Shown one piece after another: positions 1 to 36,504 of a DNA stretch of 36,504 bases. The DNA is from Bacteroidales bacterium. GTDB taxonomy: Bacteria > Bacteroidota > Bacteroidia > Bacteroidales > VadinHA17. The position numbers and the translations under genes were made by a program. Every line of letters starts with the position of its first letter. Position 1 is the first letter of the stretch. The stretch covers positions 1 through 36,504 of the forward strand of contig JALONU010000003.1 in the NCBI GenBank assembly GCA_025454775.1, given 5' to 3'. The notes under the pieces were generated by a model. The model did not search any database. It was given only the letters and a program-made list of their open reading frames with translations, and had not been told where the DNA came from.

Positions 1-110
1 TCGAGCTTGTGGTGGCTGAAGCCTATGAAAATGCCGGTGAGGCTGTCAGGCGTGTAAACCAGTTCCAGGATACTGTGCAGATCGATGCCTGGATCTACAG
101 CAAGAAATAG
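1..110 (+). CDS. 3' end of unidentified gene (partial)
   Basis: The left edge holds the last 35 codons of a plus-strand gene, read in the frame that starts at base 3 and ends with TAG at 108-110. The visible tail is mostly helical and charged (it contains VAEAYENAG and ends in WIYSKK) and shows no motif I recognise. The stop lies 2 nt from the stop of the convergent purA gene. The frame is open to the window edge and has ordinary codon use, so I take it as real, but the family cannot be named from this fragment. Confidence 0.55.
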   Translation, partial: ELVVAEAYENAGEAVRRVNQFQDTVQIDAWIYSKK

Positions 111-112
111 GA

Positions 113-1444
<1,332 letters not shown>

Positions 1445-1462
1445 TTAAGCGAATGTTGAAAA

Positions 1463-1475
1463 AAGGCAAAGCCTT
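1463..1475 (-). other. Short hairpin with T-run upstream of purA
   Basis: On the minus strand a 5-bp stem AAGGC/GCCTT with a 3-nt loop runs straight into a T-run. It resembles a weak intrinsic terminator located upstream of the purA promoter motifs. It might stop read-through into purA, but the stem is short and could be chance. Confidence 0.25.
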
Positions 1476-1527
1476 CCTCATATGCCCGACGTAAGGGAGA
1501 AGGACGCACAATAAAGCCTGTCATTCC

Positions 1528-1557
1528 TTGTTATATTCCAGGAAATTCGTAACTTTA
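1528..1557 (+). promoter_or_regulatory. Candidate promoter of the outer-membrane protein gene
   Basis: TTG at 1528-1530 is followed after 19 nt by TAACTTTA at 1550-1557, which matches TAnnTTTG at all but the last base. The spacing is right for the Bacteroidota primary sigma factor. Transcription would start near 1563, leaving a leader of about 28 nt before the ATG at 1591. Confidence 0.5.
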
Positions 1558-1590
1558 TAAGTTATATTGATAAACTTAACAATCGATAAA

Positions 1591-2241
1591 ATGAAAAAAG
1601 CAATCTGTTTACTTATCGCTGTTTTTGCGTTTTTATTTGTCTCTTCGCCCGGATATTCCCAGGATTCGGGGGATAAGGATTACAGGTTCACCATCAAGAC
1701 CAATCCACTAAGCGCCCTGGGAGGCCCGATTTACGTTCTATGGGTTGTTCCGGTCACAGCTGAATACAAGCTCAGCTTCGAAGCCCGTACTTTCGAGAAG
1801 CAGTCGGTACAGATAGGAGCCGGATTTCTTGGAAGCAGCCCGCTGCTCTATTCTATAGGCAGCCTGGAGGAGAGCGATACAACAGCTGTTGCAAGGGGTT
1901 TCCGGGGACAGCTCTGGTATAAGTTCTTCCTTACTGATGAAGTTGCACCCAACGGTTTTTATGTCGGACCTCATGTATCGTATGCATTCGCCAAGCTGAA
2001 GAACAGCATAAAAGAGGAAAATTATGTAAATGCTACCAAACTGCAGGTTCATATCGCACTGGGTTATCAGCTTATCACAAAAGGAGGATTTGCACTTGAT
2101 ATCTTTACGGGAATCGGTATAAAGAACAAGAGCTATTCCATCTCAACCCAGGGTACTGATGATTTCTTCGATAATTTTGAACTTAAAAACAAATTCACAG
2201 TCAGCGTTCCGCTGGGATTCACGTTCGGATACGCATTCTGA
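1591..2241 (+). CDS. Small outer-membrane beta-barrel protein, function unknown
   Basis: The 216-residue protein starts with a clear signal peptide (MKKAICLLIAVFAFLFVSS) and a likely cut after GYSQ. The mature part has alternating hydrophobic and aromatic strands, for example VPVTAEYKLSFEA, GFYVGPHVSYAF and VHIALGYQLI. It ends in the aromatic residue Phe (GFTFGYAF), as outer-membrane barrels often do. It opens with KTNPLSAL, reminiscent of the DUF3575-like barrels common in Bacteroidota, but I cannot assign a family firmly. The ATG at 1591 is preferred to an upstream non-ATG start at 1567 because it begins the signal peptide. The gene has its own promoter motif and a strong terminator, so it looks monocistronic. 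No ligand or partner can be inferred. Confidence 0.8.
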   Translation: MKKAICLLIAVFAFLFVSSPGYSQDSGDKDYRFTIKTNPLSALGGPIYVLWVVPVTAEYKLSFEARTFEKQSVQIGAGFLGSSPLLYSIGSLEESDTTAVARGFRGQLWYKFFLTDEVAPNGFYVGPHVSYAFAKLKNSIKEENYVNATKLQVHIALGYQLITKGGFALDIFTGIGIKNKSYSISTQGTDDFFDNFELKNKFTVSVPLGFTFGYAF

Positions 2242-2261
2242 AGAAAATGTCAGAAACAAAT

Positions 2262-2290
2262 AAGAGGGTGCCCTTTTGAGACACCCTCTT
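2262..2290. terminator. Bidirectional intrinsic terminator
   Basis: A perfect 9-bp stem, AAGAGGGTG paired with CACCCTCTT, encloses an 11-nt loop. T-rich sequence follows on the plus strand and a weaker T-rich tract on the minus strand. It sits between the ends of the convergent outer-membrane protein gene (stop at 2241) and fur-like gene (stop at 2296), so it can serve both. Confidence 0.85.
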
Positions 2291-2295
2291 TATTT

Positions 2296-2772
2296 TTATC
2301 CCTTCTTCCGGATATCCTTTTCTTTCTCCTTATCCTTTTCCTTAAGGTTCCCGTAAATATACAGGGAATGATACAGCGGGGTGAAATGATTCAGCTCACA
2401 GGCTGTCTTTATTATTTCGCTTATCCTGGGATCACAGAACTCGACAACAGTTCCCGTTTCAAGGTCTATCAGGTGGTCGTGCTGGCTGCACTGGTATGAT
2501 CTCTCGAATTGTGCAATGTTGCTCCCGAACTGATGCTTAACAACAAGGTTGCAGTCGAGCAGGAGCTCTATGGTATTGTAAAGAGTGGCACGGCTGACCC
2601 TGTAGTTCTTGTTCTTCATGAAAATGTACAGCGATTCAATATCGAAGTGACCCTGCCGTGAGTATATCTCATCCAGAATGGCAAACCTCTCGGGCGTCTT
2701 GCGATGGCCCTTCCTCTCAAGGTATTCGGTGAATATCCTCTTTACCGTATTCCTCGTTTCTTCACTAAGCAT
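2296..2772 (-). CDS. Fur-family transcriptional regulator lacking the CxxC zinc sites
   Basis: This 158-residue protein has the Fur layout: a winged helix in about residues 1-85, with [12 protein letters not shown] and the recognition helix [14 protein letters not shown], then a metal-binding dimerisation domain with the HDHLID motif (98-100) and VVEF. Residues H42, E90, H98, H100, E111 and H135 fall where regulatory-site ligands usually lie. The structural-zinc CxxC pairs are missing: the place normally reading C-x-x-C-G is IDLETG, and the tail is a lysine/glutamate-rich run. Family members sense iron, peroxide, manganese or zinc; which one applies here cannot be told. The gene lies 68 bp downstream of relA/spoT in the same direction but has its own promoter and a palindrome over it, suggesting autoregulation. 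Confidence 0.9.
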
Positions 2773-2786
2773 ATTTGGACTAATTT

Positions 2787-2811
2787 AAAATAATAACAAA
2801 AGTATTATTTT
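2787..2811. promoter_or_regulatory. Palindrome over the fur-like promoter, candidate operator
   Basis: Arms AAAATAATA and TATTATTTT (9 bp, perfect) flank a 7-nt spacer. The palindrome covers the -7 element of the fur-like gene. AT-rich inverted repeats of this kind are typical Fur/PerR-family sites, so self-repression is a reasonable inference. The region is AT-rich, which raises the chance of accidental symmetry. Confidence 0.45.
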
Positions 2812-2828
2812 TTTGTCAGAATCATCAA
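2797..2828 (-). promoter_or_regulatory. Promoter of the fur-like gene
   Basis: On the minus strand TTG at 2828-2826 is followed after 21 nt by TACTTTTG at 2804-2797, a perfect TAnnTTTG. Transcription would start near 2791, about 19 nt before the ATG. The regulator can therefore be expressed independently of relA/spoT. Confidence 0.6.
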
Positions 2829-2840
2829 TAAAAATAAAGC

Positions 2841-5087
2841 TTAATCAGTGAAGTCCTCGACCCGTTTAACGCTTTCAATACCCTTAATGTTGGATATTTT
2901 CATTATCAGGTTGTTAAGGTCTTTGGTGTGATGTACGAATATGTCAATGGTTCCGTCGAAGATACCATCCTTCACGGAGATGTTTATGTTGGACATGTTG
3001 ACCTTCAGCTCGGAGGAGATAATATTGGTTATCTCATTCACCAGTCCCATTCTGTCAATACCGCTCATCTGTATCCTGGCAAGGAATGATACAAGCTTAT
3101 GTATCGCCCATTTCACTGCAATGATCCTGTTCCCCTCGTTCGACATGAGACGTATGGCAACAGGGCATTTGGGTTTGTGTATGACAATGGTTCCTTCAGG
3201 GGAACGGTACCCGGTAACCTCGTCTCCGGGTATCGGGTTACAGCACCTGGCTATTTCATACGACTGTTCGGCATTCTCCACATTTTCACGCAGGAGAAAG
3301 GGAACACTCGTATCTATTGCTGCCGGCTTTCCTGCAGCTTCACGGGGTTCTTTTTTTGGTCCGATAAGCTTGAGCTCCCAATATTTTATCATGTTCTTAC
3401 CCGGGCTTTTGCGTACGATCTTCCTGAGGTTGTCGAGCTTGATGATGCCCAGCTCGATACCGGAATAAAGTTCATCCTTGTTGGGCACATCGTATGCATG
3501 CATGAGCTTCCTTACAATCTCCGCATTGGGAGATACCCCGAGCTCACTGAGCTTCTCCTCAAGCATGTCCATTCCTTTCTGGATGCGGGTGTTTGACTCG
3601 GTCCGCAGGGCATTCTTAATGGCTTCCTTGGCTTTGGAGGTTCTGACAAAGGAAAGCCATTCCTTTTCAGGCTTGGCTATGTCGGAGGTAATTATTTCCA
3701 CCTGGTCGCCGCTCATCAGAACCGCATTTATGGGGTTAAGCTTGTAGTTGATCTTGGCTCCGATGGCTTTATTGCCTATCTCCGTATGGATCTCGTATGC
3801 GAAATCGAGGGCTGAGGCTCCTTTGGGAAGGCTCACCAATGTCCCTTTAGGGGTGAAGACCATGATCTCTGATGAAAAGAGGTTCATCTTGAACTCATCG
3901 AGAAACTCTATCGGGTCCTCGAGGGGATTCTCCAGCATTGTACGGATCTTCTTGATCCATTTGTCGAGCTCGCTCTCCTGTGCACCGTCGCCCTTGTATT
4001 TCCAGTGGGCTGCATATCCCCGTTCTGCTATCTCGTCCATTCTCCTGCTCCGGATCTGAACTTCAACCCATTTTCCCTCGGGGCCCATAACCGTAACATG
4101 CAGAGCCTCATAACCATTAGGCTTGGGACGGCTTACCCAGTCCCGCAGCCTGTCAGGTTTGGGGAGATAAGTGTCGGTGATCATGGAATAGATATTCCAG
4201 CATTGCGTTTTCTCAGGTATTCCCGCCGCAGGTTCAAATATTACCCTGACAGCCAGTACATCATATATCTCCTCGAAGGGAACATTCTTCGATTGCATCT
4301 TTTTCCAGATGGAAAAGACTGACTTGGGCCGTCCGGTAATATCGAACTGTATCCCGGCCTTTGTAAGCTTGTCGATGATCGGCATCGAGAACCTGTTGAT
4401 AAGCGCGTAAAACTTCTTTTCGCTGTGTTTGAGTTTGTCTGCTATTTCCTCATATATCTGGGGTTGCCTGAACTTGAAGCTCAGATCCTCGAGCTCGCTT
4501 TTTATTGCGTACAGGCCCAGCCTGTGAGCCAGGGGTGCATACAGGAAAATCGTCTCCCCGGCAATCTTCATTTTTTTGTGCTCGGGCATCGAGTCGAGGG
4601 TTCTCATGTTGTGAAGGCGGTCGGCGATCTTGATGAGAATGACCCGCATGTCGTCGGAGAGCGTAAGGAGCATCTTCCTGAAATTCTCGGCCTGCATCGA
4701 AGCCGTGTTCTCCTTATTATAGGTGCCGGAGATCTTTGTAAGACCGTCTATCAGTGAAGCGATCTTGGGATCGAAGTCCCTCTTCACATCATCAAGGGTG
4801 TATTCGGTATCCTCGACAACATCGTGCAGCAGGGCTGTTGCGATGGATTTGGCGCCGAGCCCGATTTCCTGGTTGACGATTTTTGCAACAGAAATGGGAT
4901 GAATGATATAGGGTTCGCCTGACTTGCGCCTCATATTCCAGTGAGCCGTACTGGCTATGGAAAAGGCCTTGTCTATCATCTCCCTGTCACCGGGCTTGTT
5001 GCAGCGGGTGAGGTTGTTTATCAGCGAATCATATTCTGCCTGAATAAGTATCTTATCCTCTTCATCAAAAAAATCCTTGTTCCCCAT
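2841..5087 (-). CDS. Bifunctional (p)ppGpp synthetase/hydrolase, RelA/SpoT family
   Basis: The 748-residue protein makes and degrades the stringent-response alarmone (p)ppGpp. Domains in order: an HD hydrolase with intact LLHDVVED (H88, D89, E92, D93) and KIADRLHN; a synthetase (about 245-365) with YDVLAVRVI, PKPNGYEALH and VEVQIR; a TGS domain (about 405-468); a Cys-containing conserved region (ARCCNPIPGDEV); and a C-terminal ACT domain. The RLRD at 313-316 corresponds to the RxKD charge class of bifunctional enzymes. Both active sites look complete, so a Rel/SpoT-type bifunctional enzyme is expected; I leave the symbol open because Bacteroidota often carry more than one paralogue. The ATG at 5087 is preceded by a perfect -7 element. 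The fur-like gene follows 68 bp downstream. Confidence 0.95.
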   Translation of the reverse strand: MGNKDFFDEEDKILIQAEYDSLINNLTRCNKPGDREMIDKAFSIASTAHWNMRRKSGEPYIIHPISVAKIVNQEIGLGAKSIATALLHDVVEDTEYTLDDVKRDFDPKIASLIDGLTKISGTYNKENTASMQAENFRKMLLTLSDDMRVILIKIADRLHNMRTLDSMPEHKKMKIAGETIFLYAPLAHRLGLYAIKSELEDLSFKFRQPQIYEEIADKLKHSEKKFYALINRFSMPIIDKLTKAGIQFDITGRPKSVFSIWKKMQSKNVPFEEIYDVLAVRVIFEPAAGIPEKTQCWNIYSMITDTYLPKPDRLRDWVSRPKPNGYEALHVTVMGPEGKWVEVQIRSRRMDEIAERGYAAHWKYKGDGAQESELDKWIKKIRTMLENPLEDPIEFLDEFKMNLFSSEIMVFTPKGTLVSLPKGASALDFAYEIHTEIGNKAIGAKINYKLNPINAVLMSGDQVEIITSDIAKPEKEWLSFVRTSKAKEAIKNALRTESNTRIQKGMDMLEEKLSELGVSPNAEIVRKLMHAYDVPNKDELYSGIELGIIKLDNLRKIVRKSPGKNMIKYWELKLIGPKKEPREAAGKPAAIDTSVPFLLRENVENAEQSYEIARCCNPIPGDEVTGYRSPEGTIVIHKPKCPVAIRLMSNEGNRIIAVKWAIHKLVSFLARIQMSGIDRMGLVNEITNIISSELKVNMSNINISVKDGIFDGTIDIFVHHTKDLNNLIMKISNIKGIESVKRVEDFTD

Positions 5088-5117
5088 AGAAATTCAGGCA
5101 AAATGTGGTACAGTATG

Positions 5118-5125
5118 CAAATATA
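5118..5125 (-). promoter_or_regulatory. -7 element of the relA/spoT promoter
   Basis: TATATTTG on the minus strand, a perfect TAnnTTTG, lies 30 nt upstream of the relA/spoT ATG in the 82-bp gap after the type IX secreted protein gene. No TTG occurs at the right -33 distance, so it rests on the -7 match alone. Confidence 0.45.
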
Positions 5126-5169
5126 GCTTTATTCAGGTGATTTCTGATACTGATCTGCGATCGCATTTG

Positions 5170-6687
5170 TCAGCGGTTATGGACTATCGTCACTGTTCCT
5201 GTTTTCCTGATCTCCCTGCCGGAAGGAGACCTGACAGTGATATACCAGAGATATACACCCTCGGGCTGGGGCATACCGTTGAAAGTCCCGTCCCATGCCT
5301 GGCTGAAGTCTGTTGATTCAAAGACAGCTTTTCTTCTCTGATCGGTTATCAGAAGCCTGTATGAGACAGGTGTAAACGAAAGCATTGGTCTGAACAGGTC
5401 GTTGATGGAGTTGTTGTCGGGTGTGAAAAGATCAGGGATCGTTATTCTTTCAATTGCCGGTATGCAGACAATCTGTGAACGGCTTGTTCCGCTTGCAGTA
5501 TAGGGATTTGATGCTTCCTCAGCTTCTGTAAGGAAACAGATTTCGGGACCGCTTACCTCATTCATCAGGCTTGTGTATGGGATAGTTAAAGATGTGTCTG
5601 ATGATGACAGCACATATCTTTCCTCAAATTGCTGCCCTGTTTTTGCATGGATCCTGTAATCAGCCACACCCCCGTTCCAATCAGAATATTTGTTCCAGGA
5701 AAGGGTAATATCCTCATTGTTGCTTTTCACCGATAGTACAATGTTGGAAGTTATGTTTGACTCTGTGATTGGCTTGTTGCAGCTGTTCACCGCCTTCAGT
5801 CTCCAGAAGTTGACTTTTGTCACATCAGCCTCTTTGTCAGAATACATGATTGTCCCGGTAATCCCTGAGAAACCCCTGATCCTTTCAAAGCTGCTGCTGT
5901 TCCATGATTTTCTCTCAAGATCATATGTTCTGATTTCCGAGAGCGGATCGGGAGTGAATGAAAGGAGTATCCCGTTATCCGGGGAAACAGTTGCATAATC
6001 AGCATTTATCCAGTCGGGAGGTCTCTGCATTTTAGTGATAATGCAGGACTGGTTCGACTCCGAGTACAGACCCCCTGTCAATTCTGCCCTTACGAAAAAG
6101 CAATACCTGTCGTTTACGGTAAAATCGTCAAGGGCTATACTTGTTGTTCCTGCTGCTGATGACAGGGTGTTGTCAAAGCTCCCTCCGTTCACAGAATAGA
6201 AGATTCTGTAACTCTCCACAGCCCCTTGTGCCGGTGCATAGCCCGTCCACTTTACATCAAGCCTCCTGTCGCAGGTGTCGATCTCTACAGATGAATGTAT
6301 TGTGCTCAGCATATTTGAAAGCGGGCTGATGTTTCCGGCTGTGTCGAGGGCTGACACTACGAAAGATTCACTGTAATAGGCGGACCCTGAACCTGTTCTG
6401 ATCCACGTGCCTGCAGCGGGATCATAAATGGTGTCGAGCTCATAACCTTCGTTGTCCCTGTACAGGTAAATTACATACCCTGAAACATCGGGCGAAGGAC
6501 TCGGCGACCATGAAATTTCCACATTGCCGCTGAGCATGTCGACAGATACCAGGTCGAGCACGGGCGGGAGAGGAGGATCAGTGTCTTCCTGTGCATTGAT
6601 GACGGACAGCGCCGATATCAGCAATATTGGTATCAATGCAATTCTTACAAACACTTTCATAAACAGATTACGCTGCATCTGCCTCAC
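5170..6687 (-). CDS. Fibronectin III-like secreted protein with type IX secretion type B sorting domain
   Basis: This 505-residue protein has a signal peptide (MKVFVRIALIPILLISALSV, cut near INAQ), three to four tandem Ig/fibronectin type III-like repeats (about residues 38-410, with phrases such as VEISWSPSPSPDVSGYVIY and DITLSWNKYSDWNGGVADYRI), and a C-terminal domain (about 415-505) reading IPDLFTPDNNSINDLF, then AWDGTFNGMPQPEGVYLW, then GTVTIV. That last domain is the gliding-motility-associated / type IX secretion type B sorting signal. The protein should cross the outer membrane by type IX secretion and be attached to the surface or released. No catalytic domain is visible, so it may act as an adhesin or structural protein. 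The ATG at 6660 (residue 10) is an equally good start. It lies upstream of relA/spoT on the same strand but is probably transcribed separately. Confidence 0.85.
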   Translation of the reverse strand: MRQMQRNLFMKVFVRIALIPILLISALSVINAQEDTDPPLPPVLDLVSVDMLSGNVEISWSPSPSPDVSGYVIYLYRDNEGYELDTIYDPAAGTWIRTGSGSAYYSESFVVSALDTAGNISPLSNMLSTIHSSVEIDTCDRRLDVKWTGYAPAQGAVESYRIFYSVNGGSFDNTLSSAAGTTSIALDDFTVNDRYCFFVRAELTGGLYSESNQSCIITKMQRPPDWINADYATVSPDNGILLSFTPDPLSEIRTYDLERKSWNSSSFERIRGFSGITGTIMYSDKEADVTKVNFWRLKAVNSCNKPITESNITSNIVLSVKSNNEDITLSWNKYSDWNGGVADYRIHAKTGQQFEERYVLSSSDTSLTIPYTSLMNEVSGPEICFLTEAEEASNPYTASGTSRSQIVCIPAIERITIPDLFTPDNNSINDLFRPMLSFTPVSYRLLITDQRRKAVFESTDFSQAWDGTFNGMPQPEGVYLWYITVRSPSGREIRKTGTVTIVHNR

Positions 6688-6773
6688 ATATTACATCCGG
6701 CATCGATTTTTTTGCCGGGTTTGCTGCCTGGGACAAACTTAACTAAAAATCAGGCAGACTTTGGTAATGTTTT

Positions 6774-6781
6774 TATATTTG
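6774..6781 (+). promoter_or_regulatory. -7 element just before the clc start
   Basis: TATATTTG, a perfect TAnnTTTG, ends only 7 nt before the clc ATG at 6789. With usual geometry transcription would begin at or within a few bases of the start codon, giving a leaderless or near-leaderless mRNA. No TTG sits at a proper -33 distance, so a chance match is possible. Confidence 0.4.
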
Positions 6782-6788
6782 CAGAATC

Positions 6789-8564
6789 ATGCCCAAAAGC
6801 AATTTTTTCAGGAAGCTGTTCAACTTTCGCGCTGAACCCGGCAGGAATTTGAGACTGGTATATCTGCTGAGCCTTGCGGTCGGATTCCTGAGTGCTGTGG
6901 CGGCAGCCATCCTGAAGAATGCAATACATTATACACACCAGATCCTTGCCGAGGGTATCACCAGGCAATCGGGCAGTTACCTGTACCTGGCCTACCCTGT
7001 GATCGGCATGCTTCTGACAGTGCTTTTTGTAAGGTACATAGTCAGGGATAATATCAGCCACGGAATAAGCAGGATACTCTATGCGATATCAAAGAAGAAA
7101 AGTTACCTGAAAGCACATAACACATGGTCGTCGGTAGTTGCAGGCACCATGACGATAGGCTTTGGCGGTTCTGTGGGAGCCGAAGCACCGATAGTGCTGA
7201 CAGGGTCGTCGATAGGATCGGTGATCGGCCGTTTCTTCAAGCTCGACTACCGGACAATAACCCTCCTGATAGGATGCGGGGCTACCGGTGCCGTGGCAGG
7301 TATTTTCAAGGCCCCGGTAGCAGGGATAGTATTTACACTCGAGATACTTCTTCTCGACCTCACCATGTCGTCGATAGTGCCTCTTCTGATATCATCGGTG
7401 ACAGCAGCCACCGTAGCCTATTTCCTCATGGGCAACGGGGTCATCCTTACCTTTGATGTTTCGGGCGTTTTCAATTTGAGAAACATCCCCTGGTACATTG
7501 TACTGGGTATTGGTTCGGGACTTGTTTCCCTGTATTTCTCAAGGATGACCATCTTTCTTGAGGGCCTTTATGAGAAAATCAGCAATATGTATGTCCGCCT
7601 GGTTACGGGAGGGGCTGTTCTTGGTGTCCTGATATTCCTGTTTCCGCCCCTTTATGGAGAGGGCTATGATTCCATAAGGCTACTTCTTGAGGGTGATGTT
7701 GCAGGATTCGCCGGCAGCAACATTTTTTCCGGGATCACAGACAATTTCTGGAACCTCATTCTCTTCCTGACGGGAATTGTCGTTCTGAAGGTTCTTGCCA
7801 GCAGCTCGACAAACGGGGCCGGCGGAGTGGGAGGGATCTTTGCACCCACTCTCTTCCTGGGAGGAGTGAACGGCTTCCTGACAGCCAGCCTCCTGAAAAA
7901 CTTCTTCAATGTGAACCTTCCCGACAACAGGTTTGTACTCGTAGGAATGGCCGGTGCAATGGCCGGCGTAATGCATGCACCACTTACTGCTATATTCCTT
8001 ATTGCGGAGATCACGGGCGGCTATGACCTTCTCATTCCGCTTATCATTACCTCCACAATCGCCTTCATTACCGTAAGAGGATTCGAACGGCACTCCATAT
8101 ATCATGTACAGCTTGCCGGAAGGGGAGAGCTGATGACCCATGACAAGGACAAGGCTGTACTTACACAGATGGACTGGAAAAAGGATATTGAGACTGATCT
8201 TTCGACTGTGAAGCCCCAGGATACACTGGGCGACCTCGTGAAGGTGATCTCCAGGTCAAGGAGAAATATCTTCCCGGTCGTTGACCAGTACAATATCCTC
8301 GAGGGAGTGGTATCGCTCGATGAGGTTCGTGAGATAATGTTCAACCAGCAGCTCTACGATGAGATTATCATGCGGGATATAATGACAATACCTCCTTCCT
8401 ATATCGACAAGAGGGAAAATATTGAGACCGTAATGGAAACCTTCCGCAAGACAGGTGCGTGGAACCTGCCTGTGCTGGATAATGGTTACTATGTTGGTTT
8501 TATCTCAAAATCAAGAATATACACTACATACAGGGAATTGCTGATCCAGTTTTCCTCAGAATAG
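6789..8564 (+). CDS. ClC-family anion transporter or channel with two CBS domains
   Basis: The 591-residue protein has the ClC membrane core (about residues 22-430) followed by two CBS regulatory domains (about 468-590). Family motifs are visible: GGSVGAEAP (126-134) with the gating glutamate at E132, [12 protein letters not shown] (348-359), and a candidate central tyrosine at Y438 in SIYHV. The segment that in E. coli ClcA carries the internal proton glutamate (FIIEEM) reads FTLEIL, placing Ile186 at that position. The GSGIP segment is replaced by NISHGIS. This pattern recalls a Bacteroidota ClC clade. The protein moves chloride or a similar anion across the inner membrane; whether it exchanges protons cannot be decided. 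CBS domains suggest control by adenine nucleotides. glyA follows 19 bp downstream and may be co-transcribed. Confidence 0.93.
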
Positions 8565-8583
8565 AATAACTAATAACCTTAAA

Positions 8584-9864
8584 ATGAAAAGAGACACTGT
8601 AATTTTTGACATTATCGGGAAGGAGTACAAGCGCCAGGTAAATGGAATAGAGCTTATAGCTTCTGAGAATTTCGTAAGTCCACAGGTTCTTGAAGCAATG
8701 GGATCGGTGCTGACCAACAAATATGCTGAGGGTTATCCCGGCAACAGGTATTACGGCGGATGTGAAGTTGTCGACCAGGCTGAGCAGGCAGCCATCGACA
8801 GGCTTAAAAAGCTCTTCGATGCAGAATATGCAAATGTTCAGCCCCATTCAGGTGCTCAGGCAAATATGGCCGTGTTCATGACCGTCCTTAAGCCCGGTGA
8901 CACTTTCATGGGCCTGAACCTGGCACACGGCGGTCATCTTTCACACGGATCACCTGTCAATTCCTCCGGGATTCTTTACAGGCCGGTAGCCTATGGAGTA
9001 AAGGAAGATACCGGGACTGTCGACTATGACATGATGGAAGAGCTGGCACTAAAGGAGAAGCCCAAAATGATCATCGGCGGGGCATCGGCCTACTCTCGCG
9101 AGTGGGACTATGAAAGGATGAGGAAAATTGCAGATATGGTCGGTGCAATTCTGATGGTCGATATGGCTCATCCTGCCGGTCTTATCGCTGCAGGACTGCT
9201 CAGAAATCCCCTCGGGCATGCTCACATTGTTACTTCCACCACGCATAAGACACTGCGGGGACCCAGGGGAGGAATCATTCTAATGGGTAAGGATTTCATG
9301 AATCCATGGGGCATAACCACGCCAAAGGGAGAGGTGCGGATGATGTCCTCTCTACTGAATTCGGCAGTTTTCCCCGGAGTCCAGGGAGGTCCGCTGGAAC
9401 ATGTCATTGCGTCAAAAGCCGTATCCTTCGGCGAAGCCCTCGAACCTGAATTCAGGGAATACCAGGCGAGAGTAAAGAAAAACGCAGCCGTGATGTCCGA
9501 AGCATTTATTTCCAAAGGCTATAAGGTTGTTTCAGGAGGTACCGACAACCACCTTCTCCTTATAGATCTGAGAACCAAATTCCCGGAAATATCAGGGAAG
9601 AAGGTTGAGAATACTCTCGTGCAGGCTCATATTACAGTGAACAAGAACATGGTCCCGTTCGACACACGGTCGCCGTTCCAGACTTCAGGGTTAAGGGTAG
9701 GGACCCCGGCCGTCACGACCCGCGGACTCAGGGAGGAGCACATGGGTGATATAGTTGATTTTATTGACGCAGTCATATCAAATATTGAAAATGAATCCGT
9801 TATCAGGACAACTGGTGAAAAGGTCATAAACATGATGAAATCCTTTCCTCTCTTTGCCTGGTAG
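8584..9864 (+). CDS. glyA: Serine hydroxymethyltransferase
   Basis: GlyA is the PLP enzyme that interconverts serine and glycine while loading one-carbon units onto tetrahydrofolate. The 426-residue protein matches family length and shows the signatures [42 protein letters not shown], the PLP-lysine segment [14 protein letters not shown] (K222), FPGVQGGP and the C-terminal [13 protein letters not shown]. The start is the ATG at 8584, 19 bp after the clc stop. No promoter motif fits in that short gap, so read-through from clc is likely. The response-regulator gene follows after a 95-bp gap with nothing recognisable in it. Confidence 0.97.
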
Positions 9865-9959
9865 AGCAGGATTCTTATATGTCATTCTGATTATTATGAA
9901 TTTTAATTACCTTTCGGGCAGAACTGTGTCGCAGGAATCTATAATATCTGAAATCTGAA

Positions 9960-10349
9960 ATGGCTGGTCATAAACTACTGTTTATCGTTGATGATGATCC
10001 CTTTATTAACCTGCTTGTTGTGAAAAGATTCACAGCAGAGGGATTCAGGATCGAAGCTTTTGAATCAGGAGAGGAATGCCTGAAAGCCCTTGACAGGCAC
10101 CCTGACCTTATTATACTGGATTATCTTTTTATGCCGAAAGACGGAACTGCAATGAACGGGATGGAGATACTTGACCGGATTAGGGAGAAAAAGCCGGATA
10201 CACCGATAATCATGCTTTCAGGTCAGGAAAACGGCGAGGTGGTACTGGAGCTTGCAAGAAAAGGGATCACTGACTATATAATCAAGGATAACAGCCTGCT
10301 CGATAACCTTCATAATTCGATCAGGGAACACTTTGAAAGGGAGTCCTGA
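9960..10349 (+). CDS. Single-domain response regulator (CheY-like receiver)
   Basis: This 129-residue protein is a lone receiver domain. It has the acidic pocket D11/D12(D13) in IVDDDP, the phospho-acceptor D54 in LIILDYLF, the switch serine S87 in IIMLSG and the conserved K109 in DYIIKD. There is no DNA-binding or enzymatic output domain, so it probably works by phospho-dependent protein contact, as a phosphorelay intermediate or a motility/signalling adaptor. No histidine kinase lies in the window. A six-residue insert after the phosphorylation site (MPKDGTAMNGMEIL) lengthens the loop relative to CheY. The gene converges on tonB with 2 nt between stop codons. Confidence 0.93.
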   Translation: MAGHKLLFIVDDDPFINLLVVKRFTAEGFRIEAFESGEECLKALDRHPDLIILDYLFMPKDGTAMNGMEILDRIREKKPDTPIIMLSGQENGEVVLELARKGITDYIIKDNSLLDNLHNSIREHFERES

Positions 10350-10351
10350 AT

Positions 10352-11245
10352 TTATTTGAGCTTGAAGATATAGGTTATTGTGCCCGTCTGAGTCAGAGGG
10401 GCATTTTGATTTGGTTCGAAAGTCGTTTTCAGAGCTGCTTCCCTGGCAATCCTGTACAGATCCTTGTCAAGAGTTGTTGAACCTTGTTCACCCGGAGTTG
10501 CCATCGTCACTTTCCCTGCTCTGTCGACACTGATCTTCACTACAACCTTGCCTTCCTCCTGGTACTCGTAGTTCGGTTTTTGCAGATTTGTAACACCCCT
10601 GCCACCCAAAGAGTATGAAATTCCCTTATCACCAAGGCCGCTCCCTTCGCCTCGGTTCTGAGAATTCACGTCACCTGAAGGCACTCCCTGGTTGCCCTGG
10701 CCTCCTGCTACGCCTTCGCTGGTAGTGTTTGTACCTGCATTCTTCGAGTTGGCAAGTGCGTTTTTAGTACGGCTGGCAATATCAGCCTGTCTCTGCTGCT
10801 CGGCTTCTATCCTTTTTCTTTCTGCCTCTTCGGCTTCCTTCCTTTTCCTCTCTTCTTCAAGTTGTGCCCTTCTTATTTTGTCAGCCTCTATCTTTTCGAG
10901 TCTTTTCCTTTCAGCCTCAGGGTCTACTTTTTTCACCGCTGGAGCTTCCTCGGTGTTCTGTGTTAGCAGGGGCTTTTCATCAGCCTGAACTGCACTCTGT
11001 GGGACCGGAGGCGGTGACGCTTCCTCCTGAACTGCCGGTTGTGAAGGTTCGATCAATCCTGTACCTGTTTCATCAACCCCGAAATTTACAAGGATTCCAT
11101 CCTCGGTCTCCGGAGGAGGGGGGACAGAAAATCCCAGGACAATAAGAAGCACCAGCACGATCACCTGGACTATGATCGTACCGACTATTCCCTTATTCCT
11201 CTCCTTGGGAATAGCGCGGAGCCGGTTATTTTGGAGTGGTTGCAA
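10352..11245 (-). CDS. TonB/TolA-like energy transducer
   Basis: The 297-residue protein has a short cytoplasmic N-terminus, one membrane anchor (about 19-40, GIVGTIIVQVIVLVLLIVL), a proline-rich stretch, a long charged coiled coil (about 108-160, ERKRLEKIEADKIRRAQ and similar), a Gly/Asn-rich linker and a C-terminal TonB-like domain (about 225-297). It would carry proton-motive energy from ExbB/ExbD to the outer membrane. The long charged helix resembles TolA, so a Tol-like role is possible. The start is unusual: the only in-frame start before the membrane segment is TTG at 11245, overlapping exbD by 20 bp; no ATG is available. Gene order exbB-exbD-tonB supports the assignment. Confidence 0.88.
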   Translation of the reverse strand: MQPLQNNRLRAIPKERNKGIVGTIIVQVIVLVLLIVLGFSVPPPPETEDGILVNFGVDETGTGLIEPSQPAVQEEASPPPVPQSAVQADEKPLLTQNTEEAPAVKKVDPEAERKRLEKIEADKIRRAQLEEERKRKEAEEAERKRIEAEQQRQADIASRTKNALANSKNAGTNTTSEGVAGGQGNQGVPSGDVNSQNRGEGSGLGDKGISYSLGGRGVTNLQKPNYEYQEEGKVVVKISVDRAGKVTMATPGEQGSTTLDKDLYRIAREAALKTTFEPNQNAPLTQTGTITYIFKLK

Positions 11246-11621
11246 TTATCAGTTTATAATTGTTCTTCTGTGCAATGTTCATAACCTGTACAGCTGCATC
11301 AAAAGGCGCTGTTTTGTCAACATGCAGCGAAATATATGTGTCGGGTTCGCTGCCAAGCTTTGCCTTAAGGGCTGCTTCCAGGTCGGCAAGTGTAGCCATC
11401 GGCTGCTGTTCCATATAAAGTTTCTGGTCAGCGGTGATCGAAACTGTGGTCATGGGCTTGGCCGAAGTCTGCGTATCACCTTTCGGAAGGAGCAGCTTAA
11501 GGGCTGTCGGATGCACCAGCGTTGATGTAAGCATGAAGAATATGAGCAGGTTAAATACCACATCCGTCATGCCTGTGGAGCTGAAGTTGATACTGATCTT
11601 GTTCCTTTGGGAGAGTGCCAT
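11226..11621 (-). CDS. exbD: ExbD/TolR-family biopolymer transport protein
   Basis: ExbD is the small partner of the ExbB proton channel and couples proton flow to TonB. The 131-residue protein has a short N-terminus, one membrane helix containing the essential aspartate D20 (MTDVVFNLLIFFMLTS) and a periplasmic domain ending in YKLIIATTPK. Its ATG overlaps the exbB stop by one base (TAATG), showing translational coupling. tonB begins inside its 3' end. Only one exbD copy is present, whereas Bacteroidota operons often have two. ExbD and TolR cannot be told apart on sequence alone. Confidence 0.93.
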   Translation of the reverse strand: MALSQRNKISINFSSTGMTDVVFNLLIFFMLTSTLVHPTALKLLLPKGDTQTSAKPMTTVSITADQKLYMEQQPMATLADLEAALKAKLGSEPDTYISLHVDKTAPFDAAVQVMNIAQKNNYKLIIATTPK

Positions 11622-12313
11622 TACTTTCCGGTTTTTACAGGTTCGTTCAGGATGTCCATGAATTCGGTGAGGGTGGCTTCGAGGTTGAAGACAACCTTCT
11701 CCGTCCGGACCACAAGAGTGTTATATGCAAAGTACCCGAGTATCCCTACTATAAGCCCTGCCACCGTCGTGATAAGGGCGGTATATATTCCTCCCGACAT
11801 CATCGATACATCTATATTGTTGCCTGCCTGTTCCATCCTGTAGAACGACTGTACCATTCCGATCACCGTTCCAAGGAATCCCAGCATCGGTTCTGCACCG
11901 GTGATCGTTGCGAGGGTGGGGAAACCTTTTTCGAGCTTCGATATTTCGAGTTTGCCGACATTTTCTATTGCAGTGCTTATATCCTGCAGCGGCCTTCCCA
12001 GCCTGCTTATCCCTTTCTCCACCATTCTTGCCGAAGGGGTGTCGGTTGCCTTGCAGAGTGCCATTGCGGCTTCAATCCTTCCCTCGTGAATGTAGTCCTT
12101 GATCCTGTTCATGAAATTCTGATCTTCCTTCGTTGCCTTCCTGATCACATAGAACCTTTCGATGAAGATATAAGTGGCTACAAATGCAAGGATGACTATG
12201 GGTATCATGACCCATCCGCCCTTCAGGGCGAGATCGAGAAGGGTCAGTTTGGCCACGGTCGTTTGCTGTGCGGGAACAGCCCCACCCTGCAAAATGATTT
12301 GAAGAAACGTCAT
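11621..12313 (-). CDS. exbB: ExbB/TolQ/MotA-family proton channel protein
   Basis: ExbB forms the pentameric inner-membrane channel that powers TonB with ExbD. The 230-residue protein has three membrane helices (about 32-52, 131-155 and 174-197) and the family signature around GFPTLATITGAEPMLGFLGTVIGM. The second half holds the typical IYTALITTVAGLIVGI helix. The ATG at 12313 follows a leader of about 60 nt from a perfect -7 element at 12386-12379. It lies 145 bp downstream of the tamB-like gene on the same strand, so it can be transcribed from its own promoter or by read-through. TolQ is the alternative name, since the downstream transducer is TolA-like in layout. Confidence 0.93.
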   Translation of the reverse strand: MTFLQIILQGGAVPAQQTTVAKLTLLDLALKGGWVMIPIVILAFVATYIFIERFYVIRKATKEDQNFMNRIKDYIHEGRIEAAMALCKATDTPSARMVEKGISRLGRPLQDISTAIENVGKLEISKLEKGFPTLATITGAEPMLGFLGTVIGMVQSFYRMEQAGNNIDVSMMSGGIYTALITTVAGLIVGILGYFAYNTLVVRTEKVVFNLEATLTEFMDILNEPVKTGK

Positions 12314-12353
12314 ATACTTCGATTTATCTGATTAATAACTAGTTGCCCTGCTT

Positions 12354-12369
12354 TCATGCAGGATCCTCA
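12354..12369. other. Small hairpin in the exbB leader
   Basis: CCTGC and GCAGG form a 5-bp stem around a 6-nt loop in the presumed exbB mRNA leader. There is no T-run. It is too short to call a riboswitch or terminator and is noted only as possible leader structure. Confidence 0.2.
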
Positions 12370-12378
12370 TTTCTCGTG

Positions 12379-12386
12379 CAAAGTTA
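12379..12386 (-). promoter_or_regulatory. -7 element of the exbB-exbD-tonB promoter
   Basis: TAACTTTG on the minus strand, a perfect TAnnTTTG, lies 65 nt upstream of the exbB ATG in the 145-bp gap after the tamB-like gene. No TTG stands at the expected -33 distance. It suggests the operon has its own promoter. Confidence 0.45.
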
Positions 12387-12458
12387 TTAAGAAACGTACT
12401 TTACCCCGGTTCTATTATGGGGCTTTAATAACAATGATGAAATATTTATTAACTGAAA

Positions 12459-15400
12459 CTATTTCCCTTCTGATTGTCTGTCATCAATCTTCGGGGTCTC
12501 AGGCTTTTTCTTTCTTTTGAAAAGATCGGAGAATTTGTCGAATTCCTGCCTGAAGAATATACCAAAGCCCTGTGTATACTGCGACTGTTTCCCCGTGTAA
12601 GGGTTGTTGAACCGGTTGAACACCTTGAACCGGATCTTATCGGAGAACTTTGGCTTGTACTCGATGTCAAAGTCGCCTGTCAGCTGGTCTGTATTGTCCG
12701 AAACACCGCCGGTACCTCTTACGTCGAGGTTGCCGTTGATTACCACCCTGTCGTCGAGAAGCTGTGTCGAAAGTGCCACCTGAACCTCCTGGTCGTTGAA
12801 ATTTTTCTGCCCGGGGATGTAGGATACGCCTATGTCGAAGTCATTGCTTATCTGTGACAGCCAGTTGCTAAGCTGGTTCGACAGCATCTCGGTGGTGGTG
12901 ACAGCCATTGCTGATGTTCCTGTGGTGGTGGTGGATGTCAGTGAACTACCGTATGAAGGGTCGGCATAGAAACTGTTCATGACAAGCAGGTACAGGAACT
13001 GGCGGCTGAGCTCTTCCTCTGTTGTTATTACGTTTTTCAGATAGGTCCTTGTCTCTTCGTCTGCCATCGGAAGGTATATGTTGAAGGAAACGACAGGGTT
13101 GAATAGTTTCCCGGAAAGGTTAATCTGGCATTCCACCGGTATCTTTTCCCTGTAGTTCTCGTCCTTCAGAATCTCGTAAAGAGATGCCTTAAGCTTATAG
13201 ATGGCCTTCATTTCTATCTCAGCGTTGTCAATGTCACCGTTAAAGGAGATGCGTCCTCCTTCCTCTACGCTGAAAGGCTTGTTAAGTATATTCTTCAGGG
13301 TGAAGAGATAGTCGCCGTCCTCAATTATATAGTCGCCCGATATTTTGAATTCACCCTCTCTGTTGAGGCTTATGTTCAGATTGCCTGAGCCATGGCCTTT
13401 CATTATGTCTCCTACCTTCGGGTCGAAAATTAGCTGAACTTCCGCATCAGGTGTCACCTCAAGGTCGAATTTCAATTCAATCCCTGATGTGTTCTGCGCA
13501 AGTGGTTTGGCTGCCTGGTCTGCCGCAGAGCTTGCTGATGTATCCTGGGTCACGAAAGTAATGAATGAATAATCCGAGACCGTTTCGCTCGAGTTCAGTG
13601 GTATATAGAATTTTGTATTCCTGCCTGTTTTTGCGGAAACGTCGAAGGAGAGGCTTTCAGGGCCGCTTTTTATTGTCGTCACCCCGGTGGCAAATGCAGT
13701 GCCGTAAAACAGGTCATTGTCTTTGGGTCGCGTGTTGAGGACCATGGTCTCATTAGTAGTAATGGTAAGGTCAGCCCTGTAATCCTTCAGATGGTTGTGA
13801 CGAACGGCACCGTTGAGAACCGCAGAATTGCCTCTTTCATCGGTGACCCTTATATTCCTGAAGTTGATACCGTCCTTCGTGAATCTTATCGAGTCGTTAA
13901 GCCTGTACCTTGTCTGCAGGTAATCAACTTTCAGGGAACTGTTCTCGGCCATAACTGCTCCTTCCAGGTTCAGGTTTTTTGTCTCCCCGGAAATACGCAC
14001 CTTCCCCGACCCTGTGCCGGTTATGCCGGAAGCAAAAAACTTCAGGAGAGGATTGAGTGCATCCAGGGGAAGCTTTTCTGCAGTTGCGGAGATGTCAATT
14101 GCCTTGCGTGTGGGATCATAATTTCCGGTTACGTCTATCATCTTCCTTCCCTGCAGATTGTTGTAGGCATGGATGTCAGCCACTTTCCTGTCGCTGTTCC
14201 ACAGCATGTTCACCGAAAGATCGCCGTAATCGGCCTGCAGAACCGAAAAACGGTTTATGGTAAGGTCACCTTCAGCAAGGGGTCTGTTGAAGAGGTCGGA
14301 GAGGAAGACATTGCCGTTAAGCATTCCCTTTATGGAGAGGGAAAGCTGATCCTCCTTCTTGTTCCTGTCCATCAGTCCGTTGAGCCATGAGATGTCAATA
14401 CCCCTGAACTGGAGGTGAAGTGTATCCGTTCTGTCACTCGAGACCTTGCCGTCTATGAGATAGTAGTTATCCCCGTTGCTTATGTAAAGCTTGCTGATCA
14501 TAACAGAGCTGGTATCTATCCCGAGAACGGCAGGACTTAATTTCCACAGTTTGTTGCGGCTGTAAACTTCTGTCGGATCTATCCTTATGTTCAGAACCGG
14601 ATTTGCATCACTGACCTCAGATCCCGTGAAACTTCCCCTGGCTGTGAAGTCCCCCTTGTTCAGTACTTCCTCCCTGTTATCCCAGTTTACCCTGAAGATG
14701 AAATTGTCGGGTACAGTTCCCAGGCTTGCGTTGAAGCCTTTCAGTTCAGTCTGTCCTGGAAGGCTTACAGCGCTTGTCCCAAGCCTCATGTTAAGCTCCG
14801 GCGATTCAAAACCGGCGTCAAGGGTGAGATTTTTGAATGTAAACCCCCCGTAGCTCACTGACCTTGATGCAGCATTCAGTATCATAGCCGTGTCGGAGAG
14901 AACGGATCCGCTTATGCTGCTCTTTTCAGCTACCAGAAGCCCTGTCCGGAAGAAAGAATTAAGCTTGTCGGTGTTTTTAAGGTTTATGCTGAAGCTGAAG
15001 TTGTTCTTTCCCTGTTCTTCACTGAGCTCAGGCGGGATGAACTTTGAAGGCATCATGGATGCCAGACCCCTTTTTACCAGGCTGCCCAGCCCCTGGAAAC
15101 TGTAGACTCCCCTGAGATCCGCATCGGCAAAATCCGTTCTCAGGCTGATAGCCGGCCTGCCGTTCTCCGTGAAAGCCTTCACCGAGAAGTCGTACATGTC
15201 GAGTGTATTGCCGTTCCGGCGCAATGTTGAGTTGAGCAGCCTTATCTCTCCGTCGAGATTGTCGATGTTGGTTCCCCTGAAGTTTGCAGTAGCGAGCAGG
15301 GAAAGGTGAGACGTCGTATCATCCTTGTCGAAGTTCAGCCTGTAAAGATCGGCCTGTGCGAGGTTCAGGCTGAAATCGAATTCCGGAAGCTCCCTGCTGA

Positions 15401-16925
15401 AATCGAATGTCCCCAGCACGTCAAACCTGATGTTCCTGTCATTTATGCTGATGTCGCCGTCCCATGTTTTCTCACTGAAACGGCCGTTCAGGGACACATT
15501 CCTGTATATATAGCTGTTCAGTTCAATGCTGTCGATCCGGCCCGAGATATTTCCGCTGAACCTGGTCTCGGGAGATGCATAGCCGTCAATGTCGGCCCTC
15601 ATTGCCAGGTTGCCGAACATTTCGGGGTTGTCGAGAAGCCTGCCGAGAGAGATTCCGCTGCCTCTCACAAATCCTTTAAGCCTGAAACTGTTCTTCTCAC
15701 CCGGCCGCACCGATACATCAGTGCTCAATGTTCCGCTCTCACTCCTCAGGTTGCCATAAGCCACAAAGTCGGAAAGGAAACCGGTAAAGCTTCCATTGAA
15801 GGTTATTGTCCCAAGGGAGTTGAAAAGTTCAGGTATGACTATCTTCTTTTTCCCTGCAGTTTCTATTTCGCCGATTTCGGCTGCGCTGGTTCTCAGCCTG
15901 CTGATACCTAGGTAAATGAAAGAGTTATCGATGTCGGGAAGGCCAGACACGTCAAAGTCGCAGAGGATGCTTGTCAATTCGCCGAACGATATGTCGATGT
16001 CCCGTCCTCTCAGCTCGGCTACCGTGCCTGAAACTTTTCCGGAGATCCTGACCGCCTCATTCACTTTTTCAGCTGGAGGCACAAAGTACTTAAGGTCGGA
16101 TGAAGAAACGAGTGATTTTCCGAGACTTATGTCCATCCTGACCTTCCTGGTGAAATCGGAAAATGAACTTGCAGAGTCTCCGATGAGTCCGACCTTTTCA
16201 ATTTCAATAAGGCTGCTGTCGCACTTTATGGTACCACCGTGGAAGAGGAGATCGTTTTTTGCCAGCCTGACTCCGCAGTTCATCTCCTTTACGGTGAATC
16301 CTGCAGATTCAATGAATGAGAGCTCAGTAATATTGAAACGTGTTGTATCGTCGCTGATCAGGAAGTCCTCCAGCGTTCCATTAATATTATTAAGGTTTAG
16401 ATTATTGAAGTCAGTTGCGATCAGGCTTTTTTCCCTATAGGTGTTGACCAGGGAGAACTTTCCATCTGTAACCGAGATCTCGCTTATGCTCAATACCATG
16501 CTTTTGCTGCCGCCGGGAGACCTGAGCAGTTCCAGATACCATTGCAGGTTCATTTCGCCGGTGCTGTCCGTTATAAAGGAAACTACAGGACGACTCACCG
16601 TGATCCTGCCAAAACGGAGACGGCCGTTCTTCAGATCTGACTTCCTCAGGAATAATGTTGCTTCTGCGGCGTATATGAGCGTGTCGCTGTTCCTGTCCCT
16701 GATAAGAAGATCGTCTATCGAAAGCCGGTTAAAGAAAAGATACCTTACACTGCCGACCGAAATCGAGGAGCTTACCCTTTCCGATATATGGCTTGTTATC
16801 CTTCTGACAGCCATTGTCTGAACTGCCGGGATCCTGATAATGGAAAACAGGATCGTAGGCAGGATGATCAGTATGCCTGCAATTATGAATAGATACTTAT
16901 ATGATTTTTTAATACTTTTGGCCAT
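12459..16925 (-). CDS. TamB-like / AsmA-like translocation and assembly protein (DUF490)
   Basis: This very large protein (1488 residues) has an N-terminal membrane anchor (about 10-32, YLFIIAGILIILPTILFSI), a long body of beta-strand repeats with no enzymatic motif, and a C-terminal TamB domain (about 1090-1440), including GSGNLNISLNREGEFKISG, then YLFTLKNIL and RISFNGDI. TamB-type proteins form a hydrophobic groove spanning the periplasm and move phospholipids, or help insert proteins, to the outer membrane. The ATG at 16925 faces tsaD across a 60-bp divergent promoter region, an arrangement I recall from other Bacteroidota. exbB-exbD-tonB follows in the same direction. No TamA/BamA-type barrel gene is adjacent. 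The C-terminus is Lys/Arg-rich, unlike the final aromatic residue of barrel proteins. Confidence 0.9.
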   Translation of the reverse strand: MAKSIKKSYKYLFIIAGILIILPTILFSIIRIPAVQTMAVRRITSHISERVSSSISVGSVRYLFFNRLSIDDLLIRDRNSDTLIYAAEATLFLRKSDLKNGRLRFGRITVSRPVVSFITDSTGEMNLQWYLELLRSPGGSKSMVLSISEISVTDGKFSLVNTYREKSLIATDFNNLNLNNINGTLEDFLISDDTTRFNITELSFIESAGFTVKEMNCGVRLAKNDLLFHGGTIKCDSSLIEIEKVGLIGDSASSFSDFTRKVRMDISLGKSLVSSSDLKYFVPPAEKVNEAVRISGKVSGTVAELRGRDIDISFGELTSILCDFDVSGLPDIDNSFIYLGISRLRTSAAEIGEIETAGKKKIVIPELFNSLGTITFNGSFTGFLSDFVAYGNLRSESGTLSTDVSVRPGEKNSFRLKGFVRGSGISLGRLLDNPEMFGNLAMRADIDGYASPETRFSGNISGRIDSIELNSYIYRNVSLNGRFSEKTWDGDISINDRNIRFDVLGTFDFSRELPEFDFSLNLAQADLYRLNFDKDDTTSHLSLLATANFRGTNIDNLDGEIRLLNSTLRRNGNTLDMYDFSVKAFTENGRPAISLRTDFADADLRGVYSFQGLGSLVKRGLASMMPSKFIPPELSEEQGKNNFSFSINLKNTDKLNSFFRTGLLVAEKSSISGSVLSDTAMILNAASRSVSYGGFTFKNLTLDAGFESPELNMRLGTSAVSLPGQTELKGFNASLGTVPDNFIFRVNWDNREEVLNKGDFTARGSFTGSEVSDANPVLNIRIDPTEVYSRNKLWKLSPAVLGIDTSSVMISKLYISNGDNYYLIDGKVSSDRTDTLHLQFRGIDISWLNGLMDRNKKEDQLSLSIKGMLNGNVFLSDLFNRPLAEGDLTINRFSVLQADYGDLSVNMLWNSDRKVADIHAYNNLQGRKMIDVTGNYDPTRKAIDISATAEKLPLDALNPLLKFFASGITGTGSGKVRISGETKNLNLEGAVMAENSSLKVDYLQTRYRLNDSIRFTKDGINFRNIRVTDERGNSAVLNGAVRHNHLKDYRADLTITTNETMVLNTRPKDNDLFYGTAFATGVTTIKSGPESLSFDVSAKTGRNTKFYIPLNSSETVSDYSFITFVTQDTSASSAADQAAKPLAQNTSGIELKFDLEVTPDAEVQLIFDPKVGDIMKGHGSGNLNISLNREGEFKISGDYIIEDGDYLFTLKNILNKPFSVEEGGRISFNGDIDNAEIEMKAIYKLKASLYEILKDENYREKIPVECQINLSGKLFNPVVSFNIYLPMADEETRTYLKNVITTEEELSRQFLYLLVMNSFYADPSYGSSLTSTTTTGTSAMAVTTTEMLSNQLSNWLSQISNDFDIGVSYIPGQKNFNDQEVQVALSTQLLDDRVVINGNLDVRGTGGVSDNTDQLTGDFDIEYKPKFSDKIRFKVFNRFNNPYTGKQSQYTQGFGIFFRQEFDKFSDLFKRKKKPETPKIDDRQSEGK

Positions 16926-16985
16926 TGATCAATTAAAAAATCAGTCACCAAAATAACCTAAAATATACCGAAATACAAAGTCCTG

Positions 16986-17999
16986 ATGGCAGTTACAATC
17001 CTTGGCATAGAATCATCCTGTGACGATACTTCTGCTTCGGTCGTCCGTGACGGCTTCCTTCTGTCGAACCTGATCGCTGGTCAGGAGATCCACAGATCGT
17101 ACGGAGGAGTCGTTCCGGAACTGGCCTCAAGAGCACATCAGGCAAACATCGTGCCGGTTGTAGATCAGGCCCTGAAAAAAGCCGGTGTTGGCGCCGGAGA
17201 GATAAACGCTGTTGCATTTACGCGTGGTCCTGGCCTGCTTGGTTCACTGCTTGTGGGAACCTCGTTTGCGAAGGGTTTCAGCCTTGCCCGTGAGATACCC
17301 CTGATCGAGGTGAATCATCTCCAGGCACATATCCTCGTTCATTTCATCAGGCAGGATGGAAGTGAGGGACGACTTCCCGGATTCCCGTTTCTCTGCCTGC
17401 TTGTTTCAGGGGGGCATACCCAGATCATTGTCCTTAAAAGCCATCTCGAAATGGAGATACTCGGAAGCACCATCGACGATGCTGCGGGAGAAGCATTCGA
17501 CAAATGCGGTAAGGTAATGGGATTTCCATACCCTGCCGGACCGGAAATTGACAGGCTGGCTGCCACAGGGAATAAAAAGGCATTTACGTTCGCAAGACCT
17601 CATATCAGGGGTCTCGACTTCAGCTTCAGCGGGTTAAAGACAAGTTTTCTGTACTTCCTGCGGGACATGTTGAAGGAAGATCCCGCCTTTATTGACAGGA
17701 ACAAGCCAGACCTCTGTGCTTCGCTCCAGAGCACAATCGTGAATATACTTGTGTCCAGGCTGGTGAAGGCAGCTGGGGAGACAGGGATCAGAGAGATCGG
17801 TATTGCAGGAGGCGTGTCAGCAAATTCCGGTTTAAGAAATGCAGTGACGGCAGAAGCTGCTAAAAGGAACTGGAACCTCTTCCTCCCGGCACTTAGCTTT
17901 ACAACGGACAATGCTGCAATGATAGCGATAACAGGGTATTACAAATATCTTGCACGAGAATTCTCGGGGCAGGACGTAATTCCCCTGGCAAGGATTTGA
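16986..17999 (+). CDS. tsaD: tRNA N6-threonylcarbamoyladenosine transferase
   Basis: TsaD transfers the threonylcarbamoyl group to A37 of ANN-decoding tRNAs (t6A), together with TsaB and TsaE, which are not in the window. The 337-residue protein has all family marks: ILGIESSCDDTS, VVPELASRAH, the metal-binding pair H111 and H115 in NHLQAH, LLVSGGHTQ, STIDDAAGEAFDKCGK, FSFSGLKT, GGVSANSGLR and TDNAAMIA. Length and start (ATG at 16986) are normal. The start lies 60 bp from that of the divergent tamB-like gene. The SiaC-like gene follows about 70 bp downstream with its own candidate promoter. Confidence 0.98.
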   Translation: MAVTILGIESSCDDTSASVVRDGFLLSNLIAGQEIHRSYGGVVPELASRAHQANIVPVVDQALKKAGVGAGEINAVAFTRGPGLLGSLLVGTSFAKGFSLAREIPLIEVNHLQAHILVHFIRQDGSEGRLPGFPFLCLLVSGGHTQIIVLKSHLEMEILGSTIDDAAGEAFDKCGKVMGFPYPAGPEIDRLAATGNKKAFTFARPHIRGLDFSFSGLKTSFLYFLRDMLKEDPAFIDRNKPDLCASLQSTIVNILVSRLVKAAGETGIREIGIAGGVSANSGLRNAVTAEAAKRNWNLFLPALSFTTDNAAMIAITGYYKYLAREFSGQDVIPLARI

Positions 18000-18009
18000 T
18001 CAGAAGCAT

Positions 18010-18022
18010 TTGACCAGGTCAA
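18010..18022. promoter_or_regulatory. Short palindrome upstream of the siaC-like gene
   Basis: TTGACC-A-GGTCAA is a perfect 6-1-6 palindrome placed just upstream of a candidate promoter (TTG at 18026-18028, 19 nt, TATTTTAC at 18048-18055, two mismatches to TAnnTTTG). The position would suit an activator or repressor site, but repeats this short are expected by chance several times in a window of this size. Confidence 0.25.
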
Positions 18023-18070
18023 TGATTGAATATTGCAATTAATTGACTATTTTACGACAAATTTCGGTTG

Positions 18071-18445
18071 ATGAAGGAGCTGAAGATCTTACATACCAAG
18101 AATTCTCCCGACATCATCCTCCGCCCAGATGGTGTTGTCAAGATTTCCGGAAGGTCAATCCAGGAGAATGTTGCTGAATTCTTTGCTCCCGTCGAGAAAT
18201 GGATGTCTGAATACATTAATGAACCAGCCGATATTACATGCGTTGACTTGAAACTCGAGTACTTCAACAGCGCCAGCGCAAAGGTTTTCATTCACCTTCT
18301 GGAGAAGCTCAAACACGTGAGCCTGAAAAACAAGAAATGCATTTTCAACTGGTACTATGAGGAAGGCGATGAGGATATTTACGAAAGGGGTGAATATTTT
18401 GCTTCAGTCCTCGATGTGAACTTCAACTTCATCAAAGTCCGCTGA
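18071..18445 (+). CDS. SiaC-like regulatory phosphoprotein (DUF1987 family)
   Basis: The 124-residue protein fits the SiaC/DUF1987 family. It contains an STAS-like core with the conserved segment LKLEYFNSASAKVFIHLLEKL and the tail motif NWYYEEGDEDIYERGEYF. In Pseudomonas, SiaC is a partner-switch protein, phosphorylated on Thr by SiaB and dephosphorylated by SiaA, that controls a diguanylate cyclase. Here the matching site is within NSAS, so a Ser would be modified if the mechanism is shared; that is inference. No SiaA, SiaB, kinase or cyclase gene is near. The ATG at 18071 is preferred over the TTG immediately before it. The gene converges on the phosphoesterase gene with 17 nt between them. 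Confidence 0.8.
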   Translation: MKELKILHTKNSPDIILRPDGVVKISGRSIQENVAEFFAPVEKWMSEYINEPADITCVDLKLEYFNSASAKVFIHLLEKLKHVSLKNKKCIFNWYYEEGDEDIYERGEYFASVLDVNFNFIKVR

Positions 18446-18462
18446 CAGGCTGGCGGTGTAAC

Positions 18463-19374
18463 TCAGTAGGCCAGTATCCGGCTTTTCTCCCTGCCCGAAC
18501 CTTTAATCCATATCTTGTTGCTGTAAACATCAACAACTGCAAAGCTGTTTTCCGCAGCGGTTTCCACCATCCCTTTCATTGTGATGAAATGGATCTGGTT
18601 GAAATTGCCATAGCTGCCGGCATGATTGTGTCCGCTGAACCATGCTATTATGTTATGGTAATTCAGCAGAAGTGTATTTATATCCTTGTAATTGAGCAGG
18701 TTATGCACATTATCGGGCCACACTGGGAAGTGACACAGGATAAATACTCCCTGTTCTGCTGCTGCAGCTTCGTCGAGCTGGGTCTTCAGCCATCCGATCT
18801 GACTTTCGCTGATCCCTCCGTTCCATTCCATTGCGTTCACCGCTCCCGATTTTCTCAGCCCCGCAAGGTAATTCGCATTCAGATCCCTTGATTTCCGGCT
18901 CAGTGCTGCATATGTGCTGACCTCATTGCCATCAAGGACAATGAAGCGGAAGCTCCCGCAGCTGAAGGAATAATACCCTTTTCTTCCCGGGGTATCCAGG
19001 GGGAGCTTTTTCTTCATCCTTTCATCAACAGAGAAGTCATGGTTGCCTCTCACATGGTATACTCTCAGCCCTGAAGACCCCAGGATGTCAAGCATAGGAC
19101 CAAAGGATTCGTAACCACGATCGATCAGGTCGCCAAGGTTGATAACAAAACTTACGGAATCATTCCTGAAGACTCCGACAGCTTCCTGAAGCTTCTCTTT
19201 TGAGAGGTTGTAATACCTTGTTCCTTCAGGACTGCAGTCACAGTACTGAACGTCAGCAACGATGCCGAAGGAAAACAGCGGTTTTTGTCCTTTCAGCTCA
19301 GACATAAAAAAAGGCATTGAGAATAATACAAGTGAGAACACCGATCGCCAGGCCGCTTTTCTGAAATAGTTCAT
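18463..19374 (-). CDS. Exported calcineurin-like phosphoesterase, ADPRibase-Mn (ADP-ribose/CDP-alcohol diphosphatase) type
   Basis: From the ATG at 19374 the protein has 303 residues with a signal or anchor segment (about 8-29). It then has the binuclear-metal phosphoesterase motifs in order: D41-x-Q43 (IVADVQYCD), GDLID (81-85), GNHD (110-113), H215 in CHFPVW and GHNH (248-251). The surrounding text (QEAVGVF, RYYNL, NGGISESQIGWL, VETAAENSFAVVDVY, KGSGRE) resembles the Mn-dependent ADP-ribose/CDP-alcohol diphosphatase (ADPRM) family closely. Members cleave ADP-ribose, CDP-choline and related diphosphates; the real substrate is unknown. The signal sequence places it in the periplasm or on the membrane, unlike the cytosolic animal enzymes. 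The TTG at 19449 is rejected because the ATG at 19374 begins the signal peptide. It follows the J-domain gene by 16 nt and may end the rnf transcription unit. Confidence 0.85.
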   Translation of the reverse strand: MNYFRKAAWRSVFSLVLFSMPFFMSELKGQKPLFSFGIVADVQYCDCSPEGTRYYNLSKEKLQEAVGVFRNDSVSFVINLGDLIDRGYESFGPMLDILGSSGLRVYHVRGNHDFSVDERMKKKLPLDTPGRKGYYSFSCGSFRFIVLDGNEVSTYAALSRKSRDLNANYLAGLRKSGAVNAMEWNGGISESQIGWLKTQLDEAAAAEQGVFILCHFPVWPDNVHNLLNYKDINTLLLNYHNIIAWFSGHNHAGSYGNFNQIHFITMKGMVETAAENSFAVVDVYSNKIWIKGSGREKSRILAY

Positions 19375-19390
19375 TCGTGATACTTTCCCG

Positions 19391-19954
19391 TTATTTAACT
19401 TTTCCCCTTCTTTTCCTTGAAGATTCGATGTATGATTTGAGGAAAACAATTGATGCGATAAAAAGGATCATGCCAACAGAGAGAAGCACCAGAAAAACGA
19501 TCACCGTAGGATTCTCTGCGTCGGGGAGGGGATGATTCAGCCTGTAAATATAACCTATGATTGTATAGAGTACGATTATAACCGAGATGGTGGTTGCGAA
19601 GATTATGGTTGTGCCATCGAGTATCCTTGTTGTTTTATATAACCTGGTTTTCTGGAATCTGGCATACGATGCCCTGGCGTAAGCATTGGCTCTTCTTCTC
19701 GCCATGTCCTGCCTGTACCTCCTCCAGTTCTCCATAGCCTGCCTGTAGACTTCTTCATCATACTCATCCATACCATAATGGGCTATCAGGAATTCATAGG
19801 CTTCAGTTGCCTGAATGAACATTTCCTTTGCATCGGGAGCATGGTTGATGTCGGGATGATACATCCTCGCCTTTAACCGGTATGCCTTTTTGATCTCGTC
19901 GATGGAGGCACCGGCTTCAAGCCCGAGTAAACGGTAATAATCAGAGGATGTCAT
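19391..19954 (-). CDS. Membrane-anchored J-domain protein
   Basis: The 187-residue protein begins with a J-domain (about 1-65) carrying the essential HPD tripeptide in [16 protein letters not shown], so it should stimulate an Hsp70/DnaK ATPase. An Arg-rich amphipathic stretch (about 85-105) follows, then two membrane helices (about 113-137 and 148-170) and a basic tail. It lacks the Gly/Phe and zinc regions of DnaJ, so it is a specialised type III J-protein working at the inner membrane. It lies 38 bp after rnfA and 16 nt before the phosphoesterase gene. The start codon (ATG at 19954) sits inside a perfect 12-bp inverted repeat, and a perfect -7 element overlaps the repeat edge. A role in assembling the neighbouring membrane complex is possible but unproven. 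Confidence 0.85.
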
Positions 19955-19981
19955 ATTATCGGAGGGGATGATAATATGACA
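19949..19981. repeat. Perfect 12-bp inverted repeat over the J-domain gene start
   Basis: TGTCATATTATC and GATAATATGACA form perfect 12-bp arms around a 9-nt loop (GGAGGGGAT on plus, ATCCCCTCC on minus). The start codon of the J-domain gene lies in the downstream arm, and the -7 element TAACTTTG overlaps the upstream edge. It could be a repressor operator or an mRNA hairpin that hides the start codon; the loop CCTCC could also pair with ribosome-binding sequence. A rough count makes a 12-bp perfect repeat with a loop this short unlikely by chance in 36 kb. Confidence 0.75.
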
Positions 19982-19987
19982 AAGTTA
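19980..19987 (-). promoter_or_regulatory. -7 element upstream of the J-domain gene
   Basis: TAACTTTG on the minus strand is a perfect TAnnTTTG in the 38-bp gap after rnfA. No -33 TTG is seen. If real, transcription starts near 19975, inside the inverted repeat, allowing the last two genes to be expressed apart from rnf. Confidence 0.4.
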
Positions 19988-19992
19988 GTGAT

Positions 19993-20568
19993 TTATTTGA
20001 CTATGCCGGTGAAGCCCATGAAAGCAAGGGCCAGGATGCCTGCTATCACAAGCGAAAGGGGAACTCCCTTCATCCCCTTCGGAACATCGGCAAGTTCAAG
20101 CTGTTCCCTTATGCCTGCAAGAATGATGAGGGCCAGGCCGAAGCCGATGGCTGTGGAGGCTCCGTAGACAACTCCTTCGAGGAGATTGTAATCCTTCTTA
20201 ATCACCAGGATGGCAACGCCCAGAACGGCACAGTTGGTCGTTATCAGCGGAAGGAAGATCCCGAGAGCCTGGTAAAGCGGCTGGCTGATCTTCTTCAGGA
20301 TTATTTCCACCATCTGTACAAGGGCGGCTATGACAAGAATAAAGGTGATTGTCTGCATAAACCCTATACCCAGCTTTTCAAGTATATATGTCTGGATCAG
20401 GTATGTCACCATCGTAGCAAGCACGATAACGAACGTTACGGCCCCTGACATCCCCAAAGCTGTATTAACCTTGTTGGAAACACCCAGGAAGGGGCATACT
20501 CCCAGGTATTGTGCCAGGACCACATTGTTTATGAAAACTGCTGATATTACTATAAGTATATATTCCAT
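19993..20568 (-). CDS. rnfA: Rnf complex subunit A
   Basis: RnfA is one of the two related integral-membrane subunits of the Rnf ferredoxin:NAD oxidoreductase, which drives Na+ or H+ export. The 191-residue protein has about six membrane helices. It keeps the two half-repeat cysteines that bind the intramembrane iron-sulfur centre with RnfE: LAQYLGVCPFLGVS and ITTNCAVLGVAI. Length matches the family. It is the last rnf gene, 12 nt after rnfE. The downstream J-domain gene follows after 38 bp that hold a promoter motif and an inverted repeat. Confidence 0.97.
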   Translation of the reverse strand: MEYILIVISAVFINNVVLAQYLGVCPFLGVSNKVNTALGMSGAVTFVIVLATMVTYLIQTYILEKLGIGFMQTITFILVIAALVQMVEIILKKISQPLYQALGIFLPLITTNCAVLGVAILVIKKDYNLLEGVVYGASTAIGFGLALIILAGIREQLELADVPKGMKGVPLSLVIAGILALAFMGFTGIVK

Positions 20569-20580
20569 GGCCTGCCTTTT

Positions 20581-21162
20581 TTAAGCTTTCTTCAACCGGT
20601 TTACAAGGGCTATCATATATCCAAGGACGATGAATGCACCCGGAGCGAGGATAAATACGAGGATACCGTCGCCTGAGATAAATTTAAATCCGAATATGGA
20701 ACCGCTTCCAAGTATTTCACGGATTGCACCCATGATGCCCAGTGCTATCGTGAATCCAAGACCCATTCCCAAACCGTCCCAGAACGATGAGAGGACAGAG
20801 TTCTTGCTGGCAAAGGCTTCCGCCCGTCCGAGGACTATGCAGTTCACGACTATCAGGGGAATGAAAATTCCCAGCGTTTCGTAGAGTGAAGGCACGTACG
20901 CCTGCATTACGAGGTCCACGATTGTCACAAATGAGGCTATGATGACAATGAAGGCAGGGATTCTGACTTTGTCTGGTATCACCCCTGACAGGAGAGCGAT
21001 CACAACGTTCGATCCAATGAGAACGAATGTCGTTGCCACGCCCATCCCCAAACCATTTAGAGCCGATGAGGTGGTCGCGAGAGTAGGGCAGGTGCCCAGC
21101 ACCAGTACCAGTATCGGGTTCTCTTTGATAAAACCTTTTGTAAAATTCTGAAGCTGATTCAT
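20581..21162 (-). CDS. rnfE: Rnf complex subunit E
   Basis: RnfE is the membrane partner and paralogue of RnfA. The 193-residue protein has about six hydrophobic helices and the paired cysteines in VLGTCPTLATTS and VVNCIVLGRAEAFA that hold the iron-sulfur centre in the membrane. Its ATG overlaps the rnfG stop (ATGA, 4 nt). It has an unusually strong ribosome-binding site (AAAGGAGG), which is also the end of the rnfG coding sequence. This coupling fits fixed subunit ratios in the complex. Confidence 0.97.
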   Translation of the reverse strand: MNQLQNFTKGFIKENPILVLVLGTCPTLATTSSALNGLGMGVATTFVLIGSNVVIALLSGVIPDKVRIPAFIVIIASFVTIVDLVMQAYVPSLYETLGIFIPLIVVNCIVLGRAEAFASKNSVLSSFWDGLGMGLGFTIALGIMGAIREILGSGSIFGFKFISGDGILVFILAPGAFIVLGYMIALVNRLKKA

Positions 21163-21734
21163 TTAATGCCTCCTTTCTGAAGAGTGTTATAGGCGCGCTG
21201 CACTGCATCGCAGAACGCTCTTGAACTTATGGTGGCTGCCGTTATTGCATCAACGGGTCCTCCGTCCTTTTTGACCCTCAGCTGAAATGATTCAGGATTC
21301 TTGTTCATGAACTGGTCCTTGAACCCGGGATCAGCCATTTTGGTACCCAGGCCGGGGGTTTCTTTCTGGGAAAGGACGGAGACATTTATTATTGTTCCAT
21401 CCGGACTGAAGCCAGCCATCAGGTTTATATATCCGCTGAAGCCTTCATTGGTAAAAGTGTTCACGGCATAGCCGATTATCTCTCCGTCCTTCTTTGCCGG
21501 GTATACCTCGAGGCTGTCGCCTTCATCCGTGGCCAGCATGAACATCTCTTCGTTGGGATTGTTCGTGAATTCCGGTACAACTTCCCTGATGGCATTAAGC
21601 TTCTTGTTCAGCACCGAAGCTGCAATGGGTTCTTTTGTCAGTTCGTAAACAAATCCCAGTCCTGCCGATGCTCCCAGCGCTATCAGCGTCAGCGACAGTG
21701 CCATGTTCCTGAAGGTAGATTCAGTCTTAGCCAT
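21159..21734 (-). CDS. rnfG: Rnf complex subunit G (covalent FMN)
   Basis: RnfG is anchored by one N-terminal helix (about 10-30) and carries FMN linked to a threonine in a periplasmic domain. The flavinylation motif reads DAITAATIS, giving T168 as the FMN threonine; the more usual text is S/T-G-A-T, so the second position is Ala here. ETPGLGTKM and the FMN-binding domain core are present. Length is 191 residues. The ATG overlaps the rnfD end by 8 nt and the stop overlaps the rnfE start by 4 nt, typical of this operon. No apbE flavin transferase gene lies in the window. Confidence 0.96.
   Translation of the reverse strand: MAKTESTFRNMALSLTLIALGASAGLGFVYELTKEPIAASVLNKKLNAIREVVPEFTNNPNEEMFMLATDEGDSLEVYPAKKDGEIIGYAVNTFTNEGFSGYINLMAGFSPDGTIINVSVLSQKETPGLGTKMADPGFKDQFMNKNPESFQLRVKKDGGPVDAITAATISSRAFCDAVQRAYNTLQKGGIK
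21169..21176 (-). promoter_or_regulatory. Strong Shine-Dalgarno site of rnfE
   Basis: AAAGGAGG on the minus strand stands 6 nt before the rnfE ATG, inside the end of rnfG. Bacteroidota genes usually lack such strong sites, so its presence at this overlapping junction is notable, though the Lys-Gly-Gly codons of rnfG partly dictate it. Confidence 0.6.
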
Positions 21735-22728
21735 TTTTCACAACCTCCCCGAATCTTTTTGGTTTGATATATGCATTCATAAGAGGAACAAATGCGTTCA
21801 TAATAAGGATAGCAAAGGAAACTCCCTCAGGGTATGCGCCCCAGACCCTGATGATCACCGTCAGTATCCCTATTCCGCAGCCGTAGATTATCATAGCCCT
21901 GGGATTCATCGGTGAAGTGACATAATCAGTAGCCATGAATATTGCCCCGAGCAGAACGCCTCCGGCAAGAAGATGGAAAACAGGATCCATGTTCTTTTCA
22001 GGATTTACCAGCCAGAGGATGGAGGTGAAAATGACAATGCTACCTATCACGGAAACAGGGACGTGCCATGTTATTATCTTTTTCCAGAGCAGGTAGATAC
22101 CTCCCAGGATGAGAGCTGCTGCGGCAACTTCACCCATAGAGCCTCCCATATTGCCGAGAAACATCCGGGCAGGTGTTGGTATCTGGGCCAGAAGCTGTTG
22201 TATGGGCTCTCCGTTCTTCAGACCTTCCTTGACGATAGCCAGAGGCGTAGCACCTGTAACAGCATCGAGGTAACCGGTAGCAAAACCTTTTGGGACAGGC
22301 CAGCTTGTCATTTGAACGGGGAAAGAGATAAGCATGAAAACACGTCCGACAAGGGCTGGATTGAAGGGATTGTTGCCCAGACCCCCGAAAGTCATCTTCG
22401 CTATCGCTATCGAAACGAACGCGCCTATTATGATTATGAAAACCGGCAGGTTCGAGGGAACGTTGAACGCAAGGAGCAGGCCGGTCACCACTGCCGAAAA
22501 ATCATTTATTGTTATCTGTCTGCGGAAGACGAATCTCTGGATGAGGTATTCAAATGCCACGCAGGAGAGTACAGAGACAGCTGTTACAATAATGGCCCCG
22601 TAGCCGAAGTAGAAAACGGATGCGAACAGGGCCGGCACCAGCGCAATGATAACCCCCAGCATCAGTTTCCGGGTCGTCTCTTTCCCGTAGACATGAGGAG
22701 AAGGGGATACATTTAATAAATTGCTCAT
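21727..22728 (-). CDS. rnfD: Rnf complex subunit D (covalent FMN)
   Basis: RnfD is a polytopic membrane subunit related to NqrB. The 333-residue protein has about ten hydrophobic segments and the covalent-FMN motif TGAT in DAVTGATPLAIVKEG, giving T161 as the flavin threonine. Other conserved stretches are GLGNNPFNPALVGRVFML and ATDYVTSPMNPRAM. It passes electrons between RnfC/RnfG and the membrane iron-sulfur centre. It starts 13 nt after rnfC, and rnfG begins within its last codons. Confidence 0.97.
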   Translation of the reverse strand: MSNLLNVSPSPHVYGKETTRKLMLGVIIALVPALFASVFYFGYGAIIVTAVSVLSCVAFEYLIQRFVFRRQITINDFSAVVTGLLLAFNVPSNLPVFIIIIGAFVSIAIAKMTFGGLGNNPFNPALVGRVFMLISFPVQMTSWPVPKGFATGYLDAVTGATPLAIVKEGLKNGEPIQQLLAQIPTPARMFLGNMGGSMGEVAAAALILGGIYLLWKKIITWHVPVSVIGSIVIFTSILWLVNPEKNMDPVFHLLAGGVLLGAIFMATDYVTSPMNPRAMIIYGCGIGILTVIIRVWGAYPEGVSFAILIMNAFVPLMNAYIKPKRFGEVVKNG

Positions 22729-22741
22729 GTGGGTATGTTGC

Positions 22742-24076
22742 TTATTTTTTTGTTACTCTTTCACGTGCCATCCTTATTACCGTTGATTTTCCCAGCCGGA
22801 TATAATCAAGAAGCGGTCGGCTTGCCGGGCATTCAAAGCTGCAGGAACCGCATTCCATACAGTCGGTGATCCTTTCCTGTTCCGCCTTCTCAAAGAGACC
22901 TTTCTCCGAGAGGGTCATCAGCAGGTAAGGTTCCAGCCCTATCGGGCATACCGAAACACACCTGGCGCATCTGATGCAAGGTCCGGCTTTGCTCCTGGAA
23001 GAATCACTTTTCGGAAGAACCACTATCCCGGAAGTTCCCTTAACGACAGGCACTTCTGTATTGGCCAGCGCCTTACCCATCATCGGCCCTCCCGACAGGA
23101 TCTTGCCAGTGTCTTCCGGCAGACCGCCTGCAGCCTCAATAAGCCTGCTCACCGGGGTTCCGGTTCTTACAAGGTAATTGCCGGGCCTGGCAAGGGATTT
23201 TCCTGTAACCGTCACTATTCTCTCGAACAGAGGCTTGTTCTTCTGAACGGCTTCATATACTGCAAAGGCAGTTCCGACGTTATGGACCACGCTGTTTACA
23301 TCCAGGGGAAGCTTCCCCGAAGGTACTTCCCTCTTTATCAGGGCTCTGATAAGCTGCTTTTCAGCTCCCTGCGGGTATTTAACTTTCAGCGGGCACACTG
23401 TTATGCCCTGAAAGGCTGATGCCAGCCTCGTCATATGTTCTATAGCATCCTTCTTATTGCTTTCTATGCCCACCAGTGCCCTGGTAACGTTAAGGGCCTT
23501 CATCAGTATTGTGGTTCCGATCAGAACTTCTTCGCCACGTTCAAGCATAAGCCTGTGGTCGGAGGTAAGGTAAGGTTCACATTCGACGCCGTTAATGATA
23601 AGCACATCGCATTTCTTGCCGGCAGGGACCGTAAGCTTGACATGAGAGGGGAAAGTTGCACCTCCCATTCCCACAATTCCAGATGCAGAGCATTTTTTGA
23701 CTATCTCTTCCTGCGACAGGCTGATGCCGGTGACTATTTCTTCGCTTCTGTCTATGCTTTCGATCCATTCATCTCCTTCGACATCAATGAATACTGCAGT
23801 CTGCCTGTACCCTGTTGTGTCTATTATCGTATCGATCTTGCTTACCTTTCCCGATACTGACGAATGTATGAAAGCTGAAACAAAACCTTTACCTTCCGCA
23901 ATTGCCTGTCCGGTTCTGACACTTTCTCCCTTGCTGACTATGACGTTTGCCGGCGCTCCGATATGCTGAGAAACCGGGATCACCACGCTTTTTGGCAGGG
24001 GAAGAACCTCTGTCGGGCAACCTGCAGTAAGCTTGCTCTCCGGTGGATGAACACCTCCTTTTGGAAATGTTTTCAA
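22742..24076 (-). CDS. rnfC: Rnf complex subunit C (NADH-binding, iron-sulfur)
   Basis: RnfC is the soluble NAD(H)-binding subunit. The 444-residue protein has an N-terminal RnfC domain (GGVHPPESKL), a lipoyl-like fold region (GFVSAFIHSSVSGKVSKI), the nucleotide-binding part (GMGGATFPSHVKL, INGVECEPYLTSD), an SLBB-like segment, and two 4Fe-4S motifs near the end: CIRCARCVSVCP and CMECGSCSFECP. The start is TTG at 24076: there is no in-frame ATG between the upstream stop and the conserved GGVHP, and the encoded KTFPKGGVHP matches the normal N-terminus. A perfect AAAGGAGGTG lies just inside the gene but encodes KGGV. rnfB ends 24 nt upstream. Confidence 0.96.
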   Translation of the reverse strand: MKTFPKGGVHPPESKLTAGCPTEVLPLPKSVVIPVSQHIGAPANVIVSKGESVRTGQAIAEGKGFVSAFIHSSVSGKVSKIDTIIDTTGYRQTAVFIDVEGDEWIESIDRSEEIVTGISLSQEEIVKKCSASGIVGMGGATFPSHVKLTVPAGKKCDVLIINGVECEPYLTSDHRLMLERGEEVLIGTTILMKALNVTRALVGIESNKKDAIEHMTRLASAFQGITVCPLKVKYPQGAEKQLIRALIKREVPSGKLPLDVNSVVHNVGTAFAVYEAVQKNKPLFERIVTVTGKSLARPGNYLVRTGTPVSRLIEAAGGLPEDTGKILSGGPMMGKALANTEVPVVKGTSGIVVLPKSDSSRSKAGPCIRCARCVSVCPIGLEPYLLMTLSEKGLFEKAEQERITDCMECGSCSFECPASRPLLDYIRLGKSTVIRMARERVTKK

Positions 24077-24100
24077 TTCTTTATATTTTTTTATTCGACA

Positions 24101-24970
24101 TCATGGTTTAACGGCTGCGCCTTCAGGTTCTGCTTCCGTTTTTGCTTTCCTGGGAGGGAAGTTGATCTCAAGTATGGAACCGGTGGGGCATTCGGTCACG
24201 CATTTCCTGCAGAAGGTACATTTGTAGGAATCGATGTAGGCCAGGTTATTCGCTATGGTTATTGCCTCGAACTTGCACACATTGAAGCACTTGTTACATG
24301 CTATGCAGGCTACCTTGCAGGCTCTCCTGGCCGGACCTCCCTTATCGCAGTTCTGACATGCCACGTAGATCTTGCGGTCTTTTTTTGCTTTCTTTCGCAG
24401 TTCCAGAAGGTGGCGCGGACATGCTTTGACACACGCTCCGCAGGCAGTGCATTTATCATCAATTATTTCAGGCAGCCCGGTAACCGGATTCATATGAAGG
24501 GCATCGAATGTACACGCTCTTTCACAATCCCCGTAACCGAGGCACCCATAGCTGCAGTCGGTCTCGCCAAGGTACAGGCTGTGAGCTATGCGGCAATCAG
24601 GCACTCCGTCATATTTTGTGTTATGAGGTCTGAATTCCGGTGATCCGTTGCAGAGGAGAACCGCTACGGTTGGTTCAACTGCAACTGCTTCTTTTCCCAG
24701 TATCCTTGCAGCTTCTGCCATCACGGGCGCTCCTCCAACCGGACAATTGAGTCCTTCGAAAGTCTCAGCCTTTACCAGTGCTTCCGCGAAATTCCTGCAT
24801 CCTGCAAAACCGCAGCCTCCGCAGTTGGCTGCCGGCAGGACTGCCTGGACCTCGTCGATCCTGGGATCTTCATAAACCTTGAATTTACTGGCGATAAAGT
24901 ACAGGATCACTGCTGATAACAGTGCCAGCAGACTCAGGGTAACAATTGTTATAATGATTGTAATGCTCAT
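24101..24970 (-). CDS. rnfB: Rnf complex subunit B (ferredoxin-accepting, multi iron-sulfur)
   Basis: RnfB receives electrons from reduced ferredoxin. It has one membrane anchor (about 3-27), a 4Fe-4S domain (NCGGCGFAGC with C50, C53, C58, C76), then a cysteine-dense ferredoxin region: C139-C153 (YGCLGYGDCERAC), CTACGACVKACP, a long CQNCD...CIACNKCFNVC stretch and CTFCRKCVTECP. I count 25 cysteines in 289 residues, enough for several clusters and more than short proteobacterial RnfB proteins carry. The ATG at 24970 is chosen over a TTG directly before it. It starts 3 nt after the rseC stop. The C-terminus is a short acidic/basic tail. Confidence 0.97.
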   Translation of the reverse strand: MSITIIITIVTLSLLALLSAVILYFIASKFKVYEDPRIDEVQAVLPAANCGGCGFAGCRNFAEALVKAETFEGLNCPVGGAPVMAEAARILGKEAVAVEPTVAVLLCNGSPEFRPHNTKYDGVPDCRIAHSLYLGETDCSYGCLGYGDCERACTFDALHMNPVTGLPEIIDDKCTACGACVKACPRHLLELRKKAKKDRKIYVACQNCDKGGPARRACKVACIACNKCFNVCKFEAITIANNLAYIDSYKCTFCRKCVTECPTGSILEINFPPRKAKTEAEPEGAAVKP

Positions 24971-24973
24971 CAA

Positions 24974-25396
24974 TCAGTATTTTATGGAGAAGTTGATTTT
25001 CTTTTCTATACGGTGCCTCAACAACCTTAAAATCCCGTACCAGGGGGCAAGGATTGCCAGTGAGAACAACCCTGCGGGGAGTTCCGGGACATCCAGTGAG
25101 ATAAGAACCACCAGTGATGTCACTACCAAAATGAGAGGAATAACATAACCCAACAGCAGGGCGGCATAACCGTCTGACTGCTTCATGAGCACTTTCACTC
25201 TGTCTCCGGGATTTACCTGATAGGATCCTGCTATGTCAACGAGTTTTTCCTTCTTGCCCGATAGGGAGCACGATCCTTCCCCCTGGCATCCGCTGCAGGC
25301 AGATGCTGAAGTTATTCTGACAGTTACGTGGTCGCTGCCTGAAGACTGTATTATTCCGTCGTGCTCTATAGTTTCCATTCCTGCTGCGAAGGACAT
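24974..25396 (-). CDS. RseC/SoxR-reducing family protein, first gene of the rnf operon
   Basis: This 140-residue protein has the RseC layout: an N-terminal soluble part with clustered cysteines (SACSGCQGEGSCSL), a short beta domain (VNPGDRVKVLM), two membrane helices (about 78-99 and 104-122) and a basic tail. In E. coli RseC sits in the inner membrane and acts with the Rnf-like Rsx complex that keeps SoxR reduced. In Bacteroidota it commonly heads the rnf operon, as here, and is probably an accessory factor. The cysteines may carry a metal or cluster. rnfB begins 3 nt after its stop. Its start codon lies in one arm of a short hairpin. Confidence 0.88.
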   Translation of the reverse strand: MSFAAGMETIEHDGIIQSSGSDHVTVRITSASACSGCQGEGSCSLSGKKEKLVDIAGSYQVNPGDRVKVLMKQSDGYAALLLGYVIPLILVVTSLVVLISLDVPELPAGLFSLAILAPWYGILRLLRHRIEKKINFSIKY

Positions 25397-25407
25397 CGGA
25401 ATGTCCT
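25390..25407. other. Short inverted repeat at the rseC start codon
   Basis: AGGACAT and ATGTCCT (7-bp arms, 4-nt loop) place the rseC ATG in the downstream arm of a possible mRNA hairpin. Seven-base repeats arise by chance many times in a window of this length, so the significance is doubtful. It is noted because the J-domain gene at the other end of the cluster has a similar but far stronger arrangement. Confidence 0.3.
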
Positions 25408-25421
25408 GAAAAATCCGAGTG

Positions 25422-25429
25422 CAAATTTA
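25422..25429 (-). promoter_or_regulatory. -7 element of the rnf operon promoter
   Basis: TAAATTTG on the minus strand, a perfect TAnnTTTG, lies 25 nt upstream of the rseC ATG in the 114-bp gap after recG. No TTG lies at the usual -33 distance. It is the best candidate for the rnf operon start. Confidence 0.45.
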
Positions 25430-25510
25430 CAATTCCTGCAAAATGTAATTCTGCCATTTATCATTTTTTGCGGACACCTTATTATTTATTCTGATTATAA
25501 ATAACTCCCG

Positions 25511-27616
25511 TCAGCTTATGTTGCTCCACGATTGTTTTTTGCTGAAAAGTCTTTTCATCTCAGCAGCCAGAATGCTGTTCTCATTCTTCTCGAGAAGAGG
25601 ATCATTTTCAAGGATCTCGCCGGCAATATTCCGTACATATTCGATTACCTGCCCGTCCCTGCTAAGACTCGAGATTTTAAGGTCAAAAGGTATTCCGCTC
25701 TGCTGGGTCCCCTCGATATCCCCGGGCCCTCTGAGCTGCAGGTCAGTCTCGGCGATCTCAAATCCGTCGTTGGTCTTTACCATTACCTCAATCCTGGCTG
25801 CAGCTTCCTTTGAAAGCTTCCCGGATGTCATCAGGATGCAATATGACTGTTCAGCGCCTCTTCCAACTCTGCCCCTGAGCTGGTGCAGCTGCGAAAGGCC
25901 AAATCTCTCGGCGCTTTCGATGACCATTACCGAGGCATTCGGGATATCGACGCCTACCTCTATAACGGTTGTGGCAATGAGGATGTGTGCTTTTCCTTCC
26001 CTGAACAGGTTCATTGAGGCTTCCTTGACCGCAGGTGTCATCCTGCCATGAACGACACTTATACAGTATTCCGGCGGCGGAAAGACACGTGAGATAGTAT
26101 CCCACCCGTCCTCGAGGTCCTTGTAGTCCATTTTCTCGGATTCCTTGATCAGGGGATAGACGATGTAAACCTGTCGTCCACCGGCTATCTGGCTTCTCAG
26201 GAATCCGAAGACCTTGTTTCGCTGCGATTCGGGGTAATGCATTGTCCTTACCGGTATTCTTCCCGGAGGAAGCTCATCGATAACCGAAACATCAAGGTCG
26301 CCATAGAGCGTCATAGCGAGTGTCCTGGGTATTGGTGTGGCAGTCATTACAAGAACATGGGGCGGATTGAGGCTTTTCTGCCAAAGCTTTGCTCTCTGTT
26401 CCACGCCGAACCTGTGCTGTTCATCAATGACAACAAGCCCAAGGTTGTCGAACCTTACGTTCTCTTCTATCAAAGCGTGGGTACCTATAAGTATGTTAAG
26501 CGACCTGTCGAGCAGCGATTCTTCAATTTCCTTTCTGAGCGACTTTCTGGATGACCCGGTAAGGAGATGCACCTTCATGTCCATACCTTTCAACATCTTA
26601 GTTATCGTTTCAAAGTGCTGTGCAGCAAGTATTTCAGTTGGCGCCATAATGCAAGCCTGATAGCCGTTGTCGATGGCTATCAGCATGCTCATTAGTGCCA
26701 CCAGCGTCTTGCCGCTTCCAACGTCACCCTGGAGCAGACGGTTCATCTGCCTGCCTGATCCGAGATCCTTGCGGATCTCTTTCATGACTTTTTTCTGGGC
26801 AGTTGTCAGTTCAAAGGGAAGGTTGTTGAAGTAGAAGGTGTTGAACTTTTCACCTACAGTTGAGAATACGAAACCCTTGTACTTTCTTATCCTGTTATTC
26901 CTGAACCTCAGCAGGTTAAGCTGTATGTAGAATAGCTCCTCGAACTTAAGCCTGTACCTTGCTTTTTCAATTTCCTCCGGCACAGATGGAAAATGGATGT
27001 TCCTGAGAGCTTCGTTAAGATCGGTAAGCTTGTATTTTGCAAGCATCCAGGGAGGGAGACTTTCAGGGATACGGAAGGTCATCTGTTTTATCAGCGTGCC
27101 CATAAGCCTGCCAATGGCCTTTGAACCCAGGAAGTGATCCTTAAGTTTTTCGGTGGTACTGTACTGGGCCTGGAGCGCTGAAACCAGGCGCTCTGCAGCT
27201 TTCCCGGCCGATTCGATCTCGGGGTGGATGATGTTGATCATGCCATTGAAAATGCCGGGCTTCCCGAATACAATGTACTCTGTCCCGGGCGTGTAGGTCT
27301 GGGTTATCCACCTGACACCCCTGAACCAGACCAGCTTCACCGAACCGCTCTCGTCCCTGAAATCTGCAACGAGTCTCTTACCCGTCCCGCGGCCTTCAGT
27401 CGAATATCCGGCGATCTTACCTTTTATCTGGACGTTTGGAAGATCCGGATCAAGCTCCGAGATCCTGTAGAATTTTGTCCTGTCGATGTATTTATAGGGG
27501 AAATGCCAGAGGAGGTCGCGGTAGGTGTAAATACCAAGCTCGCTGTTAATAAGTTCCGCTCTTTTGGGACCTACACCGGGCAGATAGGTTATGCTTGTTT
27601 CGAGAAAATCGTGCAT
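25511..27616 (-). CDS. recG: ATP-dependent DNA helicase RecG
   Basis: RecG remodels stalled forks and Holliday junctions. The 701-residue protein has an N-terminal wedge/OB domain with YLPGVGPKRAELI and FPYKYIDRT, then the helicase core: Walker A QGDVGSGKT, motif II VIDEQHRFGV, motif III TATPIPRTLA, LPPGRIPV, the motif V region TTVIEVGVDIPNASVM and motif VI QLRGRVGRG. All are intact. The ATG at 27616 (MHDFLETSITYL) is preferred to a GTG two codons upstream. The divergent methyltransferase starts about 84 bp away. The rnf operon follows after 114 bp containing an AT-only 8-bp hairpin and the rseC promoter motif. Confidence 0.97.
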   Translation of the reverse strand: MHDFLETSITYLPGVGPKRAELINSELGIYTYRDLLWHFPYKYIDRTKFYRISELDPDLPNVQIKGKIAGYSTEGRGTGKRLVADFRDESGSVKLVWFRGVRWITQTYTPGTEYIVFGKPGIFNGMINIIHPEIESAGKAAERLVSALQAQYSTTEKLKDHFLGSKAIGRLMGTLIKQMTFRIPESLPPWMLAKYKLTDLNEALRNIHFPSVPEEIEKARYRLKFEELFYIQLNLLRFRNNRIRKYKGFVFSTVGEKFNTFYFNNLPFELTTAQKKVMKEIRKDLGSGRQMNRLLQGDVGSGKTLVALMSMLIAIDNGYQACIMAPTEILAAQHFETITKMLKGMDMKVHLLTGSSRKSLRKEIEESLLDRSLNILIGTHALIEENVRFDNLGLVVIDEQHRFGVEQRAKLWQKSLNPPHVLVMTATPIPRTLAMTLYGDLDVSVIDELPPGRIPVRTMHYPESQRNKVFGFLRSQIAGGRQVYIVYPLIKESEKMDYKDLEDGWDTISRVFPPPEYCISVVHGRMTPAVKEASMNLFREGKAHILIATTVIEVGVDIPNASVMVIESAERFGLSQLHQLRGRVGRGAEQSYCILMTSGKLSKEAAARIEVMVKTNDGFEIAETDLQLRGPGDIEGTQQSGIPFDLKISSLSRDGQVIEYVRNIAGEILENDPLLEKNENSILAAEMKRLFSKKQSWSNIS

Positions 27617-27700
27617 ATTCACAACAGCTGCAGTACAATCAAAAAGATGATCGAAAATACTTATTTTTACGATCCTTACCTAATTAAATGTTTTCCGGAA

Positions 27701-28489
27701 ATGCATCTGCACCGCGGACTTAAAATGTTGAACTACCTCCTGTTTTCACGACATTCTGCAGGGCATGGAATTCACAGTCCCTTTATTTATCATCTGGTCG
27801 CTGATGTCTTCCGGAATAAAATCGATCCTGCAATTGTCTGTACAGTTGAAACCATCCGCAAGAAGAATCTTTCCGACAGGAGGAAAATAGAAATTCTCGA
27901 CCTGGGCGCAGGATCTTCAGTGATGAAAAGCAATGCAAGAAGAGTGTCGGATATAGCAAGATATTCATCAGTACCACCAAAATACGGAATTCTGCTGGCC
28001 TCAATGGCAGCTGAATTCGGTAAAAACAGTATTCTTGAGATGGGAACTTCCCTGGGCATAAGCTCCATGTATCTGGCATTGGGTTCCCCCGGCAGCAAAG
28101 TGTTGTCATTAGAGGGCTGCCCTGCAACTGCAGAACTGGCCAGGGAGAATTTCAACAACGCCGGCATAGGGAACATAACCCTGATGAATGGTTCTTTCGA
28201 TGATATGCTTACTGAAGTGAAGAAGACGGATGTCAGGCCGGGTCTTGTTTTCATCGACGGAGATCACAGGGAAGAGCCTACTCTCAGATACTTCAATGAA
28301 CTTGCATGTATTTCAGGCGACGACACGGTTATCATAATTGATGATATTCACAGCTCGGAGAGTATGGAGCATGCCTGGATCTCATTGAAAAACGACAGCA
28401 GGATCAGCTGTACAGTAGATATTTTCAGAATGGGCATTTTATTCATGAGAAAGGGAGTAAATCATATTGATTACATTATCAGTTATTAA
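27701..28489 (+). CDS. Class I SAM-dependent methyltransferase (HGIHSPF type)
   Basis: The 262-residue protein carries the N-terminal signature HGIHSPF (22-28), then DLGAGSS and a VSDIARYSS segment, then the SAM-binding fold with SILEMGTSLGISSMYLA (motif I), LSLEGCPATAELA, and the O-methyltransferase-like FIDGDHREEPTLRYF and IIIDDIHSS. This layout recalls a Bacteroidota methyltransferase group whose substrate I do not know; O-methylation of a small molecule is the closest analogy. Two in-frame ATGs, 27701 and 27725, are possible starts; the first is given because it leaves room before HGIHSPF. The open frame runs back to 27224, but that part is antisense to recG and is not coding. An ABC ATPase gene follows 72 bp downstream. 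Confidence 0.82.
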   Translation: MHLHRGLKMLNYLLFSRHSAGHGIHSPFIYHLVADVFRNKIDPAIVCTVETIRKKNLSDRRKIEILDLGAGSSVMKSNARRVSDIARYSSVPPKYGILLASMAAEFGKNSILEMGTSLGISSMYLALGSPGSKVLSLEGCPATAELARENFNNAGIGNITLMNGSFDDMLTEVKKTDVRPGLVFIDGDHREEPTLRYFNELACISGDDTVIIIDDIHSSESMEHAWISLKNDSRISCTVDIFRMGILFMRKGVNHIDYIISY

Positions 28490-28561
28490 CAAAAATTAAG
28501 AGATTATTATTCAATAATTAGCCAAATTAATCTAATTTCGACAATTCAAATTTCAGAGCTT

Positions 28562-29275
28562 ATGAACAAAGTAATTGAGATTCAAAACATTGTAAAGAAC
28601 TACCAGGTAGGATCGGTTATTGTGCGGGCTTTAAGATCAGTTTCCATTGATATAAACAAGAATGAATATGTTGCCATCATGGGTCCTTCAGGCTCAGGCA
28701 AGTCAACACTCATGAACCTGCTCGGCTGTCTCGATACACCTACAAGCGGTTCATACATACTGAACGGCACGGATGTAAGCAAGATGGAAGATGACTATCT
28801 GGCTGAGATCAGGAACAAGGAAATCGGGTTTGTGTTCCAGACTTTCAACCTGCTTCCAAGGTATACAGCTCTGGAAAACGTGACACTTCCCCTGATCTAT
28901 GCCGGGATCCCAAAGGTTGAAAGGGAAAAAATGGCAATTGAGACACTCGACCAGGTTGGTCTTGCAGACAGGATGACACACAAGCCTAACGAGTTGTCAG
29001 GCGGCCAGAGACAGCGTGTGGCTATCGCCAGGGCTCTTGTCAACAAACCTTCAATCATACTCGCAGATGAGCCGACCGGTAACCTCGACAGCAAGACGTC
29101 GATTGACATTATGGGTCTCCTGGATATTATCCATAATAACGGGAACACAGTGATCGTGGTAACTCACGAGGAGGAAATTGCCAGGCATGCAGCAAGAATC
29201 GTTAGGCTATTCGACGGAGAGATCGCATCCGATGTTGCCAACGAAAAGTACAAGCCGGCCTTTCAATCACATTAA
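28562..29275 (+). CDS. ABC transporter ATP-binding protein, MacB/LolD type
   Basis: The 237-residue ATPase has Walker [10 protein letters not shown] (41-49), the Q-loop Q93 in VFQTFNLLP, signature [15 protein letters not shown] (from 145), Walker [13 protein letters not shown] (165-176) and the switch H202. The phrase [13 protein letters not shown] and overall length match the MacB/LolD/FtsE-like group, which drives lipoprotein release, peptide or macrolide export, or other mechanotransmission in the envelope. No permease gene is adjacent, so it must partner with a protein encoded elsewhere. The last residues ([10 protein letters not shown]) form a short extra tail. The 72-bp gap upstream has only an imperfect -7 (TAATTTCG at 28533-28540). 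Confidence 0.92.
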
Positions 29276-29315
29276 AATCCATATCTTGCAGGCAATTTTC
29301 AGAAATTGGCCTGTT

Positions 29316-29858
29316 ATGAAGATCTATACACGTACCGGCGATGACGGTACAACTTCACTCTCAGGGGGCAGGAGAGTGCCCAAGTATCATCCCAGGGTGG
29401 ATGCATACGGTTCTGTTGATGAGCTGATATCATGGATAGGACTTTTAAGAAGCTGCCCTGTAAATGAATCCAGAAAGGAAATACTGATATACATCCAGGA
29501 TCAGCTGATGCTCTCTGCCGCTGACCTGGCCACTGACCGCGAGGCCGGGGACATACCCCGTCTGTCGCCTGACGATAATTGTGCGGCCAGGCTCGAAAGG
29601 GAAATAGACAATATGCAGGCAGCCCTGCCTGAACTCAAAAATTTCATTCTCCCCGGCGGAAACATATATGTTTCCTGGTGTCATATTGCCAGGTGTGTCT
29701 GCCGGAGGGCTGAACGTGCCGTGTTAAAGCTCGATCAAACAGTGAAAATTCCCGAAATTATAAGGGTATTCTTAAACCGGCTGGCTGATTATCTGTTCGT
29801 GCTGGCAAGAAAGATGAGCTATGAGACAGATAATGAGGAGATTAAATGGCCTGTCTGA
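29316..29858 (+). CDS. Cob(I)alamin adenosyltransferase, PduO/MMAB type
   Basis: This enzyme transfers the adenosyl group of ATP to cob(I)alamin to make coenzyme B12. From the ATG at 29316 the protein has 180 residues with the ATP-binding N-terminus YTRTGDDGTTSLSGG, the RVDAYGSVDELISWIG segment, FILPGG, and ARCVCRRAERAV with the usual catalytic Arg region. Upstream open frame back to 29178 overlaps the ABC ATPase gene and is rejected. It follows that gene by 40 nt and is probably co-transcribed. No other B12 or B12-dependent gene is in the window, so the enzyme presumably serves a mutase or ribonucleotide reductase encoded elsewhere. Confidence 0.95.
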   Translation: MKIYTRTGDDGTTSLSGGRRVPKYHPRVDAYGSVDELISWIGLLRSCPVNESRKEILIYIQDQLMLSAADLATDREAGDIPRLSPDDNCAARLEREIDNMQAALPELKNFILPGGNIYVSWCHIARCVCRRAERAVLKLDQTVKIPEIIRVFLNRLADYLFVLARKMSYETDNEEIKWPV

Positions 29859-29883
29859 ATAGTTGATGAACTTTCAGGAGATT

Positions 29884-29915
29884 TTGTTTGTAAATTAAAA
29901 TTATATATATATTTG
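29884..29915 (+). promoter_or_regulatory. Promoter of the DUF2795 gene
   Basis: TTG occurs twice (29884-29886 and 29888-29890), 21 and 17 nt before a perfect TATATTTG at 29908-29915. This is among the best Bacteroidota promoter matches in the window. Transcription would start near 29921, about 30 nt before the ATG. Confidence 0.65.
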
Positions 29916-29950
29916 CACACTTTGTAAAAGGGTAAATATAACCGCTCATA

Positions 29951-30172
29951 ATGTACTGGACACTTGAATTGGCATCAAAACTTGAGGATGCTCCCTGGCC
30001 CGCAACCAAGGACGAGCTGATTGATTTTGCAATCAGGTCGGGTGCCCCGATGGAAGTTATAGAAAACCTCCAGGAAATTGAGGATGAAGGGGATATTTAT
30101 GAAAGCATCGAGGATATCTGGCCTGATTATCCGAGTAAGGATGATTTCTTCTTTAATGAAGACGAATATTAG
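29951..30172 (+). CDS. Small acidic DUF2795-type protein
   Basis: The 73-residue protein begins MYWTLELASKLEDAPWPATK and ends with the acidic tail PSKDDFFFNEDEY. It fits a short, strongly conserved Bacteroidota protein of the DUF2795 kind, helical and acidic, with no known activity. It has a strong promoter of its own and a weak terminator, so it is probably a monocistronic and well expressed gene. Strong conservation in memory of related genomes is the main reason for confidence; no function can be given. Confidence 0.85.
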   Translation: MYWTLELASKLEDAPWPATKDELIDFAIRSGAPMEVIENLQEIEDEGDIYESIEDIWPDYPSKDDFFFNEDEY

Positions 30173-30173
30173 T

Positions 30174-30194
30174 AAAGGGATTTTAACCCCCTTT
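30174..30194. terminator. Weak bidirectional terminator
   Basis: AAAGGG and CCCTTT form a 6-bp stem around a 9-nt loop, followed by TT on the plus strand. It lies between the convergent stops of the DUF2795 gene (30172) and the OstA-like gene (30196). The stem is short, so efficiency is doubtful. Confidence 0.4.
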
Positions 30195-30195
30195 T

Positions 30196-31737
30196 TCATC
30201 TAAAAATATCCGGAACACTTCTTGGCCTTATCTTATCATACCAGTTGAACCCATCCAGCCTGGGATTGTCTTTCTCTGGACCGGAGGGAGGATCTATGAC
30301 CCCTTCCGGGCTCTGGTATTCATATATCTCGGTTATCTTTCCGTCGCTTACAAGTATTTCGATCCTCGCGCATCTTGTCGTATTCATGCCGACAAGTTCT
30401 TCTCCATCAACAAGATAATAGATTGCCTCCCCGTTCCCTTCTATATCGATTTTATAAAGCTCATTATCCCTGAAATATCCTGTCAGGTCGCGGCCCTTGA
30501 CCTGCTGGAACCGTATGTTGTCGACCTGGCTTACGACAAATGCCGAACTGTACAGTTCCATACGGTCAGCCTTCCTGTTTTTCGTGAATATTGCCATAGA
30601 ATCGGAGGTGAGCTGGTTCTCTTCCGACCAGAGTACCGGATTCACATAAAACCTAATTACCGAATCCTGGAATGAGTAGGAGAGGGAATCGCATTTTGCC
30701 TGCAGATCTCTGCTGAATATCCTGCAGCCATGGTAAGCCCTCATCAGCCTGTAGCCGTCGGGAGTGGTGTCGGCAACCGTAATGGCGCTTATAGTATCGG
30801 CATGGAGAAAAAGGGAATCCTTCCTGTCGAACTGTACGAACATGGCACTGTCGGTTACCATAAACCGCTCGGGTTTCTTGTAGTACCAGGCATAGTTACC
30901 GCTGACTATAATGTGGTTGCTGCTGTCGGCGATGCTCATTTTACTGAATGCTTCTCCATATCCTGTGTTTTCGTCATAGTAAAGCGAATCTCCTCTTATG
31001 GTTTGCTGCAGGTTGTTGATCAGGGCATTTTTCCAGATCCTCGTCTTCCTGTTCCTGGTATCGTACCACCCTTTTTCACAATACAGATAGATGCTGTCGC
31101 CCTTCATTTCAGAAGGTCCGGTGAAGAATGCAGTTTCAGTCTCGGTATTGTAATCCATGGTATCAGCGGTCATCACATAATCAGGATTTACAATCTTCAC
31201 GCTGTCCTTGAAATGGAACAATGTCTTGTTCACATAGTAAGTTCCTTTCCTGCTTGTGAGGGTGTTCTCACCATTTATTATCCTTCCGCTGTCGGTGTAC
31301 TGGGCAATTTCATTCTTTACATCGTATACGACCCTGTTTGTATAGAGATGTGTTTCCTTGTCGACGAGTTCAACGTTCCCCGTGAGAATGCCGATGGATG
31401 TTCCCCCGTCGTATACAAGATGATCGCCGTAGATGTCAAGAGTGTCGCCCTGTTCGATGTGGATCCTGCTGAAAGCTGTCACCTGATTCCTGAAGGAAAA
31501 GAGATGGGCACTGTCGCATTTCATAAGGATCTGCTCGTGCGCAAGGTCGACGTTACCGACCAGTCTCTGCCAGTCCTTCCCGGTCTCACTGTCCTTCTCT
31601 ATGTAACCTAAGTCAGCATGCCTGAGATCGATCTTTCTTCTTGGCGGGACTGGTTGTGAAGCGGGATCCTGACCCTGGATATCAAAGGACAACAGAAGGA
31701 AAAGGACCTGAAGGACAAGCTTCCCTATTTTATCCAT
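30196..31737 (-). CDS. OstA-like LPS-transport protein (LptA/LptD N-terminal fold)
   Basis: The 513-residue protein has a signal peptide (MDKIGKLVLQVLFLLLSFDI, cut near IQGQ) and then repeated beta-jellyroll text typical of OstA/LptA: LVGNVDLAHEQILMKCDSAH, LDIYGDHLVYDGG, ILTGNVELVDKETHLYTNRV and later copies. OstA-type proteins form the periplasmic bridge that carries lipopolysaccharide to the outer membrane; in Bacteroidota this large form may do the job of LptA. No LptD barrel is present at its C-terminus. The ATG at 31737 is preferred because it opens the signal peptide; an in-frame ATG at 31758 is possible. It overlaps the end of the surA-like gene by 13 nt and is the last gene of the guaB-led cluster. 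Confidence 0.85.
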   Translation of the reverse strand: MDKIGKLVLQVLFLLLSFDIQGQDPASQPVPPRRKIDLRHADLGYIEKDSETGKDWQRLVGNVDLAHEQILMKCDSAHLFSFRNQVTAFSRIHIEQGDTLDIYGDHLVYDGGTSIGILTGNVELVDKETHLYTNRVVYDVKNEIAQYTDSGRIINGENTLTSRKGTYYVNKTLFHFKDSVKIVNPDYVMTADTMDYNTETETAFFTGPSEMKGDSIYLYCEKGWYDTRNRKTRIWKNALINNLQQTIRGDSLYYDENTGYGEAFSKMSIADSSNHIIVSGNYAWYYKKPERFMVTDSAMFVQFDRKDSLFLHADTISAITVADTTPDGYRLMRAYHGCRIFSRDLQAKCDSLSYSFQDSVIRFYVNPVLWSEENQLTSDSMAIFTKNRKADRMELYSSAFVVSQVDNIRFQQVKGRDLTGYFRDNELYKIDIEGNGEAIYYLVDGEELVGMNTTRCARIEILVSDGKITEIYEYQSPEGVIDPPSGPEKDNPRLDGFNWYDKIRPRSVPDIFR

Positions 31738-33083
31738 CCAAGCTTCAGAAACTCGCATGATTTGAATTCCTCGCTAACTTTGATGTATGTTGTCTCGATT
31801 TTCTTTTTTACCCAGTCATCGTAGGTTTTTGTCTGCTTGTTGAGAAGGGCTGCGCTGTACAGATTCTGGTAGTCGTCTTTCAGGTTTGCCCTGTGTGCAG
31901 GGATCTCATTATCAAGTTTTACTATCCTGAAAACCACGTCGTTGTTCTCATCAGTCGTGCGGAAGGGGTCTGATATCTCGCCGATCTTAAGATCCCTGAC
32001 TTTGACATACATTTCAGGATTAAGTTCCTCGAGGGTGAACCATGTATCGCGTTCCGACGGGTTTGAACTGACGAATTTGCCCCCGTTGATCCTGCTGTCC
32101 TTATGCGTTGAAAACCTGAGAGCTGCATTTGCAAAAGTTATGCTGTCCTTCCTGATGAGATTTGCAATGCTGTCGAGCCTGTTCATGGCCCTGGCAGCCT
32201 GTTCAGGCTTTACCTTTGGCTTTATGAGAATGTGACGGGTGTTGATCATGTCGCCGTTCCTGTCTATCAGCTGGATTATGTGGAAGCCATACCGTGATTC
32301 CACTACTCTCGATACTGTGTTCTTTGTAAGGCTGAAAGCGGCATCGGCATAAGGTTTTTCCAGCTCTCCCCTCATCATGAAACCCAGTTCCCCTCCGTTG
32401 GCAGCAGTTCCCGGATCTTCTGAGAACATAATAGCCTGGACACTGAAACTGGCTCCTTCGAGGATCCTTCCCCTGATGTCGAGAAGTCTCTGTCTGGCTT
32501 CGGCCTTGTTTTCCTCATTCTGCGGCGGATCGAGCTGTATTAAGCTGAGCTGGACTTTCTGCGGGATCACAGGAAGGCTGTCACGCGGTATGTTGTTAAA
32601 GAATCTGCGAAGCTCGCTTGGCGTTACCTTGATGCCTTCCGCAATATTCCTCTGAACTTCCCTTATTGTAGCCTGTTCGACGAGGACTTTCCTTGCATCC
32701 TTTCGTATTTCGGTTATGCTTTTTCCAAAGTATTTCACCAGCGCATCCTCGCTTCCTGCAGTCCTGATATAATCGTTCAGCCTGGCATTGAGTTCACCTT
32801 CCACATCGCTTTCATTTACGATTATACTGTCTATTCTTGCCTGGTCGAGGAAAAGCTTGGCGACAAGAAGCTGCTGGAAGACCCCGCAGCGCAGATCTTC
32901 GATCGAGCCCCTGTATCCGTCACGTCGTGAATCGGCAACACCAGTTTCAACATCCGAGAGATAAACCACCTCGTTACCCACAATGGCTGCCACTGATTCC
33001 ACAAGTACCTGTCCTCCTGCAGTGCGTGTTCCCGCCAGCAGAATGATTGCGGCGATCAGTAATAATCCTGCATTTCTCTTCAT
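31725..33083 (-). CDS. SurA-type peptidyl-prolyl isomerase/chaperone with two parvulin domains
   Basis: This 452-residue periplasmic protein has a signal peptide (MKRNAGLLLIAAIILLAG, cut near AGGQ), a SurA N-terminal chaperone region (about 26-170, VESVAAIVGNEVVYLSDVE) and two parvulin domains (about 175-275 with FSEDPGTAANGGELGFM and YGFHIIQL, and 280-390 with NTRHILIKPK and RINGGKFVSS). SurA folds outer-membrane proteins on their way to the Bam complex. It starts 2 nt after the lipoprotein gene stop and overlaps the OstA-like gene, so translation is coupled. The gene is called SurA-like because the layout is close to E. coli SurA. Confidence 0.92.
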   Translation of the reverse strand: MKRNAGLLLIAAIILLAGTRTAGGQVLVESVAAIVGNEVVYLSDVETGVADSRRDGYRGSIEDLRCGVFQQLLVAKLFLDQARIDSIIVNESDVEGELNARLNDYIRTAGSEDALVKYFGKSITEIRKDARKVLVEQATIREVQRNIAEGIKVTPSELRRFFNNIPRDSLPVIPQKVQLSLIQLDPPQNEENKAEARQRLLDIRGRILEGASFSVQAIMFSEDPGTAANGGELGFMMRGELEKPYADAAFSLTKNTVSRVVESRYGFHIIQLIDRNGDMINTRHILIKPKVKPEQAARAMNRLDSIANLIRKDSITFANAALRFSTHKDSRINGGKFVSSNPSERDTWFTLEELNPEMYVKVRDLKIGEISDPFRTTDENNDVVFRIVKLDNEIPAHRANLKDDYQNLYSAALLNKQTKTYDDWVKKKIETTYIKVSEEFKSCEFLKLGWIK

Positions 33084-33085
33084 GC

Positions 33086-33943
33086 CTATCGCTTATTAAT
33101 TATAGAAAACCTGTTTTCCTCAATTGCATTCCTGTATATCCCGGTTTCAAGGTTTTGAATGAACTCAAGACGCCGGTTGTTCCAGATTATTCTTTTAATA
33201 TCATCCTTCACATAGTCAAACGGGGCGGGAGTGGATCTCATCCTGTAGTCCCTTATCTTTAGAAGATATACGTCCACGGAGTCAGTATATTCATAGAATG
33301 AAGTCCTTCGGAGAAAGCTCTCCGGATTGCTGATCTCCTGCGGAAGCTCGACTGATACCCTGTCGAGCGGAACCCACTGCTCGTTGAAGTCGTCAAATTT
33401 GTCGGCAAACTGGTAGCATATGGATTCAAGCTCCTGCAGATCCTTTTGTTCACCTGAACGTGCAAGGCTTTTTATTTTCCACAGGTTTGGCGTATCGAAG
33501 GGGAGCTTTATAAAAAGTGCCTTTATGATATTGTATCCGAGGCTGAAGCTTTGCGTGTTTTCATTGTAATAGGTCTCCATTTCCGCATCCGTGATGGTAG
33601 TATCCATCTTCTCCAGCATCATCTGCCTCTGGTACTGGTATATTGTCAGGTCCGCCCTTGTCTCACTGATCTGGCGCTCGATGTCCTCCCTGAGCTCCGG
33701 CGAAAGGTTTTCACGGGCTTTCTGGTACATCAGCACCCTGCTGGCCCATTTGTTTATGAACTCCTGCACCATTGCAGAGCTGTCGGCAGGCAATCCTGAA
33801 GACATGACAGCAGGCGGGATCTCATCCAGGTAAAGGATGGACTCACCGGCCCTGGCCAGTGGAATTCTTTTAACCTGGTTACCTCTGTCTGCGCATCCTC
33901 CAGCAACCAGGATCAACAGGGTAAGAATGGCTATCCTAATCAT
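33086..33943 (-). CDS. SurA-like periplasmic lipoprotein without a clear parvulin domain
   Basis: From the ATG at 33943 the protein has 285 residues and a lipoprotein signal (MIRIAILTLLILVAGGC), so it should be lipid-anchored at the cysteine. The body is helical at first (FINKWASRVLMYQKARENL, DIERQISETRADLTIYQYQ), like the SurA/PpiC N-terminal chaperone arm, and ends with a helix RRLEFIQNLETGIYRN. The parvulin signature (a GG-x-LG stretch and YGYHII) seen in both neighbours is absent. It is probably a chaperone-like partner rather than an isomerase. A TTG at 33985 is rejected in favour of the ATG that begins the lipoprotein signal. It overlaps the upstream ppiC gene by 8 nt. Confidence 0.8.
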   Translation of the reverse strand: MIRIAILTLLILVAGGCADRGNQVKRIPLARAGESILYLDEIPPAVMSSGLPADSSAMVQEFINKWASRVLMYQKARENLSPELREDIERQISETRADLTIYQYQRQMMLEKMDTTITDAEMETYYNENTQSFSLGYNIIKALFIKLPFDTPNLWKIKSLARSGEQKDLQELESICYQFADKFDDFNEQWVPLDRVSVELPQEISNPESFLRRTSFYEYTDSVDVYLLKIRDYRMRSTPAPFDYVKDDIKRIIWNNRRLEFIQNLETGIYRNAIEENRFSIINKR

Positions 33944-35900
33944 TTTTAATCTGTTTTTTGATCTCTTCCAGGACAAGATCGTCAATTTTAACGGTATATT
34001 TTTCCTTTAATTGCTTTATCCATTCTTTCTCGAGGTATTCCTGGTAGGCGGTCATCATTTCGCCCTGAACCTCACTGAAAGGCCGGGGCTCCGGTTCATA
34101 TACCTTTATTATATTAACAAGCGAGTGGTACGAGCTGACCTGAACACTTTTCAAGCCGGGAGACCATTCCATGGCGTCAATCTGTTCGTCCTGACCCTGC
34201 TCAAACCTACCCTCCCTGATTACGAGCAGCGTATCTCCGTTCCTGTTGAACTTGTTGAGCATCATGGAGTCGCATTCAGGAAGCCTTGAATATTTCCTGT
34301 ATGTCCTCCCGAGCTTCCTGTCTCCCTTCTTTGATCTGAGCGTATATATTTTAGCATCGATTGCCCTGGTGGTCAGGAATTCATTTCTGTGCGCGTCATA
34401 ATATGCCATTAGTGCGGTAGAATCTTCCTGCACTCTGTTCCATAGCTTTTTACCCGAGATTTCAAACAGCAATATTCCATCGTGAAATTCAGTCATCAGG
34501 TAACCAAAATCGGGATATTTTTTTTCCAGCACCGAATCCTCATACTTTATGATCTGATCGGCAAGTCTTGTTTCTATTGACTGCTTTATAAAATATTCAG
34601 GATCGGATGTAACGATTCTCGATCCTCTTCTTTCGATGTATGACGCGAACTCGCTGTTTGCAAGACGCTGATTGGCAAATGTATAGATATTACCTGGGGG
34701 TAGAAGTGACCTGTTGTATTTTCCCTTTCCCTGTATAATGATTGTGTCGGTATTTTCAACGAACCACATGTAGGCAGCCTGGTTTATCCGGAAGCCATAC
34801 TCCTTCTTGAGCTTTTCGATGAACGACTTTTTGCTCAATGAGTTCAGGTACGACTGATTTATCCGGCTTTCCAGAAGTGATCGTGTCTCTTCAAAGGTTC
34901 CCGGTTCTTTTCTGCCAAGGAGCTTGATTATATGCCATGCATAGGGAGTCCTGACAGGTTCCGAGTATCCGCCTGTGTCACGTATAGAGAAAGCAGCTTC
35001 GGAGAGCTCGGTTATCAGCTCCCCGGTTCCCAGCCAGTCGAGTTTACCGCCCCGGGACGCCGATTCGCGGTGATCCGAGTATTTACCGGCAAGTTCGCTG
35101 AAGGAAGCCCCGTCGAGCAGTTTCCTGTATATGGCTCTGATAGTATCCTCGGCTGCCTTTGCCTCTTTTTCGCCGGTGCCCGGCGGTGATATTTTCATGA
35201 TGTGGGCCGGAAGTATCTTCCCCCTGGAAGGTCTTCTATCCGTCACCTTTATGATATGGTATCCGTATGGGGTTCTGACGGGCTCCGAAACAGCACCTTT
35301 CCTGAGGGTGTAGGCAGCATCCTCGAAGGGTGTGATCATCTGGAAAACAGTGAAATATCCCAGGTTGCCCCCGTTTACCTTCACTGAGGGATCGTCCGAC
35401 GATGCGCGGGCAACGTCTTCAAATGATTCTCCTCCGGTTATCCTTTCCCTTATGCCGGCTGCTTTCTGCCATGCTGCCAGTGTATCTTTCGGTTCAGCAC
35501 CTTCCGGACAGCTTATAAGTACGTGCCAGGCGTTTACTTCTGTAAGGTATCTCTGGTAGGTCTGTTTCAATACCTTCTCCCTGGTGTCCGGGTCTGTAAG
35601 GTAATTCTGTGCCAGCTGTGTACGGTAACCATTTAGCTCGTTCCTGAAAGTCCTGGTTGTATCTATCCCTTCGCTTTTTGCATCAGCAACCTTGAGCTTG
35701 AAATTGACATAAAGCTGAAGGTAACTGTCTATGTCACCCTCCTGACCCGGTTCGAGGCTTTTCCTGTACATTCTCAGGAACTCCCCGGCTGTCACCCGGT
35801 CTCCTGCAACTGTCATCAGGACCCTTGCTGCGGGATCCTGTGCAACCGTTGCAGAAGTCAACAATACGGACAGCAGGGTCAGCAGTGATTTAAGCTTCAT
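33936..35900 (-). CDS. Large periplasmic peptidyl-prolyl isomerase, two parvulin domains
   Basis: The 654-residue protein has a signal peptide (MKLKSLLTLLSVLLTSATVA) and an N-terminal helical chaperone part. Two complete parvulin domains follow, about 122-222 (AWHVLISC, SSDDPSVKVNGGNLGYF, PYGYHIIKV) and 228-330 (PAHIMKIS, GGKLDWLG, PYAWHIIKL). A C-terminal half of about 320 residues ends in a Lys-rich helix and shows a SurA/PpiD-like helical character. It should assist outer-membrane protein folding. The ATG at 35900 is chosen because the extra 24 residues of a longer frame are not signal-like. It lies 19 bp after guaB; gene order guaB then PPIases recalls other Bacteroidota. Confidence 0.9.
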   Translation of the reverse strand: MKLKSLLTLLSVLLTSATVAQDPAARVLMTVAGDRVTAGEFLRMYRKSLEPGQEGDIDSYLQLYVNFKLKVADAKSEGIDTTRTFRNELNGYRTQLAQNYLTDPDTREKVLKQTYQRYLTEVNAWHVLISCPEGAEPKDTLAAWQKAAGIRERITGGESFEDVARASSDDPSVKVNGGNLGYFTVFQMITPFEDAAYTLRKGAVSEPVRTPYGYHIIKVTDRRPSRGKILPAHIMKISPPGTGEKEAKAAEDTIRAIYRKLLDGASFSELAGKYSDHRESASRGGKLDWLGTGELITELSEAAFSIRDTGGYSEPVRTPYAWHIIKLLGRKEPGTFEETRSLLESRINQSYLNSLSKKSFIEKLKKEYGFRINQAAYMWFVENTDTIIIQGKGKYNRSLLPPGNIYTFANQRLANSEFASYIERRGSRIVTSDPEYFIKQSIETRLADQIIKYEDSVLEKKYPDFGYLMTEFHDGILLFEISGKKLWNRVQEDSTALMAYYDAHRNEFLTTRAIDAKIYTLRSKKGDRKLGRTYRKYSRLPECDSMMLNKFNRNGDTLLVIREGRFEQGQDEQIDAMEWSPGLKSVQVSSYHSLVNIIKVYEPEPRPFSEVQGEMMTAYQEYLEKEWIKQLKEKYTVKIDDLVLEEIKKQIKND

Positions 35901-35919
35901 GAATGGCGGATGCAACCTG

Positions 35920-36504
<585 letters not shown>

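Follow-up and report, generated by a model that had tools for sequence, protein, structure and literature searches.

The closest described systems are hairpins of phage T4. According to the excerpt of PMC2988022 used here, only the read-through messages of I-TevI, soc and e carry the inhibitory hairpin whole; for I-TevI, the promoter is immediately upstream, and the transcript made from it is without sequence needed for the hairpin. The T4 hairpins enclose the translation start region. In the fold-back inhibition of IS10, the read-through RNA for the transposase folds over the start region, and the transcript of the gene itself begins within the repeat. RNA thermometers of the ROSE and fourU types likewise have a stem over the translation start.

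The hairpin described here, at the start of a gene for a membrane J-domain protein (J), resembles those of T4 in that the translation start region is inside it. The proposed layout would also be alike: a read-through RNA would carry the hairpin whole, and, as for I-TevI, the predicted position of the J promoter would exclude part of it from J's own transcript. Unlike in T4, the J hairpin is on a bacterial chromosome rather than a phage, no timing programme is known for it, J has no Shine-Dalgarno sequence and what the stem hides is the start codon, the predicted start would remove no more than half of the 5′ arm, and silencing is what we infer. The resemblance to IS10 consists of a read-through fold over the start region and a predicted own start inside the repeat, although no transposon was seen at J, which looks like an ordinary chromosomal gene.

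The hairpin over the start codon of J

The window, by which we mean the whole stretch of 36,504 nucleotides analysed, comes from an assembly of 3.28 Mb in 288 contigs. J (19391–19954, minus strand; PF00226, E 8.7e-17) encodes 187 amino acids, and its membrane nature was judged from the sequence. Upstream and co-directional with it is rnfA (19993–20568, minus; PF02508, E 7.9e-59), which was named by family search, while the names of the other rnf genes rest on reading and gene order. Downstream is a calcineurin-like phosphoesterase gene (18463–19449, minus; PF00149), which is perhaps in one unit with J, as their open reading frames overlap. The gap from rnfA to J is 38 nt, the hairpin begins 11 nt after the rnfA stop codon, and a search of the gap for a terminator-like site found none.

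On the mRNA strand, the hairpin consists of a 5′ arm, TGTCATATTATC (19970–19981, minus), a 9-nt loop, ATCCCCTCC (19961–19969, minus), and a 3′ arm, GATAATATGACA (19949–19960, minus), which contains the J start codon ATG at 19954–19952. The arms are complementary at 12 of 12 positions, so that the coordinates bear out the perfect 12-bp repeat across the ATG that a sequence-only reading had reported. The stem runs across the start codon and into the first two codons; that is, the start region is paired within the 3′ arm of a stable hairpin, as in the T4 type. The loop reads as that reading had it, whereas the anti-Shine-Dalgarno-like string seen in it is not conserved; neither the sequence nor the length of the loop is kept in relatives. 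The expectation that chance would supply far below one such repeat also held: Markov models of order 1 and order 2 were used to make 100 copies of the window each, and a copy held a mean of 0.02 repeats with arms of 12 bp or more and loops of 3–30 nt, while the real window contains two. The second perfect 12-bp repeat (16902–16943, 18-nt spacer) lies around the start codon of a large minus-strand gene (16925–12459) and adjoins a divergent gene at 16986. The J start segment (-28 to +9) has the lowest folding energy, -13.4, of the 260 predicted gene starts in sampled stretches of the window genome (348 kb), whose mean is -2.8 (sd 2.5).

At E <= 1e-30, 50 of the 62 genomes of the genus have an orthologue of J. 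Upstream regions were read in 48 of them, G019 and G053 being left out because they matched only from residue 69–72 on, and rows L032–L036 were removed as duplicates. The upstream regions of 24 further loci (L130–L153), which belong to other genera in this family, were inspected; the tests below cover genomes of the genus. The nearest named loci with a J gene are Bacteroidales metagenome-assembled genomes, five of which share upstream sequences with members of the genus. In nine genomes, including that of the window, the gap from rnfA to J is 34–39 nt; we refer to these as the close-gap genomes.

A probable promoter box overlapping the 5′ arm

The sequence TAACTTTG (19987–19980, minus) is a perfect match to the Bacteroidota sigma-A -7 box TAnnTTTG, placed by the sequence-only reading at the upstream edge of the repeat, and its final two bases also belong to the 5′ arm. 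It is likely to be the promoter of J. The 348 kb of sampled window-genome sequence show an enrichment of the box upstream of genes, where it occurs 45 times versus 21 times on the opposite strand. The repeat is also overlapped by a sigma-70-type match on either strand (10 and 9 of 12), part of a set of 20 matches where 10.4 were expected. Since the E. coli-type sigma-70 factor is absent from Bacteroidota according to a passage of PMC7366714, we set this match aside.

In an excerpted account of Flavobacterium psychrophilum, the box is at -12 to -5 (PMC9723704). Transferred to J, this position predicts a +1 at 19975 (minus), the fifth base after the box, with a 5′ UTR of 21 nt; in Bacteroides thetaiotaomicron, most 5′ UTRs are of 23 nt, again according to a passage of PMC7366714. 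Because the predicted +1 is within the 5′ arm, half of that arm would be absent from J's own mRNA: the box position fits the removal of the first 6 of its 12 bases, and the 6 bp nearest the loop remain in the predicted short RNA.

The shortened RNA folds more weakly. Averaged over the nine close-gap genomes, the fold goes from -10.5 to -2.9 once the RNA is shortened to the predicted start. In the window, opening the segment from -10 to +9 costs 14.6 kcal/mol in the read-through RNA versus 3.4 kcal/mol in J's own RNA; with the start shifted upstream by 1, 2 or 3 nt, the latter becomes 3.9, 4.9 or 7.7, and with a downstream shift it is about 3.3. For ten genomes (the close-gap nine and L112), the mean opening energies are 9.8 for read-through and 5.7 kcal/mol for own RNA, with no difference in L016 and little in L112. 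As the other 14 box-bearing genomes differ too (7.8 versus 5.6 kcal/mol), part of this contrast reflects extra sequence, and the contrast is only partly specific.

We favour the reading that the hairpin is a read-through-silencing element as in the late genes of phage T4, and we give it a probability of about one half. RNA polymerase coming from the rnf operon would cross the 38-nt gap and make a message bearing both arms, in which the 12-bp stem would conceal the J AUG and cause poor initiation by Bacteroidota ribosomes. These ribosomes do not use Shine-Dalgarno pairing. The J promoter, which overlaps the 5′ arm, would give a transcript from about 19975, inside the arm; the resulting short message would be without TGTCAT, and its start codon would thus be more easily opened. 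With the message of its own promoter readable and the read-through message silenced, J output would depend on its own promoter rather than on transcription of rnf. A separation of J expression from rnf, as suggested by the sequence-only reading, is plausible.

Work on the phylum bears on this proposal. In Prevotella, reporter protein fell fivefold when the Shine-Dalgarno site was within a structure of -5.2 kcal/mol (PMC3155529), and in Flavobacterium johnsoniae mRNA structure tunes initiation (PMC6847099), as excerpts of these two reports state; therefore, translation in the phylum appears to be sensitive to start-region structure. The excerpt of PMC12428005 contained nothing bearing on precedents for such hairpins. 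If the proposal is correct, it shows how transcription of a neighbouring gene can be kept from affecting a gene in a co-directional bacterial cluster with no terminator between them, in a phylum whose translation starts without Shine-Dalgarno pairing and should therefore be very sensitive to structure at the start codon.

Translational coupling, which ranks next after read-through silencing, is an unlikely alternative that would use the same stem differently: the hairpin would block fresh initiation, and ribosomes ending rnfA 11 nt upstream would help open it, linking J to rnfA translation. Coupling explains the conservation of the hairpin equally, and in nine of nine close-gap genomes the box is 5–6 nt after the rnfA stop. 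However, given the ribosome footprint at termination, the terminating ribosome should only just touch the base of the stem. Coupling also leaves the promoter box within the arm unexplained, and box-like elements persist where J has left rnfA (L011, L013, L025).

Covariation of the arms among relatives

If pairing is maintained, the 5′ half of each genome should fold better with its own 3′ half than with that of another genome. In such a chimera test on the nine close-gap genomes, own halves averaged -10.5 versus -8.4 kcal/mol for mixed ones (z -4.4; 0 of 5000 permutations), and z was -3.7 with the window genome excluded. The result is robust to the extent of the arms and to four of the five split points (z -4.0 to -5.0), the fifth giving z -2.5 to -3.2. 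Sixty-five windows of the same shape, slid through the coding regions of J and rnfA as a control, had a mean z of -0.13 (sd 1.04, minimum -1.9). When the RNAs are cut at the predicted start, z shrinks to between -1.2 and -2.2, and most of the signal is lost. In 15 other box-bearing genomes, the test was not significant (532 of 5000).

Counts of pairs in the alignment of the ten genomes agree in part. In this alignment, 80% of cells were paired versus 73% in shuffles (0 of 500), which is above all slid versions; the covariation score was 0.211 versus 0.112 in shuffles (0 of 500) and exceeded all six slid versions. Doubly changed pairs, of which there were three, were ordinary (208 of 500 shuffles; one slid version had four), and the number of pair types was not unusual (81 of 500 shuffles). 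The inner column pair 17/30 formed in only two of the ten genomes. Of the eight pairs that RNAalifold kept, one was doubly changed, and the program scored covariation as slightly unfavourable (+0.17). Thus, the outer pairs are conserved and do not covary, and the inner pairs covary with shifts and bulges that are ill-suited to a fixed alignment.

The sequence-only reading had suggested comparing homologous gaps and had said that a lack of conserved symmetry and covariation there would count against it; in the nine close-gap genomes, both symmetry and covariation are present. Its start-codon-covering hairpin has fared well, being kept in relatives with compensatory changes beside a match to the Bacteroidota promoter box.

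The same comparison bears on a second possibility raised by that reading, a DNA operator in which a dimeric repressor would bind the palindrome covering the promoter and the start codon. The perfect 12-bp dyad does cover the box and the predicted start, and the outer half-sites are kept in relatives. The inner arms, however, vary in sequence among relatives and mostly retain their pairing, G-U pairs and bulges on one side included; this pattern points to an RNA structure rather than to a protein operator with conserved half-sites. Nor does the site recur: the repeat was found once in the 3.28-Mb assembly with up to 3 mismatches allowed, and searches for its parts, arm and dyad, stayed at control level. 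With 1 mismatch, the arm had 27 matches, including its own two, versus 22 for the control, and the dyad TGTCATA-N10-30-TATGACA occurred once in its own genome and likewise once for the control. We therefore consider an operator more doubtful than coupling.

It could also be that the first transcribed bases of the promoter mirror the start-codon region by chance. About 0.02 such repeats are expected per window and many windows were scanned, and ATGAC is kept at the start even without a hairpin: it stands there in 34 of 48 genomes, including all 13 in which J is behind recG, which are without the hairpin. Against this improbable account, own pairing beats chimeras with the window genome excluded, and the covariation score is above shuffles. 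Moreover, only 1 of the 45 boxes upstream of window-genome genes in the 348-kb sample, namely that of J, is followed by TCATA, versus eight of nine in the close-gap genomes at J (the box itself being exact TAnnTTTG in eight of the nine).

Gene neighbourhood and minor sites

J occurs in three arrangements within the genus: behind rnfA; 2–40 nt behind recG without an assigned box (13 genomes); and in other positions. If the hairpin does insulate J, these varied positions would form a natural experiment on when insulation is retained. For box positions assigned by eye, 10 of the 11 genomes that have a box and rnfA at most 45 nt away show a hairpin (shuffle z <= -2), compared with 2 of the 13 other box-bearing genomes and 0 of 24 without an assigned box. 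The association of hairpin with neighbourhood has a Fisher p of 0.0006, uncorrected for descent, and the choice of the 24 box-bearing genomes, like the cut-offs of 45 nt for the gap and -2 for z, was made by eye with the data already seen; the box positions of L027, L030, L116 and L119 were corrected by hand.

Under a fixed rule, an exact TAnnTTTG 20–28 nt before the ATG, the hairpin is present where the rnfA gap is at most 45 nt in 8 of 8 genomes with the exact box and in 2 of 6 without it; among the remaining genomes it is present in 2 of 34, none of them with an exact box. When the rule is relaxed to at most 1 mismatch, the corresponding figures are 9 of 10 with a box and 1 of 4 without, and, among the remaining genomes, 2 of 6 and 0 of 28. 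Since all eight exact-box genomes also have rnfA directly upstream, the effects of box and neighbourhood are inseparable.

In the protein tree as drawn, the nine close-gap genomes are scattered over its base and thus need not be one recent clade, although the tree is a quick one, with 22 of 46 inner branches open and its root on one distant row. Only 2 independent pairs lie on starred branches, and the link between hairpin and rnfA is thus inseparable from descent.

In the window, the rnf operon sits between recG and J. Compared with window positions 19391–27622, 12 relatives look as if they had lost the block between recG and J and retained the J start, a pattern that fits loss of the rnf operon. 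In these (L006, L010, L012, L014, L015, L018–L021, L023, L024 and L028), J is 2–18 nt behind recG and rnfA was not found. A search at E <= 1e-40 found no rnfA in 12 of the 13 genomes with J 2–40 nt behind recG, whose assemblies are incomplete; a whole-genome search found rnfA-like genes in only 4 of 20 genomes, and a search downstream of J in 17 genomes found none. The fuller version of read-through silencing, in which the promoter-embedded hairpin silences J on rnf read-through, has been maintained by selection while J is behind rnfA and has usually been lost where the operon is absent or the gene is elsewhere, is possible, though we hold it more tentatively than the silencing itself.

An element of the 3′ end of the rnf message, an RNA stabiliser or a weak terminator reaching the J start codon incidentally, is less probable than chance. 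Its position, 11 nt after the rnfA stop, would suit such an element. However, the hairpin shows no U tract and not the GC-rich stem with U tract of an intrinsic terminator, and strong hairpins are kept at J in two genomes in which rnfA is not close (L017, where it is at 103 nt, and L026). In addition, L113, L114 and L123 have rnfA adjoining J with neither an assigned box nor a hairpin. L017 and L026 also count against read-through silencing, as does L126, in which rnfA is close and a box was assigned, yet the hairpin is absent. The hairpin of L026, whose best rnfA match is only 44% identical, is among the strongest start hairpins of the set, with -20.9 kcal/mol when 40 nt upstream are included, and it reaches into the coding region.

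The least probable account is that the J message carries an RNA thermometer or else a stem that a ligand or protein would open: like ROSE and fourU elements, the hairpin has a stem over the translation start, with the start codon inside it, of a chaperone-related gene whose product is a J-domain partner protein, but Rfam gave no family at threshold over 19700–20300 (sR52, with E 0.82, was the one match and is at chance level), J's own RNA should lack half of the 5′ arm and would carry the hairpin only in part, and the heat-opened hairpin of the sequence-only reading is by computation far too stable, its opening energy in the read-through RNA being 16.5 kcal/mol at 30 °C, 13.1 at 42 °C and still 10.8 at 50 °C.

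About 24–35 nt before the J start, a AATAATTCGTTAATTGT-like element that covers the box position and the bases just upstream of it is conserved in L007, L017, L025, L026, L027, L116, L118, L120, L124 and L126; it may be either a promoter variant or another site. As a regulon motif it was rejected, with 18 matches versus 17 for the reversed control in eight genomes at up to 1 mismatch; 4 of the 18 are upstream of J, one further exact match is elsewhere (G008:C33), and two of the eight genomes, that of the window among them, are without any match.

Start hairpins behind boxes are not general in the window genome: in a survey of 714 kb with 53 box-bearing genes including J, the 52 others gave z -1.1 (677 of 5000). 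At one other locus of this genome (L212, about 5825–5860, minus; G000:C135), the last bases of a TAnnTTTG box open a stem, TGATACAT / ATGTATCA, in which the start codon lies, and a co-directional gene ends 85 nt upstream.
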